Made by a program: the position numbers and the translations under genes. A DNA stretch of 64,000 nucleotides from Herbaspirillum sp. (GTDB lineage Bacteria; Pseudomonadota; Gammaproteobacteria; Burkholderiales; Burkholderiaceae_D), in the NCBI RefSeq assembly GCF_017744395.1, contig NZ_JAGIBI010000001.1, positions 1,178,001 to 1,242,000 of the forward strand. The letters are read 5' to 3'. This document shows positions 1 through 64,000 of this stretch, in pieces. Each line of letters begins with the position of its first letter. Within the stretch, counting starts at the first letter, position 1. Under the pieces are notes generated by a model. That model was not told the origin of the DNA. It made no database searches and saw nothing but the letters and a program-made list of their open reading frames with translations.

Positions 1-163
1 CGTTTCCGAGCTGCCCGACCCATACCTTGCCATCCTTCTTGGCCAGGTGGCCGGAGAGGAAGACGGTATTGCCGGTTTGCGCATACATCACGTAAGCCGC
101 CGCCGGGGTTGCCACGGCCGGCAGTTCGATGTTCAGTGCTTTCAGCTTTTCATAAACGGACAT
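1..163 (-). CDS. RidA family protein (3' end outside window)
   Basis: Only the first 54 codons are present; the gene runs off the left edge. The N-terminus begins MSVYEKLKALNIELP and contains TGNTVFLSGHLAKKDG, typical of the RidA/YjgF/YER057c family. RidA proteins hydrolyse reactive enamine/imine intermediates (2-aminoacrylate, 2-aminocrotonate) released by PLP-dependent serine/threonine dehydratases. A threonine-dehydratase-like gene lies upstream on the same strand at 2257-3297, which fits this role, although a 183-nt gap separates this gene from the EamA gene, so it may have its own promoter. An AAGGAGCACCGT stretch just before the ATG gives a good ribosome binding site. The catalytic arginine region is not visible. 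Confidence 0.85.
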   Translation of the reverse strand, partial: MSVYEKLKALNIELPAVATPAAAYVMYAQTGNTVFLSGHLAKKDGKVWVGQLGN

Positions 164-346
164 ACGGTGCTCCTTGTTTTGCGTCGCATCGCGCCGGCCG
201 GTAGGCCGCACGTGCTCTGCTTGTTAAGAAAAAATACAAGACGACGATTATCTCAAATATCCTGGGTTTTAGCCCGACAATTGCGCATCCCGGCGGCTCG
301 CAATGCACATTTCAGCCAGGCAATGCCCGGCCGCCCCTGCGCGGCG

Positions 347-1267
347 CTATCGACGAACCGCCATGCGCCGCCCGACCGCCACCACGGCGATCACGGCCAG
401 CGCGAACAGCATATTGCTCGCATCCAGCGCCTCGCCGGCGATCACGGCGGCGCCCAGCAGGCTCATGAAGGGTTGCAACAATTGCACTTGTCCGACGCGG
501 GCGATGCCGCCCAGGGCCAGGCCCTTGTACCAGAAGAAAAATCCGATGAACATCGAGAACAGCGAGACATAGGCGAACGCCACCCACGAGGCCGGCGAGG
601 CCGTCACGCCGTATTGCCAGCCCAGCCACAGCGAGACCGGCACCATCACCGGCAGCGAAATCACCAGCGCCCAGGCGATCACCTGCTGCCCGCCCATCGT
701 CTGCGACAGGCGGCCGCCTTCGGCATACCCCATGGCCGCAGTCACCACTGCGGCGAACAGCGCGAAGTCGGCCAGGTGGAAACTGCCCCCGCCCTCGCGC
801 AGCGCAAAGGCGATGACGATGCCGGAACCGGCCAGCGCCGCCAGCCAGAAGCCGGCCGAGGGGCGCTCGCCGAAACGCAGCGCGCCGAACAAGGCGGTGG
901 CCAGCGGCAGCAGCCCCACCACCACGGCGCCATGCGCCGCCGGCACGTAGCGCATCGCGATCGAGGAAAACAAGGGAAAGCCCACCACCACGCCCAGCGC
1001 AGTGACGATCAGCCCGCGCACCTGCTGCGCATTCGGGCGCGGCGCCTTCATCCACGCCAGCAGCGCCAGCGAGCACAGGCCCGCCACCACCGCGCGCCCG
1101 AAGGCGATGAAGGCCGGATTCAGCTCGGCCACGGCGATGCGCGTGAACGGCAGCGTGAGGCTGAAGATGGCCACGCCGACCAGCCCCAGCCACATGCCCC
1201 GGGATTCGTTGCGCGATATCTGCGGCGACGGCGTCACTTCGCCGCCCCGATTGGTCTGTGCTTGCAT
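347..1267 (-). CDS. EamA/DMT family transporter
   Basis: Predicted inner-membrane protein of 306 residues with about ten hydrophobic segments arranged as two EamA repeats, the usual size for drug/metabolite-transporter exporters. The first segment (GLVGVAIFSLTLPFTRIAV) and the repeat in the second half (ASWVAFAYVSLFSMFIGFFF) are characteristic. It lies 32 nt downstream of the LysE-type gene and is probably the fourth gene of the dehydratase, DUF2917, LysE, EamA operon. Pairing with LysE suggests export of amino acids or related metabolites. The substrate is inferred from context only. Confidence 0.85.
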   Translation of the reverse strand: MQAQTNRGGEVTPSPQISRNESRGMWLGLVGVAIFSLTLPFTRIAVAELNPAFIAFGRAVVAGLCSLALLAWMKAPRPNAQQVRGLIVTALGVVVGFPLFSSIAMRYVPAAHGAVVVGLLPLATALFGALRFGERPSAGFWLAALAGSGIVIAFALREGGGSFHLADFALFAAVVTAAMGYAEGGRLSQTMGGQQVIAWALVISLPVMVPVSLWLGWQYGVTASPASWVAFAYVSLFSMFIGFFFWYKGLALGGIARVGQVQLLQPFMSLLGAAVIAGEALDASNMLFALAVIAVVAVGRRMAVRR

Positions 1268-1299
1268 GCGCTACCGCTCCTTGGGTGAATTCGTCCTGT

Positions 1300-1896
1300 T
1301 CAGAACCAGATCGCCAACGCCGAATACAGCGTCAGCAGCACCATCGTCACGGCAAATACCGTGCGCCACAGCGGCTGGTCGAGATAGCGCCGCAGCACCG
1401 CGCCGGCGCCGGCCCATATCGAGACGCACGGCAGGTTGATGGCGCAGAAGATGAAGCAGTAAAGCAGGATTGCCAGCCATGCGGGGCGATCATGCAGTAT
1501 CGGCATGAAGGCGGAAGCGCCGGTAATGGCCATCACCCAGGCTTTCGGATTGGCGAACTGGAACGCCGCCGCGCCCCAGAACGACATCGGCCTGGCGGCC
1601 TCGCCCGCGCCGCCGGCCACGCGCATGTCGCGCAACTGCCAGGCGAGGTAAATCAGGTAGGCCGAGCCCAGCACCTTGAGAATGAAGGTCATCCCGGGCA
1701 CCGCGATCACCAGCGCGCCTATACCGAATGCGCATAAGGCCAGCAAGACGCCGAAGCCGAACGTGATGCCCAGCATATGCGGCACCGAGCGCTGGAAGCC
1801 GAACCAGATGCCTGATGAGGTCAGCATGATGTTGTTGGGCCCCGGCGTGATCGAGGAAACGAAAGCGAACGACATCAGCGGCAAAAACATTTCCAT
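1300..1896 (-). CDS. LysE family amino-acid exporter
   Basis: A 198-residue inner-membrane protein with about six hydrophobic segments. The N-terminal signature SSITPGPNNIMLTSSG (about residues 14-29) is the family hallmark of LysE/RhtB translocators. These proteins export amino acids such as lysine, arginine, threonine or homoserine. It starts 1 nt after the DUF2917 stop codon and continues into the EamA gene, so it is part of a tight minus-strand operon led by a PLP dehydratase. With a threonine-dehydratase-like enzyme in the operon, a threonine or homoserine type substrate is plausible but unproven. Confidence 0.9.
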   Translation of the reverse strand: MEMFLPLMSFAFVSSITPGPNNIMLTSSGIWFGFQRSVPHMLGITFGFGVLLALCAFGIGALVIAVPGMTFILKVLGSAYLIYLAWQLRDMRVAGGAGEAARPMSFWGAAAFQFANPKAWVMAITGASAFMPILHDRPAWLAILLYCFIFCAINLPCVSIWAGAGAVLRRYLDQPLWRTVFAVTMVLLTLYSALAIWF

Positions 1897-1897
1897 G

Positions 1898-2260
1898 TCA
1901 GCGCCCCTCCCCGTTGCCCGGCAGGGCTGATGCCCGATAGCCGGCAGTGCCGCCCAATGCCGCCGCCAGTCCGCGCACGCCGGCGCAGCACAGGCGCAAC
2001 CAGGCCTGCGCGGTCTGCATCGCCACCGGCTCGATGCGCAGGTTGGAGAAGCGGTCGGCCTCGATCACCGCCAGCGCGCCCGGCAACAGCACCATGCTGT
2101 CGCCGGATTCCAGCCAGAAATCGTCGGTGCGGCCTTCCTGCGTCACCCACACGCGACCGTGGCTGACCGCCAGGGTGCAGACCTGCATCACGCGCGCAGT
2201 GCGCACCTGGCGACGTTGCAATGACAATTGACAGGGATTGCGATCGGATTGCGAAGTCAT
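1898..2260 (-). CDS. DUF2917 domain-containing protein
   Basis: A small protein of 120 residues whose central part (LAVSHGRVWVTQEGRTDDFW, then LESGDSMVLLPG) matches DUF2917, a compact all-beta, cupin-like domain of unknown function common in Burkholderiales. The ATG overlaps the dehydratase stop as ATGA, implying translational coupling, and the stop is followed immediately by the LysE gene. Its conserved place between a dehydratase and exporters suggests an accessory or sensing role in amino-acid metabolism, which is inference. There is no signal peptide or membrane segment. Confidence 0.75.
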   Translation of the reverse strand: MTSQSDRNPCQLSLQRRQVRTARVMQVCTLAVSHGRVWVTQEGRTDDFWLESGDSMVLLPGALAVIEADRFSNLRIEPVAMQTAQAWLRLCCAGVRGLAAALGGTAGYRASALPGNGEGR

Positions 2261-3297
2261 GCCACCCTCCTCTGCGCCAGTTGCAGCACCGGCGCACTGG
2301 TTTCCAGATCGAATGCGGTTTCGCGCAGCAGCACACGGGCGAATACATCGTGGTCGACATTGCCGCCCGACAGCGTCACGCCGATCTTGCGCCCCTGCAA
2401 CCGCGCCCGAATCTGCAGCGCGGCCGCCAGCGCACAGGCGCCGGCGCCTTCGGCCACGTTGTGGGTGGCGATGAAGAACATTTTCATCGCATCCATCACT
2501 TCGTCGTCGGTGACGGCGATCACCTCGTCGACTTCGGCGCGCAGCACCGCCAGCGAGGCCTCGTCGGGCACGCGGCAGGCGACGCCGTCGGCGATCCTGG
2601 TCGACACCGGCGACTCGACCTTGACGCCCTGTTCGAACGACAGCTTGTAGGCCAGCGCGTGCGCCGACACCACGCCGATCACGCGCGTCTTCAGCCCCAG
2701 CGCATTGCGCGCGGCCACCGCACCGCACATGCCCGAACCCTGGCCGATCGGCACCAGCACCGCATCCAAGTCCGGCTGCGCGGCCAGCAGTTCCATCCAG
2801 TAGGTCGATACGCCCGCCACCAGGTCGCGGTGGAACGAGGGGATCATGTGCAATTGCTGCTCCTGCGCCAGTTGCTGGGCGTGTTCGCGGCTTTCCTGGA
2901 ACTCGCTGCCGTATTCCACCAGCGAGACGCCCAGGGCGCGCATGGCGGCGTTCTTTTCGCGGCTATTGCCTTGCGGGACGACGATGGTGGCATGCAGGCC
3001 GAAACGGCTGGCCGCCAGGCCGACCGACTGGCCGTGGTTGCCGCGCGTGGCGGAAATCACGCCGCGCACTTGCGGCTGCCGGCGCGCCAACTTGTCGAGG
3101 TAGACCATGCCGCCGCGTACCTTGAAGGCGCCGGTCGGCGCATGGTTCTCATGCTTGACCCACACCTGCGCGCCCAGCGCCTGGTTCAGCAGCGGCCAGG
3201 ACAGTTGCGGCGTCGGCGCCATCGCGCCATAGACCACCTTGGCGGCCTGTTCGATGTCGGTACGGCTGGGCAGCAGTTCGGCGGCGGCGTTGGTCAT
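2257..3297 (-). CDS. threonine/serine dehydratase-like PLP enzyme
   Basis: A 346-residue fold-type II PLP enzyme related to threonine dehydratase. It carries the PLP-lysine motif GAFKVRGG (about residues 57-64), the SATRGNHGQSVG substrate loop and a glycine-rich phosphate-binding segment near IGQGSGMCG; SGGNVD near the C-terminus closes the PLP site. There is no ACT regulatory domain, so it resembles catabolic rather than biosynthetic (IlvA) enzymes. It is the first gene of a minus-strand operon, divergent from a MocR-type regulator, and is followed by exporters and RidA. An EutB-like role in hydroxyectoine use was considered, but no eutC or other ectoine genes are adjacent. Confidence 0.85.
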   Translation of the reverse strand: MTNAAAELLPSRTDIEQAAKVVYGAMAPTPQLSWPLLNQALGAQVWVKHENHAPTGAFKVRGGMVYLDKLARRQPQVRGVISATRGNHGQSVGLAASRFGLHATIVVPQGNSREKNAAMRALGVSLVEYGSEFQESREHAQQLAQEQQLHMIPSFHRDLVAGVSTYWMELLAAQPDLDAVLVPIGQGSGMCGAVAARNALGLKTRVIGVVSAHALAYKLSFEQGVKVESPVSTRIADGVACRVPDEASLAVLRAEVDEVIAVTDDEVMDAMKMFFIATHNVAEGAGACALAAALQIRARLQGRKIGVTLSGGNVDHDVFARVLLRETAFDLETSAPVLQLAQRRVA

Positions 3298-3378
3298 GGC
3301 GTGTCTCCTTGGAATGGCTTGAATTGGATGAGGCGATGGCGTTGCTTTCCATCAGCCTTGCATTGGAAGCCATCCTAA

Positions 3379-3406
3379 TCGACAATACCAGTACAGTACC
3401 TATACA
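3379..3406 (+). promoter_or_regulatory. putative promoter/operator between dehydratase and MocR regulator genes
   Basis: The divergent intergenic region holds TCGACA (3379-3384), a 16-bp spacer and TATACA (3401-3406), a fair sigma-70 promoter toward the regulator gene. A short palindrome, GTAC-A-GTAC, lies at 3391-3399 inside the spacer. MocR/PdxR regulators typically bind repeats overlapping divergent promoters, so this is the most likely operator. The binding itself is inferred. Confidence 0.4.
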
Positions 3407-3441
3407 CTTAATCAAATAACCTCGAACATTGTCACGGCAAA

Positions 3442-4953
3442 ATGACCAATACAGTGAAGCGATCCAGGCTGTTGCACCAGCCCTCTCCGGCCGCCAATGC
3501 GGTGAGGACCGAGGGCGCGCCCGTCCAGGGCTGGCCCCTGCTCTCGCGCGAAAGCAAGGACTCGCTGGTGGAACAGATCGTGCGCGGCATCCGCTCGCGC
3601 ATCGACGACAAGCTGCTGCGCACCGGCGCGCGCATGCCCTCGATCCGCCAGTTCGCGGAAATGCACGAGGTGTCGCGCTTTACCGTGGTGGAAGCCTATG
3701 ACCGCCTGGTGGCCCAGGGCTTCCTGGAGTCGCGCCGCGGATCGGGCTTCTACGTGAAGGAACGCTCGCCGCTGGGCGTGGCCGCCAGCTATGCCGCCGA
3801 TGCGCCGGTACGCGACGAAGCCGGGGATGCGCTGGACGTGGTCTGGCTGGTGCGCAACATGTTCCGCCAGATGCCGCCGCAGAAGATGCCCGGCGCCGGC
3901 CTGCTGCCGCCGGACTGGCTGGACGGCGAACTGATCTCCAACGCGCTGCGCGCCATCAGCCGCGACAACCCGTCGCTGCTGCTGGGCTATGGCACGCCGC
4001 AGGGTTTCATGCCGCTGCGCCACCAATTGCAACTGAAGTTGACCGAACTGGAAATCGCCGCCGGCCCCGAGCAGATCGTGCTGACCACCGGCGTGACGCA
4101 GGCGCTGGACACCGTCGCCCGCCATTTCCTGCGCCCCGGCGATGTGATCTTCGTCGACGACCCGGCCTGGTTCCTGATGTTCGGCTCCTTCGCCGCGCTC
4201 GGCGCCAAGGTGGTCGGCATCCCGCGCCTGGCCGACGGGCCCGACATCGCCAAGCTGTCTGAGCTGGCGGCGCTGCACAAGCCCAAGCTGTACGTGGTCA
4301 ATTCGGTGTTGCACAACCCCACCTCGACCTCGATGTCGGCCGCCAAGGCGTTCCAGGTCTTGCGCATCGCCGAGGAAAACGACTTCCTCATCGTCGAGGA
4401 CGACATCTACTGCGACATGCATCCCGGCTCCACGGTGCAGCCGGCCACCCGCATCGCCGCGCTGGACCAGTTGCACCGGGTGATCTACCTGGGCGGGTTT
4501 TCGAAGACGCTGTCGGCCAACCTGCGGGTCGGCTTCATCGCCACCTCGGCCGAACTGGCGCGCCACCTGGCCGACCGCAAGATGCTGTCGACCCTGACCA
4601 CCGGCGAGATCGGCGAACGCGTGGCCTACAAGGTGCTGTCGGAGGGGCATTACCGCAAGCACGTGGAGCGCCTGCGCACGCGGCTGACCAGCGTGCGCGA
4701 CAAGGTCGTGCGCCAGCTGGAGAAACTGGGCGTGGACGTGGGCGACCCGCCGCCCTGCGGCATGTTCCTGTGGGTGGACACCCATTGCGACACCAACGTG
4801 CTGACCGAAAAGGCCATGGAACAAGGCTTCCTGCTGGCGCCGGGCTGCCTGTTCTCGCCCTCCCAGCTGCCCTCCACCCGCATGCGCATCAACATCGCCA
4901 GCATGGCCGATCCGGGGATCTGGCGCTTCCTGGAGCACGAACTGGGGCGCTGA
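3442..4953 (+). CDS. MocR/PdxR-type regulator (GntR HTH fused to aminotransferase)
   Basis: The 503-residue protein has a GntR winged helix (about residues 38-115; RMPSIRQFAEMHEVSRFTVV and ESRRGSGFYV) joined to a fold-type I aminotransferase domain with the PLP-lysine motif GGFSKTLSANLRVG. This architecture defines MocR regulators (PdxR, GabR, TauR, EnuR), which sense PLP or a PLP-amine adduct. It is divergent from the dehydratase, DUF2917, LysE, EamA operon and probably regulates it. It ends shortly before the htpG promoter. The effector is unknown; a PLP adduct of the pathway amino acid would be the natural guess. Confidence 0.9.
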   Translation: MTNTVKRSRLLHQPSPAANAVRTEGAPVQGWPLLSRESKDSLVEQIVRGIRSRIDDKLLRTGARMPSIRQFAEMHEVSRFTVVEAYDRLVAQGFLESRRGSGFYVKERSPLGVAASYAADAPVRDEAGDALDVVWLVRNMFRQMPPQKMPGAGLLPPDWLDGELISNALRAISRDNPSLLLGYGTPQGFMPLRHQLQLKLTELEIAAGPEQIVLTTGVTQALDTVARHFLRPGDVIFVDDPAWFLMFGSFAALGAKVVGIPRLADGPDIAKLSELAALHKPKLYVVNSVLHNPTSTSMSAAKAFQVLRIAEENDFLIVEDDIYCDMHPGSTVQPATRIAALDQLHRVIYLGGFSKTLSANLRVGFIATSAELARHLADRKMLSTLTTGEIGERVAYKVLSEGHYRKHVERLRTRLTSVRDKVVRQLEKLGVDVGDPPPCGMFLWVDTHCDTNVLTEKAMEQGFLLAPGCLFSPSQLPSTRMRINIASMADPGIWRFLEHELGR

Positions 4954-4981
4954 CTCCATCCACGGCTGTAAAAAACCATGA

Positions 4982-5016
4982 AAATGCGGTTGAAAACCGC
5001 ATTTCCCTCCCTATAT
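4982..5016 (+). promoter_or_regulatory. putative sigma-32 promoter of htpG with overlapping hairpin
   Basis: GTTGAAA (4989-4995), a 13-bp spacer and CCCTATAT (5009-5016) resemble the heat-shock consensus CTTGAAA-N11-16-CCCCATNT and lie 65 nt before the htpG start. The -35 region sits inside an inverted repeat (AAATGCGGTT / AACCGCATTT, 4982-5004) that may also terminate the upstream regulator transcript, though the T-run is weak. Confidence 0.5.
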
Positions 5017-5080
5017 CTGGCCCCGTTAAGATTCTCCTTCCCTATCCACCACTTGCTTTAATGACAAGGAAATAAGAAAC

Positions 5081-6991
5081 ATGGCATCCGCAAAACAGAC
5101 CATGGGCTTCCAGGCCGAAGTCAAACAGTTGCTTCAATTGATGATCCACTCGCTGTACTCGAACAAGGAAATCTTCCTGCGCGAGCTGATCTCCAACGCT
5201 TCCGACGCCGCCGACAAGCTGCGTTTCGAAGCCATCAACAACGCCGCCCTGTTCGAAAACGATCCCGACCTGAAGATCAAGGTCAGCTTCGACAAGGCCG
5301 CCCGCACCATCACGATTTCCGACAACGGCATCGGCATGAACCGCGACGAGGCGATCTCGCACCTGGGCACCATCGCTAAATCCGGCACCAAGGAATTCTT
5401 CTCCAAACTCTCCGGCGACCAGCAAAAGGACGCGGCCCTGATCGGCCAGTTCGGCGTCGGCTTCTACTCCGGCTTCATCATCGCCGACCGCATCACGGTC
5501 GAGACCCGCCGCGCCGGCACGCCGGCTAGCGAAGGCGTGCGCTGGGAATCCGAAGGCGCGGGCGACTTCTCGATCGAAGCCATCGACAAGCCCAACCGCG
5601 GCACCGACATCATCCTGCACCTGCGCGAAGGCGAGGACGAGTTCCTCTCTTCCTGGCAGTTGAAGTCCATCATCCGCAAATATTCCGACCATATCTCGCT
5701 GCCCATCCTGATGAACAAGGAAGAATGGGACGACGAGAAGAAGGAAACCGTCGTCAAGGACGAACTGGAAACCGTCAACCAGGCCAGCGCCCTGTGGACG
5801 CGCAGCAAGTCCGACATCACGCCCGAACAGTACGAGGAGTTCTACAAGCACATCTCGCATGACTTCGGCGCCCCGCTGGCCTATACCCACAACCGCGTGG
5901 AAGGCCGCAGCGAATACACCCAGCTGCTGTACATCCCGGCGCGCGCGCCGTTCGACATGTGGGACCGCAACAAGCGCGGCGGCATCAAGCTGTACGTCAA
6001 GCGCGTGTTCATCATGGACGACGCCGAGCAACTGATGCCGGTCTACCTGCGCTTCGTCAAGGGCGTGATCGATTCGGCCGACCTGCCGCTGAACGTCTCG
6101 CGCGAAATCCTGCAGGAATCGCGCGACGTGCGCGCCATCCGCGAGGGTTCGACCAAGCGCATCCTGAGCCTGCTGGAAGAACTGGCCAACAGCGACGAAC
6201 AGGCGCAAAAGGACAAGTACGCCGGTTTCTGGACCGAATTCGGCCAGGTGCTCAAGGAAGGCATCGGCGAAGACGCCGCCAACAAGGAACGCATAGCCAA
6301 GCTGCTGCGCTTCGCCTCCACCCACGACGACAGCGAGGTCCAGGGCACCTCCTTCGCCGACTACGTCGGCCGCATGAAGGAAGGCCAGGACAAGATCTAC
6401 TACGTCACCGCCGAGAACTACCGGGCCGCAAAGAACAGCCCGCACCTGGAAATCTTCCGCAAGAAGGGCGTGGAAGTGCTGCTGCTGACCGACCGCGTGG
6501 ATGAATGGATGCTGTCCTTCCTGCAGGATTTCGACGGCAAGGAGCTGGCCTCGGTGGCCAAGGGCGGCCTCGACCTCGGCAAGCTGGAAAACGAAGCCGA
6601 GAAGAAACAGCATGAAGAAACGCAGGCCGACTACAAGGACCTGGTCGAGAAGATGAAGACCGCCCTGGCCGACAAGGCCAAGGACGTGCGCGTGACCTTC
6701 CGCCTGACCGATTCGCCGGCTTGCCTGGTAGCCGACGAGAACGAGCTGTCCGGCAACCTGGTGCGCATGCTCAAGGCGGCCGGCCAGAATGCGCCGGAGT
6801 CCAAGCCGATCCTGGAAATCAACCCGGACCACCCGCTGGTGCAGCGCCTGAAGTATGAGGAAGCCAAGTTCGGCGACTGGTCGCACATCCTGTTCGACCA
6901 GGCCCTGCTGGCCGAAGGCGGCGCGCTGGGCGACCCGGCCGGGTTCGTCAAGCGCCTGAACGATATGCTGTTGGGAATGGCGTCGAAGTAA
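5081..6991 (+). CDS. htpG: molecular chaperone HtpG (Hsp90)
   Basis: A cytosolic ATP-dependent Hsp90 chaperone of 636 residues, the normal bacterial length. The GHKL ATPase motifs are intact: [14 protein letters not shown] (E35, N39), DNGIGM (81-86) and the lid motif [11 protein letters not shown] (from 122). The middle domain carries [17 protein letters not shown] and the C-terminal dimerisation region ends [11 protein letters not shown] strong AAGGAA ribosome binding site precedes the ATG. A putative sigma-32 promoter upstream fits heat-shock control, and a terminator follows at 7020-7056. It stands alone as a single-gene transcription unit. Confidence 0.98.
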
Positions 6992-7019
6992 TTCTCCTCT
7001 CATTTCGTCCTGCATCGGT

Positions 7020-7056
7020 AATGAAAACGGCGGCCCTTGAGCCGCCGTTTTCATTT
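7020..7056 (+). terminator. rho-independent terminator after htpG
   Basis: A perfect stem ATGAAAACGGCGG / CCGCCGTTTTCAT with a loop of about eight bases lies 29 nt after the htpG stop, followed by a short T-stretch. Confidence 0.85.
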
Positions 7057-7302
7057 GCCCGGCGCCTTCCCGCCTGTTTCGCTTCTTTATCCCCCCCTGC
7101 TCTTCGTGCGCTTGCGCAGGCTCGGATTCCTCCACCCATTCCCGGTGCAAAATTTACTGAAATGCACCTTATTCGTAATTTTTTGTTAAGATAAAATCCC
7201 TATGCAATGGGAATAATTGCAATGGAACAACTACGTATCCGTGCTGAATCGTAAGTTGATAAAAATAGCATTTCGCATAAGAAATAAAACAGGGGTGGGG
7301 AA

Positions 7303-8454
7303 ATGCGGCGGGAAACGACATTGGCGGCTGCCAGGTTGCAGCTCCAGGTAATACATCATTTCGAAGAGCTGGCCGCACTCGCCAGCGAATGGGATGCGCT
7401 TGAGCAAAAGCTCTACCTGCGCACGCCGTTCACTTCATCGGCCTGGAATCTCCTGTGGTGGCGCCATCACCGCGAATCCAAGATGACGATCCAGGACGAG
7501 CTGTATTCCTTCGCCCTGCGCAACGACCGCGGCGAACTGGTCGCGGTCGCACCGATGATGGTCAGCCTGCGGCCGGGCATCAAGGCGCTCGGCATCCGGG
7601 TGCTGCAGTTCTTCGGCGCCGATCCCAACATCACCGAAATCCGCGGTCCCATCTGCGATCCGGAATACCGCGAACTGGTCGTGGCCACCCTGCAAAACTA
7701 CCTGCACACCTGCCGACGCAAATGGGACTGGATCGAATGGCAGGGCTTGTCGCTGCCGCAGGCGCTGATCCTGGCAACGCCCTCCGCCGCACAGCCCATG
7801 CCGCGCGTGGTCTGCTACCTGACGCTGCCGCCCACCTGGGAAGAACTCAAGACCAGCCTGTCGCGCAACATGAAGGAAGCGATCCGCAAATGCTTCAATT
7901 CGCTCAAGCGCGACCGGCACAGCCATGAAATGCATGTGGTCAGCAAACCCGACGAAGTGCATGCCGCCATGCAAACCTTCTTCGACCTGCACACGCTGCG
8001 CGCGACAACCGGCAACACGGTGGAACATCCGAACGTGTTCCGGCACGAGAAGAGCCGCCGCTTCCTGACCGAGTTTGCCCACAAAATGGCGCAGCATGAC
8101 CGCCTGCGCCTGTTCCAGGTGAAGATCCAGGGCAAGGTGGTCGCCACCCGCATCGGCTTTGTCTGCGGCCGCCACCTGTATCTTTACTACTCGGGCTATG
8201 ACGTCGAATGGGGCAAGTACAGCATCATGACCACGGTCGTGGTGCACGCGGTGCAATGGGCGATCGCGAACGGCTTCGAATACCTCAACCTGTCGACCGG
8301 GCGCGACTATTCGAAAATGCGCTGGCAGCCGAACGAATACCTGCTGCACAACGCGATCCAGATTTCCCCCCGGCTGCGCTCCGCGCCCCTGTTCCACGGC
8401 TATCACAAGATCCGCTCGGGCGCCTTTTCGCGCTTCATGGCGCGCCGCGGGTAG
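7303..8454 (+). CDS. GNAT family acetyltransferase, BioF2/FemAB-like
   Basis: The 383-residue protein resembles the BioF2-like (Acetyltransf_6) branch of GNAT enzymes found near exopolysaccharide and cellulose loci. Residues about 180-300 hold the core: NMKEAIRKCFNSLKRD, then FHLHTLR-like helices and GKVVATRIGFVCGRHLYLYY, which corresponds to the acyl-CoA-binding beta strands. The segment WGKYSIMTTVVVHAVQWAI follows. The 246-bp upstream gap is AT-rich and a GGGGTGGGG tract precedes the ATG. No polysaccharide genes are adjacent, so the substrate (a sugar, lipid or aminoacyl group) cannot be assigned. Confidence 0.75.
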   Translation: MRRETTLAAARLQLQVIHHFEELAALASEWDALEQKLYLRTPFTSSAWNLLWWRHHRESKMTIQDELYSFALRNDRGELVAVAPMMVSLRPGIKALGIRVLQFFGADPNITEIRGPICDPEYRELVVATLQNYLHTCRRKWDWIEWQGLSLPQALILATPSAAQPMPRVVCYLTLPPTWEELKTSLSRNMKEAIRKCFNSLKRDRHSHEMHVVSKPDEVHAAMQTFFDLHTLRATTGNTVEHPNVFRHEKSRRFLTEFAHKMAQHDRLRLFQVKIQGKVVATRIGFVCGRHLYLYYSGYDVEWGKYSIMTTVVVHAVQWAIANGFEYLNLSTGRDYSKMRWQPNEYLLHNAIQISPRLRSAPLFHGYHKIRSGAFSRFMARRG

Positions 8455-8615
8455 GCGCTTCGCCCGGCGCCGCCTCATTGCATTGGATGCGGCGTCGGCA
8501 ACGATCGGCTACACTGTCGGGCCCTGCATCCCGGCATGCGCGCCGACCGCAACGTTTTCGGCGCCGGCAGGCTGATATCCCCCAACCCGGGCCGGCTGCG
8601 CCCGGCAACCGCACC

Positions 8616-9140
8616 ATGGAATTCAACTTCATCAACCCGCGCAAGAACGCCCTGGTCTACCTGGTCAAGATCCTCTCGGGTTGCCTGGTCCTGTGGTACG
8701 GACTGCGCGCGGCCGGCATCGAAGAACCCTACTGGGCGATGATCTCGCTGATCGTCGTCACCGAACCCGACATGACGGTGGCCAAGGCCAACTTCCGGGC
8801 GCGGCTGATCAACACCCTGTCGGGCTGCGTGGTGTCCTGCATCGCCCTGGTCATCTTCGGCCCCACCTTCCTGGCCATGCTGGTGGCGCTGACCGCCGCC
8901 GTGGTAGTGGCGATGCTGTTGCAGAACTACCCCAGCAACTGGCGCCTGGGGCCGGCGACGGTGGTCATCCTGCTGTCGGCCGCCTTCTCCGGCAACGGCC
9001 TGAACCAGGAACTGCACCTGGCCTTCATGCGCGTGGGAGAAGTCATCGTCGGCAGCGCCATGGCGCTGCTGCAGACCGTACTCTACATCTGGCTGTTCAA
9101 ACGCCGGCAACCACATGAACAACGACCTCCCGCCCCCTGA
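8616..9140 (+). CDS. FUSC family membrane protein
   Basis: A 174-residue inner-membrane protein with about five hydrophobic segments and the FUSC-like opening LGYL-type pattern (PYWAMISLIVVTEPDMTVAK, about residues 38-57). FUSC (fusaric acid resistance/aromatic acid exporter-like) domains normally form efflux proteins such as AaeB, but this is a short single-domain version. The ATG was chosen because hydrophobic segments start soon after it and the upstream extension is non-homologous, GC-biased sequence. It overlaps the following GNAT gene by 26 nt, so the two are probably co-transcribed. Confidence 0.8.
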   Translation: MEFNFINPRKNALVYLVKILSGCLVLWYGLRAAGIEEPYWAMISLIVVTEPDMTVAKANFRARLINTLSGCVVSCIALVIFGPTFLAMLVALTAAVVVAMLLQNYPSNWRLGPATVVILLSAAFSGNGLNQELHLAFMRVGEVIVGSAMALLQTVLYIWLFKRRQPHEQRPPAP

Positions 9141-9702
9141 TCCGGCGATGCTGCAAGGGGCACGGGTGCTGCTGCGCCCCTGGCGGCCCGAAGACCGCGA
9201 CCCGTTTGCCGCCATCAACGCCGATCCGCTGGCGATGCGGCATTTCCCCGCCCCGCTCTCCCGGCACGACAGCGATGCGCTGGCCGATCGTATCGAAGCG
9301 CATTTCGCCCAGTACGGCTTCGGGCCATGGGCGCTGGAAATTCCCGGCGTCAGCGAATTCGCAGGCTGCGTCGGCTTGCTCAATGTCTCGTTCCAGGCCC
9401 ACTTCACCCCGGCGGTGGAAATCGCCTGGCGCGTGGCGCCGGCGTTATGGGGAAAGGGCTACGCCACCGAAGCGGCCGCCTGCGCAATACGCCATGGCTT
9501 CCGCGCCCTGGCGCTGCCGGAAATCGTTTCGTTCACCGTCCCCGCCAACCTCAGGTCGATCGCCGTCATGCAACGGCTGGGCATGCAGTGCGACATCCGC
9601 GAAGACTTCCTGCATCCGAACCTGCCCCCGCAACATCCGCTGCGCCTGCATCGCCTGTACCGGCTCCGGCGCGGGCAATGGCTGGAACAGCAAGGCTCTT
9701 GA
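9115..9702 (+). CDS. GNAT family N-acetyltransferase (RimJ/RimL type)
   Basis: A 195-residue GNAT enzyme of the RimJ/RimL-like Acetyltransf_3 type. It starts with LRPWRPEDRDPFAAIN, contains the central strands EIAWRVAPALWGKGYATEAA (acetyl-CoA pyrophosphate loop at WGKGYATEA) and ends with NLRSIAVMQRLGMQ, the usual V-x-x-x-N-x-x-S-x-x-x-M-x-x-x-G pattern. Such proteins acetylate ribosomal proteins, amino acids or antibiotics; the substrate is unknown. It overlaps the FUSC gene and is followed by a strong bidirectional terminator. Confidence 0.85.
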   Translation: MNNDLPPPDPAMLQGARVLLRPWRPEDRDPFAAINADPLAMRHFPAPLSRHDSDALADRIEAHFAQYGFGPWALEIPGVSEFAGCVGLLNVSFQAHFTPAVEIAWRVAPALWGKGYATEAAACAIRHGFRALALPEIVSFTVPANLRSIAVMQRLGMQCDIREDFLHPNLPPQHPLRLHRLYRLRRGQWLEQQGS

Positions 9703-9730
9703 CGGCGCGGCCGGCGAAGATGGACGAAAA

Positions 9731-9760
9731 AAAAAAGCAGGACCGAAGTCCTGCTTTTGG
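9731..9760. terminator. bidirectional rho-independent terminator
   Basis: A perfect 11-bp stem AAAAGCAGGAC / GTCCTGCTTTT with a CGAA tetraloop (9733-9758) separates the convergent GNAT and glycine-zipper genes. A-tracts and T-tracts flank both sides, so it can serve both strands. Confidence 0.9.
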
Positions 9761-9782
9761 ATAAAGCCAAAGCGAGAAAAAC

Positions 9783-10235
9783 TCAGTGCGTCACGCGGGT
9801 AGTGCGGCCATTGGACAGCAGGCGCACGCGCTCGCCGACGCGGAACGGCTCGTCCGCATCCTGGGTGATGGCGCGCAGTTCGCCGTTGTCCAGGCGCACG
9901 GTGATTTCCAGGCCGGGCTGGTTGGCCAGACGCGCTTCTGCCTGGTTGCCGAGGATGCCGCCGGCCAGGGCGCCGACGATGCCTGCCGCCAGCGCGCCGT
10001 TGCCGCCGCCGATGTTGGAACCGGCCGCGATGCCGCCCAGCGCGCCACCTGCCAGGGTGCCGACGCCGGAGGCGCCCTTGTCGATGGTGACGTTGCGGAT
10101 CGACTCCACCACGCCCATGCGCACCGTTTGTTCGCCCTGCGCCTGGCGGGTGTTATAGACGCTGGCCGAATTCGGCGTGTAGGCGCAACCCGCCACCAGC
10201 GCGCCCAGCGCAACGATTAAAAGCAATTTCTTCAT
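9783..10235 (-). CDS. glycine-zipper outer-membrane lipoprotein (SlyB-like)
   Basis: A 150-residue predicted lipoprotein. The signal peptide MKKLLLIVALGALVAGCAYT has a clear lipobox (LVAGC, Cys17). Residues about 60-100 form a glycine-zipper 2TM segment rich in GGxxG and AxxxA patterns (GVGTLAGGALGGIAAGSNIG), and the C-terminal half is a small beta domain. The family includes SlyB/PcpY, envelope-stress-associated lipoproteins. The start was set at the lipoprotein signal; an in-frame upstream extension lacks signal character. Monocistronic. Confidence 0.88.
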   Translation of the reverse strand: MKKLLLIVALGALVAGCAYTPNSASVYNTRQAQGEQTVRMGVVESIRNVTIDKGASGVGTLAGGALGGIAAGSNIGGGNGALAAGIVGALAGGILGNQAEARLANQPGLEITVRLDNGELRAITQDADEPFRVGERVRLLSNGRTTRVTH

Positions 10236-10448
10236 ACAGATACTCCGACGGAAAATTCGCCCGGTCCCGGGCCGTTTTGGGCTTGCCGATCGCAGGGCGG
10301 CATGACCGCGCCATTTCCCCATCCGGCAAGCAACTGTCCACATATTAATACAAACCAGCTACAGACCGGGTTCCAGCCGCTTCGTTCCCGCCGGCATTCC
10401 TCTCCCCTCCCGGCAGCCGCGGGACGCGCAAAAATCGATGGAAACGGG

Positions 10449-10892
10449 TTAATACCGGATATGCCAGCGCCGGTACAACACCCCCAGCACGAACAGCGGG
10501 CCGATCAGCAGGAACCGCAGATCCTCGAAAAAGGAAGGCTTCTTGCCCTCGATCCTGTGGCCGATGAACTGCCCGATCCATGCCGCCACGAAGACCACTA
10601 CCGACAGCGGCAGCACCGCCGCTGCCGGCAAGCGGGCCAGGATCAGCATCATCACTGCCGACATCGCCAGCATGCCTACCGCGAACGGCGGCGACAGGCT
10701 AAGGTAATACGCCAGCGCAACCGCCGCGACCACCAGTGCCACGGCCGGCGATACCGTCCAGCACAGCCCCAGCAGCGACAGCACGATGGCAGGCACGCAC
10801 ACGCAATGGATCAGTTCGTTGACCGGGTTCTGGTGGCTCTCGGCATAACGGGACAGCAACTGGTCGATACGGCGCGGGGTAACTGTATTCAT
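10449..10892 (-). CDS. Mpo1-like/DUF962 membrane protein
   Basis: A 147-residue integral membrane protein with four predicted helices. It contains the family motifs YAESHQNPVNELIHCVCVP near the N-terminus and WIGQFIGHRIEGKKPSFFED near the C-terminus, which match DUF962/Mpo1 proteins (yeast YGL010w). Yeast Mpo1 is an Fe(II) dioxygenase acting in alpha-oxidation of 2-hydroxy fatty acids, and its metal-binding histidines correspond to SHQNP, IH and GH here. Bacterial function is not established, so the enzymatic role is inferred from the family. Confidence 0.8.
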   Translation of the reverse strand: MNTVTPRRIDQLLSRYAESHQNPVNELIHCVCVPAIVLSLLGLCWTVSPAVALVVAAVALAYYLSLSPPFAVGMLAMSAVMMLILARLPAAAVLPLSVVVFVAAWIGQFIGHRIEGKKPSFFEDLRFLLIGPLFVLGVLYRRWHIRY

Positions 10893-10932
10893 ACCTGCCT
10901 CCGGCGAAATCAATGTGAAAACAAAGGTGGGA

Positions 10933-11682
10933 TCAGCGCCCTCCCGACACGTCGATAAATGTACCGGTAGCGTAGGACGCTTCATCCGACAGCAGCCACA
11001 GGATGGCGTTGGCGACCTCTTCGGCGGTGCCGCCGCGCTTCATCGGCACGGCATCCTTCAGACGGTCGACGCGGCCGGCTTCGCCGCCGCTGGCGTGGAT
11101 ATCAGTATAGATCAGCCCCGGGCGCACGGCGTTGACGCGGATGCCCTCGGCCGCCACTTCCTTGGCCAGGCCGACGGTGAAGGCATCGATCGCGCCCTTG
11201 GAGGCTGCATAGTCGACATACTCGCCCGGCCCGCCCAGCTTGGCCGCCATCGACGACAGGTTGACGATGGCGCCGCCTTTGCCGCCATGCTTCGTCGACA
11301 TGCGCTTGACCGCCTCGCGCGCGCACAACAGGCTGCCGGTGATGTTGGCGACCAGCACGCGGTTAATGCGCTCGGCATCCATGTCATCCAGGCGCGACTG
11401 GTGGCCCAGGATGCCGGCGTTGTTTACCAGCGCGGTCACCGGCCCCAGCTCCTTGTCGACGGTGGCGAACAGGCGCACGATATCCTCCTCCCTGGCGACA
11501 TCGCCCGCCACCGTGATGGCGCGGCCGCCGCCCTTGCGGATCTCGTCGGCCACCGCCTCGGCCGCGTCGCGGTTGGACACATAGTTCACGCATACCGCAT
11601 AACCCTGCCGCGCCGCCAGTTTGGCCGTCGCCGCGCCGATACCGCGGCTGCCGCCGGTTACTACGATGACTTTTCCTGCCAT
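10933..11682 (-). CDS. SDR family oxidoreductase
   Basis: A classical short-chain dehydrogenase of 249 residues. It has the TGGSRGIG cofactor motif (about residues 10-17), NNAGILG, and the catalytic Ser-Tyr-Lys triad in LSSMAAKLGGPGEYVDYAASK, followed by RVNAVRPGLIYTDIH. Closest in style to FabG/glucose-1-dehydrogenase-like proteins of broad substrate range. A charged stretch NYVSNRDAAE after the second strand suggests NADPH preference. It is separate from the downstream Mpo1-like gene by 40 nt on the same strand. The substrate is unknown. Confidence 0.88.
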   Translation of the reverse strand: MAGKVIVVTGGSRGIGAATAKLAARQGYAVCVNYVSNRDAAEAVADEIRKGGGRAITVAGDVAREEDIVRLFATVDKELGPVTALVNNAGILGHQSRLDDMDAERINRVLVANITGSLLCAREAVKRMSTKHGGKGGAIVNLSSMAAKLGGPGEYVDYAASKGAIDAFTVGLAKEVAAEGIRVNAVRPGLIYTDIHASGGEAGRVDRLKDAVPMKRGGTAEEVANAILWLLSDEASYATGTFIDVSGGR

Positions 11683-11826
11683 GTCTTCCTCCGTGGATGT
11701 CTGCTTCGAATGGGGGTAATTGCGGCTGCGGCAATTACGCTAAGATCGCTATCTTGCCGCATCATTGTGCCTCGCTGCGCAGCCCGCGAGGCACCGTCAA
11801 ATTATTTTCATCTCGACCGAAATACC

Positions 11827-12372
11827 ATGCCGACCAGGAAGCCCGTACGCCAGACGCCAGCATTCACCGCCGCCGACCCGCTGCTGGCCAGCTTCCCGCC
11901 AGTAGTGGCGCGCGATACGCGTACGCTGATTTTAGGAAGTTTGCCGGGAGTAGCTTCGCTGGCGGCCAGCCAGTATTACGGGCATCCGCGCAATGCGTTC
12001 TGGAAGTTGGTAGGTGATTCAATTGGGGTTGAACTCGCTGGATTGGACTACCCAACGCGATTATCACGCTTACTCGAACATCACATTGGATTGTGGGACG
12101 TCATTGCCACTGCACGGAGGACTGGCAGTCTTGACAGTGAAATTCGAGAGCATACACAGAACGATCTGCTCGACTTGATCGGTTCTTTGCCTGAATTGAA
12201 TACGATAGCATTCAATGGTGGTGCGGCGGCCAAGATTGGACTTAAGACTTTGGGAATGAGGGCTAACGACCATCGGATTTTACTTCTGCCGTCGAGCAGT
12301 CCTGCGCATGCATCACTGTCTTATGCGCAAAAACTGGTCACCTGGAATCAACTAACGGAATCAGGCATATAA
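11827..12372 (+). CDS. DNA-deoxyinosine glycosylase (UDG family 6, mug-like)
   Basis: A 181-residue member of the uracil/hypoxanthine-DNA glycosylase superfamily. Motif 1 is TLILGSLPGVASLAASQYY (about residues 33-51), followed by GHPRNAFW; the C-terminal motif is PSSSPAHASLSYAQK. These define family 6 hypoxanthine-DNA glycosylases, which remove deaminated adenine. The first ~100 nt have host-like high GC, then composition falls sharply from about 11,930 on. It may be a mosaic formed when the downstream island recombined into a resident gene. Five nt separate it from the next glycosylase-like gene. Confidence 0.85.
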   Translation: MPTRKPVRQTPAFTAADPLLASFPPVVARDTRTLILGSLPGVASLAASQYYGHPRNAFWKLVGDSIGVELAGLDYPTRLSRLLEHHIGLWDVIATARRTGSLDSEIREHTQNDLLDLIGSLPELNTIAFNGGAAAKIGLKTLGMRANDHRILLLPSSSPAHASLSYAQKLVTWNQLTESGI

Positions 12373-12377
12373 CTATC

Positions 12378-13001
12378 ATGGACGTACCATCGAAAAACAC
12401 ATCCAGATCACTGCTTAACCACGACATACTGGACGCCCGTCGAAGTCTATTGGCCGCACCTCATATGATTGAGCTGACTAACTACGTGAAACGGTTAAGG
12501 GAAAAATTCGGCGCTCCCTGGGAGTTTCCCGATTTTGATCCTTTAGATGGTGGGCGTGACGCGGAACTCTTGTTCTTGATGGAAAAGCCCGGTCCAATGA
12601 CCTCGACCAAGGGAGAAAAAGGATCAGGCTTGATCTCCAGAGATAACAACGACCCGACTGCAGAAGCTATTTTCGATTTTATGAATCAAGCGCGGATTCC
12701 ACGAGAACGGACCGCACTTTGGAACACGATTCCGGGTTGGAACGGCAAGATTAAAATCGGCAAAGGAGAACGGCAACAAGGAATCGAGGAACTCCCCCAC
12801 TTGATCGCCCTGCTACCTAAAGTCAAAGGCGTCGTTCTGGTAGGTCGGCAAGCTCAGCGAGCGCAATCAGTCATTACTGCTTCGAACTTAATGGTCTTTA
12901 CTTCCTACCATCCCTCCCCCAAGGTCAGATCAATTAACCCACATTTATGGAACGCTATACCCGATCGTTGGGCTTCTGCATTTCGAGCAATCCAAGCTTA
13001 A
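12378..13001 (+). CDS. uracil-DNA glycosylase superfamily protein
   Basis: A 207-residue protein with UDG-superfamily features: an N-terminal motif LLFLMEKPGPMTS (about residues 69-81) in the position of the catalytic water-activating loop, an RTALWNTIPGWNG segment, a VVLVGRQAQ strand and a C-terminal HPSPKVR motif corresponding to the DNA-intercalation loop. This is a divergent branch usually annotated only as uracil-DNA glycosylase family. It starts 5 nt after the deoxyinosine glycosylase gene and is likely co-transcribed. Low GC compared with the host. It could process deaminated or modified bases, possibly phage DNA; that is speculation. Confidence 0.75.
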   Translation: MDVPSKNTSRSLLNHDILDARRSLLAAPHMIELTNYVKRLREKFGAPWEFPDFDPLDGGRDAELLFLMEKPGPMTSTKGEKGSGLISRDNNDPTAEAIFDFMNQARIPRERTALWNTIPGWNGKIKIGKGERQQGIEELPHLIALLPKVKGVVLVGRQAQRAQSVITASNLMVFTSYHPSPKVRSINPHLWNAIPDRWASAFRAIQA

Positions 13002-13154
13002 GGCGGTATGCTGAATTCGCGCCCATAGACTAAGTGTCAAATTAAGCAGGACATCAATTCACTCAAAAGACAGCAACAGCGTTGCATACGAATGACGAAC
13101 CATTGTCACATGATGTATTTGCCTACTAACTCAATAAAACACTTCACATAAAAC

Positions 13155-13793
13155 ATGGATGATTCTGACAGCCTCCGGAATGACGTAACGGCCTTTGAAC
13201 CAGATCCACGTATGCAGCACCAGTCGCTGCCAAACCGTAGTCAGTTAATCAATTCGTTCGTCCTAACCTCCTCCACCCCGCCGTCGGTTCAGATTCACTT
13301 TGAAACTGCAAAGAATCTTTATTTGTATGCTTGGTTTGTGTATCGCTTTCACATGGTTGCCGAGCAATATGTGTTTTCCACTCTTGAGCTGGCATTACGT
13401 GAACGCCTAATTGAAATAGGACTAGTCAGTAGCGATAGATTGCCTGGCTTAAGTGGAATGCTTAAGCTTGCACGCTCAAAAGACCTGATCAGCAATGAGC
13501 GACTTGTCCATCGTAACGATTGGACAATACGAATGGCCCAAAAACGATATAAAAATGAAGAGATGCGTCGGATGATCGAGGACGGGATTTTCCAGCTCGC
13601 GATTGACGAGAGCTTGGCAGTGCCAACAGCAGAGGAATCAAGCTTTGACTGGATTAACCACTTTATCCAGCATGTTCCAGTGCAGCGCAATTCACACGCC
13701 CATGGCACAACTTCGCTTTACCCAAATGTTTTATGGACATTTGAGATAGTGGCTGAATTGATTAACCAGCTATTTTCGGCACACAAAGAATAA
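13155..13793 (+). CDS. HEPN-like protein of unknown function
   Basis: A 212-residue, mostly helical protein I do not recognise by name. The first half has long amphipathic helices (NLYLYAWFVYRFHMVAEQYV, ELALRERL), and residues 178-183 read RNSHAH, a fit to the RNxxxH (R-X4-H) catalytic motif of HEPN ribonucleases; it is followed by a predicted helix, as in HEPN domains. HEPN proteins occur as RNA-cleaving toxins and defence effectors. It lies alone between a glycosylase-like gene and a glycosylase pseudogene in the low-GC island, with 153 nt of AT-rich DNA upstream. No antitoxin-like partner is adjacent. Confidence 0.6.
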   Translation: MDDSDSLRNDVTAFEPDPRMQHQSLPNRSQLINSFVLTSSTPPSVQIHFETAKNLYLYAWFVYRFHMVAEQYVFSTLELALRERLIEIGLVSSDRLPGLSGMLKLARSKDLISNERLVHRNDWTIRMAQKRYKNEEMRRMIEDGIFQLAIDESLAVPTAEESSFDWINHFIQHVPVQRNSHAHGTTSLYPNVLWTFEIVAELINQLFSAHKE

Positions 13794-13871
13794 CGCCGCT
13801 TGATTGTTGATTTTCTTGTCAAGGCCCAACGCAGATCGACAGGCTTACTATTCCCCAACTAGTCTCCCAAA

Positions 13872-14293
13872 GTGTCCCTGCCCAAGCCACCTCATCTGGT
13901 GCCCCGGAGGTGTCAAATTGACCAAAACATCAATGCGTTTTGGAGGATCGTTGGTAATGTAATTGGTGTTGGATTGGTGAATTTAAGCTACGAGGCACGG
14001 TTGCCCGCATTACTGGAACATCGTATAGGGCTATATGATGTCATCGCCAACGCTCGTCGCATTGGTAGCTTAGATAGCAGCATCAGAGATCATACGTACA
14101 ATGACTTAGTAGCACTGCTTGATACTTTGCGAGAACTAGCGACCATTGTTTTCAATGGTGGGACTACTGCAAAGACCGGTATCAAAGCATTGGGGGGCAG
14201 CAAGCACCGAAATATCAAATTCTGCGTTTCCCATCTAGTAGTCCAGCACATGCGACTCTTTACTACGTGCAGAAACTCCAACTATGGCAATAA
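13872..14293 (+). pseudogene. decayed second DNA-deoxyinosine glycosylase
   Basis: From about 13,924 the frame matches the intact gene at 11827-12372: NINAFWRIVGNVIGV, LEHRIGLYDVIANARRIGSL and IVFNGGTTAKTGIKALG. The frame then breaks at or near a run of six G (14192-14197). The continuation RFPSSSPAHATLYYVQKL appears in another frame and stops at 14291-14293, matching PSSSPAHASLSYAQKL of the intact copy. The N-terminal GSLPG motif is not recognisable in frame. The two copies are clearly diverged, so this is not a recent duplication. The open frame itself continues to 14390 without family similarity. Confidence 0.75.
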
Positions 14294-14423
14294 CTTGCCA
14301 GAAAAAATCGTGCTGAATGTTGCAACATGCCATGTTAGAGTTCAAAAATCTGTTTCTGATAGTAGTGTGAGCAGCAATAAACTCCCTTAAGCAAATCACC
14401 GATGTCAACTAACAAGGATCAAA

Positions 14424-15485
14424 ATGGCGATTTTGACTCTCTACAATCATAAAGGTGGGGTTTCTAAGACCACGACTACCTTCAATCTTGCACATTTACT
14501 AGTTGCTCGTGGAAAAAAAGTATTACTGGTAGATGCTGATTCTCAGTGCAATTTAACCGAGCTCTGTCTCGGTAGAGTCATAGAAGAATTAGACGTTGTT
14601 GCCGAGAAGACGGGAATTATTCAAGAGTTACCTGGAACAAATATTCTTGATGTTCTCAAGCCTCGTATTGAAGGTGAAGTCCCAACTATCAATATTGATG
14701 CGATAGAAACAGTAAACTTAATTCCTGGGCTTGATTTGATCCGCGGAAGCGTTGATCTAAACTCCATTGAAGATGATATTGCTGAAGCACATATCAATCG
14801 ATTTTCTGCGCGTACAAATCTTATGCGCACATATGTCGCTGTTGGCGACATGCTTGTACGCATCGCGGAAGCACGAAAGTACGACTATATTTTTATTGAC
14901 TTAGGCCCTAGTGCCGGAGCATTAACACGTTCTTTCTTTCTTGCTTGTGACGCATTCTTTGTTCCCGTTGCTCCTGATCGCTTCAACGTTCAGGCAATTC
15001 GGACCTTATCCATGATTTTAAATCGATGGATAGAAGAGCACTCTCAGATCCGCGAAACGTACTCGAGCTACTCTCTTCCAGTGCGTCATGGACTGCCAAT
15101 TTTCTGCGGCGCAATCTCTCAGTTTTTCAAGGTTTATAAAGGCAAACCCAAAGCAGGATTCGAAGTTTGGATGAAACGGATTCCAGAGCAAATAACCACA
15201 TTTCTCACCCCAATTCTTCAGAAGCATTCGGATGCGCAAAGAAATCTGTTCCCTTTAGGCTCCGATGATCTTATTGCGGCTCAAATTCCTGATTTCGGTA
15301 CGCTGGCTCCCTTAATGCAAGAAGTAGGGAAAGCAGTCTTCAACATAACGCAAACAGATACAGCTCTTGTAACAGAATCCGGAATTGCTTGGGCTGGAGG
15401 AACGTGGTCAGATGCAGAAAAGCGTATGACTATATACCGAGCATGTTTTGATCAGTTGGCGGATCGCATCGCCGTTGCGGGGTGA
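14424..15485 (+). CDS. ParA/MinD-type deviant Walker A ATPase
   Basis: A 353-residue P-loop ATPase. The deviant Walker A is NHKGGVSKTTTTFNLAH, with signature Lys10 and P-loop Lys15 and a Ser in place of the usual Gly at residue 14. The A' motif is LLVDADSQCNL and the Walker B strand YIFIDLGPSAGA (about 155-166). It is longer than plasmid ParA proteins, with an extra region around residues 200-290. No parB or replication gene follows; instead the next gene, overlapping by 4 nt, encodes a cyclase-like protein. The pair probably works together, perhaps in defence or signalling. Codon use is AT-rich relative to the window. Confidence 0.8.
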   Translation: MAILTLYNHKGGVSKTTTTFNLAHLLVARGKKVLLVDADSQCNLTELCLGRVIEELDVVAEKTGIIQELPGTNILDVLKPRIEGEVPTINIDAIETVNLIPGLDLIRGSVDLNSIEDDIAEAHINRFSARTNLMRTYVAVGDMLVRIAEARKYDYIFIDLGPSAGALTRSFFLACDAFFVPVAPDRFNVQAIRTLSMILNRWIEEHSQIRETYSSYSLPVRHGLPIFCGAISQFFKVYKGKPKAGFEVWMKRIPEQITTFLTPILQKHSDAQRNLFPLGSDDLIAAQIPDFGTLAPLMQEVGKAVFNITQTDTALVTESGIAWAGGTWSDAEKRMTIYRACFDQLADRIAVAG

Positions 15486-16165
15486 AAGGGATGACGCTTC
15501 AGCTTTCTAGCCATTTTGTTGCTTTCATTGATATTCTTGGCTTCTCGGAAATGGTACGCGCCGACTGTGAATCTGTACAAGAACCACGATTCTTAGAACT
15601 TTTACACAATGCGCACTTACGAGCGACAGCAATTTTCGGTCGAGATTTAGATGCAGGACTTATCCAATTTTCTGACTCAATAGTTTTGAGTCGGCCATTT
15701 CAGCTAGATGCGCTTCCACTTTTCATTGAATCAATTGCCACTTGGCAGCGTAGCCTTCTTCTCGACGGTCTAATTTGCCGTGGCGGCGTAACTTTTGGAA
15801 AACACTTCGTTAAAGATCGTTTCCTTTTCAGTAAAGGGCTAATCGACGCATATCATCTTGAAAGTACTCAAGCTAAATACCCTCGCATAGTTGTTTCTAA
15901 GAATTTGCTTGAGCTCGCAGCCCCCATTGTCGATGTTCAAAACTTGCTATTGATTAAAGAGGAAGATGGCATCACATTCATTGACTACTTGGTTATTGAT
16001 GGTGATGACGAAAAACGAGACACTCTTTCGACTGCTACCCAGACCGTTATTGAATCAGCACCACATGGAAATGCATCCGTACAAGAAAAAATGCGCTGGC
16101 TGGCTCGATACGCAGACCATAAGCTTGGTACAAATTTATCAGGACCAAGATTCGCAATACTATGA
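15482..16165 (+). CDS. class III nucleotidyl cyclase-like protein
   Basis: A 227-residue protein with features of the class III cyclase fold: FVAFIDILGFSEMV (about residues 12-25, Asp17 in the first metal position), IQFSDSIVLS (Asp65, second metal position) and RGGVTFG (100-106) in the position of the later core strand. It lacks other recognisable domains, signal peptide or membrane segments. The start is GTG at 15482, overlapping the ParA stop (GTGA); an ATG at 15491 is the alternative. Overlap implies coupled expression with the ParA-type ATPase. Whether it makes a cyclic nucleotide is not shown; residues for base recognition are not obvious. Confidence 0.65.
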   Translation: MKGMTLQLSSHFVAFIDILGFSEMVRADCESVQEPRFLELLHNAHLRATAIFGRDLDAGLIQFSDSIVLSRPFQLDALPLFIESIATWQRSLLLDGLICRGGVTFGKHFVKDRFLFSKGLIDAYHLESTQAKYPRIVVSKNLLELAAPIVDVQNLLLIKEEDGITFIDYLVIDGDDEKRDTLSTATQTVIESAPHGNASVQEKMRWLARYADHKLGTNLSGPRFAIL

Positions 16166-16342
16166 TTCTCACGTTCGAGGCTTCCTTTTCATTTTAAAAG
16201 ACATCGGAATGGCTATCTCAAACTTTAGTACTGTCATCGAACAGTAAGGCCTTTTCTTACTCCAAGTACCAGCAACTTGGGGCGCTTAATAAAACTAGCA
16301 GTGAAAAAGTACCGGACCAAAGCAATATCTTCTATCTGTCCA

Positions 16343-16483
16343 CTACTTCCGAAAGAACACATAATCAAAGAATTCGCCCGAAAAACCGCCATTGAAAATA
16401 AGGTACTGCACCGCCTTGCCAAAGAAGACGATGCCGGCAAAAACAATGGCCAGCCTGAGGCAAAAGAGAAGATATTTGAGCAT
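16343..16483 (-). CDS. possible small membrane protein (46 aa)
   Basis: A short reading frame beginning MLKYLLFCLRLAIVFAGIVF and ending DYVFFRK. One long hydrophobic stretch (residues 4-21) and a positively charged C-terminus suggest a single-pass membrane peptide. It lies just beyond the metQ terminator on the same strand. There is no convincing Shine-Dalgarno sequence, so it may be fortuitous. I do not recognise a family. Confidence 0.3.
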   Translation of the reverse strand: MLKYLLFCLRLAIVFAGIVFFGKAVQYLIFNGGFSGEFFDYVFFRK

Positions 16484-16517
16484 GGCCGCAGTGTATATGA
16501 GCCGCCGCCCACCGGAT

Positions 16518-16556
16518 GAAAAAGAAAATGCCGCCCGCTTGCCAGCCGGACGGCAT
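16518..16556 (-). terminator. rho-independent terminator after metQ
   Basis: On the minus strand a near-perfect 10-bp stem (ATGCCGTCCG / CGGGCGGCAT, 16528-16556) is followed by TTTCTTTTT, about 57 nt after the metQ stop. Confidence 0.7.
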
Positions 16557-16612
16557 CGCTCCCCCTTCCCAGTCCCTCCATCCCCCCGGAACAGAGGCCC
16601 CTTCCAGGCGAA

Positions 16613-17428
16613 TCAGAACGCCGGCACCAGCGATCCCTTGAATTCGCTTTCGATGAATTTGCGCACTTCCTCCGACTGGTAGGCCTGCACCAGCTTCCTG
16701 ACCCAGGGCTTGTCCTTGTCTTCGGCGCGCGTGGCGATGATGTTGGCATAGCGGCCGCGCGGGTCTTCCACTGCGATGGTGTCTTTCTGCAATGACAGGC
16801 CGGCCTTGAAGGCGTAGTCGTTGTTGATCGAGGCCGCGGCCAGGTCGTCCAGCGAACGCGGCAGTTGCGCGGCGTCGAGTTCGACCAGCTTGAGCTTCTT
16901 CGGATTGTCCACCACATCCAGCGGGGTGGCGTTGACGCCGTTTTCACCCACGCCCGGCTTGAGCTTGATCAGGCCGGCCTTCTGCAACAGCAGCAGTGCG
17001 CGGTTGCCGTTGGAGGGGTCGTTCTGGATGCCGATCGTGGCGCCGTTGGGCAGTTGGTCGACCGATTTGTATTTCTTCGAGTAGATGCCCAGCGGCGCGG
17101 TGATCGTCAGCCCGACCGGCACGATCTTGTAGCCGCGCGCCTTGATCTGGCTGTCCAGATAAGGCACATGCTGGAAGGCGTTGGCGTCCAGGTCGCCGGC
17201 GGCCAGCGCGGCGTTGGGTTGCAGGTAGTCGCTGAAGACCACGGTCTGGACTTCCAGCCCGGTGCGGGCGGCGACTTTCTTGACGACTTCGAAGGTACTC
17301 TCGGCATTGCCGACCGAGATACCGACCTTGATCTTCGTTTTGTCCTGGGCCGATGCCGTGTGCGGCGCCAGCGCCAAGGCCAGTGCGGCTAATGCGCCGG
17401 CCAGTTTTGCGATTGCAGCGAATTGCAT
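16613..17428 (-). CDS. MetQ/NlpA family ABC transporter substrate-binding protein
   Basis: The 271-residue protein is a periplasmic binding protein of the MetQ/NlpA (D-/L-methionine) family. The signal peptide (residues 1-27, cleavage near ASA-Q) is followed by KIKVGISVGNAE and the family segment VVFSDYLQPNAALAAGDLDA, then NAFQHVPYLDSQIKARGYKI. The signal lacks a lipobox cysteine, so it is a soluble periplasmic form and not a lipoprotein. No metN or metI gene is adjacent; the transporter must be encoded elsewhere. It is divergent from a spermidine-synthase-like gene and ends at a terminator. Confidence 0.88.
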   Translation of the reverse strand: MQFAAIAKLAGALAALALALAPHTASAQDKTKIKVGISVGNAESTFEVVKKVAARTGLEVQTVVFSDYLQPNAALAAGDLDANAFQHVPYLDSQIKARGYKIVPVGLTITAPLGIYSKKYKSVDQLPNGATIGIQNDPSNGNRALLLLQKAGLIKLKPGVGENGVNATPLDVVDNPKKLKLVELDAAQLPRSLDDLAAASINNDYAFKAGLSLQKDTIAVEDPRGRYANIIATRAEDKDKPWVRKLVQAYQSEEVRKFIESEFKGSLVPAF

Positions 17429-17613
17429 GATGTCCCCGATAAGAATGAGGACAGCATGGTCACATATGCCGCGCGGGGGAAAAACGAATGAATCCGCATG
17501 TGGATATGCAAAACGCGCAGCAAAAACGCGGCGCGGGCGTGCGGCAAGGTATCATGCCGCATCCCGAGGGGCGGCCGCGCCGCCCAAGACCGCGCTTGCA
17601 ACCGATACCCACC

Positions 17614-18432
17614 ATGCTGATCAGAAGAAAATCCATCGAAGCCCAGGCCAATACCAAGGCCGGCCCCAATCGCCGCCGGCTCGCGGCCGATGCCGCCAAG
17701 CCGCGCAAGCCCAAGTTCGCGCCGGTGACGCTGTCGGAACTGGAAGGCGTGCGCTACCTGCACTTCGGCACCGAGTGGGTGCAGGGCGCCATGCGCATCC
17801 GCAAGCCGGACTGGATCGAGCTGGAGTACGCCCAGCAGATGATGGCCTGGATGCTGTTCAATCCGGCGCCGCGCCATATCGTGCAACTGGGGCTGGGCAC
17901 CGGCGCGCTGACCAAGTTCGCCTACCGGGAATTCCCGCAGGCGCAGGTGACGGCGGTGGAACTGAATCCGGCGGTGGTCGCGATCTGCCACAGCATGTTC
18001 AAGCTGCCCGAACCCGACGAACGCCTGATGCTGATCGAAAGCGATGCGATGGATTTCATCGTCCACGCCGCCGCGCACGGCATCATCGATGCGCTGCAGG
18101 TCGACCTCTACGATGCCACCGCGCGCGGCCCGGTGCTCGACACGCCGGAGTTCTACCAGGCCTGCTACGACAGCCTGGCTCCGGGCGGCGTCATGACGGT
18201 CAACCTGTTCGGCGACCATCCCAGCTATGCCAAGAACCTGAAGGCGATGGAATTCGCTTTCGATACGGTGGTATCGCTGCCGGAAGTCCATGACGGCAAC
18301 GTCGTCGCGCTCGCCTTCAAGGGTCGACGTGAATTCGACTTCCCTTCCCTGTACGAGCGCGCCGCGCAGATCGAGGCGCAAACCAAGCTGCCGGCGAAGT
18401 CCTGGGTCAACGGCATCAAGAGCGGGCTTTAA
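17614..18432 (+). CDS. spermidine synthase-like methyltransferase-fold protein
   Basis: A 272-residue protein with the spermidine synthase/SAM-binding fold: IVQLGLGTGALTKFAYREF (glycine-rich motif I), VTAVELNPAVVAI, then ESDAMDFIV and DALQVDLYDATARGPVL, the position of the catalytic DxxD/DxYD region. Compared with SpeE the aminopropyl gate residues are diverged, so spermidine synthesis is uncertain. The ATG at 17614 was preferred; an in-frame ATG at 17488 would add 42 low-complexity residues rich in Arg and Pro. Divergent from metQ and convergent with the SulP gene. Confidence 0.75.
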   Translation: MLIRRKSIEAQANTKAGPNRRRLAADAAKPRKPKFAPVTLSELEGVRYLHFGTEWVQGAMRIRKPDWIELEYAQQMMAWMLFNPAPRHIVQLGLGTGALTKFAYREFPQAQVTAVELNPAVVAICHSMFKLPEPDERLMLIESDAMDFIVHAAAHGIIDALQVDLYDATARGPVLDTPEFYQACYDSLAPGGVMTVNLFGDHPSYAKNLKAMEFAFDTVVSLPEVHDGNVVALAFKGRREFDFPSLYERAAQIEAQTKLPAKSWVNGIKSGL

Positions 18433-18453
18433 GCCCCTGCCTTCCGCCACGCA

Positions 18454-20670
18454 TCACTGCGTCAGGCGATACGCCTCGTTGGTCGCCGCCAGCCGGCTGG
18501 CCAGCACCCGCACCACGTAGTTGTGCAGTTGCATCGCCGCCGACGGGTCTTCCTGTTCCAGCATGCGCAGGCGCGCCATGCTCAGTTTGTAGGCGCGCGT
18601 GCGCCGGTCGGTGACGACGTCGGCGGTGCGCTTCTGGCCGCTGTAGAGCGCCATCTCGCCGACGATGGTGGCGTTGGAGAAAGTGCGCAAGCGCATACGG
18701 CCGTTGCCGGTGGCCAGCGAAATGCTGACCTGGCCTTCTTCGATGAAGTACAGGCAGTCGCCGATCTCGCCTTTTTTGAACAGCAGCGTGCCGGCTTCCA
18801 GTTCCACTTTCTCGGTACGGGCGAACAGCGCCTTCAGCTCGCGCTCGTCGAAGTATTCGCGCAGGCTCACTTCAAGCTCGCTCTTCGAATGGTCTTGGCC
18901 GTTGGCGGCCAGCACGCGGTTTTCCACCCACTCCAGCGCGGCGTCGAGGTCGGGAAACTCCTGCGGAGCCTGCTTGCCGATGAAAGCCCGTTCCACCGGC
19001 GCACGCAAGCGGCCGCTGATGCCGGTCAGGATCAGGGTGGTCTTGTGCTGCTCGCACACCTGCGCCAGCTTGGCGAAACTTTGCGAGGTCGATGCGTCCA
19101 GCCCCTGCACGTTGCGGAAATCGATGATGATGTATTCGCGCGGCTGTACCAGTTGCTGGCGCACGCGGGCAACCATCTGGTTGGCGCTGCCGAAGAACAG
19201 GAAGCCTTGCAGGCTGACGCCGAACATGCAGTCGCCAGATTGCTTGAGCAAGGCGCGCGCCTCCATCGTCCGCTCCAGCTTGGAATGCAGGGCGGCGCCG
19301 GTGAATTCCATCTTCACGCAGGATACGCGGCTGTAATCCACCACGAACAACACGCACGCCACCACGATGCCCAGCGCCACGCCGGTGACGAAACCGTAGA
19401 ACGCGATCACCGCCAGGATCGCCAGGATCAGCGAGTAGTCGCCCCATCCCAGCCGGCTGCGCGCCTTCACCAGCCACTCGTTGAGCAAGCCGCCGCCCAG
19501 GCCGACCAGCAGCCCGGCCAGCACCGGCTTGGGCAGGTACGCCACCAGCGGCAGGAAGAACAAGGCGCACACCAGGCAGATCAGCGCCGCCAGGATGGCC
19601 GCCTTGCGGTCGCGCGAACCGACCTGATGGCTCAGCAAGGAGCGGCTCAGCGAATGGCAGCCGGACACCCCGCCCAGCGCCCCGGCCACGATGTTGGCCA
19701 CACCGGCGCTGCGCAGCTCATGGTTGAAGTCGACATCCCGGCGCGTGGCCAGGCCGATGCCGGTGGCGTTGAGCAGGATGGTCAGCGTCATCACCGCCGC
19801 CAGCGCCAGGAACTCGTTGTAATGCTCCCAGAGCATGCCCCAGTCGACCAGATGCCACGACAACAATGCCGGCGCATTGAATCCGACCGAAGCCAGCGGC
19901 GCGAACAGCCAGCCCTGCCCGCGCGCCTGGGCCACGGAAATGCCGGCGCTCCACATGCCGCCGTAGAAGAACAGGCAGGCTGCGCACAGCGCGATCGGCA
20001 GTGCGAAAGGATGGGTGAATTTGCGCCGCGGCAGGCCCAGCATCGCCACCGCCACGATCGCGGCGGCGCCGACGGTAATCCAGTGCAGCTTCCCCAGCGC
20101 CGCCAGCGCCCCGGCGCCCAAGGCATGTCCGGTCAACATGCTGAATGCCCCGGCCAGCAGCAGGTAGCCGGTCCCGGCCAGAAAGCCGCCCAGCACCGGG
20201 AATGGCACGAACTGCACCAGGCTGCCGCGGCGCGCCGTCCCCAGCCCGGCCATCACCAGCCCCACCGTGACCGTGCTCATCGCCACGGCCGCCAGGGCCG
20301 TCATCACCGCCGCCTGCGGATTGCCTTGCGCCGACATGGCGGCCCAGATGCCGCTGACCATCAGCGTCAGGATGCCGGTGCAATTGGAATCGGCCCCCGC
20401 CACCACGAACGGCACCGAGCTGGAACAAGCCAGCATCAGCATGACCACGCAGGTGGTGACGAACAGCACCGGCAGGCCGGCTTGCAACAGCACCGCATCG
20501 CCGCCGCCGAAGATCATCGCGCCGTAACTGATGGAATAGCTCATCGAAATCACTGCCGCGATGAGTGCGGCCGGGAGACTGCCCAGCCAGGAAGAGATGC
20601 GTACCGGAGCCCCCGACAATCCGTCCCCATGAGACGGGATGCCTGCCCCTTCCGTATTTGGCGCTTGCAT
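18454..20670 (-). CDS. SulP family transporter fused to STAS and cyclic-nucleotide-binding domains
   Basis: The 738-residue inner-membrane protein has three parts. Residues about 30-435 form a SulP anion transporter with 10-12 hydrophobic segments and SGCHSLSRSLLSHQVGSRD-type loop. Residues about 480-585 form a STAS domain (IIDFRNVQGLDASTSQSFAK). Residues about 610-735 form a cNMP-binding domain (LFKKGEIGDCLYFIEEGQV and VGEMALYSGQKRTADVV). Such fusions are thought to couple bicarbonate, sulfate or dicarboxylate transport to a regulatory ligand. The ligand is unproven. Monocistronic, about 320 nt from tRNA-Lys. Confidence 0.88.
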   Translation of the reverse strand: MQAPNTEGAGIPSHGDGLSGAPVRISSWLGSLPAALIAAVISMSYSISYGAMIFGGGDAVLLQAGLPVLFVTTCVVMLMLACSSSVPFVVAGADSNCTGILTLMVSGIWAAMSAQGNPQAAVMTALAAVAMSTVTVGLVMAGLGTARRGSLVQFVPFPVLGGFLAGTGYLLLAGAFSMLTGHALGAGALAALGKLHWITVGAAAIVAVAMLGLPRRKFTHPFALPIALCAACLFFYGGMWSAGISVAQARGQGWLFAPLASVGFNAPALLSWHLVDWGMLWEHYNEFLALAAVMTLTILLNATGIGLATRRDVDFNHELRSAGVANIVAGALGGVSGCHSLSRSLLSHQVGSRDRKAAILAALICLVCALFFLPLVAYLPKPVLAGLLVGLGGGLLNEWLVKARSRLGWGDYSLILAILAVIAFYGFVTGVALGIVVACVLFVVDYSRVSCVKMEFTGAALHSKLERTMEARALLKQSGDCMFGVSLQGFLFFGSANQMVARVRQQLVQPREYIIIDFRNVQGLDASTSQSFAKLAQVCEQHKTTLILTGISGRLRAPVERAFIGKQAPQEFPDLDAALEWVENRVLAANGQDHSKSELEVSLREYFDERELKALFARTEKVELEAGTLLFKKGEIGDCLYFIEEGQVSISLATGNGRMRLRTFSNATIVGEMALYSGQKRTADVVTDRRTRAYKLSMARLRMLEQEDPSAAMQLHNYVVRVLASRLAATNEAYRLTQ

Positions 20671-20924
20671 ATTTTTTCTTGGAATTGTTACGTAACTTGA
20701 TTGATGCGAATCAAATGGCGCGGCGCGACGATATTACGAAAAGGTCAACGCCGATGCCGCCTCTCATGAAGCCAAGACAAACAACCTGCAAGGCAACACC
20801 CAAAAGGCTTTGCGGCGTGCCGGACTATCCGGCTGGCCGCCCTGCCGCCCCTTTGCCATGCAGTACTCGTGCCACCAGTGATTTACGCCAAATGAATATT
20901 TTTTAGCTTTTTTTGAAAAACAGC
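20671..20924. other. intergenic region with no recognised gene
   Basis: The first part of the 319-bp gap between the SulP gene and tRNA-Lys. I see no convincing reading frame, repeat or RNA gene. The SulP promoter is expected near 20,680-20,740, where the sequence is AT-rich, but no clear hexamer pair could be fixed. Confidence 0.4.
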
Positions 20925-20953
20925 TTGCGAAGACAAAAAAGCTCTCCTATAAT
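20925..20953 (+). promoter_or_regulatory. sigma-70 promoter of tRNA-Lys
   Basis: TTGCGA (20925-20930), a 17-bp spacer and a perfect TATAAT (20948-20953) lie 36 bp before the tRNA. A GC-rich discriminator follows (GCGTCC), as expected of a stringently controlled stable-RNA promoter. Confidence 0.8.
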
Positions 20954-20989
20954 GCGTCCTCTCTTGCAGTACAGCACAACGTACAGCAC

Positions 20990-21065
20990 GGGGCGTTAGC
21001 TCAGTTGGTAGAGCAGCGGACTCTTAATCCGTAGGTCCACAGTTCGAATCTGTGACGCCCCACCA
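20990..21065 (+). tRNA. tRNA-Lys (CTT)
   Basis: A full 76-nt cloverleaf with acceptor GGGGCGT / ACGCCCC, D-loop AGCTCAGTTGGTAGAGC, anticodon stem GCGGA / TCCGT with loop CTCTTAA (anticodon CTT) and T-arm GTTCGAATC. The 3' CCA is encoded. A promoter precedes it and a terminator follows. Confidence 0.95.
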
Positions 21066-21071
21066 GAATAC

Positions 21072-21108
21072 AAAAGGGTTACAAGCGATTTCGTTTGTGA
21101 CCCTTTTT
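21072..21108 (+). terminator. rho-independent terminator after tRNA-Lys
   Basis: An imperfect long stem AAAAGGGTTACAAGCGA / TCGTTTGTGACCCTTTTT ending in a T-run, starting 7 nt after the tRNA. Confidence 0.8.
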
Positions 21109-21200
21109 CACTTTCCGGGCTGCATGCAACTACCATGCAGCCCGATTTGATCCATATCGATCAACGCATCTCCCCTTCGCTCGCCAGAAAACAGGCTCAC

Positions 21201-24200
21201 TTAGAACCGCCATGTCGCCTTGACCGAGGCCGACTGGTTGATGAAGCCGCTGCGCCCTTCCGCGTCATAGCGCAAGGACACGTCGGTGCCTTGCGCGGTC
21301 TTGTGCGTATAGCCAATCCCAGCTTTGATGATCCACGGCGAATGGTCGATGCCGGACGCGGTAAAGCTCTGCCCCGGCGCACCGGCATACGCCGCCACCA
21401 GATCGCCGCGGTCGTTGATCGCGTCATAGCCGGCGCCGAGATGGGCGCTGAGTTGCGACTGCGCATCCAGCGCATGCACCAGGCGGCTTTCCACACCCAA
21501 CACCAGCGCTTCGGTGGTCTTGGCCGCCACATTCAGGTTAAGCGCGCCGGCGCCGGTCTCGGTATAGGACTGGCTTTGCAGCCGGGTGTAATCGAGGCGC
21601 AATGCCGGAATCAAGGTAGTGGACTCCGTCAGCGGCACGGCCTTCGACAGGCTGGCGCCGGCATGGGCACTCCAGGTGCCGTAATCGGCGCTGGCGGTCC
21701 GGTTCAGTCCGCCGAAATTGAGGTCGCGGTTGCTGCGGCTGCTGTTCCAGCCGGTATCGACCTGGAAGCCCAGCGTCAGGTCGCTGACCGGCACGCTGCC
21801 ATACAGCGCCAGCACGTTGGAATCGATCTTGGCATGGCTGCCGGCGCCGGACAGGTCGGCGTTGCCGATGACGTTCGTATTGCCATACGCATAGGCCAGG
21901 CCCAGACGGAGATTGTCCAGGTCGGCTTCGATGCCGGCGGCCAATCCCCAGGTGTTGGCCGAGAAGCCGGAAGCGCCATCCCGGTCATCCTGGCTGGCGC
22001 GGGAGCCGAAAGGCATCAGCCAGACTTGCCGGTTGGTCATCGCATCGCCGGAAGACAGGCCGGTCTGGCCGCTCGAGGCGAAACGGCCGGAGAAGAGACG
22101 ATTGAGAGAAGACAGCGTGCCGGACAAAGCCGCCGAACCGAAGTTCTGCGGCAGCGTCTGGTCGGCTGCGCGGGCGACGCTGGGCAAATCGGATAAGCGC
22201 CCAAGGGCGGTGATCACATTGGCCATGTCGCCAGTCGGCGTGCCGTTGACCTGGGTATCGAGGACGCGGGCCGCGCCAATGGCAGGCTTCAGTCCAGCGG
22301 CATTGACGGCGCCGGCAACGCTGGCACTGCTGGAGCTACCGGTGCCAGTGGCGCTGCTGGCGCTGACGATGTTCAGGTCGATGGTGTTGCCGTTGAGGAC
22401 GGGGGTGAAATTGAAGAGCGCGGAATTGTCGGTGACATTGAAGGTCGAGGCGGTCAGCGTACCGGCAGTAACCACGCCGCGCAGCGTTTGGCCGGCGGCC
22501 AGCGAATTGAGGCCGGCCACATTCACGACCAGATTGGCCCCCGGATTGAAGGAGGCTGCGCCAGTGACCGCGAGTTTGCCGTAATTCGTATTGCTTGAGG
22601 CCCCGATGGTCAGGGTCTGGCCAGCAGTTTGCGTATAGCTGCCCAATGCCAGGGTACCAGCAGTGACGGTCGTGTTGCCGCTCCAGGCATTGCCGCCAGC
22701 CAGCGTTAGTGTCCCGCTGCCTTGTTGGACCAAGCTACCGGTACCGGTGATGCTATTGTTCACCGCCACGTTGCCGGAGCGATTAAACACAAGCGTGCCG
22801 TTGTTCAAGACATTGCCGCTACCAAGTGTCCCGTTGGTACCGCCATTGCCGACTTGCAAGGTGCCGCCGCTGATAGTGGTAGCGCCGCTGTAGGTGTTGT
22901 TGCCGGTCAGGACGGTCGTGCCGTTGCCGTTCTGGTTGAGGCTGCCGGCCCCGGCAATGTTGGCTGAAAGAGTAAATGCGTCAGTCTGGTTGAAATTGAT
23001 CGTGCCGTCGTTGGCGAGAGCGCTCAGGCCTGAGACCGTGCCGCCGGTGGTGCCGTTGATGGTGGCATTGCCGATGTTGAAGGTGCCGTTACTGCGGATG
23101 GTGAAACTCGCGCCGGTTCCGAAACTCAGGGTGCTGCCGCCGCCGAAATTGAATGTGCCTGCACCGCCTGTTCCGCCTGGACCAGCAAGGGCTGAAGTAC
23201 TAGTTTTCCCATTGTCACCGCCGATGATCAAAGCGCCGTTGGCACCGATGGCGATGGATGAGCCTACGGTGGTAAGCATGCCTGTACCGCCCTTACCACC
23301 AATACCGCCAATGCCCCCGCTACCGCCGGTTCCGGTATTGTAAGAATTTCCACCACCACCGCTGCCACCAACCAGCAAGGTTTCAGTAACAGAGAGAGTG
23401 GCATTATTAGTCAAAGTAAGTGTGCCATTCCCCCCCGCGCCACCTAAGCCATGACCGGTCGTTGTATCGCCGCCTCCACCGCCACCTGCACCACCTACGA
23501 GGAAAGAGCGGCTTACTGCTAACGTTGCGCCATTGACGGTAAGATCGCCGGCTGTCCCTGCGCCACCAGTACTGCTACCACCACCGCCACCACCGCCACC
23601 AATACCGACAAATCCATAGCTTGCATTCGTGACTAGCGTACCGCTAGTGGTAGCATTGCTGGTATTGCTGCCATTACCTGCACCTGTGCCGCCTGTACTG
23701 GCGGCCCCACCAGCTCCACCTATGTCAGCGCCAGTGAGGCTGACGACAGCACCGCCACCGCCGCCACTGCCGCCAGCAGCACCGCCACCACCGCCGAGAA
23801 GACTTCCAGCGCCATATGCGACTCCATTGCTGGCAGTGATACCACTACCACCATTCAAACCGGCATTACCACCGCTAACCGACGCTGCACCACCACCACC
23901 ACCACCGATAGCGCCACCTCCGCCACTGTTACCATCAGCGCCACCACCACCAATACCGCCTTGACCTCCGTTACCATTGAGGCCTCCGTTACCACCAATG
24001 CCACCACCACCACCAGCGCCGCCACCACTGCTGCGACCGCTGTTTCCTCCGGTAACTCCACCGCCACCGCCGCCATATTGATATCCGCTCCCACCGCCAC
24101 CACCAATACCGCCGCCGCCGCCATTACTGTCGCCATTTCCTCCTATGCCAACCAGCAGGTTATCCGCCCACACCGACTGAGCTAATACCAGACACACAGC

Positions 24201-24308
24201 CAGTGCGACACTCTTACCTGATGCTTTTCCTTTCGCCTTGGTCAATTCCGAAGCCGCTTGCCAAATACCCAAGCGATAATTGAAGATGGTCCTGTAGCAG
24301 CGATTCAT
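21201..24308 (-). CDS. autotransporter (type Va) with glycine-rich passenger
   Basis: A 1035-residue outer-membrane autotransporter. The ATG at 24308 begins an extended signal peptide (MNRCYRTIFNYRLGIWQ...), typical of large autotransporters, with a hydrophobic core ALAVCLVLAQSVWA. Residues about 50-430 are extremely glycine-rich (GGGGGIGGGGGSGYQYGGGG). Next come passenger-associated repeats (NNTYSGATTISGGTLQVGNG and similar, about 480-570). The C-terminal ~280 residues form the beta-barrel, ending SVKATWRF with the terminal Phe expected for BAM recognition. The passenger probably forms a beta-helix with an adhesive or structural role; that is inference. Monocistronic. Confidence 0.92.
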   Translation of the reverse strand: MNRCYRTIFNYRLGIWQAASELTKAKGKASGKSVALAVCLVLAQSVWADNLLVGIGGNGDSNGGGGGIGGGGGSGYQYGGGGGGVTGGNSGRSSGGGAGGGGGIGGNGGLNGNGGQGGIGGGGADGNSGGGGAIGGGGGGAASVSGGNAGLNGGSGITASNGVAYGAGSLLGGGGGAAGGSGGGGGAVVSLTGADIGGAGGAASTGGTGAGNGSNTSNATTSGTLVTNASYGFVGIGGGGGGGGSSTGGAGTAGDLTVNGATLAVSRSFLVGGAGGGGGGDTTTGHGLGGAGGNGTLTLTNNATLSVTETLLVGGSGGGGNSYNTGTGGSGGIGGIGGKGGTGMLTTVGSSIAIGANGALIIGGDNGKTSTSALAGPGGTGGAGTFNFGGGSTLSFGTGASFTIRSNGTFNIGNATINGTTGGTVSGLSALANDGTINFNQTDAFTLSANIAGAGSLNQNGNGTTVLTGNNTYSGATTISGGTLQVGNGGTNGTLGSGNVLNNGTLVFNRSGNVAVNNSITGTGSLVQQGSGTLTLAGGNAWSGNTTVTAGTLALGSYTQTAGQTLTIGASSNTNYGKLAVTGAASFNPGANLVVNVAGLNSLAAGQTLRGVVTAGTLTASTFNVTDNSALFNFTPVLNGNTIDLNIVSASSATGTGSSSSASVAGAVNAAGLKPAIGAARVLDTQVNGTPTGDMANVITALGRLSDLPSVARAADQTLPQNFGSAALSGTLSSLNRLFSGRFASSGQTGLSSGDAMTNRQVWLMPFGSRASQDDRDGASGFSANTWGLAAGIEADLDNLRLGLAYAYGNTNVIGNADLSGAGSHAKIDSNVLALYGSVPVSDLTLGFQVDTGWNSSRSNRDLNFGGLNRTASADYGTWSAHAGASLSKAVPLTESTTLIPALRLDYTRLQSQSYTETGAGALNLNVAAKTTEALVLGVESRLVHALDAQSQLSAHLGAGYDAINDRGDLVAAYAGAPGQSFTASGIDHSPWIIKAGIGYTHKTAQGTDVSLRYDAEGRSGFINQSASVKATWRF

Positions 24309-24591
24309 GGCGGCACTTTCGATTCTTGTTGTCATGCGTGAAATACACGCAATAAGTCCTTACCATTCTGCAAAACCGCAAGCGGTTTGTCTCTACTGCA
24401 TATGTAGTATTTAGAGGTACTTCAGGCGAAGAAAATTATTAAAAACAGAATCTTCATTTCGTGTGGCAGTGAAATAGAAAAGATGGCTGGTTTGGCGGGG
24501 ATAGCATGTCAATTCAAAGGGGATGCTCACCAAGTATTGACAGGGGGAAATTGGCACTTACATTCGCTCATCCGCAATGAGCCCCCCCTAC

Positions 24592-26304
24592 TCAGCGGCC
24601 TGGCAAGTCCACAATCGCCAGCGCGGCCTTGAGCGCCAGCGCCACATCCTCCCACTGCCCCGCCTTCTGCTGCCGGAACAGCTTCGCCGTCGGATACCAC
24701 GGTGAATCGTGCCGGTTCAGGAACCAGCGCCAGTCAGGGGCGAACGGCAAGGCGATCCAGACCGGCAGGCCCAGTGCGCCGGCCAGGTGGGCGGCGGCGG
24801 TGTCGACTGTGATCAGCAAATCCATGCAGGACAAGGCGGCGGCGGTGTCGTTGAAGTTCGCGATCCCTTGCCCCAGCCAGTGCCAGCCTTCCTGCGTGCG
24901 CAGCCAGGCGGCGTCCGCTTCGCGCAGGTCCGGCTGGATGGCGAAGAAATCAAGATCCGGGCGCGCCTGCGCCAGCGGGGCGAATTGATGCAGCGGGATG
25001 GAACGGCGATAGTCGTTGGTATTGCCGGGGTTGCCGGAGCAAACGACGCCTACGCGAATACGCCCCGGCGTACGCGGCGCCAGGGCATCGGCACGCGCCA
25101 TCCATGCCTGCTTGCGCGCCTCGTCGGCGCGCAGGTAGGAAGCGGCCGACGGGATTTCGCCGTATTGCGTATTACAGACCAATGGCAGGCTCATCATCGG
25201 CAATTGGCAATCCACCTCCGGCAAGCGCTCGCCTATGGCAACCATTTCCAGCGGCGCGGGCGACGGCAGGCTGGCCAGCAACGGCAGCAGGTTGGCGGGC
25301 ACTTCGAGCACGACGTGCGCGCCGGCCTCGGCGATCAGCGGCGCATAGCGGACGAACTGGATGATGTCGCCGTAGCCCTGCTCCGCCCAGAGCAGGATGC
25401 GCTTGCCGCGCAGCGGCGTGGCGCCGTTCCACGCGGGAATCGCCTCGTGGCGGTAGGGGTCGGCGCTGCGCCCCTCCCAGCGCCATTCGTAGAGCGGGAA
25501 GGCCTCCTGGAAACGGCCCAGCACCAGCAGCGACAGCGCCAGGTTCAGCCTGGCTTCGGCGTCGTCCGGCTTGAGCCTGAGCGCGCGCTGGTAGCTGTCG
25601 ATGGCTTCGTCGTATTGCCGCAGGCGCGCCAGGCTGGTGCCGCGGCTGACGTGGACATCGACGTAATCGGGATCGAGGATGAGGGCCTGGTCGTAATACT
25701 TGAGCGCCGTTTCGAAATCGCCCAGCGCGTGTTCGGCCATGCCGGCGTCGTGCCAGTAGACGGCGCGCTGGCCGTCCAGCCGCAGCGCTTGCCGCATGCT
25801 GGCGCGCACGGCGCTCCAGTCCTTGCCGCGTTCATGCAGCATGGCCTTGCGGTGCCAGGTGTCGGGCGCATCGGCTTGCAGTTGCAGCGCCTCTTCCAGC
25901 AGCGCGATGGCCGCCGCGTCGTTCTTGCCCGAGGGCGCCAGGGCTTGCAGCGCTGCCGCCGCGGCGACGAAGAGTTCCGGCATCCGGTGGCCCGCTTCTA
26001 TCAGCGCCCGGTACAGCAGGAAGGCATCTTCGAAACGGCCCTGCCCGTAGAAGGCCCGGCCCAGCTTGTAGCGGACCGACAAGGACTCGGGGACGTTGTC
26101 CGGCAGCAAGCGCAGCGCGCGCTGCAGCACCAGCGCCGCCTCCTCGAAACGCGCCTGGGCCAGCGCCACGCTGCCCAGCAGGTGCAGCGCCTGCACATGG
26201 TCCGGTTCGACCTCCAGCAGGCCGAACAGCGCCTGTTCGGCAGCGGCGTAGTGTTCTTGCTCGAAGAGCTGGAAGGCTTGTCTCAGGGTTTCGGTCGGGT
26301 TCAT
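24592..26304 (-). CDS. TPR-repeat protein with glycosyltransferase-like C-terminus
   Basis: A 570-residue protein. Residues about 1-290 consist of tetratricopeptide repeats (for example ALKYYDQALILDPDYVDVHV and AIDSYQRALRLKPDDAEARL). The C-terminal ~270 residues resemble the heptosyltransferase/GT-B-like domain of TPR-glycosyltransferase family proteins: ILLWAEQGYGDIIQFVRYAP, GVVCSGNPGNTNDYRRSIPL and LITVDTAAAHLAGALGLPVW. These often occur near secretion or flagellar glycosylation genes. It is 55 nt downstream of msrA on the same strand and may be co-transcribed. The acceptor is unknown; a link to the autotransporter next door is possible but unproven. Confidence 0.82.
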   Translation of the reverse strand: MNPTETLRQAFQLFEQEHYAAAEQALFGLLEVEPDHVQALHLLGSVALAQARFEEAALVLQRALRLLPDNVPESLSVRYKLGRAFYGQGRFEDAFLLYRALIEAGHRMPELFVAAAAALQALAPSGKNDAAAIALLEEALQLQADAPDTWHRKAMLHERGKDWSAVRASMRQALRLDGQRAVYWHDAGMAEHALGDFETALKYYDQALILDPDYVDVHVSRGTSLARLRQYDEAIDSYQRALRLKPDDAEARLNLALSLLVLGRFQEAFPLYEWRWEGRSADPYRHEAIPAWNGATPLRGKRILLWAEQGYGDIIQFVRYAPLIAEAGAHVVLEVPANLLPLLASLPSPAPLEMVAIGERLPEVDCQLPMMSLPLVCNTQYGEIPSAASYLRADEARKQAWMARADALAPRTPGRIRVGVVCSGNPGNTNDYRRSIPLHQFAPLAQARPDLDFFAIQPDLREADAAWLRTQEGWHWLGQGIANFNDTAAALSCMDLLITVDTAAAHLAGALGLPVWIALPFAPDWRWFLNRHDSPWYPTAKLFRQQKAGQWEDVALALKAALAIVDLPGR

Positions 26305-26359
26305 GGCGGGACGGACGATACGGAGCGCCGTATTGTCTCATCCCCGCGCATGGACGGCA

Positions 26360-27052
26360 TCAGCGCTTCAGCACCAGGACCGGATCGGCACGATAGATGG
26401 CCGGATACATCTTTTGCAGGTTGGCGATCTTGGGCAGGTCGTTGTAGGCGATATACGGCTGGTTGGGATGCAGGGTGGCGTAGTCCTGGTGATAGTCCTC
26501 GGCCGGGTAGAAGCCCTGCAGCGGCGCCACCTGGGTCACGATGCGCGAGGAGAACACCTTGGCGGCGTCGATCTGGGCAATATAAGCCTCGGCCGCCTGC
26601 TTCTGCTGCTCGCCGGCGGTGAAGATGGCCGAACGGTACTGCGTGCCATGGTCAGGCCCCTGGCGGTTCAGTTGGGTCGGGTCGTGCGCCACCGAAAAAT
26701 AGATCTGCAGGATCTGGCCGAAGGAAATCTTGCGCGGGTCGTAGGTGACCTGCACCGCTTCCGCATGGCCGGTGCTGCCGCTGCTGACCATCTCGTAGGT
26801 CGCCGCTTCCCGCTTGCCGCCGGCGTAGCCGGACACCGCCCGCAACACACCCTGGGTATGCTGGAACACACCCTGCACACCCCAGAAGCAGCCTCCGGCC
26901 AGCACCACGGTCTCGCTCGGCGCGGTCGAGACGAGCTGCGCCTTGCCGGCCGCGGCAGGCACCGCGACGGCGGGTTCGGCGGCATTGGCGCATATTGTGC
27001 CGGCCAGCGCCAGGCACAGCGCGGCAACGGCGGCGGGTTTCAGGATGGACAT
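26360..27052 (-). CDS. msrA: periplasmic peptide-methionine (S)-S-oxide reductase MsrA
   Basis: The 230-residue protein contains the MsrA core with the catalytic motif VLAGGCFWGVQGVFQHTQGV (nucleophilic Cys in GCFWG), YAGGKREAATYEMVSSGSTG and the C-terminal HQDYATLHPNQPYI. Unlike cytosolic MsrA it starts with a signal peptide (residues 1-24, cleavage near ANA), so it should act in the periplasm. It reduces the S-epimer of methionine sulfoxide. It lies 52 nt downstream of msrQ, so msrP, msrQ and msrA appear to form an envelope repair cluster under an HprRS-like system. Confidence 0.93.
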   Translation of the reverse strand: MSILKPAAVAALCLALAGTICANAAEPAVAVPAAAGKAQLVSTAPSETVVLAGGCFWGVQGVFQHTQGVLRAVSGYAGGKREAATYEMVSSGSTGHAEAVQVTYDPRKISFGQILQIYFSVAHDPTQLNRQGPDHGTQYRSAIFTAGEQQKQAAEAYIAQIDAAKVFSSRIVTQVAPLQGFYPAEDYHQDYATLHPNQPYIAYNDLPKIANLQKMYPAIYRADPVLVLKR

Positions 27053-27104
27053 GGTTTTCTCCGGAACGGAAATCAGGATGGCGTCAAATCAAAGCGGGTT
27101 ACCG

Positions 27105-27776
27105 TCAGGGGCGCGTCGCCGGCAACGTCCCCGATGGCGCAGGGGCCTTCTCTTTCTTCGCCTGGCGCCACAGCAGGCGCAGCGCCAGCATCACGCCGAC
27201 CAGCACCGCGAACAGCAGCGGCTGGGCGATCAGGTTCTTGCCGGCCTTGTCCCACCAGTAATGCAGCACGCCCAGCGGCACAATCAGGTAGATCAAGCGG
27301 TGCAGCGCCTGCCAGCGCTTGCCGCCCAGGCGGCGCACCATGCCGTTGGTGCTGGTCGCGGCCAGCGGGATGGTCAGCAGCAGCGCGCTCGCGCCTACCG
27401 TGATGAAGGGCCGCTTGACGATGTCCTTCCAGATTTCGCCGAGGTCGAAGAAATGGTCGAACCAGATGAAGGTGGTGAAGTGCAGGCTCAGGTAGAAAAA
27501 CGCCATCAGCCCCAGCATGCGGCGCATTTTCAACAGCCAGTTCATGCCTGTGATCTTGCGCAGCGGCGTCACCGCCAGGGTGATGCAGAACAGGTAGAGC
27601 GTCCAGTCGCCGGTGCTGTGGGTGATAAATTCCAGCGGGTTGGCGCCCAGCCCGCCGGAAAATCCCAACGCCACCAGCCGCGCCAGCGGCACGCAGGCCA
27701 GCGCCAGGAACACCCACCACAACACCTTGACGGTACGCGGCGCGAGATTGCGGAGGATGGCGGGAGCGAGTTGCAT
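27105..27776 (-). CDS. msrQ: protein-methionine-sulfoxide reductase heme-binding subunit MsrQ
   Basis: An inner-membrane b-type heme protein of 223 residues with six hydrophobic helices. Heme-ligand histidines are in ATSTNGMVRRLGGKRWQALH, SLHFTTF and PLGVLHYWW. MsrQ passes quinol electrons to the periplasmic molybdoenzyme MsrP. The ATG at 27776 was chosen because the hydrophobic helix begins soon after. The gene is separated from msrP by an inserted element with terminal inverted repeats (27793-28029), so the start region immediately abuts that element and msrQ expression may depend on it. Confidence 0.9.
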   Translation of the reverse strand: MQLAPAILRNLAPRTVKVLWWVFLALACVPLARLVALGFSGGLGANPLEFITHSTGDWTLYLFCITLAVTPLRKITGMNWLLKMRRMLGLMAFFYLSLHFTTFIWFDHFFDLGEIWKDIVKRPFITVGASALLLTIPLAATSTNGMVRRLGGKRWQALHRLIYLIVPLGVLHYWWDKAGKNLIAQPLLFAVLVGVMLALRLLWRQAKKEKAPAPSGTLPATRP

Positions 27777-27792
27777 GAAGGTGTTTCCGTTC

Positions 27793-28029
27793 AACCTAGA
27801 TCCGGCAGTTGAATGCGTTCGCCGGTGCCGTGATCGTCGTGCCAGGCAAGGCGCGACGACGCGGCGCACTGCTGTGCGCAAGGAGGAGCAACGCCGCATG
27901 GTGCGTCGAGCGCGGTGCCGGCGAATGCATAGCGCTCTCACCAGCAAGGACAACGGTATTGATACGGCCAATGTGTGTGTTCACTCGGCTCTCCAGGAAT
28001 AGCAAGCGGTCAACTGCCGGATCTAGGTT
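27793..28029. repeat. 237-bp MITE-like element with 20-bp terminal inverted repeats
   Basis: The ends 27793-27812 (starting AACCTAGATCCGG) and 28010-28029 are perfect 20-bp inverted repeats. Inside, ATGCGTTCGCCGG (from about 27814) and its inverted near-copy CCGGCGAATGCAT (ending near 27930) form a second stem, with GCGCACTGCTGTGCGC as a small hairpin at the centre. No open frame of note is present. The right repeat begins exactly at the msrP stop codon, and the element separates msrP from msrQ, which are adjacent in related genomes. No transposase is present, so it would move in trans, if at all. Confidence 0.75.
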
Positions 28030-28997
28030 TAAAAGTACTTGCGCAGGTCCATGCCAGAGTACAGGCCGGCCACGTCGTTGTAGCCGTTGAACATCAGCGT
28101 CTTGCGCTTGGGCGCGAAGAAGCCGTCCTCGCCGATGCGGCGCTCGCTGGCCTGCGACCAGCGCGGGTGGTCGACGTTGGGATTGACGTTGGAATAGAAG
28201 CCGTACTCCTGCGGCGCGTACAGGTTCCACGCGGTCTTCGGCTCGTCCTTGACGAAGCGGATCTTGACGATGGACTTGGCCGACTTGAAACCGTACTTCC
28301 ACGGCACGACGATGCGCACCGGCGCGCCGTTCTGGTTGGGCAGCACCTCGCCGTACATGCCGAAGGCCAGCAGCGCCAGCGGATGGTTGGCCTCGTCCAT
28401 GCGCAAGCCTTCGCGGTAGGGCCAGTTGAGGATGGGGTCGGAGATGCCGGGCATCTGCTTCTTGTCGGCCAGGGTGACGAATTCGACGTACTTGGCGTTG
28501 CCGGTCGGCTCGGCCTTCCTGATCAGCGCCGACAGCGAATAGCCGATCCACGGGATCACCATCGACCAGCCCTCGACGCAGCGCAGGCGGTAGACCCGCT
28601 CTTCCAGCGGCGCCAGTTTCATCAGCGCGTCCAGGTCCAGCGTGAAGGGTTTCTTGACCTCGCCTTCGATATCCACCGTCCACGGGCTGGTCTTCAGGGT
28701 GCCGGCGTGCTTGGCCGGATCGGCCTTGTCGGTGCCGAATTCGTAGAAGTTGTTGTAGGTGGTGGCGTCCTTGTAGGCGGTCTGCTTGTCCATCACCGCA
28801 TAGGCGTTATTGAGCTTGGCCGGCAGCTTCCTGCCCTGCTGCGCGAAGGCTTCCGGCAACGCGCCCCAGCCGCCGGCCAGCGCCGCGCCGGCCGCCACCT
28901 TGGCCATGAAATTGCGGCGCGACAGGTAAATCTCCCTGGGAGTGATTTCCGAGGAGGTTGGTATCTCGATCTGGTCGGGGCGGATCTTGATCAGCAT
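28029..28997 (-). CDS. msrP: protein-methionine-sulfoxide reductase catalytic subunit MsrP
   Basis: A periplasmic molybdopterin enzyme of 322 residues. The N-terminus carries a Tat signal ([20 protein letters not shown], about residues 26-45). The Mo-ligand cysteine is in [19 protein letters not shown], and the substrate-pocket region is [19 protein letters not shown]. MsrP repairs both epimers of oxidised methionine in envelope proteins, taking electrons from MsrQ. The C-terminus (SGMDLRKYF) is normal despite the adjoining element. Divergent from an HprR-like regulator; a CusR/HprR-type box lies between them. Confidence 0.95.
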
Positions 28998-29099
28998 GAT
29001 GCTCTCGCTAATGTGGGTTGGTTTCGGGCAATGGCCTTGCGGCTCTTTTCTCGTACAGCCATGCTAAGCGCGGCGCGGTGACATCCGGGTGGCAATTCG

Positions 29100-29115
29100 A
29101 TGACAATTTTGTCAT
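29100..29115. promoter_or_regulatory. CusR/HprR-type operator box
   Basis: ATGACAATTTTGTCAT is a perfect 7-2-7 inverted repeat that matches the core of the CusR/HprR box (ATGACAA-NN-TTGTCAT) from E. coli. It lies between the divergent msrP and response-regulator genes, so binding could control both. Confidence 0.75.
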
Positions 29116-29178
29116 GAAGAAAACGCCCGCGGTTGCTAGAATTTGCGGCATTTCCCCGTATTCGACAAGTCCTCCAGC

Positions 29179-29850
29179 ATGGCCATCCTCGTAATCGAAG
29201 ACGATCCCAAAACCGGCGACTACCTCAGGAAGGGCCTGCGCGAGTCCGGCTACGCGGTCGACCTCGCCCGCAACGGCGCCGACGGCCTGCACATGGCGCT
29301 GGAACAGGATTACGACCTGGTGGTGCTGGACGTGATGCTGCCCGGCATCGACGGCTGGCAGGTCATGTCCGCGCTGCGCGCCAAGCGCGACCTGCCGGTG
29401 CTGTTCCTGACCGCCCGCGACCATGTCGACGACCGCATCCGCGGCCTGCAGCTGGGCGCCGACGATTACCTGGTCAAACCCTTTTCCTTCACCGAACTGG
29501 TGCTGCGCATCCGCACCCTGCTGCGGCGCGGCGTGGTGCGCGAAACCGAGGTTGTCGAGATCGCCGACCTGCAGCTGGATCACGTGCGCCACAAGGTCAC
29601 GCGCCAGGGCGTCAACATCGCGCTGACCAACAAGGAGTTCATGCTGCTGCACCTGCTGGTCAAGCGCCGCGACGAAGCGCTGTCGCGCAGCGTGATCGCC
29701 TCGCAGATCTGGGACATGAATTTCGACAGCGACACCAACGTGGTCGACGTCGCCATCAAGCGCCTGCGCGCCAAGATCGACGCTCCGTTCGAGAAGAAAC
29801 TGATCCACACCGTGCGCAGCGTGGGCTACATGTTCTCGGAAAACCCATGA
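29179..29850 (+). CDS. OmpR-family response regulator, HprR/CusR-like
   Basis: A 223-residue heavy-metal/oxidant-type response regulator. The receiver domain has acidic residues IEDDP, phospho-acceptor Asp51 ([13 protein letters not shown]), Thr/Ser in FLTARD and Lys in DDYLVKPF; the C-terminal winged helix includes [14 protein letters not shown]. The start MAILVIEDD at 29179 fits the family; an upstream in-frame ATG at 29143 does not. In E. coli HprR regulates msrPQ after HOCl/H2O2 stress, and here the gene is divergent from msrP with a matching box, supporting an HprR role over a purely copper-specific one. Confidence 0.92.
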
Positions 29851-31280
29851 ACGGCGCATCCATCAGCGCACGCGGCTGGACGCTGACGCTGCGCGTATCG
29901 GCCCTGTTCGCGCTGATCGCCTGCCTGGTGGTGGCCGGGCTCGGCTGGTACCTGTACGGCTCGGCGCGCGAAGCGCTGGAGCTGCGCGCCGACCAGGCGC
30001 TGATCGGCCGCGTCGAGCATTTCCGCAACCTGATGCACGACCTCTACAACGTCGAGCAGATGGAACAGCGCCCCGCCCTGTTCGAAAGCATGATGGGCAA
30101 CGAGCAGGATGTGCGCATCTTCCGCCGCCGCGGCGAGCCGCCCTTCATCCAGAGCAACCCCGATCATCTGACGCCGCCGGCGATGAAGCCGGCGCCGGTG
30201 GGCACGCCGCTGACGACGGCCGACCTGGTGAGCGCCGTGCGCGCCGATGGCGTGCATATCCGCTGGGTCTCGGCGCTGGCCGAGGTCGGGCGCGGACAAG
30301 GCCAGACAGACACGGTCGAGATCGCCGCCGCCTACGTCATGGTGCAGGAAGCCGCCATGCTGCGCAGCTACCGCTGGCGCATCGCCGGCGCCGCCGCCGC
30401 CGCGGTGCTGCTGACCGCCCTGCTCGGTTTCCTGCTGCTGCACCGCGGCCTGCGCCCGCTGCTGGAGATGAGCCGGCGCGCCGAACAGATCACGCCCGAC
30501 CATCTGTCGATGCGGCTGGAACAGGACGGCATGCCGCAAGAACTGCGGCGCGTGGCGCTCTCCTTCAATGCCATGCTGGACCGGCTGGAAGCCGGCTACG
30601 AACACCTGTCGCAATTCTCCGGCGACCTGGCGCACGAGATCCGCACCCCGATCAACGTACTGATGGGCCAGAGCCAGGTGGCGCTGGGCCAGCGCCGCGC
30701 GCCGGAAGAGTACGAGCAGTTGCTGGAATCGAACCTGGAGGAATTGCAGCGCCTCTCCCGCATCGTCGAGAACATCATGTTCCTGGCGCAGGCCGACCAT
30801 GCCACGCTGGCGGTCGACTGCGCCGCGCTGGACCTGCGGGAGGAACTGGGCAAGATCGCCGACTACTTCGAAGGCATCGCCGACGAACGCGGCATGCGCT
30901 TCGAACTGGATGCGCAAGGCGTATGCCATGCCAACCTGGTCATGTGGCGGCGCGCGGTCAGCAACCTGGCGATCAACGCGGTGCGCTACGGCGAGGCGAA
31001 CAGCACGGTGCGCATCGTCGCGCATGGCGATGACAATCATGGCAGCCGCATTGTCGTCGAAAACCGCAGTACCGAAACCACGCCGCACACGATGGCGCGC
31101 ATGTTCGACCGCTTCTACCGCGGTGACTGCTCGCGCAGCGCCTATACCGAATCCAACGGGCTGGGGCTGGCGATCGTCAAGGCCATCATGGCGCTGCACC
31201 GGGGGACGGCGACAGTGGAATGCCCGCAGCCGGGATGGATACGCTTTACGCTGACGTTCCCCGGCATATCCCGCCCGTAA
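29847..31280 (+). CDS. heavy-metal/HprS-like sensor histidine kinase
   Basis: A 477-residue inner-membrane kinase overlapping the response regulator stop by ATGA. Two membrane segments (residues about 17-37 and 177-200) enclose a periplasmic domain of ~140 residues. A HAMP domain follows (~200-252), then the H-box [20 protein letters not shown] with His263, an N-box [14 protein letters not shown], and G-box [12 protein letters not shown]. It should phosphorylate the neighbouring regulator. By analogy with HprS, methionine or cysteine residues in the periplasmic loop may sense oxidants; several Met lie there (residues 63-83, 111). That is inferred. Confidence 0.93.
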
Positions 31281-31423
31281 GCTGTAGCAGCGCCACATCG
31301 AACTCTTGCGCAGGGGTGCCTCGCCTGAGTGCACGCCCACCGGCAGTCATTTCCAAATTGCATAACTGTTATCAGAAAAATCATGGCGCAGCGGCCTTGA
31401 TGCAAAGCAACAAATGTTTTAAA

Positions 31424-31441
31424 TTTCAGTAATTACTGAAA
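31424..31441. promoter_or_regulatory. perfect palindrome, likely operator of the GbsR/MarR-type regulator
   Basis: TTTCAGTAATTACTGAAA is a perfect 18-bp palindrome 38 nt before the GbsR-type regulator start. MarR/GbsR proteins bind such dyads, so autoregulation of the regulator-cyd operon is likely. Confidence 0.65.
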
Positions 31442-31478
31442 ATTCAAAATATCCAAAATAGTCAAAACGGGCCAAATC

Positions 31479-32069
31479 ATGGAAACCAATACCCTCACTC
31501 CGCTGATGCAGCGCTTCATCCTGCACTTCGGCGAGATGGGCAGCCGCTGGGGCATCAACCGCACGGTCGGCCAGATCTATGCGCTGCTCTATGTCAGCGG
31601 GCGCGCGCTCAACGCCGACGAGATCGCCGACTACCTCGGTTTTTCGCGCTCCAACGTCAGCATGGGCTTGAAGGAATTGCAATCCTGGCGCCTGGTGAAG
31701 CTGCTGCACCGCCCCAACGACCGCCGCGAATATTTCGAACCGCCCGGCGATATCTGGGACATCTTCAAGGCGCTGCTGGAAGAACGCCGCCGCCGCGAGA
31801 TCGAACCTACCCTTTCGATGCTGCGCGACGCGCTGCTGGAACATCCGACCAATGCCAGCGACAAGCAAGCGCAAAAACGCATGCGCGAGATGTATGATCT
31901 GATCGAACTGTCCAGCTCCTGGTTCGACGACGTGCAGCGCCTGCAGCCCGAAACCCTGGTCTCGCTGATGAAGATGGGTGCCAAGGTCAAGAAACTGCTG
32001 GACGTGCGCGACAAGTTCCGCTTCAGTGGCAAGGACGCGGAAAAAACCGACAAGATCAACGGGGAATAG
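31479..32069 (+). CDS. GbsR/MarR family transcriptional regulator
   Basis: A 196-residue winged-helix regulator of the GbsR subgroup. The HTH is in ADEIADYLGFSRSNVSMGLK (about residues 48-67), followed by WRLVKLLHRPNDRREYFEPP, the wing. The long C-terminal helices could mediate dimerisation. It heads the cydP-cydA-cydB-cydX run on the same strand with a 2-nt gap to cydP, so it probably controls cytochrome bd expression. A perfect palindrome lies just upstream. The signal is unknown; redox or respiratory state is a natural guess. Confidence 0.88.
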   Translation: METNTLTPLMQRFILHFGEMGSRWGINRTVGQIYALLYVSGRALNADEIADYLGFSRSNVSMGLKELQSWRLVKLLHRPNDRREYFEPPGDIWDIFKALLEERRRREIEPTLSMLRDALLEHPTNASDKQAQKRMREMYDLIELSSSWFDDVQRLQPETLVSLMKMGAKVKKLLDVRDKFRFSGKDAEKTDKINGE

Positions 32070-32071
32070 CC

Positions 32072-32365
32072 ATGCGCCGATCCACCGCTTCCGCGCCTTC
32101 CGCTTCCAAACGGCAGCGCCTGCATCTCCCACGTATCCCACGCCTGACCCGGTTGCCGCTGGGCGTGGAAATCACGCTGCTGCTGGTGGTCAAGATCGCG
32201 CTGATCGTCCTGCTGGCCAAGACCTTCTTCGCCCATCCCGAAGCCAAGCACATGCGCATGCCCACCGCCAGCGTCGAGGCGCGCATGCTGGCGCCTGCCC
32301 AGATTCCCGCATCCCTTCCAGCAATCTCCACTCCCTCCGAGGTAACACATGGTTCCGATCGATGA
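32072..32365 (+). CDS. cydP: cytochrome oxidase putative small subunit CydP
   Basis: The 97-residue protein has one membrane segment ([19 protein letters not shown], about residues 32-50) followed by [14 protein letters not shown], a pattern of the CydP family, found beside cydAB in betaproteobacteria. It is proposed to be an accessory subunit or assembly protein of cytochrome bd. The N-terminus is basic and the C-terminus extends ~45 residues into the cytoplasm or periplasm. Its 3' end overlaps cydA by 17 nt. Confidence 0.85.
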
Positions 32366-33977
32366 AGTCGTTTCGCTGTCGCGGCTGCAATTCGCCGTGA
32401 CGGCGCTGTATCACTTTCTGTTCGTCCCGCTGACGCTGGGCCTGTCCTGGATCCTGGTGATCATGGAGTCGGTCTACGTGATGACCGGCAGCCCCATCTA
32501 CAAGGACATGACCCGCTTCTGGGGCAAGCTGTTCGGCATCAACTTCGCCATGGGCGTGGCCACCGGCATCACGCTGGAATTCCAGTTCGGCACCAACTGG
32601 TCGTACTACTCGCACTACGTAGGCGACATCTTCGGCACGCCGCTGGCGATCGAAGGCCTGGCCGCGTTCTTCCTGGAGTCGACCTTCGTCGGCCTGTTCT
32701 TCTTCGGCTGGGACAAGCTCTCGCGCAAGCAGCACTTGCTGGTGACCTTCCTGGTGGCGCTGGGGTCGAGCCTGTCGGCGCTGTGGATCCTGATCGCCAA
32801 CGGCTGGATGAACAACCCGGTCGGCGCCGAGTTCAACTACGAGACCATGCGCATGGAACTGGTCAGCATGACCGATGTGATCTTCAATCCGGTGGCGCAG
32901 GTCAAGTTCGTGCATACGGTCGCGGCCGGCTACGTGACGGCGTCGATGTTCGTGCTGGGCGTGTCGGCCTGGTACCTGCTCAAGGCGCGCGACACCGCGT
33001 TCGCGCTGCGCTCCTTCGCGGTGGCGGCCGGTTTCGGCCTGGCCGCGACGCTGTCGGTGATCGTGCTGGGCGACGAGTCCGGCTACACCGCCGGCGAAGT
33101 CAACAAGGTCAAGCTGGCCGCCATCGAAGCGGAATGGGATACCCATCCCGCGCCGGCCGGCCTGACCTTGTTCGGCCTGCCCAACGACCGCGAACAGCGC
33201 ACCGACTACGCGGTGAAGATCCCCTACGTGCTGGGCCTGATCGCCACCCGCTCGGTCGACCAGCCGGTGGCCGGCATCAAGGACCTGAAGAAGGAACACG
33301 AGGTGCGCATCCGCAACGGCATGCTGGCCTACGCGGCGCTGACGCGCCTGAAGTCCGGCGACAAGTCGGATGCCGCGCGCGCCGCCTTCGATGCGCACAA
33401 GCATGACCTCGGCTACGGCCTGCTGCTGAAGAAGTACACCGCCAACGTGGTCGACGCCACGCCGGAGCAGATCGCCCTGGCCGTGGACGACACCATCCCC
33501 AAGGTGGCGCCGCTGTTCTGGTCGTTCCGCGGCATGGTGGCGATCGGCTTCCTGATGCTGTTCATCTTCTCGGCCTCGGCCTGGTTCCTGGCCAAGAAGC
33601 AACTGGCGCCGCAGCGCTGGCTGCTGCGGCTGGCCGTATTCTCCATCCCGCTGCCCTGGATCGCCGCCGAACTGGGCTGGATCGTGGCCGAATACGGCCG
33701 CCAGCCGTGGACCATCGCCGGCATCCTGCCCACGCACCTGTCGGCCTCCTCGCTGCAACCCAGCAGCCTGTATTTCAGCCTGGCGGGCTTCATCCTGTTC
33801 TACACCTTCCTGCTGGTGGTGGAGATGGCGCTGATGATCAAGTACGCGCGGCTGGGACCGAGCAGCCTGCATACCGGCAAGTACTACTGGGAAACCAAGG
33901 GCAGCAACGATGACGATGGCGACGCCGTGCTGCCGCCGCCGCTCAACCCCAATGCCAATTCCGGCAGCGCCGCCTGA
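32349..33977 (+). CDS. cydA: cytochrome bd ubiquinol oxidase subunit I
   Basis: A 542-residue inner-membrane subunit of the quinol oxidase. The heme ligand His is in [20 protein letters not shown]; the conserved [20 protein letters not shown] lies at about residues 440-460. The long periplasmic Q-loop (about residues 245-330) carries the quinol site region. Length is close to E. coli CydA (522). It reduces O2 to water with high affinity. It overlaps cydP by 17 nt; cydB follows after 33 nt with its own AGGAAAA site. Confidence 0.96.
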
Positions 33978-34010
33978 TGCGCCCTCCGATCGAGAAATGA
34001 GGAAAACAAG

Positions 34011-35150
34011 ATGATCTTCGATTACGAAACCTTGAAGCTGATCTGGTGGGCCTTCGTCGGCGTGCTGCTGATCGGCTTCGCGCTGACCGACGGCTTCGAC
34101 TTCGGCGTGGGCATGATGCTGCCCTTCGCCGGCAAGACCGACGCCGAACGGCGCGTGCTGATCAATGCCATCGGCCCCACCTGGGAAGGCAACCAGACCT
34201 GGTTCATCACCGCCGGCGGCGCCACCTTCGCCGCCTGGCCACTGGTCTACGCGACCGCCTTCTCGGGCTTCTACATCGCGCTGATGGTGCTGCTGTTCTC
34301 GCTGTTCTTCCGCCCGGTCGGCTTCGACTACCGCAGCAAAGTGGCCGATCCGCGCTGGCGCAACGCCTGGGACTGGGGCCTGTTCGCGGGCGGTCTGGTG
34401 CCGCCGCTGATCTGCGGCGTGGCCTTCGGCAACCTGCTCTTGGGTGTGCCCTTCCACTACGACGACACCATGCGGGTCGAATACACCGGCAGCTTCTTCG
34501 CCCTGCTCAATCCGTTCGGCCTGCTGGCCGGGCTGCTGTCGGTGGCCATGCTGCTGATGCACGGCGCGACCTTCGCCTTCGTCAAGACCGATGCCGCCGT
34601 CGGCGAGCGTGCGCGCAAGACCGCCATCGTGGCGGCCATCGCCACCGTGCTGCTGTTCATCGCCGGCGGTTTCTGGGCGGCGCAGTTGCCGGGCTACCGC
34701 ATCACCGCCATGCCGGACGCCAACAGCGCCTTCACGCCGCTGGCCAAGACCGTGGAAATCGCCGCCGGCGCCTGGTTCGACAACTATGCGCGCTGGCCGC
34801 TGGCCAAACTGATCCCGGTGATCGGCATCGCAGGCGCGGTATTGGCCGCTGTCTTCGCGCTGGCGCGCCGCGCCCGCCTGGCCTTCGTCGCCAGCGGCCT
34901 GTCGGTGACCGGCATCATCCTCACCGCGGGCATCTCGCTGTTCCCGTTCATCATGCCGTCCTCGCTGGATCCCAAGAGCAGCCTGACCTTGTGGGATGCG
35001 GTGTCGAGCCACAAGACGCTGGGCCTGATGTTCTGGATGGTGCTGATCTTCCTGCCGCTGATCGTCATCTACACCGGCTGGGTCTACCGCGTGCTCAGGG
35101 GCAAGGTCACGCTCAAGGACATCCACGACAACGAACATACGGCGTACTGA
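34011..35150 (+). CDS. cydB: cytochrome bd ubiquinol oxidase subunit II
   Basis: A 379-residue membrane subunit of the bd oxidase with eight or nine helices. The N-terminus [20 protein letters not shown] and [14 protein letters not shown] are hallmark CydB segments, as is [20 protein letters not shown]. It forms the heterodimer with CydA. It is followed after 27 nt by cydX. The full gene set suggests a CydABX oxidase rather than a CIO type lacking CydX. Confidence 0.96.
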
Positions 35151-35177
35151 ATCGCCGCTTCAAGCAAGGAGAACACT

Positions 35178-35342
35178 ATGTGGTATTTCGCCTGGATTCT
35201 CGGCCTCGGCCTGGCGCTGGCCTTCGGCATCATCAACGTGATGTGGCTGGAAGCCAACTACGCCTTCGGCCGCCGCAAGGCCGAGCAAACCCATGAACGC
35301 TTCGCCAGCGCCGCCGACAGCGAGCGGCGCAACAAGGAATAA
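35178..35342 (+). CDS. cydX: cytochrome bd oxidase small subunit CydX
   Basis: A 54-residue single-pass protein: MWYFAWILGLGLALAFGII, then NVMWLEANY, matching the CydX consensus (WYFAWILG...E) required for bd-oxidase activity and heme stability in E. coli. It is longer than the 37-residue E. coli protein owing to a charged C-terminal tail. AAGGAGAA gives a strong ribosome binding site. It is the last gene of the cyd operon. Confidence 0.93.
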   Translation: MWYFAWILGLGLALAFGIINVMWLEANYAFGRRKAEQTHERFASAADSERRNKE

Positions 35343-35404
35343 GGCAAGCACAAGGCCGGGGCATTTGCCGCCGGCTTTTTCCATCCCCCTCATCAGGAGG
35401 CAAG

Positions 35405-35920
35405 ATGAACTCAGCACGCACATGCAAGGCCGATGAAATCCCACCTGAAGCGCATCACTGGCAACTGCTGCCGGGCGCCGACTTCGCCGACAGCTATCGC
35501 ATCCCTCTTGCTGCCGCACTGGCGCAGCAACAGGTCGCCGAGATCGCGGCGCGCATGATGTCGGGCCGACCGGCCTGGGTCGCTGCCCTGCTGGACTTGC
35601 GCAATCGTCTAGTCGCCCCGTTCGGGCTCAAGGGCGCCAAGATGGCCGTCGGCGAAGTCCAGCCGGACAGCCGGCTGCCGGGGTTTCCCGTACTCGACGA
35701 CGATTCTTCGCGCCTGCTGCTGGGCCTGGACGACCATCACCTGGATTTCCGCCTGTGCATAGAAAAGTCGCCAGCCGATAGCACCGGCAAGGAACCGCAA
35801 TGGCTGACCGCGACCACGGTGGTGCGCACCAAGGGCTGGGCCGGCAAAGCCTATCTGGCCGCCATCATGCCCTTCCATCGTTGCATCGTGCGCACGCTGC
35901 TGGAGAGGATGCCGGCCTAA
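35405..35920 (+). CDS. DUF2867 domain-containing protein
   Basis: A 171-residue soluble protein of the DUF2867 family (ADFADSYRIPLA, RNRLVAPFGLKG, then FRLCIEK and MPFHRCIVRTLLERM). The domain is also found at the C-terminus of some SDR-like membrane proteins and is structurally akin to START-like folds. Function unknown. It follows the cyd operon by 62 nt and ends at a strong terminator, so it may be read through from cyd or have its own promoter. Confidence 0.8.
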   Translation: MNSARTCKADEIPPEAHHWQLLPGADFADSYRIPLAAALAQQQVAEIAARMMSGRPAWVAALLDLRNRLVAPFGLKGAKMAVGEVQPDSRLPGFPVLDDDSSRLLLGLDDHHLDFRLCIEKSPADSTGKEPQWLTATTVVRTKGWAGKAYLAAIMPFHRCIVRTLLERMPA

Positions 35921-35942
35921 GGCAAGGCATGCCGCTCCATGC

Positions 35943-35976
35943 AAAAAGCCCCGCGAAGAAATTCGCGGGGCTTTTT
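35943..35976. terminator. bidirectional rho-independent terminator
   Basis: A perfect 15-bp stem AAAAAGCCCCGCGAA / TTCGCGGGGCTTTTT with a GAAA loop lies between the convergent DUF2867 and ohr genes and can act in both directions. Confidence 0.92.
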
Positions 35977-36003
35977 GTTGCGTGCTGCTTGAACGGCGGG
36001 CGC

Positions 36004-36438
36004 TTAGACCAGGTTCAGCGTCACGTTGATGTTGCCGCGGGTGGCGTTCGAGTACGGGCACACCTGGTGGGCCTTCTCGACCAGATCTTGCGCCACGGCG
36101 CGGTCGATGCCCGGCAGCGAGATGTTCAGTTCTGCTTCGATGCCGAAACCGCCCGGGATCTGGCCGATGCCGACCTTGCCGGTGATGCTGGCGTCGGCGG
36201 GAACGGCGACCTTGGCCTGGCCGGCGACGAACTTCAGCGCGCCCAGGAAGCAAGCCGAGTAACCGGCTGCGAACAGTTGCTCGGGGTTGGTGCCCGGGCC
36301 GCCGGCGCCGCCCAGTTCCTTCGGGGTCGACAACTTGACGTCCAGCACGCCGTCGGACGACTTGGCGGAACCTTCACGGCCGCCGGTTGCGGTGGCGGTA
36401 GCGGTGTACAGGGCTTTTTCGATCTTGTTGGAAGACAT
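36004..36438 (-). CDS. ohr: organic hydroperoxide resistance protein Ohr
   Basis: A 144-residue OsmC/Ohr-family thiol peroxidase that reduces organic hydroperoxides. The active-site cysteines are present: Cys63 in [10 protein letters not shown] and Cys127 in [13 protein letters not shown], along with Arg21 (GGREG). [10 protein letters not shown] precedes the first cysteine. It is on the same strand as ohrR, 192 nt apart, the usual arrangement of an OhrR-controlled gene. A palindrome upstream (36568-36580) is the likely operator. Confidence 0.95.
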
Positions 36439-36567
36439 TTTCTTTCCTTTCGGTTTTCAGGTTAAGGCCAATCATTGGAGATAAGGGGTGGCGAAAGATT
36501 CGCCGGGTTACCGCTGCTTCAATTCCAGGTCCTGCGCTTGCTGCTTAAAAAAACGAATAAATTATTT

Positions 36568-36580
36568 ACAATATAATTGT
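36568..36580. promoter_or_regulatory. putative OhrR operator upstream of ohr
   Basis: ACAAT-ATA-ATTGT is a 5-3-5 inverted repeat in AT-rich DNA between ohrR and ohr. MarR-type OhrR proteins bind AT-rich dyads of this kind. Confidence 0.55.
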
Positions 36581-36630
36581 GAACAATTTAATTTACACAA
36601 CAAAAAACATCGCTGCATCCATGCCGATGC

Positions 36631-37104
36631 TCACTCTTCCGCATCCAGCAAATTCTTGCGTACATCCTTGAGTTCGCCAACCAGTTTCTTCACCTCATCC
36701 AGCGGCGGCAGCATGCAGCTCATCCGGACCGGCACCGCTTTCGCCTTCTCGCGCAGCGCGCGGCCGGCATCGCTCAGGCTGACCACCACGCGGCGCTCGT
36801 CGCCGGCGTCGCGGGCCCGGTTCAGCAGGCCCATGGTTTCCATGCGCTTGAGCAGCGGGGTCAGCGTACCCGAATCCAGATACAGTCGGTTGCCCAGTTC
36901 GGACACGGTGATCTGGTCTTTCTCCCACAGCACCATCATCACCAGGTATTGCGGATAGGTGATGTCCAGCGCGCCGAGGAGTTTCTTGTACGCCTTGGTC
37001 ATCGCAAGCGAGGCCGAATACATGGCGAAACAGAGCTGGTTGTCGAGAAGCAGGGCTTCGTCGATCAGCGCGTCCGGCAGCTTCGGTGTTTTTGCGTTGT
37101 CCAT
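36631..37104 (-). CDS. ohrR: MarR family peroxide-sensing regulator OhrR
   Basis: A 157-residue MarR regulator. The sensing cysteine is Cys25 in LDNQLCFAMYSAS, the motif of OhrR proteins, which are inactivated by organic hydroperoxide oxidation. The HTH and wing follow (TVSELGNRLYLDSGTLTPLL and AGDERRVVVSLSDAG). The ATG at 37104 is preferred; 37113 is an alternative three codons upstream. It should repress ohr and itself; a dyad lies just upstream. Confidence 0.93.
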   Translation of the reverse strand: MDNAKTPKLPDALIDEALLLDNQLCFAMYSASLAMTKAYKKLLGALDITYPQYLVMMVLWEKDQITVSELGNRLYLDSGTLTPLLKRMETMGLLNRARDAGDERRVVVSLSDAGRALREKAKAVPVRMSCMLPPLDEVKKLVGELKDVRKNLLDAEE

Positions 37105-37129
37105 GTAGCGCATATTAAGCAGTTCAAAA

Positions 37130-37149
37130 TTAAATTGCAAGCAATTTAA
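37130..37149. promoter_or_regulatory. putative OhrR autoregulatory operator
   Basis: A perfect 9-2-9 inverted repeat (TTAAATTGC-AA-GCAATTTAA) lies 26 nt before ohrR. Confidence 0.6.
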
Positions 37150-37239
37150 ATAAATGTTTTTAAGACTGTTGCGAAATTCGCTTTCGCGGACGGCGCGGTA
37201 TCATTCGCGCTTTCCGGCCTTTCTCCACCCTGCTTTTCC

Positions 37240-38421
37240 ATGCATCAAGACCTTTCCGCTCCCGCCAATCCGCTCAAGACCCTCGACCTGTTCTGCCGGG
37301 TCGTCGACAACTACGGCGACATCGGCATCTGCTGGCGCCTGGCGCGCCAGCTGGCGCATGAGCACGGCATCGCGGTGCGCTTGTGGGTGGACGACCTGAA
37401 GAGCTTCCGGCGCATCTGGCCCGAGGTCGATACCGAGGCCGACGTGCAGCAACTGGCCGGCGTCACCGTGCAGCACTGGCGCGGCCAGGACGACGCGTTC
37501 ACGGCAGCCGACATCCCGGACATCGTGATCGAGTTCTTCGGCTGCGAGATTCCGCCGGCCTATGTCGAGGCGATGGCGCAGCGCGCCGTCAAGCCGGTCT
37601 GGTTCAACCTGGAAGGCTTGTCGGCCGAGCAATGGGTGGAAGGCTGCCACACCCTGCCCTCGCCGCACCGCTCGCTGAAACTGACCAAGTATTTCTTCTT
37701 CCCCGGCTTCAATGAGCGCACCGGCGGCCTGAGTTTCGAGGCCGACCTGGAAGCCCGGCGGCAAGCCTTCCTGCAGCAAGGCCAGGCCGCCGCCTTCCTG
37801 TCCGGCCTGGGCGTGACGCCGCCAGAGCAGGAAAGTCTCAAGCTGTCATTGTTCTGCTACGACTACGCCCCGGTTCCCGAACTGTTTGCCGCCTGGCAAG
37901 CCGCATCCGCCCCGGTCGCCTGCCTGGTGCCGGACGGCGTGGCGCGGGAGGCGGTCGAAGCTTTTCTCGGCGCCCCCATGCAGCCGGGCGCGGCCGCCAC
38001 GCGCGGCGCGCTGACCGTGCGCGTCTTGCCGTTCGTACCGCAGACCGACTACGACAAGCTCCTGTGGAGCTGCGACCTCAACTTCGTGCGCGGCGAGGAC
38101 TCCATCGTGCGCGCGCAATGGGCCGGCAAGCCCTTCATCTGGAACATCTACAAGCAGGACAAGAACCTGCACCACACCAAACTCAATGCTTTCCTGAAGA
38201 TCTACGACCCGGCCACGCCGGCGCTGGTTGAAGCCAACCACGCCTGGAACGGCGCCAGCCAAGCCGATGTTGACTGGCAGGCAAGCTGGCAGGCGCTGCG
38301 GGCGGATTTGCCGGCCCTGACGCAGGGAGCTGAGCAGTGGCTGCACAAGATGTTGGCAAATGGCGACTTCATGGCGAATTTGCTGACGTTCGCCCGCCGG
38401 CTGGTGGTGGAAGCCCCTTGA
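37240..38421 (+). CDS. earP: EF-P arginine rhamnosyltransferase EarP
   Basis: A 393-residue inverting glycosyltransferase (GT104) that attaches rhamnose from dTDP-rhamnose to Arg32 of EF-P. Family motifs are present: VVDNYGDIGICWRLARQL near the N-terminus (catalytic Asp27 region), and the nucleotide-sugar site RGEDSIVRAQWAGKPFIW followed by NIYKQDKNLH. It directly precedes efp, the usual pairing. The modification activates EF-P for rescue of ribosomes stalled at polyproline. Confidence 0.96.
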   Translation: MHQDLSAPANPLKTLDLFCRVVDNYGDIGICWRLARQLAHEHGIAVRLWVDDLKSFRRIWPEVDTEADVQQLAGVTVQHWRGQDDAFTAADIPDIVIEFFGCEIPPAYVEAMAQRAVKPVWFNLEGLSAEQWVEGCHTLPSPHRSLKLTKYFFFPGFNERTGGLSFEADLEARRQAFLQQGQAAAFLSGLGVTPPEQESLKLSLFCYDYAPVPELFAAWQAASAPVACLVPDGVAREAVEAFLGAPMQPGAAATRGALTVRVLPFVPQTDYDKLLWSCDLNFVRGEDSIVRAQWAGKPFIWNIYKQDKNLHHTKLNAFLKIYDPATPALVEANHAWNGASQADVDWQASWQALRADLPALTQGAEQWLHKMLANGDFMANLLTFARRLVVEAP

Positions 38422-38550
38422 AAATAGGGTAAAATAACGGGCTTAGTTTTTTAACGCTGTTTGGAATTCAATCGTACGTGGGCTTGCGGTGCAGTTTTGC
38501 CAGTAGGCTACTGACAGTTTGAAGAAACCTACTTTTCACGATACTCCGCT

Positions 38551-39126
38551 ATGAAATTTGCAAAAGAAATCCGCGTCGGCAACATCATCATGGTCGACGG
38601 CAAGCCTATGATCGTCCTGCGTTCCGACGTCAACGGTTCTTCCCGTACCGGCTTCACCTACAAGTGGAAGATGAAGAACCTGCTGACCAACAGCCCGCAG
38701 GAAAGCGTGTTCCGCGGCGACGACAAGTTCGACGTCGTGGTGCTGGACAAGAAGCCGGTCACCTACTCGTACTTCGCCGACCCGCTGTTCGTCTTCATGG
38801 ACGAAGAGTACAACCAGTACGAAATCGAAGGCGAGAACATGGGCGACGCCATCGGCTACCTGAAGGACGGCATGCAGTGCGAAGCCGTGTTCTACGACGG
38901 CAAGGCGATCTCGGTTGAAATGCCGACCACCATCGTGCGCAAGGTTGCCTACTCGGAGCCGGCGGTCAAGGGCAACACTTCGGGCAACGTCCTGAAGGAA
39001 GCCAAGATCGAAAACGCGATCGAAGCCAACCAGATCGTCGTGATGGTCCCGCTGTTCGTCAGCCAGGACGACGACATCGAAATCGACACCCGTACCAACG
39101 AGTACAAGAAGGTTGTCCGCGGTTAA
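38551..39126 (+). CDS. efp: elongation factor P (EarP type, Arg32)
   Basis: A 191-residue three-domain translation factor. Loop I reads [16 protein letters not shown], placing Arg32 at the tip where EpmA-type EF-P proteins carry Lys34, which matches the EarP gene just upstream. The C-terminal OB fold includes [20 protein letters not shown]. It relieves stalling at consecutive prolines. Its transcript ends at a strong terminator. A 6-1-6 dyad (38501-38513) lies in the 129-nt leader, significance unknown. Confidence 0.98.
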
Positions 39127-39143
39127 TCCTCCGCCGATGCAAT

Positions 39144-39175
39144 AAAAAAACGCTGCCTTGCGCAGCGTTTTTTTT
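39144..39175. terminator. bidirectional terminator between efp and the FCD regulator
   Basis: Stem AAACGCTGC / GCAGCGTTT with loop CTTGC, A-tract before and a run of T after. It serves efp and probably the convergent regulator gene. Confidence 0.88.
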
Positions 39176-39195
39176 CGTCCATTCAAAACAGGTTA

Positions 39196-40017
39196 TTAAT
39201 CCTTCGCCTTGACCTGCCGCGCCAGGTCCCGCGCCGCGGCCCGGCCGGCCGCACTGGCCCAGAACTCGCGGTCGGCCGCCTGGATGCGCTGCGCCGAATT
39301 CTCCATATGCTGCAAGGCGGCCGCGCGCGCCGCCGCCGGGTCGCCGTCGGCGATGGCCTGGGCGATGGCCGCATGCTCGCTGCGCACCTGCTGGCTGAAG
39401 TCGCTGCGGCGCGCCTCATTCATGCGCGCGACCCGGATGGCGGCGTGCAGGAACTGGCTCAGGAACTGCACCAGCGAGGTATAGAGCGGATTGTGGGCGG
39501 CGTTGGAGATCGCGGCATGGAAGGCGAAGTCTTCCTGCACGCCATCCCTGCCCTCTTGCGCGGCCCGGTCGATGTCCTTCAATGCCTGCTGGATCGCCAG
39601 GCTCTGCGCGCCGGTGCGGCGTTGCGCCGCCAATGCCGCCATCTCGCCTTCCACCCCGCGCCGCAGTTCGATCACCCGCAGCACCGCCCGGATCGAATCG
39701 CCCACGTCTTCGCCCGGCATGTCGAGCCTGAACGGCGTGGCCTGGTTGGCGCCCAGCACCACCGTGCCGCTGCCCCGGCGCGAACCGACCAAACCTTCCG
39801 ACTTCAGGCGCGAGATCGCCTCCCGGATCACCGTGCGGCTGACCGCGAAGCGCGCGGTCAGCTCCATCTCCGACGGCAGCCGCGTATCGGGCGCGAACTC
39901 GCCCTCGCGGATCTGCTGCGCCAGCACGCTGGTCACGTGGTCGGCCAGCGTGCCCTTGCCACGTTTGGAAACGGCGGCGGCCCTGGCTGTGGAGGTCTTG
40001 GCATCGGGATTCTTCAT
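39196..40017 (-). CDS. FadR/GntR-family (FCD) transcriptional regulator
   Basis: A 273-residue GntR-type regulator. The winged helix (about residues 33-90) includes DTRLPSEMELTARFAVSRTV and REAISRLKSEGLVGSRRGSG; the all-helical FCD effector domain follows, with metal-binding histidines in FHAAISNAAHN. The ATG at 40017 was preferred to one at 40047. It is divergent from denD; a palindromic operator fits FCD proteins and overlaps the denD promoter. It probably responds to a sugar acid used by DenD. Confidence 0.88.
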   Translation of the reverse strand: MKNPDAKTSTARAAAVSKRGKGTLADHVTSVLAQQIREGEFAPDTRLPSEMELTARFAVSRTVIREAISRLKSEGLVGSRRGSGTVVLGANQATPFRLDMPGEDVGDSIRAVLRVIELRRGVEGEMAALAAQRRTGAQSLAIQQALKDIDRAAQEGRDGVQEDFAFHAAISNAAHNPLYTSLVQFLSQFLHAAIRVARMNEARRSDFSQQVRSEHAAIAQAIADGDPAAARAAALQHMENSAQRIQAADREFWASAAGRAAARDLARQVKAKD

Positions 40018-40055
40018 GGCGCGCAATGATACCGCTTTTGGCCGCATGGCCTCAA

Positions 40056-40084
40056 AAAGTTGTATGACAACTTTCTGCTATAAT
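40056..40084 (+). promoter_or_regulatory. FCD operator and denD promoter
   Basis: AAAGTTGT-ATG-ACAACTTT (40056-40074) is a perfect 8-3-8 dyad of the GntR/FadR type, directly followed by TATAAT (40079-40084), a perfect -10. A regulator bound here would cover the -35 region. Confidence 0.65.
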
Positions 40085-40169
40085 CGCTGCCGATGCCCGC
40101 CATCCGACGACGGCTCGGCACAGGTTTCCAGACCGGGATATCCCACTACCAGACCAACGAGGAGAACAC

Positions 40170-41144
40170 ATGCATATCGTCATCACCGGCGGCGCCGGCT
40201 TTTTGGGCAGCCGCCTGGCGCGCCAGCTCCTGCAGCGCGGCACCCTGACCGGCCGCGACGGCAAGCAGCAGGAAATCAAGCGCATCACCCTGCTCGACGT
40301 GGTGCCAGCGCAAGGCTTCAACGACCCGCGCATCGAAGCCGTGACCGGCGACATCGCCGACGCCGCCGTGATCGAGCGCGTGATCACCGCCGATACGCAA
40401 TCGATCTTCCACCTGGCCGCCATCGTCAGCGGCCATGCCGAAGCCGACTTCGAACTGGGCATGAAGATCAACTTCGACGCCACCCGCGTCATCCTGGAAC
40501 GCGCCCGCCTGCTCGGCAGCAAGCCGCGCGTGGTGTTCACCAGCTCGGTGGCGGTGTTCGGCGGCGAGCTGCCGGCGGTGGTGCCGGACAACACCCTGCT
40601 GATGCCGCAAAGCTCCTACGGCGCGCAAAAGGTGATGGGCGAACTGCTGGTCAACGACTACAGCCGCAAGGGCTTCATCGACGGCCGCGCGCTGCGCATG
40701 CCGACCATCTCGGTGCGTCCCGGCGCGCCCAACAAGGCCGCCTCCAGCTTCGCCTCGGGCATCATCCGCGAACCGCTCAACGGCCAGCCCTCGGTCTGCC
40801 CGGTCGCGCCTGAGACCCGCATGTGGCTGATGTCGCCGCGCCAGGCCATCGCCAACCTGATCCACGGCCATGAGATCAACGGCGCCGACCTGGGCCTGGC
40901 CCGCTTCCTGTCGATCGACGGCCTGTGCGTGACCGTCAGGGAAATGGTCGACGCGCTGGAGCAGGTCGCCGGCAAGGAAGTGGTCAAGCTGATCGAATGG
41001 AAGGAAGACGAGGCCATCAAGCGCATCGTCAACTCCTGGCCGGGCGCTTTCGAAGCCAAGCGCGCCAAGGCGCTGGGCTTTACCGCCGATGCCAATTTCG
41101 CCGACATCGTGCGCGCCCACATCGAGGATGAAGTCAAGAAGTAA
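40170..41144 (+). CDS. denD: D-erythronate dehydrogenase (DenD)
   Basis: A 324-residue extended SDR (NAD-dependent epimerase fold). It has the cofactor motif GGAGFLG (7-13), catalytic Ser (VFTSSVAVFGGELP) and Tyr/Lys in SSYGAQKVMGELL. Segments such as RMPTISVRPGAPNKAASSFA and ETRMWLMSPRQAIANLIHG are typical of DenD, which oxidises D-erythronate to 2-keto-D-erythronate. The other D-erythronate catabolism genes (kinase, pdxA2, isomerase) are not adjacent. It may act on a related four-carbon or six-carbon acid. Divergent from an FCD regulator. Confidence 0.85.
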   Translation: MHIVITGGAGFLGSRLARQLLQRGTLTGRDGKQQEIKRITLLDVVPAQGFNDPRIEAVTGDIADAAVIERVITADTQSIFHLAAIVSGHAEADFELGMKINFDATRVILERARLLGSKPRVVFTSSVAVFGGELPAVVPDNTLLMPQSSYGAQKVMGELLVNDYSRKGFIDGRALRMPTISVRPGAPNKAASSFASGIIREPLNGQPSVCPVAPETRMWLMSPRQAIANLIHGHEINGADLGLARFLSIDGLCVTVREMVDALEQVAGKEVVKLIEWKEDEAIKRIVNSWPGAFEAKRAKALGFTADANFADIVRAHIEDEVKK

Positions 41145-41170
41145 GCGCTTCACGCTTTGCTTCTGACGGC

Positions 41171-41200
41171 AACGGCGCCCCTCGGGGCGCCGTTTTCTTT
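41171..41200 (+). terminator. rho-independent terminator after denD
   Basis: A perfect 11-bp stem AACGGCGCCCC / GGGGCGCCGTT followed by TTCTTT, 27 nt after denD. Confidence 0.85.
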
Positions 41201-41247
41201 GGCGGCGCATAATGCAGTCTCCAATAACGACACGCCAAGAGACCCGC

Positions 41248-41838
41248 ATGGACCGATCCACCCTCGCCGCCTATGACGGCAATGCCGCCGGCTTCGCGCA
41301 AGACTGGCACGACCAGCCGGCGCCGGAAGACCTGCACGCCATCGTGCGCCAGTACTTCGCCCCCGGCGCCTGCGCCGACATCGGCTGCGGCAGCGGCCGC
41401 GAGGTCGGCTGGCTGGATGCCTGCGGCTTTGCCGCGCACGGCTACGACGCCTCGGAAGGCTTGCTGGCCGAAGCCCGCCGGCGCTATCCGCAATCCCTCT
41501 TCACGCACGCCGCCCTGCCCGCGCTGGCCGGCATCGCCGACGCCAGCTTCGACAACGTGCTGTGCGAGACGGTGATCATGCACCTGCCTGCCGGGGATAT
41601 CGCGCCGTCGGTGGCGCGCATGGTCGCCATCCTCAAACCCGGCGGCACGCTCTATCTCAGCTGGCGCGTCACCAAGGACGGCGACCAGCGCGACAAGCAT
41701 GCGCGGCTGTATGCCTCGTTCGACGCCGGCCTGGTGCGCGGCGCATTGCAGGGTTGCGCGCTGTTGCTGGACGAAGAGGCGGCCAGCGCGTCCTCCGGCA
41801 AGGTGATCCATCGCCTGGTCGCCAGGAAGGCGGCCTGA
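41248..41838 (+). CDS. class I SAM-dependent methyltransferase
   Basis: The 196-residue protein has a SAM-binding Rossmann fold: motif I CADIGCGSGREVGWLDACGF (about residues 43-62), motif II GYDASEGLLAEAR, motif III FDNVLCETVIMHLP and motif IV LKPGGTLYLSW. The substrate is not evident. The ATG at 41248 follows AAGAGACCC; an in-frame ATG at 41212 adds 12 residues that are not family-like. Probably a single-gene unit convergent with mmsB. Confidence 0.85.
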   Translation: MDRSTLAAYDGNAAGFAQDWHDQPAPEDLHAIVRQYFAPGACADIGCGSGREVGWLDACGFAAHGYDASEGLLAEARRRYPQSLFTHAALPALAGIADASFDNVLCETVIMHLPAGDIAPSVARMVAILKPGGTLYLSWRVTKDGDQRDKHARLYASFDAGLVRGALQGCALLLDEEAASASSGKVIHRLVARKAA

Positions 41839-41856
41839 CGTCGGCCATTACCGACG

Positions 41857-41883
41857 AAAAAAAAGCGCGGCCACGGCCGCGCT
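41857..41883 (-). terminator. rho-independent terminator of the mmsA-mmsB operon
   Basis: On the minus strand a perfect 9-bp stem AGCGCGGCC / GGCCGCGCT is followed by eight T. It lies 52 nt after mmsB. Confidence 0.85.
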
Positions 41884-41934
41884 CAAAATCACTACTCCTC
41901 GGAGATCAAACAAACTTCGTGGACATCCCTGCCC

Positions 41935-42828
41935 TTACTTCGCCTTCCCCAGCAAATTGTAGATGCTGGAAAAATCCAGCTTGCCCGCACCGTTCTTGCT
42001 GTGGATGTCGTACAGGTTGCGCGCTGCCGCGCCCAGCGGGATCGAACTGCCGGTGGCCAATGCATTTTCTTCCGCCAGCCCCAGATCCTTCAGCATCAGG
42101 TCGACGCCGAATCCGCCGGCATAGTCCTTCGATGCCGGCGCGGTCTCCATCACGCCCGGGCAGGGGTTGTAGACTTCCAGCGTCCAGTTGCGGCCCGAGC
42201 TCTTGGACATGATCTCGGACAGCACCTTGGGATCCATGCCATTGGCCACGCCCAGGCGGATCGCCTCGGAAGTGCCGATCATCAGGATGCCCAGCAGCAT
42301 GTTGTTGCAGACCTTGACGGTCTGGCCGCTGCCGCTGTCGCCTGCGTGGTAGATCGCCTTTCCCATCTTTTGCAAATAAGGCTGGGCCGCGTCGAAGGCC
42401 TGCTTGCTGCCGCCGACCATGAAGGTCAGCGTGCCGGCCGTGGCGCCGTTGGTGCCGCCGGAGACCGGCGCATCCAGCATGTCGAAGCCTTTGGCCTTGG
42501 CCGCGGCGGCCACCTTGCGCGCTGCTTCCGGTGCGATGGTGGAGCAATCGATCAGCAAGGCGCCGGGCTTGGCGCTGGCCAGCACGCCCTTGTCTCCCAG
42601 ATACAGCGACTCGACGTGCTTGCTGGCCGGCAGCATGGTGATGACGACGTCGGCCTTGGCCACCGCCGCCATCGAGTCGGCTTCGGTCTTGCCGCCGGCT
42701 TCCACCAGCTTGTCGACGCTGGCCTTGACCAGGTCGTGCCCGCTGACCAAGAAGCCGGCCTTGACCAGGTTCTGCGCCATCGGCAAACCCATGTTGCCCA
42801 GGCCGATGAATACAACGTTGGCGCTCAT
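41935..42828 (-). CDS. mmsB: 3-hydroxyisobutyrate dehydrogenase MmsB
   Basis: A 297-residue NAD-dependent beta-hydroxyacid dehydrogenase. It shows VVFIGLGNMGLPMAQNLVKA (cofactor motif), DAPVSGGTNGATAGTLTFMV (substrate motif), GQTVKVCNNMLLG with the catalytic Lys, and KDLGLAEENA near the C-terminus. It converts 3-hydroxyisobutyrate to methylmalonate semialdehyde in valine catabolism, the substrate of MmsA encoded immediately upstream (10-nt gap). Confidence 0.93.
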   Translation of the reverse strand: MSANVVFIGLGNMGLPMAQNLVKAGFLVSGHDLVKASVDKLVEAGGKTEADSMAAVAKADVVITMLPASKHVESLYLGDKGVLASAKPGALLIDCSTIAPEAARKVAAAAKAKGFDMLDAPVSGGTNGATAGTLTFMVGGSKQAFDAAQPYLQKMGKAIYHAGDSGSGQTVKVCNNMLLGILMIGTSEAIRLGVANGMDPKVLSEIMSKSSGRNWTLEVYNPCPGVMETAPASKDYAGGFGVDLMLKDLGLAEENALATGSSIPLGAAARNLYDIHSKNGAGKLDFSSIYNLLGKAK

Positions 42829-42838
42829 GATGCCCTCC

Positions 42839-44347
42839 TTACTTCAGCGAAATGGTGGTGTTGACCTCGCCGGCCGCGTCTTCCGGCGCATACCAGCGTG
42901 CGGTGACGGTCTTGGTCTGGGTCCAGAAGGTCACCGCCTGCTTGCCGTTGGGTCCGAGATCGCCCAGCTTGGAGGCGCGCGAACCGGTGAAGCTGAAGTA
43001 GGCCACCGGCACCGGGATCGGCACGTTGATGCCGACCTGGCCGACGTCGATCTCATTCTGGAACTTGCGCGCGGCATAGCCCGAGCTGGTGAAGATCGAG
43101 GTGCCGTTGCCGTTGGGGTTGGCGTTGATGAAGGCGATCGCCTCGTCCAGCGTCTCGACTTCGACGATGCACATCGCCGGGCCGAAGATTTCCTGGGTGT
43201 AGATGTCCATGCTGGGCTTGACGCCGGTGAACACGGTCGGGCCGACGAAGTTGCCGTTCTCGCTGCCGGCCACCTTGAAGTTGCGGCCGTCCAGCAGCAG
43301 CTTGGCGCCCTGCTCGACGCCGCTGCCGATCAGGTGCTCGACGCGCTGCTTGGCCGCCGGCGACACCAGCGGGCCGACATCGGCCTTGCGGTCGCTGCCG
43401 GGGCCGACCTTCAGGGCCTTGGAGCGCTCGACGATCTCGGGGATCCATTCGCGGCTCTTGCCCACCAGCACCACCACCGAGTTGGCCATGCAACGCTGGC
43501 CGGCGGCGCCGAAGGCGGCACCCAGCAGGTTGTTGATGGCGTGGTCCTTGGGCGCGTCGGGCAGCACGATGCAGTGGTTCTTGGCGCCCATCATGCATTG
43601 CGCGCGCTTGCCGGCTTCGCTGGCGCGGCGGTAGACGTGGGTGCCGACATGGGTCGACCCGATGAAGGAGACCGCCTTGATGTCGGGATGGTCGCAGATC
43701 ATGTTGGCCACGTCGGGGCCGCCATGCACCACGTTCAGCACGCCCGGCGGCAGGCCTGCCTGGTTGGCCAGCTCAACCAGGAACAGCGAGGAAGTCGGGT
43801 CTTGCTCTGAGGGCTTGAGCACGAAGGTGTTGCCGCAGGCCACCGCGATCGGGAACATGAAGCAAGGCAGCATCACCGGGAAGTTGAAGGCGGTGATGCC
43901 GGCCCCCACGCCCAGCGGCTGGTAGAGGGTGTAGACGTCGACGCCGCCGGCCACGTTCTCGGCCATCTCGCCCAGTTGCAGCGAGGTGATCGAGCAGGCA
44001 TGCTCCACCACTTCCAGGCCGCGCATGACTTCGCCTTCGGCGTCGGGCAAGGTCTTGCCGTGTTCGCGGGTGATCATTTCGGCCAACGGAGCGATGTTGT
44101 CGCGCAGCAGTTGCTGGAATTTCAGCATGATGCGCATGCGCTGCGCCAGCGAGGTATTGCGCCAGGTCTTGAAGGTTTCCTTGGCGTTGGCGACGGCGCG
44201 GTCGACCTCTTCCCTGGTGGCGAACGGCACGCGCGCCACCACTTCCTGGGTCGCGGGATTGAGCACGTCGCGCCATTCCTTGGAAGTCGACTGCACCTTC
44301 TCGCCGTTGATGTAGAGGGGAACGTTGGGGATATTGGCTTGGCTCAT
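42839..44347 (-). CDS. mmsA: CoA-acylating methylmalonate-semialdehyde dehydrogenase
   Basis: A 502-residue aldehyde dehydrogenase. The active-site cysteine is in [15 protein letters not shown], the family-specific N-terminal segment is [19 protein letters not shown], and the nucleotide-binding [12 protein letters not shown] follows. MmsA converts methylmalonate semialdehyde to propionyl-CoA (and malonate semialdehyde to acetyl-CoA) in valine, thymine and inositol breakdown. It is the second gene after a branched-chain-type binding protein and precedes mmsB. Confidence 0.95.
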
Positions 44348-44423
44348 GATGCGTTTTCCATAAGTGAGAAAGAAAGGCCGGAGCGATGCGAGACTGAAGG
44401 GAGCGCCGCTCCGGCAAAAAACA

Positions 44424-45656
44424 TTACTGCTTGACCAGCGGGCAAGCCGCGTCCATCGGGCGGAACGCCTGCTGGGCCGGGATCACCGACAGCAGCTTCA
44501 GGTAATCCCACGGCGCCTTGGATTCGGCCGGCGACTTCACCTGGTACAGGTACATGTCGTGGATCACGCGGCCATCGGGGCGGATCGAAGCGTTGCGCAT
44601 GACCACGTCGGAGATCGGGATCTCGCGCATCTTCTGCGACACCACTTTCCAGTCCGATGTCTTGGCGGCGGCGCGCGCCTTCAGGAAATGGTAGACGCTG
44701 GAATACACGCCGGCCTGCACCATGGTCGGCTTGTTGTTCTTGAACAGGGCTTCGAAGCGCTTGGAGAAGCCGCGGGTCTGCTCGTCGTAGTCCCAGTAGA
44801 AACCGTCGGTATAGACCAGGCCCTGGGCCGCATCCAGGCCCAGCGCGTGGACGTCGGACAGGAACACCAGCAGCGCCACCAGGCGCTGGTCCTTGCCGCC
44901 CACCGCGAACGAGCGCGCCTGCTTGATGGCGTTGACAACGTCGGTGCCGCCGTCGGCCAGGCCGATCACCTGCGCCTTGGAAGCCTGCGCCTGCAGCAGG
45001 AAGGAAGAGAAATCGGAAGCATTGAGCGGATGGCGCACCGAACCCACCACGGTGCCGCCGTTGGCCTTGACCACGTCGGAGGCATCCTTCTCCAGCGAAT
45101 GGCCGAAGGCGTAGTCCACTGTCACGAAGTACCAGGACTTGTTGCCCAGCTTGGTCAGCGCAGCCGCTGCGCCGGCCGCCTGCGAATAGGTATCGAACAT
45201 CCAGTGGAAGCCGTTGGTCGCGCATTCGGCGGTAGTCAGGGCGCCGGTGGCCGGGCCGCTGTACATGGCGATGCCGCCCTTTTCCTTGATCAGCTTTTGC
45301 ACCGCCAGCGCCACCGAGGAGTTGGTCAGGTCGGCGATGGCCTCGACCTTGTCGCGGTCCAGCCATTCGCGGGCGCGGGTCACGCCCACGTCCGGCTTGT
45401 TCTGGTTGTCGGCCGACAGGATGTCGATCTTCATGCCCTTGCATTCGGCCTTGAGGCAGTCTTCCACCGCCATCTTGGCGGCCACCACCGAGCCCTGGCC
45501 GCCCATCGCGGAATACGGGCCGGACATGTCGGTCAGGATGCCGATCTTGACGGTGTTGGGATCTTGCGCGGCAGCCGGGGCGGCTGCGCCAAAGAGGGAA
45601 ACCGCACAGGCAACTGCCGCTGCCATGACGGAACGGCCGAATACGTTCTTACGCAT
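44424..45656 (-). CDS. ABC transporter substrate-binding protein, branched-chain amino acid type
   Basis: The 410-residue protein is a type I periplasmic binding protein (LivK/Peripla_BP_6). The signal peptide ([20 protein letters not shown]..., cleavage near AAA-Q, residue 30) is followed by [20 protein letters not shown] and [19 protein letters not shown]. It is transcribed before mmsA and mmsB, 76 nt upstream, suggesting supply of a branched-chain compound for valine-type catabolism. No permease or ATPase genes are present here. Start at 45656 is supported by the signal sequence and AAGGAGAC. Confidence 0.9.
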
Positions 45657-45864
45657 TTTGTCTCCTTGATATTGTCGTTTTTGTCGGTTGCGCCTGGCGT
45701 TGCATCGACGCCGGGTCGCACCGCATGATCTCCTGCCGCGGGAAGCACGCTTCCTCTGCAGCAAGTGTATTTTGCATGTGCGTTAATATCGATACAATAA
45801 CCATAAATTCAAAAGGCTTTTGCATCTATGCAAAACATCCGGCATATCAACAGGAGAGCGCACG

Positions 45865-46779
45865 TTGGACTGGGACAACCTGAGGATCTTCCTCGAACTC
45901 ACCCGCAGCCAGGGGCTGGTGGATGCCGCCAAGAAGCTGGGCATCGACCACTCCACCGTATCGCGCCGGATGAAGCGTTTCGAGGAGCAGGTCGGCAGCC
46001 AGCTGTTCGACCGTAACAACCACGGCTACAAGCTGACCGCCGACGGCTACCGGCTGGTGGAATACGCCGAGAAGATAGAAAGCACCGTCTACGCCGCCGC
46101 CGAGGAGCTGGGCGGACACAACAGCAAGCTCTCCGGCCAGGTGCGGCTGGGCGCCACCGAAGGCTTCGGCACCTTTGTGCTGGCGCCGCACATCGCCCAC
46201 TTCTGCGCGCGCAACCCGCACATCACGGTGGACATGCTGCCGATGCCGCGCTTCGTCAACCTGTCCAAGCACGAGGCCGACATCAGCGTGTCGATCGAGC
46301 GCCCGCTGTCCGGTAATTACGTGGTCACAAAACTGTCGGACTATGTCCTGAAGCTGTACGCCACCCGCGACTACCTGGTCAGCCACGCTCCCATCGACAG
46401 CCTGGCCGACCTGGAGCGGCACAACTTCATCGGTTACATTGACGACCTGGTGTTCAGCGAGGAATTGCGCTACAAGGATACGGTCGCCCCCGATGCCTTC
46501 CGCGCCTTTCGCAGCACCAGCGTGGTGGCGCAATACACCGCCGCCTGCAGCGGTAATGCATTGGCCATCCTGCCCTGCTTCCTGGCCCAGCAGTCGGAAC
46601 AGCTGGTGCCGGTGCTGGAGCGGGACATCGCCATCACCCGCACCTTCTGGCTGGTGGCGTCCAGCGAACAGCGACATGTGGCGCGCGTATCGGCCCTGTG
46701 GCGCTACCTGCGCGAATGCGTGGAGATGAACCGCGATTACCTGATGGGCAATTCGCGCCAGATGCAGTGGCTGCCCTGA
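45865..46779 (+). CDS. LysR family transcriptional regulator (TTG start)
   Basis: A 304-residue LysR regulator. The HTH is in SQGLVDAAKKLGIDHSTVSR, followed by RMKRFEEQVGSQLFDRNNHG. The start is placed at TTG 45865 because AGGAGAG (45851-45857) stands 7-8 nt before it and the product then begins DWDNLRIFLEL, the normal LysR opening. An ATG at 45820 has no such site. Divergent from the binding-protein-mmsA-mmsB operon and likely its regulator; the ligand may be a valine-pathway acid. Confidence 0.88.
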   Translation: MDWDNLRIFLELTRSQGLVDAAKKLGIDHSTVSRRMKRFEEQVGSQLFDRNNHGYKLTADGYRLVEYAEKIESTVYAAAEELGGHNSKLSGQVRLGATEGFGTFVLAPHIAHFCARNPHITVDMLPMPRFVNLSKHEADISVSIERPLSGNYVVTKLSDYVLKLYATRDYLVSHAPIDSLADLERHNFIGYIDDLVFSEELRYKDTVAPDAFRAFRSTSVVAQYTAACSGNALAILPCFLAQQSEQLVPVLERDIAITRTFWLVASSEQRHVARVSALWRYLRECVEMNRDYLMGNSRQMQWLP

Positions 46780-46821
46780 CAGTAGTCGGCCTTTTTTCAC
46801 ACCGGCCCTGAAAGCCGGCCC

Positions 46822-46987
46822 TTAGAACCTGTTTACGATCTCGCCGGGAGTCGGCCAAATGGAATTTCAGGATGGGATGCAAGGCGCAAAACGTAGACGG
46901 GCCGGTGGCCCGGCGAGGCTTTGCAACGCGGCAGACCGCCTGAAAGGCCATTTGGACGGCCCCGGTGAGATCGTAAACAGGTTCTTA
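46822..46987. repeat. palindromic repeat element (~166 bp)
   Basis: The ends 46824-46848 (AGAACCTGTTTACGATCTC...) and 46961-46985 are inverted repeats matching at 24 of 25 positions. The symmetry continues inward (GGCCAAATGGAATTTCAGG versus the complement of CCTGAAAGGCCATTTGG), closing at GGGCCGGTGGCCC, so the whole element could fold as one long hairpin. It has no coding capacity. It lies between the LysR gene and pfpI and ends 19 nt before the pfpI start. Confidence 0.8.
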
Positions 46988-47006
46988 CCCCTCCAAGGAG
47001 ACGAAG

Positions 47007-47588
47007 ATGGCAGCGAAGAAGATTCTGTTGTTGACCGGCGATTTCGCCGAGGACTACGAAACCATGGTGCCGTTCCAGGCGCTGCAGATGGTCGGCCACA
47101 CGGTGCACGCGGTCTGCCCCGGCAAGAAAGCCGGCGACAAGGTCAAGACCGCGATCCACGATTTCGAGGGCGACCAGACCTATTCCGAGAAGCCGGGCCA
47201 CAACTTCGCCCTCAACGCCAGCTTCGACGAGGTCAGCGCGACCGGCTACGATGCCCTGGTGGTGGCCGGCGGCCGCGCCCCGGAATACCTGCGCCTGAAC
47301 CCGAAGGTGATCGAGCTGGTGCAGGCCTTCGCCAAGGCCGACAAGCCGATCGCCGCGGTCTGCCACGGCCCGCAGGTGCTGGCCGCGGCCGGCGTGCTGG
47401 AAGGCAAGAAGGTGTCCGCCTATCCGGCCTGCGCGCCGGAAGTAAAGCTGGCCGGCGGCCAGTACGCAGATATCGCGGTGGACGCTGCGGTGACCGACGG
47501 CAAGCTGGTGACCGCGCCCGCCTGGCCGGCGCATCCCACGTGGCTGGCGCAGTTCCTGAAGGTGCTGGGCACCAGGATCGAACCCTGA
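47007..47588 (+). CDS. DJ-1/PfpI family protein
   Basis: A 193-residue class I glutamine-amidotransferase-like protein. The nucleophile elbow is [18 protein letters not shown] (Cys about 116), with the Glu/Asp region [20 protein letters not shown] near the N-terminus and an upstream loop [15 protein letters not shown]. The family includes deglycase/glyoxalase-like and stress proteins. AAGGAGACG is a strong ribosome binding site just beyond the palindromic element. A terminator follows. Confidence 0.88.
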
Positions 47589-47607
47589 TCCGATTGCCGC
47601 AAGCCTG

Positions 47608-47638
47608 AAAAGCGCATCTGCCCGGATGCGCTTTTTTA
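47608..47638 (+). terminator. rho-independent terminator after the PfpI gene
   Basis: An 11-bp stem AAAAGCGCATC / GATGCGCTTTT with a six-base loop and following T-run, 20 nt after the stop. Confidence 0.9.
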
Positions 47639-47727
47639 TTCATGGCGAGAAAAAACCGCGCCGTCCCACAATATTCCCGCCGCCTGCCCGTCTTCCCGGC
47701 ATGCAGTCGATTTCCAACCACCATGCG

Positions 47728-48288
47728 ATGAGCGACAAAGACAGCGAGATCACCGCCACCGTACTGCGCGAGCGCACGCGGCTGGGCGGCTTCATCCGCC
47801 GTCGGGTCGCCGACGCCGGCGAAGCCGAGGACATCCTCCAGGATGTATTCCATGAGTTCGTCCAGGCCTATCGCTTGCCCGAGCCGATCGAGCAGGTCAG
47901 CGCATGGCTGTTCCGGGTAGCGCGCAACCGCATCATCGACCGCTTCCGCAAGAAGAAGGAAGAGCCGCTGCCCGATCCCGGCGATGCGGAGGACTTCGAG
48001 GCAGCCGAGGGCGCGTGGCAGTTGAACCTGGCGCTGCCGGCCGGCAGCGACGGCCCGGAAGCGGCCTATGTCCGCTCGGTGCTGCTGGAAACGCTGCAGC
48101 AGGCGCTCGACGAGTTGCCTGACAATCAACGCGAGGTGTTCGTCGCGCACGAGCTCGACGGCATCAGTTTCAAGGAGATGGCGGCCGCCAGCGGCACCAG
48201 CCTCAACACCCTGCTGGCGCGCAAGCGCTATGCGGTCTTGCATCTGCGCGAGCGGCTGCAGGCGATTTACGACGAATTGGAGATGTGA
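47728..48288 (+). CDS. RNA polymerase ECF-type sigma factor
   Basis: A 186-residue sigma-70 family factor. Region 2 includes AEDILQDVFHEFVQAYRL and VSAWLFRVARNRIIDRFRKK (about residues 32-80). Region 4 is ELPDNQREVFVAHELDGISF followed by KEMAAASGTSLNTLLARKRY. ATG 47728 is used; ATG 47701 adds nine residues. The stop overlaps the next gene by one base (TGATG). No conventional anti-sigma factor (zinc-binding ZAS or FecR) is adjacent; the small downstream membrane protein may take that role. Confidence 0.88.
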   Translation: MSDKDSEITATVLRERTRLGGFIRRRVADAGEAEDILQDVFHEFVQAYRLPEPIEQVSAWLFRVARNRIIDRFRKKKEEPLPDPGDAEDFEAAEGAWQLNLALPAGSDGPEAAYVRSVLLETLQQALDELPDNQREVFVAHELDGISFKEMAAASGTSLNTLLARKRYAVLHLRERLQAIYDELEM

Positions 48289-48626
48289 TGGACGAGATCA
48301 GGCCCCCGCGCCGTTTCAGGATGCATTGGCTGGGCAAGCTGTGCTGCGCGGCGCTGTGCGTTGCCGTATTGGGCGGCGCCGTGATGCTGCTGTGGAACTG
48401 GGTGATGCCGCCCATCTTCCCGGGCGCCGCCGAGATCGGTTTCTGGCGCGCGCTGGGCTTGCTGGTGCTGTGCCGCATCCTGTTCGGCGGCTTTCGCGGC
48501 CACCGCGGCTGGCATGAAAAGAAACGCCGCATGCGCGCACGCTGGCAGGCCATGACGCCGGAAGAGCGCGAGCGCATGGAATCGCGCTTCTGCATGTTCG
48601 GCCGCAGCCGTAACAACGGCGAATGA
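48288..48626 (+). CDS. small membrane protein coupled to sigma factor
   Basis: A 112-residue protein with two hydrophobic segments (about residues 14-38, LCCAALCVAVLGGAVMLLWN, and 48-63, FWRALGLLVLCRILFGG) and a basic, charged C-terminal tail (KKRRMRARWQAMTPEERERM). The ATG overlaps the sigma stop by 1 nt (TGATG), so the pair is translated together. It is not a known anti-sigma type, but it could tether or modulate the sigma factor. Function unknown. Confidence 0.75.
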   Translation: MDEIRPPRRFRMHWLGKLCCAALCVAVLGGAVMLLWNWVMPPIFPGAAEIGFWRALGLLVLCRILFGGFRGHRGWHEKKRRMRARWQAMTPEERERMESRFCMFGRSRNNGE

Positions 48627-48668
48627 ATACCGGCCTGTTTTTCTCCCCTCCCCTGACAGGAGAAACCC

Positions 48669-49537
48669 ATGCATAGCTTCAAGCCGCGCGCCGCGCACGC
48701 GTCGTCGTCGCCGGCGCCAACAGCCCGACCGGGCGCCTGCTGCTGTTGCTGCTGCGCGATTCGGGCGTCCACGCCACCGCGCTGGTGCGCTCGCCGGCTA
48801 CGCTGGTGGCCGATGAAGTGGTTGCCGACTGGACCGATAATCCGCGCAGCGCCGAAGCCATCGCCGCCGCCGATGCGGTAGTGCTGCTGACCGGGGTGTT
48901 CGGCGCCGGCGACTGGAGCGCCTATGAACGCGGCATGGTCGACACGGCGCGGCATATCGCCAGGGCGGTTGGCGTGCGCGACACGCGGGTGGTGTATTTT
49001 TCCTCACTGCTGGCCGATGCCGCTTCCGACAACTGGTACCTGAAGGCCAAAGGCATGGCCGAGCAGCTATTGAAGCCGTTGCCAGGCAGCGTGATCTTCC
49101 GCCTGGGCCCGGTGGTGCGCGGCAGCCCGCAGCCGCTGCCTTTCGAACAGGCCCTGCTGCAGCCGGCGCCGGATGCGCCGGTGGTGCTGTACGGCGATGA
49201 AAAGCGCACCAGCCGCCCGATCAACCTGGGCGACGTCGCCACCATCGCGGAGGCGGCGGCGCTGGGCGCGGGCAAACCCGGCATCTATGAGTTGAGCGGC
49301 CCGGAAGAACACAGCCTCGGGCAATTGGCAAAACTGGCCAACGGCGCCGAAGTGGCGATCCGCACCGCGCCCTTGCAGGCGCTGGCTTGCCCCGCCTTGC
49401 AGCACACGGTGCGCGACCTGCTGGCGCGCATCGCCGCCCCGCGCGATGCGCAGGCGACGGCCGCCACCGCCGCCGAATTCGGCCTGCGGCTCACGCCGTT
49501 GTCGCTGGCCTGGCCGCTGGATGCGGTCGAGGCCTGA
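48669..49537 (+). pseudogene. NAD(P)-binding SDR-like protein, frameshifted near N-terminus
   Basis: The ATG at 48669 follows CAGGAGAAACCC, a good ribosome binding site, but that frame leaves the family within about 12 codons. The Rossmann motif VVVAGANSPTGRLLLLLLRD is in another frame from 48701, has no start codon after a TAG at 48674, and continues to 49537 (VVYFSSLLADAASDNWYLKA, VIFRLGPVVRGSPQPLPFEQ). A single missing base in the GC-rich stretch 48685-48700 would restore one protein of about 289 residues. It resembles NmrA/epimerase-like proteins. It may be a true pseudogene, a sequencing error, or recoding. Confidence 0.7.
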
Positions 49538-50329
49538 TCAGTTTTTATTGATCCAGGCTGGAGAACTCTTTTCAAGGAAGGCACGCAAGCCTTCCTTGCC
49601 CTCGTCCGAGGCGCGCAGGTCGGCAATCACGCCGGCCGTATATTCCGCCAGTTCCGGCGTGACCTTCAACGGATTGGCCACCTGCGCCAACTGCTTGGCC
49701 GCGCGCATGGCTTGCGGGCCGTTGGCCAGCAGGATATCGAGCGTCTGTCCGACCTTGGCATCGAGTTCGGCGGCCGGCACTATTTCATGCACCAGGCCTA
49801 TGTCGGCCGCGCGGGCGGCGGTGAAGCGCTCGCCCGAGACGAAGTAGCGGCGCGCCTGCGATACCCCCATCTTGGCGACCACATACGGGCTGATGGCCGC
49901 CGGCGCCAAACCCAGCTTGACTTCGGACAAGGCGAAGAACGCCGCTTCCGAGGCAACCACGATGTCGCAGCACGACACCAGCCCTACCCCGCCTCCCATT
50001 ACCGCGCCCTGCACCTTGGCCACCGTAGGGGCCGGGAAGCTGTTGAGGGTTTCCATCAACAACGCCAGGTTGCGCGCATCGCGCAGGTTGTCCTCGCGCG
50101 AGGCGTCGGCCATGCGCCGCATCCATGCCAGGTCGGCGCCGGCGGAGAAGGATTTGCCGGTCGAGGCCAGCAGCAGCACGCGGGTGCGAGGATCTTCTTT
50201 TGCTTGCTTGATCAGGTTGATCAGGTGGGTGATCAGCTTGTCATCGAAGGCATTATGGACGTCGGGGCGATTCAGCGTGATGGTGGCGATGCCGCGGTTG
50301 TCGATATCGAGATTGGCTGCTGCTGTCAT
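49538..50329 (-). CDS. enoyl-CoA hydratase/isomerase family protein
   Basis: A crotonase-fold enzyme of 263 residues. The oxyanion-hole segments are FSAGADLAWMRRM and QGAVMGGGVGLVSCCDIVVA; ALSEVKLGLAPAAISPYVV follows. Sequence style is that of methylglutaconyl-CoA hydratase (LiuC/AtuE) in leucine or terpene catabolism, but no other liu genes are near. The start at 50329 has AGGAGCGC upstream. Its stop abuts the stop of the convergent SDR-like gene. Substrate specificity remains open. Confidence 0.88.
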   Translation of the reverse strand: MTAAANLDIDNRGIATITLNRPDVHNAFDDKLITHLINLIKQAKEDPRTRVLLLASTGKSFSAGADLAWMRRMADASREDNLRDARNLALLMETLNSFPAPTVAKVQGAVMGGGVGLVSCCDIVVASEAAFFALSEVKLGLAPAAISPYVVAKMGVSQARRYFVSGERFTAARAADIGLVHEIVPAAELDAKVGQTLDILLANGPQAMRAAKQLAQVANPLKVTPELAEYTAGVIADLRASDEGKEGLRAFLEKSSPAWINKN

Positions 50330-50447
50330 TTGCGCTCCTGTCTTTTGTTGCGCCGCTTGTTGGCGGGCTTGGGGTGTTGTGCAGGATAACGCAAAAATTA
50401 CGGAGGGAATGTTGGGCGGGCGACAGTGAGTGCAGGAGTGTCGAGAC

Positions 50448-50473
50448 AAAAAAATAGCCCGCTATGCGGGCTT
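50448..50473 (-). terminator. terminator of the tRNA cluster
   Basis: On the minus strand AGCCCGC-ATA-GCGGGCT (50456-50472) is followed by seven T, 10 nt after the last tRNA-Glu. Confidence 0.85.
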
Positions 50474-50482
50474 ATCTTGTCT

Positions 50483-50558
50483 TGGCGTCCCCACGGGGAT
50501 TCGAACCCCGGTACTCACCGTGAAAGGGTGATGTCCTAGGCCTCTAGACGATAGGGAC
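50483..50558 (-). tRNA. tRNA-Glu (TTC), copy 1
   Basis: A 76-nt cloverleaf including encoded CCA. Acceptor begins GTCCCTATCGTCTAG; the anticodon stem is TCACC / GGTGA with loop CTTTCAC (anticodon TTC); T-arm GGTTCGAATCC. Identical in sequence to the two other tRNA-Glu copies. It is the last gene in transcription order. Confidence 0.95.
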
Positions 50559-50627
50559 ATTCCGGTACTGCTGATTTCTACTTCCAAGTTTCGCTTGGAA
50601 AATCACCGCAAAACTGCTGCGGGTCGC

Positions 50628-50703
<76 letters not shown>

Positions 50704-50712
50704 GGCGAAGTA

Positions 50713-50737
50713 AAAAGCCCGCGCTCTCGCGGGCTTT
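50713..50737 (-). terminator. hairpin within the tRNA cluster
   Basis: A stem AAAGCCCGCG / CGCGGGCTTT with a CTCT loop lies between tRNA-Glu copy 2 and tRNA-Ala copy 1. On the minus strand it is followed by TTTTTA, so it may attenuate transcription or mark the 3' end of an ancestral unit. Confidence 0.5.
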
Positions 50738-50745
50738 CGACAACC

Positions 50746-50821
50746 TGGCGTCCCCACGGGGATTCGAACCCCGGTACTCACCGTGAAAGGGTGATGTCCT
50801 AGGCCTCTAGACGATAGGGAC
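50746..50821 (-). tRNA. tRNA-Glu (TTC), copy 2
   Basis: Same 76-nt sequence as the other two tRNA-Glu genes, with TTC anticodon and encoded CCA. It is not paired with its own Ala gene. Confidence 0.95.
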
Positions 50822-50879
50822 ATGTACTGCTTTATCTGCGCTGCCCTGAGTTACTGCGATTGCAACGCCGATTGAAATC

Positions 50880-50955
50880 TGGCGTCCCCACGGGGATTCG
50901 AACCCCGGTACTCACCGTGAAAGGGTGATGTCCTAGGCCTCTAGACGATAGGGAC
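50880..50955 (-). tRNA. tRNA-Glu (TTC), copy 3
   Basis: Same 76-nt sequence as copies 1 and 2. With tRNA-Ala copy 2 and the shared spacer hairpin (50979-50997) it repeats the arrangement of copy 1 and Ala copy 1. Confidence 0.95.
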
Positions 50956-51025
50956 ATTCAGGTACTGCTAATTTCTACTTCCAAGTTTCGCTTGGAATAT
51001 CACCGTATTGAAACTGCGGTGTCGC

Positions 51026-51101
<76 letters not shown>

Positions 51102-51116
51102 TTGCGAAGAAGCGAG

Positions 51117-51145
51117 ATTATGCAATACCTGTTTTCAAAAGACAA
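51117..51145 (-). promoter_or_regulatory. putative promoter of the tRNA cluster
   Basis: On the minus strand TTGTCT (51145-51140), a 17-bp spacer and CATAAT (51122-51117) lie 16 bp before tRNA-Ala copy 2. Confidence 0.55.
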
Positions 51146-51160
51146 TATCTTTTTGAAAAA

Positions 51161-51176
51161 ATAAACTAGAGTTTAT
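51161..51176 (-). terminator. possible weak terminator after gltX
   Basis: A 7-2-7 AT-rich inverted repeat followed on the minus strand by a T-run, 4 nt after the gltX stop. The weak stem may allow read-through into the tRNA genes. Confidence 0.4.
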
Positions 51177-51179
51177 CTT

Positions 51180-52586
51180 TCAGGCCGCAAAAAAGCCCTT
51201 CAGGCGTGCCAGCACCGTTTCCCGGCCAAACAGCTGCAACACGGCGTCGATGGCCGGCGTCTGCAACTGCCCTGCCACGATCAGGCGCAGCGGCATGGCC
51301 AGTTGCGGCATCTTCAGTTGGTGCGCGGCCAGGACTTCCTTGATCATCGGCGCGATCGCTTCCTTGGTCCATTCGACCGCGGCGCAGCGCTGGGCGAATT
51401 CGGCCAGCGCCGGCTTGATGGCGTCGGTGATGTGCTGCTCGACCAGCGCCGCTTCCGGCGCCGGCTGGCGGTAGAACATCAGGGCCGCGGCGGCGATCTC
51501 GTTGACGGTGTTGGCGCGGTCTTTCAACAGCGCGATCACCGCTTCCAGGTCGGGCGCGCCGTCGAAGGAGGCGCCGTCCTTTTCCAGCAGCGGACGCACC
51601 AGCGTCGCCAGGCGGGCGTTGTCGGCCAGCTTGATGTAGTGGTTGTTGAGCCAGTTCAGCTTTTCCGGATTGAACTGCGCCGCCGAGCTGGTCAGGTGGT
51701 CGAGGTCGAACCATTCGCAGAATTGCTGCATCGAGAAGATCTCGTCGTCGCCATGGCTCCAACCCAGGCGCGCCAGGTAGTTCAGCATGGCTTCGGGCAG
51801 GTAGCCCTGGGCCGGGTAATCCATCACGGACACCGCGCCGTGGCGCTTGGACAGCTTCTCGCCGTCGGCGCCCAGGATCATCGGCACGTGGCCGTACTCG
51901 GGCAGCTTGCCGCCCAGCGCCTTGAGGATGTTGATCTGGCGCGGGGTGTTGTTGACGTGGTCGTCGCCGCGGATGACGTGGGTGATCTTCATGTCCCAGT
52001 CGTCCACCACCACGCAGAAGTTGTAGGTCGGCGTGCCGTCCGGGCGGGCAATCACCAGGTCGTCCAGTTCACGGTTGGAAATCGTGATCGGGCCCTTGAC
52101 CACGTCGTTCCAGGTGACGTCGCCGTCGATCGGGTTCTTGAAGCGCACCACCGGCTTGCGGCCTTCGGGAATGGGCGGCAGGGTCTTGCCCGGTTCCGGG
52201 CGCCAGGTGCCGTCGTAGCGCGGCTTGTCGCCGGCGGCGCGCTGGCGCTCGCGCATGGCTTCGACTTCTTCCGGCGAGCAATAGCAGTAGTAGGCGGTGC
52301 CCTGCTCCAGCATCTGCGCCACCACCTCGCGGTAGCGGTCCATGCGCTTCATCTGGTAGAACGGGCCTTCGTCATGGTTCAGGCCCAGCCATTGCATGCC
52401 TTCGATGATGGCCTGCACCGCTTCCGGGGTCGAACGCTCCAGGTCGGTGTCTTCGATGCGCAGCACGAAGATGCCGCCGAAGCGGCGGGCATAGGCCCAG
52501 GAGAACAGCGCGGTGCGGGCGCCGCCCAGATGCAGGTAGCCGGTGGGACTGGGAGCGAAGCGGGTACGAACGGTAGATGCGGTCAT
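51180..52586 (-). CDS. gltX: glutamyl-tRNA synthetase
   Basis: A 468-residue class I aminoacyl-tRNA synthetase charging tRNA-Glu. The HIGH-type motif is in [20 protein letters not shown] (about residues 7-26) and the KMSKS-type motif is [13 protein letters not shown]. The anticodon-binding domain forms the C-terminal third. Start at 52586 gives the usual opening; an upstream in-frame ATG adds 13 unrelated residues. It sits directly upstream of a cluster with three tRNA-Glu genes on the same strand. Confidence 0.97.
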
Positions 52587-52694
52587 GATCGAAAAATAAA
52601 AACCAAAACGGCCTTGGCATGCCAAAGCCGTTGGACGGTGATGATGGTCAATCGGAAAGGCGGTATTTTACCGCCTTTGGGAAGCTGCCCAAAG

Positions 52695-53120
52695 TCACTT
52701 CACCGTGACATGGATGGTCTTGGACAGGGCCGGCCCGTAGGACTGGTGCGCGCCATTGGCGAACTGGGCGGTCAGCTCATACTTGCCGGGCGGCAGTGTA
52801 ACGTCGGCCTCGGTCTGGCCCTTGCCGTAGTGCAAGTGGTTGGCATCCATCGGAATGGCCTCCCCCTCCTTGATCGGCCCCTGGTTGATCAGCAGGTGAT
52901 GGTGGCCGGTGCCCTCGATGATTTCATTGGCCGGATGCACGGTCATGCCGGTCACCCCGAATTTCACCTTGAACGGGCTGGAAACGGTGGCGCCATCCTT
53001 GGGTTCAAGGATGGAAACCGATTTGTCGGCAGCATGGGCGGCCGACGACAGCAGGCCGGTGGCAAGCAGCGACACCGCGAACACGTTCTTGAACAAGTGC
53101 GAATGACGACGGGTAATCAT
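52695..53120 (-). CDS. DUF4399 domain-containing periplasmic protein
   Basis: A 141-residue protein with a signal peptide (residues 1-31, cleavage near AHA-A) and a DUF4399 domain: ILEPKDGATVSSPFKVKFGV, GHHHLLINQGPI and LPPGKYELTAQFANGAHQSY. The fold is probably Ig-like. The histidine-rich segment might bind metal. AAGGAGATTGCCC supports ATG 53120. Function unknown. It is 39 nt downstream of apbC on the same strand and may be co-transcribed with it. Confidence 0.85.
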   Translation of the reverse strand: MITRRHSHLFKNVFAVSLLATGLLSSAAHAADKSVSILEPKDGATVSSPFKVKFGVTGMTVHPANEIIEGTGHHHLLINQGPIKEGEAIPMDANHLHYGKGQTEADVTLPPGKYELTAQFANGAHQSYGPALSKTIHVTVK

Positions 53121-53159
53121 GGGCAATCTCCTTCTTGACGAGTAGGTAGATGAAACAGG

Positions 53160-54263
53160 TCAGTCGTTCTGGACCACGATGCTGGGGAACTTGCTGGTCA
53201 TGTCGCGGGCCTTCTCCGCCACCTTGACCGCGACCCGGCGCGCGATGCCCTTGTAGATGTCCGCCACCTTGCCGTCCGGGTCGGCCACCACGGTCGGCTT
53301 GCCGGAATCGGTCTGCTCGCGGATTTCCATGGTCAGCGGCAAGGCGCCCAGGAAGTCGACGCCGAAGTCGGCGCACATCTTCTCGCCGCCGCCCACGCCG
53401 AAGATCGGCTCGGCATGGCCGCAGTTGGAGCACACGTGCATGCTCATGTTCTCGACGATGCCCAGGATCGGAATGCCAACCTTCTCGAACATGCGCAAGC
53501 CCTTGCGCGCATCCAGCAGTGCGATGTCCTGCGGCGTGGTGACGATCACCGCGCCGGTCACCGGCACCTTCTGCGACAGGGTCAGCTGCACGTCGCCGGT
53601 GCCGGGCGGCATGTCGACGACCAGGTAGTCCAGGTCGCGCCAGTTGGTCTGGTCCAGCAACTGCTGCAGCGCCTGGGTGACGATCGGGCCGCGCCACACC
53701 ATCGGTTCGTCGGGATCGATCATGAAACCGATCGAGGACACCTGCAGGCCGTGGTTCTCCAACGGCTCCATGGTCTTGCCGTCCTTGGTCTCCGGCTGGC
53801 CGGAAATGCCCATCATCATCGGCTGCGAAGGGCCGTAGATATCGGCGTCCAGGATGCCGACCTGCGCGCCTTCGGCCGCCAGCGCCAGCGCCAGGTTGAC
53901 GGCGGTGGTGGATTTGCCCACGCCGCCCTTGCCGGACGCCACGGCGATGATGTTCTTGACGTTGCTCTTCAACTTGATGCCGCGCTGCACCGCATGCGCG
54001 ACGATCTTGAAATAGACGTTGGCCTCGACGCCGGACACGCCCGGCAGCTTGCCCAGCGCATCGGCCACCAGTTGGCGGATCGGCTCGACCTGGCTCTTGG
54101 CCGGATAGCCCAGCTCCACGTCCAGCAGCACGCGGCCACCCTCGACGCGGATGTTCTTGGCTTCCTTGCCGCTGATGAGGTCCCGGCCGGTATTGGGATC
54201 GATCACCTGCAGCAGGGCTGCCTTGACTTGTTCCACTGTGATGCTCAATTGACTCTCCTTCAT
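53160..54263 (-). CDS. apbC: iron-sulfur cluster carrier ATPase ApbC/Mrp
   Basis: A 367-residue Mrp/NBP35 family P-loop ATPase. The N-terminal MIP18/DUF59 domain (residues about 5-85) is followed by the deviant Walker [20 protein letters not shown] (111-129), then [15 protein letters not shown] and [16 protein letters not shown] CxxC pair ([14 protein letters not shown]) binds the bridging Fe-S cluster. It carries clusters to apo-proteins in the cytosol. Divergent from metG, an arrangement common in Proteobacteria. Confidence 0.95.
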
Positions 54264-54422
54264 GAATCCCGCCAGTCTAAACCAATCGGCCTCTGGCCGC
54301 CTTGCCCCCACCCTGCGCAACCGGCGATTTTCCTTTCCCTCAAGGCAACTTCTGCGCTCTTCCCGCTACGGCTGATAAAATGGCCGTTTTTCCCTTTCAC
54401 CACCGTAGAGCCCGCATTGCCA

Positions 54423-56486
54423 ATGAGCACCTCCGCCCCCCGCCAACTCTTCGTCACGACCGCACTCCCCTACGCCAACGGCGCGTTCCACATCGGCCAC
54501 ATCATGGAGTACATCCAGGCCGACATCTGGGTCCGGTTCCAGCGAATGCAGGGCAACGAGGTGCACTTCGTCGGCGCCGACGACGCCCATGGCGCGCCGA
54601 TCATGATCGCGGCTGAAAAGGCCGGCATCACGCCGCAGCAGTTCGTGGCCAACATCGCCGCCGGCCGCAAGCAGTACCTGGACGGCTTCCACATCGCCTT
54701 CGACAACTGGAGCTCGACCGACAGCGAGGAAAACCACGCCCTGTCGCAAGAGATCTACCGCGCCCTGCGCGACGAGGCCAAGCTGATCTCGACCAAGACC
54801 ATCGACCAGTTCTACGACCCGGTCAAGAACATGTTCCTGCCGGACCGCTACATCAAGGGCGAATGCCCCAAGTGCGGCACCAAGGACCAGTACGGCGACT
54901 CCTGTGAGAACTGCAGCGCGGTGTACTCGCCGACCGACCTGAAGAACCCGTACTCGACCCTGTCGGGCGCGACGCCGGTGATGAAGTCCTCCGAGCACTT
55001 CTTCTTCAAGCTGTCGGATCCGAAATGCGTGGAATTCCTGCGCGAATGGGCGCTGGACAACAACCGCCTGCAGCCGGAAGTGGCCAACAAGTGCCGCGAA
55101 TGGCTGGACGGCGAAGGCGGCTTGGGCGACTGGGACATCTCGCGCGACGCGCCCTACTTCGGCATCGAGATCCCGGATGCGCCGGGCAAGTACTTCTACG
55201 TCTGGCTGGACGCGCCGATCGGCTACCTGGCCTCGCTGAAGAACTATTTCAGCAAGACCGGCCGCGACTTCGACGCCTTCATGGCCGACGACAAGACCGA
55301 GCAGTACCACTTCATCGGCAAGGACATCACCTACTTCCACACGCTGTTCTGGCCCGCCATGCTCAAGTTCGCCGGCCGCAAGACGCCGACCAACGTGTTC
55401 GCCCACGGCTTCATCACCGTCTCCGGCGAGAAGATGTCGAAGTCGCGCGGCACCGGCATCTCGCCGCTGCGCTACCTCGACATCGGCATGAACCCGGAAT
55501 GGCTGCGCTACTACATCGCCGCCAAGCTCAACGCCAAGGTGGAAGACGTCGACTTCAACCCGGACGACTTCGTGGCGCGCGTCAACGCCGACCTGATCGG
55601 CAAGTACGTCAACATCGCCAGCCGCGCGGCCGGCTTCATCGCCAAGCGCTTCGAAGGCAAGGTCTCCACCAAGTGGGCCACCGCCGACGACGCCTTCCTC
55701 GCCAAGCTGCGCGGCGTGGCCGCTGAAATCCGCACGCTGTACGAGCAGCGCGAATACGGCAAGGCCCTGCGCCTGGTGATGGAACAGGCCGACGCCATCA
55801 ACGCCTACGTCGACGCCAACAAGCCCTGGGAACTGGCCAAGGATGCCGCCAAGGATGCGCAACTGCATGAAGTCTGCAGCCGCCTGCTGGAAGCCTTCCG
55901 CATCCTCACCGTCTACCTCAAGCCGGTGCTGCCGCAACTGGCGGCGCAAGTGGAAGCCTTCTTCAACGTGCAGCCCTTCCAGTGGAGCGACGTCGATGCG
56001 CCGCTGGCCGACGGCCATGTGATCAACGCCTACTCGCACCTGATGCAGCGCGTCGACCCGAAGATGCTGGATGCCTTGTTTGAAGCGCCGGAAGCTGCTC
56101 CTGCCGCGCCTGTCGCGGAAGAAAGCGCCATCGAGGAACTGGCCCCGGAAATCTCCATCGACGACTTCGCCAAGATCGACCTGCGCATCGCCAGGATCGT
56201 CAACTGCGAAGCGGTGGAAGGCTCGACCAAGCTGCTGCGGCTGACGCTGGACGCCGGCGAAGGCAAGACACGCAACGTATTCTCCGGCATCGCCTCGGCC
56301 TACAAGCCGGAAGAGCTGCTCGGCAAGCTGACCGTGATGGTGGCCAACCTGGCGCCGCGCAAGATGAAGTTCGGCATTTCCGAAGGCATGGTGCTGGCCG
56401 CTTCCGCCAAGGATGAGAAGGCCAATCCGGGCATCTACGTGCTCAACCCGTGGCCGGGCGCCGAACCGGGCATGCGCGTACGCTGA
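54423..56486 (+). CDS. metG: methionyl-tRNA synthetase
   Basis: A 687-residue class I synthetase. HIGH (residues 23-26, [12 protein letters not shown]), a zinc knuckle [17 protein letters not shown] and KMSKS ([11 protein letters not shown]) are intact. The C-terminal ~110 residues form a tRNA-binding OB domain ([20 protein letters not shown] and [10 protein letters not shown]) that dimerises the enzyme. Divergent from apbC; the following GNAT gene starts 35 nt after its stop. Confidence 0.97.
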
Positions 56487-56521
56487 CCGGCGCCTGCAAT
56501 ACGGGAAGACCGGACCACGCC

Positions 56522-57001
56522 ATGGAACTTCTGATACGCGAAGCCACCTCCGAAGACGCCCCGCTGATTGCGGAACTGACCCGCGCCAGCTGGGCCAACA
56601 AGGTGGCCCCGAGCTCGTCCGGCCACCGCGAGGAGCCGGACCACGTCATCGAAGACCTGCAGCATGGCGGCGCCTTCATCCTGCTGCGCGACGAAGTCCC
56701 CGCCGGTTCGGTACGCTGGCTGCCGCTGGATACCGAACGGGACGTCTGGGAAATCCGCCGCATGGGCATCTCGCCCGCCTTCCGCGGCGAACGCCTCTCG
56801 CAGCACCTGATGGAAGCGCTGGTCCACCGCGCCCAGGCCGCCGATGTGCGCGAACTGCGGCTGGCGGTGCGCACCGACCAGGCGCAGCTGGTCGACCTGT
56901 ACGCCGCCTTCGGCTTCGAAATCGCGCCGGAACTGGAATACACCCGCGCCAATCCGGACGAGCCCCTGCCCATTGTGATGCGGCGGGTGATGCGCTACTG
57001 A
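56522..57001 (+). CDS. GNAT family N-acetyltransferase
   Basis: A 159-residue GNAT enzyme. The acetyl-CoA loop is IRRMGISPAFRGERLSQHLM (about residues 78-97; R/Q-x-x-G/A-type), and the C-terminal motif is LVDLYAAFGFEIAPE. Substrate unknown. It begins 35 nt after metG, so it is probably co-transcribed, and ends at a terminator. Confidence 0.85.
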   Translation: MELLIREATSEDAPLIAELTRASWANKVAPSSSGHREEPDHVIEDLQHGGAFILLRDEVPAGSVRWLPLDTERDVWEIRRMGISPAFRGERLSQHLMEALVHRAQAADVRELRLAVRTDQAQLVDLYAAFGFEIAPELEYTRANPDEPLPIVMRRVMRY

Positions 57002-57030
57002 ACAACTCCCCCCCTCTTTCCCCGCACTGC

Positions 57031-57057
57031 AAAAAGCGACGCCAGGCGTCGCTTTTT
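57031..57057 (+). terminator. rho-independent terminator
   Basis: An 11-bp stem AAAAAGCGACG / CGTCGCTTTTT with loop CCAGG and a trailing T-run, 30 nt after the GNAT gene. Confidence 0.88.
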
Positions 57058-57242
57058 TATGGCCATTCCATGGCCCGGCCCCATCCCACCTATCTCGAAC
57101 ATCCGTTCATCAAGCCGTAACAAAAGCTCAATATCATCCCCGACATGCTGCAGGGCCGCATTGATAAGCCTTTACTTATCAAATTAATTTGATTATTGTT
57201 ACAAACGTTCAAATCAAATGATCATTCGTTCAAACGAGAAAA

Positions 57243-58235
57243 ATGGCTAACGGGGACCGCCAGGAAACGGCGTACATGGCCGTGCGCGTAGCGCGCCTGT
57301 ACTACTTCCAGAACATGACCACCGCCGCGATCGCCGAGGAAATCGGCACTTCGCGCGCCACCGTTTCGCGCCTGCTGTCCTATGCCCTGGACCGTGGCCT
57401 GGTGGAAATCCGCGTGCACGATCCGCAGGAAGTCTCCGGCAACCTGGAAACCGCCATCGCTGAACGCTACAAGCTGCGCTCGATCCAGGTGGTGCCGGTA
57501 TCGGCCGCCGCCACCGAGAAGGAAACCCTGCAGCGCGTGGCCGGCCACGCCGCCGCCTACGTCAGTTCGCTGGTGGCGCCCTCCACCGTGATCGGCCTGG
57601 CCTGGGGCACCACCGTGGCCGAGATCGCCGACAAGCTGCTGCCCAAGCACGTGCACGACGTCGACGTGGTGCAGTTGAACGGCTCCGGCACCGGCCTGGA
57701 CTTCGTCAACACCATCGGCGAATCGATCGTCTCGCGCTTCGCCCAGAACTATGGCGCGCGCGCCCACCATTTCCCGGTGCCGGCCTTTTTCGACTACGCC
57801 GACACCCGCACCGCGCTGTGGCGCGAACGCAGCATCAAATCCATCCGAGCGCTGCAGGACCGCGCCTCCATCCTGCTGTTCTCGATCGGCGCCGAAGCCA
57901 CCGGCAGCCATGTCCATACCGGCGGCTACCTGTCCGACGACGAGCGCAGGATGATCCGGGAAGAAGGCCTGGTGGGCGATATCGCCACCGTGTTCTTCCG
58001 CGAAGACGGCAGCTGGCGCGACGTCGCCCTCAACGCCCGCAGCAGCGGCCCCGACATGGACTGTTTCCAGCGCGCCGCGCATTCGATCTGCGTGGTATCC
58101 GGCCGCGGCAAGATCCCCGGCCTGCGCGCGGCGCTGCAAGGCGGCTTCATCAACGAGCTGGTGATCGACGAACCGAGCGCGCGCCTGCTGGTGGAACAGA
58201 TAGACACAACCAACGGCAAGGAAACCACGGCATGA
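57243..58235 (+). CDS. SorC/DeoR-type sugar-binding transcriptional regulator
   Basis: A 330-residue SorC-family regulator. The N-terminal HTH is in YFQNMTTAAIAEEIGTSRAT followed by VSRLLSYALDRGLVEIRV; the C-terminal effector domain (about residues 70-325) includes VIGLAWGTTVAEIADKLLP and GSGTGLDFVNTIGESIV. It senses a phosphorylated sugar or polyol. The upstream AT-rich region has ATCATTCGTTCAAACG-type sequence, possible operator. Its stop overlaps the GlpD-like gene (ATGA). Probably autoregulated and controlling the downstream transporter. Confidence 0.88.
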   Translation: MANGDRQETAYMAVRVARLYYFQNMTTAAIAEEIGTSRATVSRLLSYALDRGLVEIRVHDPQEVSGNLETAIAERYKLRSIQVVPVSAAATEKETLQRVAGHAAAYVSSLVAPSTVIGLAWGTTVAEIADKLLPKHVHDVDVVQLNGSGTGLDFVNTIGESIVSRFAQNYGARAHHFPVPAFFDYADTRTALWRERSIKSIRALQDRASILLFSIGAEATGSHVHTGGYLSDDERRMIREEGLVGDIATVFFREDGSWRDVALNARSSGPDMDCFQRAAHSICVVSGRGKIPGLRAALQGGFINELVIDEPSARLLVEQIDTTNGKETTA

Positions 58236-59809
58236 GCACCAACGGCCTCTACGACATCCTGGTCATCGGCGGCGGCATCAACGGCGCCGGCGTGGCGCGC
58301 GATGCCGCCGGGCGCGGCCTGTCGGTCGCCCTGTGCGAACAGGGCGACTTCGCCGGCGCGACCTCCTCGGCCAGCACCAAGCTGATCCACGGCGGCCTGC
58401 GCTATCTCGAGTACTACGAATTCCGGCTGGTGGCCGAAGCCCTGTCCGAGCGCGAACACCTGCTCGACATCGCCCCGCATATCGCCTGGCCGCTGCGCTT
58501 CGTCATGCCGCATGTGGCCGGCCTGCGCCCGCGCTGGATGATCCGCCTCGGCCTGTGGCTGTACGACCATATCGGCGGCCACATCAGCCTGCCCAAATCG
58601 AAGGGCGTGCAACTGGACCGCATGGCGCATGCCAGCGGCCTGAAGCAAGAGATTACACGCGGCTTCGCCTACTCCGACGCCTGGGTCGACGACGCCCGGC
58701 TGGTCATCTTCAACCTGCTCAGCGCGCAGGAGCACGGCGCCGACATCATGGCGCGCACCCGCCTGGTCGACGCCCGGCGCGTCCCGGCCGCCGATGGCGG
58801 CGACGGCCGCTGGACCTGCACGCTGGAAAACACCCGCAGCGGCGAACGCCGCACCGTGCAGGCGCGCGCCATCGTCAATACCGCCGGCCCCTGGGTGGCG
58901 AAGATGGACCACCTGCTCAACGCGGGCGCCGGCGACGGCGGCAAGCATGCCGCCGTCAAGCTGGTGCGCGGCAGCCATATCGTGGTGCCGCGCCTGTTCG
59001 ACGGCGAACACGCCTACATCCTGCAGAACGACGACAAGCGCATCGTCTTCATGATCCCTTATGAAGAGCGCTACACCCTGATCGGCACCACCGACGTGCC
59101 GCAGGAAAACATGGACCGCGGCGCGCAGATCAGCGCCGAGGAAGAAGCCTACCTGCTGCGCGCGGTCAACCAGTACCTGGAACGCCCGATCGGCGCGCAG
59201 GACATCGCCTGGCGCTACGCCGGCGTGCGTCCGCTGTTCGACGACGAGTCCGACAACCCCTCGGCCGTCACCCGCGACTACACGCTGGTGCTGCAGGCCG
59301 ACCACGAACTGCCCTGCGTCTCGGTGTACGGCGGCAAGATCACCACCTACCGCCGCCTGGCCGAATCGGTCATGGACAAGCTAGCGCCTTGGATGCAAGG
59401 CCGCGCGCGCCGCGCCTCCTGGACCGCGACCGAAGCCCTGCCCGGCGCCCGCTTCAAGCGCGCCGACCGCGCCGCCGAAGTGGCGCGGCTGCAAAAGAAG
59501 TATGCGCAGCTCGATCCCGCCTACCTGGCGCGCCTGTTTTCGCGCCATGGCTTGAACAGCTACAGCGTCCTGCGCGAAGCGCAAACCCCGGACGAACTGG
59601 GACGCGATTTCGGCGGCGGGCTGCGGCAGCGCGAAGTGGAATATCTGGCCGTGCACGAATGGGCCTGCGAAGCCGATGACGTGCTGTGGCGCCGCACCAA
59701 GTGCGGCCTGCACATGAGCGAACAACAGCGGCAGGAGTTCAAGGACTGGTTCGCTGAGTTCGGCGCCAGCGGCTTTTGCGCCGGCCGCATGCAAGCCAAG
59801 GCCGGATGA
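58232..59809 (+). CDS. glpD: glycerol-3-phosphate dehydrogenase GlpD-like flavoprotein
   Basis: The 525-residue FAD-dependent enzyme has the dinucleotide motif GGGINGAGVARDAAGRGLS (from residue 13), the GlpD signature SASTKLIHGGLRYLEYYEFR, IVNTAGPWV and the C-terminal helical cap with DDVLWRRTKCGLHM. It oxidises sn-glycerol-3-phosphate at the membrane with quinone. The ATGA overlap with a SorC regulator and the following ABC transporter are reminiscent of erythritol loci, where EryB is a GlpD homologue, so a phosphorylated polyol other than glycerol-3-phosphate is possible. Confidence 0.9.
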   Translation: MSTNGLYDILVIGGGINGAGVARDAAGRGLSVALCEQGDFAGATSSASTKLIHGGLRYLEYYEFRLVAEALSEREHLLDIAPHIAWPLRFVMPHVAGLRPRWMIRLGLWLYDHIGGHISLPKSKGVQLDRMAHASGLKQEITRGFAYSDAWVDDARLVIFNLLSAQEHGADIMARTRLVDARRVPAADGGDGRWTCTLENTRSGERRTVQARAIVNTAGPWVAKMDHLLNAGAGDGGKHAAVKLVRGSHIVVPRLFDGEHAYILQNDDKRIVFMIPYEERYTLIGTTDVPQENMDRGAQISAEEEAYLLRAVNQYLERPIGAQDIAWRYAGVRPLFDDESDNPSAVTRDYTLVLQADHELPCVSVYGGKITTYRRLAESVMDKLAPWMQGRARRASWTATEALPGARFKRADRAAEVARLQKKYAQLDPAYLARLFSRHGLNSYSVLREAQTPDELGRDFGGGLRQREVEYLAVHEWACEADDVLWRRTKCGLHMSEQQRQEFKDWFAEFGASGFCAGRMQAKAG

Positions 59810-59947
59810 GCGGGATTTCACGCCGCGCGTGAAAACGATTACAGCCGTTCATTGCGCCGCATCGACGATGAACGCTTCACCGGGGACGCGAGGCAATGGC
59901 CGGCGCTCCCCATCCAGAGATTGACCGAATCACAAGGGAACCGCGGA

Positions 59948-61000
59948 ATGGCATCAATTTCGTTGCAAGGCATCACCAAGAGCTGGGGCGAGGCACAGGC
60001 CGTCAAGGGCATCGACTTCGAAGTGAAGGCGGGCGACTTCACCGTCCTGCTGGGGCCCTCCGGCTGCGGCAAGTCGACCACGCTACGCCTCATCGCCGGG
60101 CTCGACATCCCCTCCACCGGCACCATCCGCATCGGCGAGCGCGACGTCACCAACCTGCCGCCGGCGCAGCGCAAGATCGCCATGGTGTTCCAGTCGTATG
60201 CGCTGTTCCCGCACCTGAACGTGCGCGACAACATCCTGTTCGGCGTGCGCGTGCGCAAGGAGCCGAAGCAGAACTTCGAGGCGCGCCTGAAGCGCGTGGC
60301 CGACATCCTCGGCCTGTCGCACCTGCTGGACCGCCGCCCCGGCCAGCTCTCCGGCGGACAGCAGCAGCGCGTGGCACTGGGCCGGGCGATCATCGCCGAC
60401 GCCCCGGTGTGCCTGATGGACGAGCCGCTGTCGAATCTCGACGCCCAGTTGCGGCAAGAGATGCGGCGCGAAATCCGCGCCCTGCAGCAGCAACTGAACA
60501 TGACCATGATCTACGTCACCCACGACCAGACCGAGGCGATGAGCATGGCCGACCAAGTGATCCTGCTGCGCGACGGCAAGATCGAGCAGAACGCGCCGCC
60601 GGCCGAACTGTACGCGCAGCCGGCCACGGTCTTCGCCGCGCGCTTCATCGGCACGCCGCCGATGAACATCCTGCCGCTGGCGCAAGGCGCCGGCGGCCTC
60701 GTCATCGAAGGCAGCAGCGGCCCGGCGGTGGCCGCCGGCAGCGGCGGCGAACAATGGCAGCTCGGCCTGCGCCCGGAACATATCCGCCTGGCGGAAACCG
60801 GCGTGGCCGCGCTGGTGGAGACGGTGGAATATTTCGGCGCCGACACCATCGTCGGCGCCAGGGTCGGCGACGCCGCGCTGCTGGTGCGCGCGCCGGGCCA
60901 ACTGTCGCTGCGCGCGGGCGACCACGTCCGGCTCGACTGGGACGCAAAGGATCAGTACTTCTTCGACAGGCAGACCGGGATGCGACGTCATCCCAATTGA
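59948..61000 (+). CDS. carbohydrate ABC transporter ATP-binding protein (MalK/UgpC family)
   Basis: A 350-residue ATPase. Walker A GPSGCGKSTT (residues 36-45), Q-loop VFQSYALFPHLNV, signature QLSGGQQQRVALGRA, Walker B VCLMDEPLSNLD and the H-loop YVTHDQTEA are intact. A C-terminal TOBE domain follows (about residues 235-350). It energises import with the permeases at 62514 and 63386. UgpC-like in overall order. Found 138 nt after glpD. Confidence 0.93.
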   Translation: MASISLQGITKSWGEAQAVKGIDFEVKAGDFTVLLGPSGCGKSTTLRLIAGLDIPSTGTIRIGERDVTNLPPAQRKIAMVFQSYALFPHLNVRDNILFGVRVRKEPKQNFEARLKRVADILGLSHLLDRRPGQLSGGQQQRVALGRAIIADAPVCLMDEPLSNLDAQLRQEMRREIRALQQQLNMTMIYVTHDQTEAMSMADQVILLRDGKIEQNAPPAELYAQPATVFAARFIGTPPMNILPLAQGAGGLVIEGSSGPAVAAGSGGEQWQLGLRPEHIRLAETGVAALVETVEYFGADTIVGARVGDAALLVRAPGQLSLRAGDHVRLDWDAKDQYFFDRQTGMRRHPN

Positions 61001-61086
61001 ACCGGCACACGCCGGCAGAGCGAGACCCAACAATAGCAACCGCCAAGTTGCAGCCAACCTTTCAACCTTATGGGAGAGACGCAATC

Positions 61087-62370
61087 ATGCGCAGAGCAAT
61101 CCTGAAATCCGTGGCCGCCCTGGCCGTCAGCGCCGCATTCGGCGCCAGCGCCTTCGCCGCCAACCCGGTCGAAATCAGTTTCTACTACCCCGTCGCCGTC
61201 GGCGGCGCCGTCACCAAGACCATCGACAGCATGGTGGCCGACTTCGAAAAAGCCAACCCGGACATCAAGGTCAAGGCGGTCTATGCCGGCACCTACCAGG
61301 AAAGCATCGTCAAGGCGCTGACCGCGTTCAAGAGCGGCACCCCGCCGACCCTGGCGGTGCTGCTGTCGACCGACCTGTTCACCCTGATCGATGAAAACGC
61401 CATCGTGCCCATCGACGGCCTGGCCAACGACAAGGCCTGGATCGACGGCTTCTACAAGGGCTTTATGGAGAATAGCCAGACCGGCGGCAAGACCTGGGGC
61501 GTGCCGTTCCAGCGTTCGACCATCGTCATGTACTACAACAAGAACCTGTTCAAGGAAGCCGGCCTGAACCCGGACAAGGCGCCCGCCACCTGGACCGAGA
61601 TGGTCGAGGCCGCCAAGAAGCTGACCAAGCGCGATGCCGCCGGAAACGTCAGCCAATGGGGCGTGAAGATCCCCTCGACCGGCTTCGGCTACTGGATGTT
61701 CCAGGCGATGGCCGCCTCCAACGACACCATCCTGATGAACAATGCCGGCACCAAGACCTACTTCGACAAGCCGGGCGCCGTGCAGGCCTTGCAGCACTGG
61801 GTCGACCTGGCCGCCAAGGACAAGGTGATGCCGTCCGGCTCGATCGAATGGGGCACCACGCCCAAGGACTTCCTGGAGCAAAAGGCCGCCATGGTCTGGA
61901 CCACCACCGGCAACCTGACCAACATCCGCACCAACGCCACCTTCCCGTTCGGCGTGGCCATGCTGCCGGGCAACAAGCACCCGGGCAGCCCGACCGGCGG
62001 CGGCAACTTCTACGTCTTCAACAAGACCTCGCCGGAGCAGCAAAAGGCGGCGCTGAAGTTCATCCGCTTCGCCACCGAGCCGGCGCGCGCGGCGCAATGG
62101 TCGATCGCCACCGGCTACGTGGCCCCGCGCCAGGATGCCTGGGATACCCCGGAAATGAAGAAGTACCTGCAGGAAGTCCCGGCCGCCGGCGTGGCGCGCG
62201 AGCAGATGAAGTACGGCGTGGCCGAACTGTCGACGCATGACAACCAGCGTGTGACCAAGGCCCTGAACGACAACCTGCAGGCCGCCCTGGCCGGCACCAA
62301 GGCGCCGGAAGCCGCGCTGAAGGATGCCCAGCGCGAGTCGGACCGCATCCTGCGCTCCTACGGCCGCTAA
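61087..62370 (+). CDS. carbohydrate/polyol ABC transporter substrate-binding protein (UgpB-like)
   Basis: A 427-residue periplasmic protein. The signal peptide (MRRAILKSVAALAVSAAFGA, cleavage near AFA-A) is followed by PVEISFYYPVAVGGAVTKTI and a solute-binding fold of type 1 (SVAFQRSTIVMYYNKNLF-like segment from about residue 140). UgpB-like family members bind glycerol-3-phosphate; with glpD adjacent that is a fair assignment, though erythritol-type substrates cannot be excluded. Leads the transporter genes. Confidence 0.9.
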   Translation: MRRAILKSVAALAVSAAFGASAFAANPVEISFYYPVAVGGAVTKTIDSMVADFEKANPDIKVKAVYAGTYQESIVKALTAFKSGTPPTLAVLLSTDLFTLIDENAIVPIDGLANDKAWIDGFYKGFMENSQTGGKTWGVPFQRSTIVMYYNKNLFKEAGLNPDKAPATWTEMVEAAKKLTKRDAAGNVSQWGVKIPSTGFGYWMFQAMAASNDTILMNNAGTKTYFDKPGAVQALQHWVDLAAKDKVMPSGSIEWGTTPKDFLEQKAAMVWTTTGNLTNIRTNATFPFGVAMLPGNKHPGSPTGGGNFYVFNKTSPEQQKAALKFIRFATEPARAAQWSIATGYVAPRQDAWDTPEMKKYLQEVPAAGVAREQMKYGVAELSTHDNQRVTKALNDNLQAALAGTKAPEAALKDAQRESDRILRSYGR

Positions 62371-62513
62371 GCGTTCGCCGGCATCGCAGTAAAACCGGCC
62401 CGCCGCCGTCCCCGCCATGATGGCCGGGCGGCCGGCGGGCCGGGGTTGCAAACTTGAATTCCGCGGCGCGCGCCGCCGCGCCCTTGCCGCTGGCACAGGC
62501 ATAAAGGTCACCG

Positions 62514-63389
62514 ATGAACCGTCACCACTCTTCCGTCACACCCTGGCTGCTGCTGTTGCCGGCCATGGTGCTGCTGGTCGCCTTCACCCACTATCCGGCC
62601 GTGGCCACCATCTGGCACAGCTTCTTCTCCACGCCCAAGGGCGCCAACCCGTCGGTATTCGTCGGCCTGGAGAATTATGCGCTGATGGCCGACGATCCGG
62701 TGTTCTGGCGCGCCTTCTTCAACAACCTGTGGTTCGCGCTGGGCACCATCCCGGTCTCGATCGCGCTGGCCATCATGATGGCGCTGTGGGTCAACGACCG
62801 CCTGCTGGGCCGCGGCCTGCTGCGCCTGGCCTACTTCACGCCGACGGTGCTGCCGATGATCGCGGTGGCCAACATCTGGCTGTTCTTCTATACGCCGCAA
62901 TACGGCCTGCTGGAACAGATCACCGGCGCGCTCGGCCTGCCTTCGCACAACTGGCTGGGCAATCCGGATACCGTGCTGGGCGCCATGATGGTGGTGGCGA
63001 TCTGGAAGGAAGCCGGCTTCTTCATGATCTTCTACCTGGCCGCGCTGCAGCAGATCTCGCCGGTGCTGGCCGAGGCCGCCGGCCTGGAAGGCGCGACCCG
63101 CTGGCAGTATTTCTGGAAGGTGCAGTTCCCGCTGCTGATGCCGACCACGCTGTTCGTGCTGATCAACGCGCTGATCAATTCCTTCCGCCTGGTCGACCAC
63201 ATCGTGGTGATGACCAAGGGCGGGCCGGACAACGCCAGCTCGCTGCTGCTGTACTACATCTACGAAGTCGGCTTCGCCTTCTGGGACTCCTCCTATGCCG
63301 CCGCGCTGACGGTAGTGCTGCTGGCCATGCTGGGCGCGATCGCCTTCGTCAAATTCCGCATCCTCGACCGCAGGACCCACTACCAATGA
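62514..63389 (+). CDS. carbohydrate ABC transporter permease (UgpA-like)
   Basis: The 291-residue permease has six hydrophobic segments and the EAA loop EAAGLEGATRWQYFWKVQFP (about residues 186-205) that contacts the ATPase. A GFFMIFYLAALQQISPVLAE segment precedes it. It forms the heterodimeric channel with the next protein. Its stop overlaps the next gene as ATGA. Confidence 0.92.
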   Translation: MNRHHSSVTPWLLLLPAMVLLVAFTHYPAVATIWHSFFSTPKGANPSVFVGLENYALMADDPVFWRAFFNNLWFALGTIPVSIALAIMMALWVNDRLLGRGLLRLAYFTPTVLPMIAVANIWLFFYTPQYGLLEQITGALGLPSHNWLGNPDTVLGAMMVVAIWKEAGFFMIFYLAALQQISPVLAEAAGLEGATRWQYFWKVQFPLLMPTTLFVLINALINSFRLVDHIVVMTKGGPDNASSLLLYYIYEVGFAFWDSSYAAALTVVLLAMLGAIAFVKFRILDRRTHYQ

Positions 63390-64000
63390 TCTCGCAGACC
63401 TCCAATCCCTTCGGCGAGCGCAACCGGGCGCTGGAAACGATTTCGGCCTGGGTGCTCGGCCTGCTGTGGCTGCTGCCGCTGCTGTACGCGGTGTGGACCG
63501 CCTTCCACCCCGCCGAATTCGCCACGCGCTTTTCGCCGACGGCCCCGCTGACGCTGAAAAACTTCGCCAACGCCTGGGATGCCGCGCCGTTCCCGCGCTA
63601 CTTCCTCAACACCTTCCTGCTGGTGACCATGATCCTGGCGGCGCAGATGCTGCTGGCCACGCTGGCGGCCTATGCCTTCGCCCGCTTCGCGTTCCGCGGC
63701 AGCAATGTGATGTTCATGCTGGTGCTGCTGCAGTTGATGGTGATGCCCGACATCCTGATCGTCGAGAACTACAACACCATGAACCTGCTGGGCCTGCGCG
63801 ACACCATCCTGTCCATCGGCCTGCCCTATTTCGCCTCGGCCTTCGGCATCTTCCTGCTGCGCCAGACCTTCAAGACCGTGCCGCGCGAACTGGACGAGGC
63901 CGCCACCGTGGAAGGCGCCTCGGCGCTGCAGGTGCTGATGCAGGTCTACGTGCCGCTGGCCAAGCCGATCTACATCGCCTTCGGGCTGGTATCGATCAGC
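63386..64000 (+). CDS. carbohydrate ABC transporter permease (UgpE-like), 3' end outside window
   Basis: The first 205 residues of the second permease. Hydrophobic segments alternate with short loops and the EAA loop ELDEAATVEGASALQVLMQV is present near the end of the visible part. ATGA overlap with the UgpA-like gene indicates coupled translation. The gene runs off the right edge. Confidence 0.9.
   Translation, partial: MISQTSNPFGERNRALETISAWVLGLLWLLPLLYAVWTAFHPAEFATRFSPTAPLTLKNFANAWDAAPFPRYFLNTFLLVTMILAAQMLLATLAAYAFARFAFRGSNVMFMLVLLQLMVMPDILIVENYNTMNLLGLRDTILSIGLPYFASAFGIFLLRQTFKTVPRELDEAATVEGASALQVLMQVYVPLAKPIYIAFGLVSIS

Follow-up and report, generated by a model that had tools for sequence, protein, structure and literature searches.

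What a ParA-type ATPase does beside a partner other than ParB is the question raised by two adjoining genes in the window, the whole stretch of 64,000 nucleotides of Herbaspirillum sp. DNA that was analysed. The first gene (14424..15485, forward strand, ATG start) encodes a long ParA/Soj-type (SIMIBI) ATPase of 353 aa, here the proposed hub protein. Its identity as a ParA is secure from sequence comparison, with matches to Pfam AAA_31 (E 2e-27) and to phrog_164, 'ParA-like partition protein' (4e-41). The translation carries the deviant Walker A motif KGGVSKTT at residues 10-17 (14451..14474, forward strand), of which K10, G11, G12, V13, K15, T16 and T17 were invariant in alignment A5 (n=10, including the window protein), and the C-terminal part is common to the long ParA family. 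PADLOC gave no good model match for this ParA, the alignment of about 22 bits covering the P-loop only. The second gene (15482..16165, forward strand, GTG start) encodes a protein of 227 aa, the proposed effector, which we call B. Both ORFs share GTGA at 15482..15485, the ParA stop overlapping the B start by 4 nt, and a later ATG at 15491 offers an alternative start for B. Six proteins of the window were scanned with Pfam, namely ParA, B and those of four ORFs upstream, and none is a ParB; a plain ParABS system was rejected on this ground. A sequence-only reading of the locus, which had described a deviant Walker A ATPase overlapping its neighbour by 4 nt and having no ParB partner, was thus borne out.

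The two genes lie in a low-GC insert (12011..16400, ends approximate), in which GC per 200 bases is 0.39-0.51 against 0.625 for the window. Besides ParA and B, the insert contains a UDG-like gene, an uncharacterised ORF and mug-like sequence twice over, as the 3' part of a gene and as a relic. Within 1.5 kb on each side, ParA and B were absent from all 29 same-genus metQ-like loci, and this absence, taken with the low GC, makes it very likely that the module came in on a mobile insert. A mug-like gene was found within 1.5 kb of metQ in 15 of these 29 loci, lying close in, for example, L193, L196, L206 and L208. The alignment of the mug-like relic (13872-14390) starts at the very NAFW codon where the first copy (11797-12372) turns low-GC, and the two copies look like tandem insertions that replaced the 3' part of the gene; no integrase was noticed at the mug-like copies in the window. 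The window also contains a 212-aa ORF (13155-13793) with RNSHAH, an Rx4H, HEPN-like motif, and no Pfam match above chance.

At E up to 1, B itself matched nothing in Pfam (PF00211 included), NCBIfam or PADLOC. It belongs to phrog_23933 (4e-47; phrog_21097 matched at 4e-7), a family without known function that was matched by all 17 members of alignment A4 besides B. Structure prediction of 15482-16165 against class III cyclases, which the sequence-only reading had set beforehand as its refuting test, matched the cyclase fold, and the model gives B good support for the fold of the class III nucleotidyl cyclase catalytic domain. The hhalign controls against B (HEPN, SIR2, RelA, AlbA and ParA) gave probabilities of at most 0.4% each; a non-cyclase fold was ruled out by the structure comparison and these controls. 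Three matches at E up to 0.001 were returned by a BFVD search, all with TM-scores below 0.5. When the PDB was searched by sequence with a profile of B, 13 matches came back at E 0.28-2.3, none significant, of which 12 were cyclases and the best, CapG (E 0.28), a non-cyclase.

Two aspartates and an RGGVTFG motif, which had suggested a cyclase core at the outset, were found as described. The metal-type aspartates D17 (in FIDILGF, 15530..15532) and D65 (in FSDS, 15674..15676) align in hhalign with the metal-binding aspartates of cyclases, and R100 of RGGVTFG (residues 100-106; codon 15779..15781) aligns to the arginine of the cyclase RxGIxTG; all three were invariant in 30/30 B-family sequences, as was E127 (15860..15862), all four codons being on the forward strand. 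E127 stands in a modelled helix (118-130) that aligns to the cyclase helix bearing the catalytic Asn and Arg. Thus B has in common with class III nucleotidyl cyclases (PF00211; Rv1625c, Ma1120, soluble guanylate cyclase) the predicted fold, the two metal aspartates and the arginine of RxGxxxG, but differs from them in lacking the substrate Lys/Asp, the transition-state Asn/Arg and a Pfam match, and in the extra C-terminal helices of its model (176-215). The site of the base-specifying Lys is I61 (Lys in 5/30 B-family sequences) and that of the base-specifying Asp is F114 (Asp in none of the residues listed, 28 of 30), while the transition-state Asn and Arg sites are I121 and H125, with Asn and Arg in 2/30 sequences each. 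The proposal of a class III cyclase core therefore stood for the fold and the metal aspartates and fell short for the substrate and transition-state residues, and since the canonical residues are absent, B may be inactive.

The pair recurs well beyond the window. Among B loci with a tblastn identity of at least 41% (window included), 9/9 had ParA alongside, against none of eight inspected loci at 25-31% identity (L120, L121, L124, L125 and L127-L130), a comparison by which chance adjacency of the two genes was rejected. In L002-L004, the loci inspected among those from related genomes, ParA was not beside B. Species genomes, given as 84,980 in number, were scanned with two B proteins as queries, and nine loci were found. 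Seven of these, at 41-62% identity, all had ParA directly upstream: Thauera (L114), a Rheinheimera MAG (L115), P. aeruginosa PA7 (L116), Aquabacterium (L117), a Pseudomonadaceae MAG (L118), Buttiauxella (L119) and Comamonas (L122). The other two, L120 and L121, had B at 28-29% and no upstream ParA. An IMG/VR scan with the window B found one relative, 42% identical, on viral contig L017, where the gene of a 374-aa ParA runs 4 nt into B; viral B relatives at 25-31% (L124, L125 and L127-L130 inspected) had no adjacent ParA, and inspected distant members of phrog_23933 are likewise without one. ParA-led searches added two further divergent pairs, L132 and L159, the latter with a B 21% identical to that of the window.

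Other searches gave less. A B relative was present in 7/100 related genomes, the close one being the window's own only. Twenty plasmid records matched B, all below 60% identity, and none of the nine opened had an annotated ParA directly adjoining. Viral scans with distant B proteins (n=2) recovered the query contigs and the equivalent of the L126 contig only; E. coli genomes searched with the L119 pair DNA and phage records searched with the window and L116 B proteins gave no match. Over the 11 pairs, ParA and B distances were correlated at r=0.97, with 0/5000 permutations as high. The ParA-B spacing was -3 in four of the 11 loci and -72 to +37 in the other seven (first start codon taken). That the two genes form a unit, as had been supposed from the overlap, was supported by the adjacency in the close loci and by the co-divergence, and the survey across genomes, the other refuting test set by the sequence-only reading, came out in favour of a conserved association, with the divergent pairs L132 and L159 besides the close ones.

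The main context, which lay beyond the earlier reading, is a wider ParA family: the B-paired ParAs make up a single branch of it, and in the remaining branches the partners are HEPN, SIR2, RelA/SpoT or Schlafen/AlbA_2 proteins. ParA relatives were sought in genomes at three taxonomic levels. The C-terminal region as query gave matches in 50/399 genomes from the order (many short and weak), and a 20-row profile gave them in 19/369 from the class and 35/398 from the phylum. A viral ParA scan gave 66 loci, with the partner read in L018 only and five others serving as outgroups. From all sources, 81 distinct long-ParA loci remained after 10 duplicate loci had been dropped, and in 69/81 the long ParA adjoins an enzyme gene: 38 have an SLFN_AlbA_2-type gene on the upstream side, 11 have B downstream, nine have HEPN, six SIR2 and five RelA_SpoT. 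As eight of the 11 ParA-B loci (L017, L114-L119 and L122) came from B searches, this tally is no frequency estimate. The remaining 12/81 had no assigned partner, several being fragments.

Partner labels are single-linkage blastp clusters of which few members were scanned with Pfam. Among those sampled, HEPN partners matched HEPN_RiboL-PSP at 8e-14 (L018) and 2e-5, below its cut-off (L085), a RelA partner matched RelA_SpoT at 2e-18 (L087), a SIR2 partner matched SIR2_2 at 7e-25 (L109), and two AlbA partners matched SLFN_AlbA_2 at 9e-11 and 1e-15 with HATPase_c_4 (L093 and L096). Spacing was exactly -3 in 32/38 AlbA loci, and the other four kinds of partner lay within 13 nt of the ParA stop in 27/31 loci. 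Partner motifs were kept in HEPN (Rx4H, 9/9), RelA (E[VI]QVR, 5/5) and SIR2 (K.HG, 6/6). The patterns GAG.S, D..G[VI]R and E.D..E[RK] were not found in 4/6 SIR2, 4/5 RelA and 15/38 AlbA partners, respectively, and many of these are truncated at the locus edge. The SLFN_AlbA_2-type gene, the commonest partner, overlaps ParA (L093, L096 and 36 further loci), and the C-terminal part of the L093 protein, the only one so scanned, weakly matches pAgo-associated PNTD models. In three of the five RelA-type loci (L153, L155 and L186) a further gene, encoding 183-201 aa and common to all three (cluster 6), lies upstream; these are perhaps a three-gene variant.

A ParA tree of 78 rows was built from 73 long ParAs (eight below 300 aa having been dropped) and five outgroups; it is drawn with a midpoint root, has long branches at L159, L183, L136 and L021, and its outgroup joins may be false. 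ParAs paired with B (support 100/99), HEPN (100/99) and SIR2 (100/100) each formed a single-partner clade, the five RelA rows formed one clade with one unpartnered row (100/99), and 36 AlbA rows one with five unpartnered rows (100/99). The B-paired and HEPN-paired clades were sisters (98/91). Partner labels changed 11 times on this tree compared with 39.8 in shuffles, and such partner-pure clades imply that each ParA type keeps its own type of partner. Correlation of ParA and partner distances was r=0.85 for HEPN (1/5000 permutations as high), r=0.96 for SIR2 (210/5000, five loci) and r=0.91 for RelA (40/5000, five loci).

HEPN RNases, SIR2 NADases and toxic small alarmone synthetases are growth-stopping effectors, Schlafen-type RNases less so. 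As the partners in the other ParA branches belong to growth-stopping families, B would, by position, be the effector of its own branch. ParA would be the controller, as Anantharaman et al. 2013 (PMC3710099) proposed for ParA/Soj with HEPN. The ParA-B pair and the ParA relatives beside toxic-enzyme types together suggest an interchangeable suicide-type defence module. On balance we lean towards a mobile two-gene ParA-effector module, in which ParA would restrain B until a trigger and B would then stop growth. Coupled translation would yield both proteins at once, and they probably bind one another, ParA keeping B inactive as long as the cell is at rest. A trigger, for example infection by a phage or the loss of the module, could alter the nucleotide-bound or DNA-bound state of ParA and so release B, which would bind an NTP through two metals (D17 and D65) and R100 and carry out a nucleotide-consuming or nucleotide-making reaction, whereupon growth would stop. 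The pair may have an anti-phage function, as the sequence-only reading had thought plausible. A bolder version, possible and held tentatively, is an undescribed immune architecture in which one ParA family controls five interchangeable effectors, B being an enzyme of cyclase fold whose catalytic residues (D17, D65, R100, E127 and K203) form a new set and which either stops growth directly or makes a new nucleotide product.

We regard the locus as a real, conserved, mobile two-gene module and a newly recognised variant of the ParA-effector dyad put forward in 2013. In PMC3710099, ParA/Soj with HEPN (MAE_18760) was read as a toxin-antitoxin, likewise of two genes, a ParA/Soj ATPase and a small enzyme. 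In contrast, the window partner has a predicted cyclase fold rather than HEPN, the HEPN-paired ParAs forming the sister clade. The ParA-HEPN loci found here are likely the 2013 dyad, although the family named in that paper is MAE_18760 whereas the members scanned here matched HEPN_RiboL-PSP best. A 2020 paper (PMC7159879) places MinD/ParA domains in other conflict systems. Within the literature searched, from which subscription papers were mostly missing, we found no ParA with a cyclase-fold partner and no ParA family of the window type with SIR2, RelA or AlbA_2, and no follow-up to the 2013 proposal for ParA beyond partition. The partners of the other ParA clades are of the same domain types as toxSAS, SIR2 NADase and Schlafen-type effectors, and the SIR2 partner in L109 is similar to the ThsA and Dsr2 models. 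To our knowledge, no described toxSAS, SIR2 NADase or Schlafen-type system has a ParA of this family. A role of ParA outside partition, proposed for one partner in 2013, now has a testable family, and the same regulator beside five partner enzymes allows one to ask what the ParA ATPase senses and how its effector is restrained. Similarly, phrog_23933, an unassigned phage-protein family, gains a predicted fold and invariant residues to mutate.

The roles could also be reversed, with B a degenerate cyclase that only binds nucleotide as sensor or antitoxin, and ParA the effector. The loss of the substrate and transition-state residues would fit this, and a possible parallel is GiPD474, a single prophage ParA/AAA_31-like protein that confers phage resistance in Salmonella (PMC12724215). 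However, both metal aspartates and R100 are kept in 30/30 sequences, and in the other clades it is the partner, not ParA, that is an enzyme of known toxic type; we consider such a reversal unlikely.

Signalling of the Pycsar kind, in which B would make a cyclic nucleotide for a receptor elsewhere in the genome and ParA would regulate it, agrees with the cyclase fold, and PycC enzymes likewise have unusual base-specifying residues (PMC11224242). Against it, B lacks the transition-state Asn/Arg and any PADLOC match, and the L132 B had none at E up to 1e-5, leaving the PycC models unmatched. Pycsar pairs PycC with a cyclic-pyrimidine effector, whereas the ParA-B pairs have no recurring effector gene alongside and ParA is the partner instead; the likeness in using a cyclase fold for defence is no more than an analogy. 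No receptor gene was common to the pair neighbours compared. In the search for a Pycsar-type effector next door (cNMP-binding with TM or TIR), the genes recurring beside the pairs were two common to L116 and L118, and 25 of the 50 Pfam families of the neighbours were listed. Signalling of this kind is quite improbable. A positioning or partition system of a mobile element, with ParA moving B or DNA, would suit the identity of ParA and the mobile context and is very doubtful, given that the partner is not ParB, the window insert is chromosomal and ParA relatives pair with toxin-type enzymes.

Returning to the ParA-effector module, the neighbours compared shared further genes clearly only in L116 and L118, two related Pseudomonas loci, so no third component recurs, and a recurring third gene was ruled out by this comparison. 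Both loci adjoin phage-type genes (phrog_4352 in both, and a phrog_1144 ssDNA-binding protein in L116) that we read as of filamentous-phage type. In both, an Mrr_cat gene stands directly upstream of ParA (L116:3708-4598 and L118:3933-4841), beside the phage-type genes. The neighbours of eight pair loci, 54 proteins (6/55 neighbour ORFs left out and five of L017 added), fell into 50 Pfam families; the 25 listed were mostly unrelated to defence, the restriction-type ones being Mrr_cat and NA-iREase1 only, in the same two proteins. PADLOC returned 233 families from 136 neighbours of 16 test regions against 62 from 136 of 145 control neighbours (15/16 regions, L282 dropped and L270 giving one ORF), a weak comparison in that families are not genes, one protein matches many models and 25 families were listed each time. 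By annotation, a solo B relative on a plasmid adjoins Dsr1 in L012, and another lies close to AbiEii and AAA/UvrD genes in L013.
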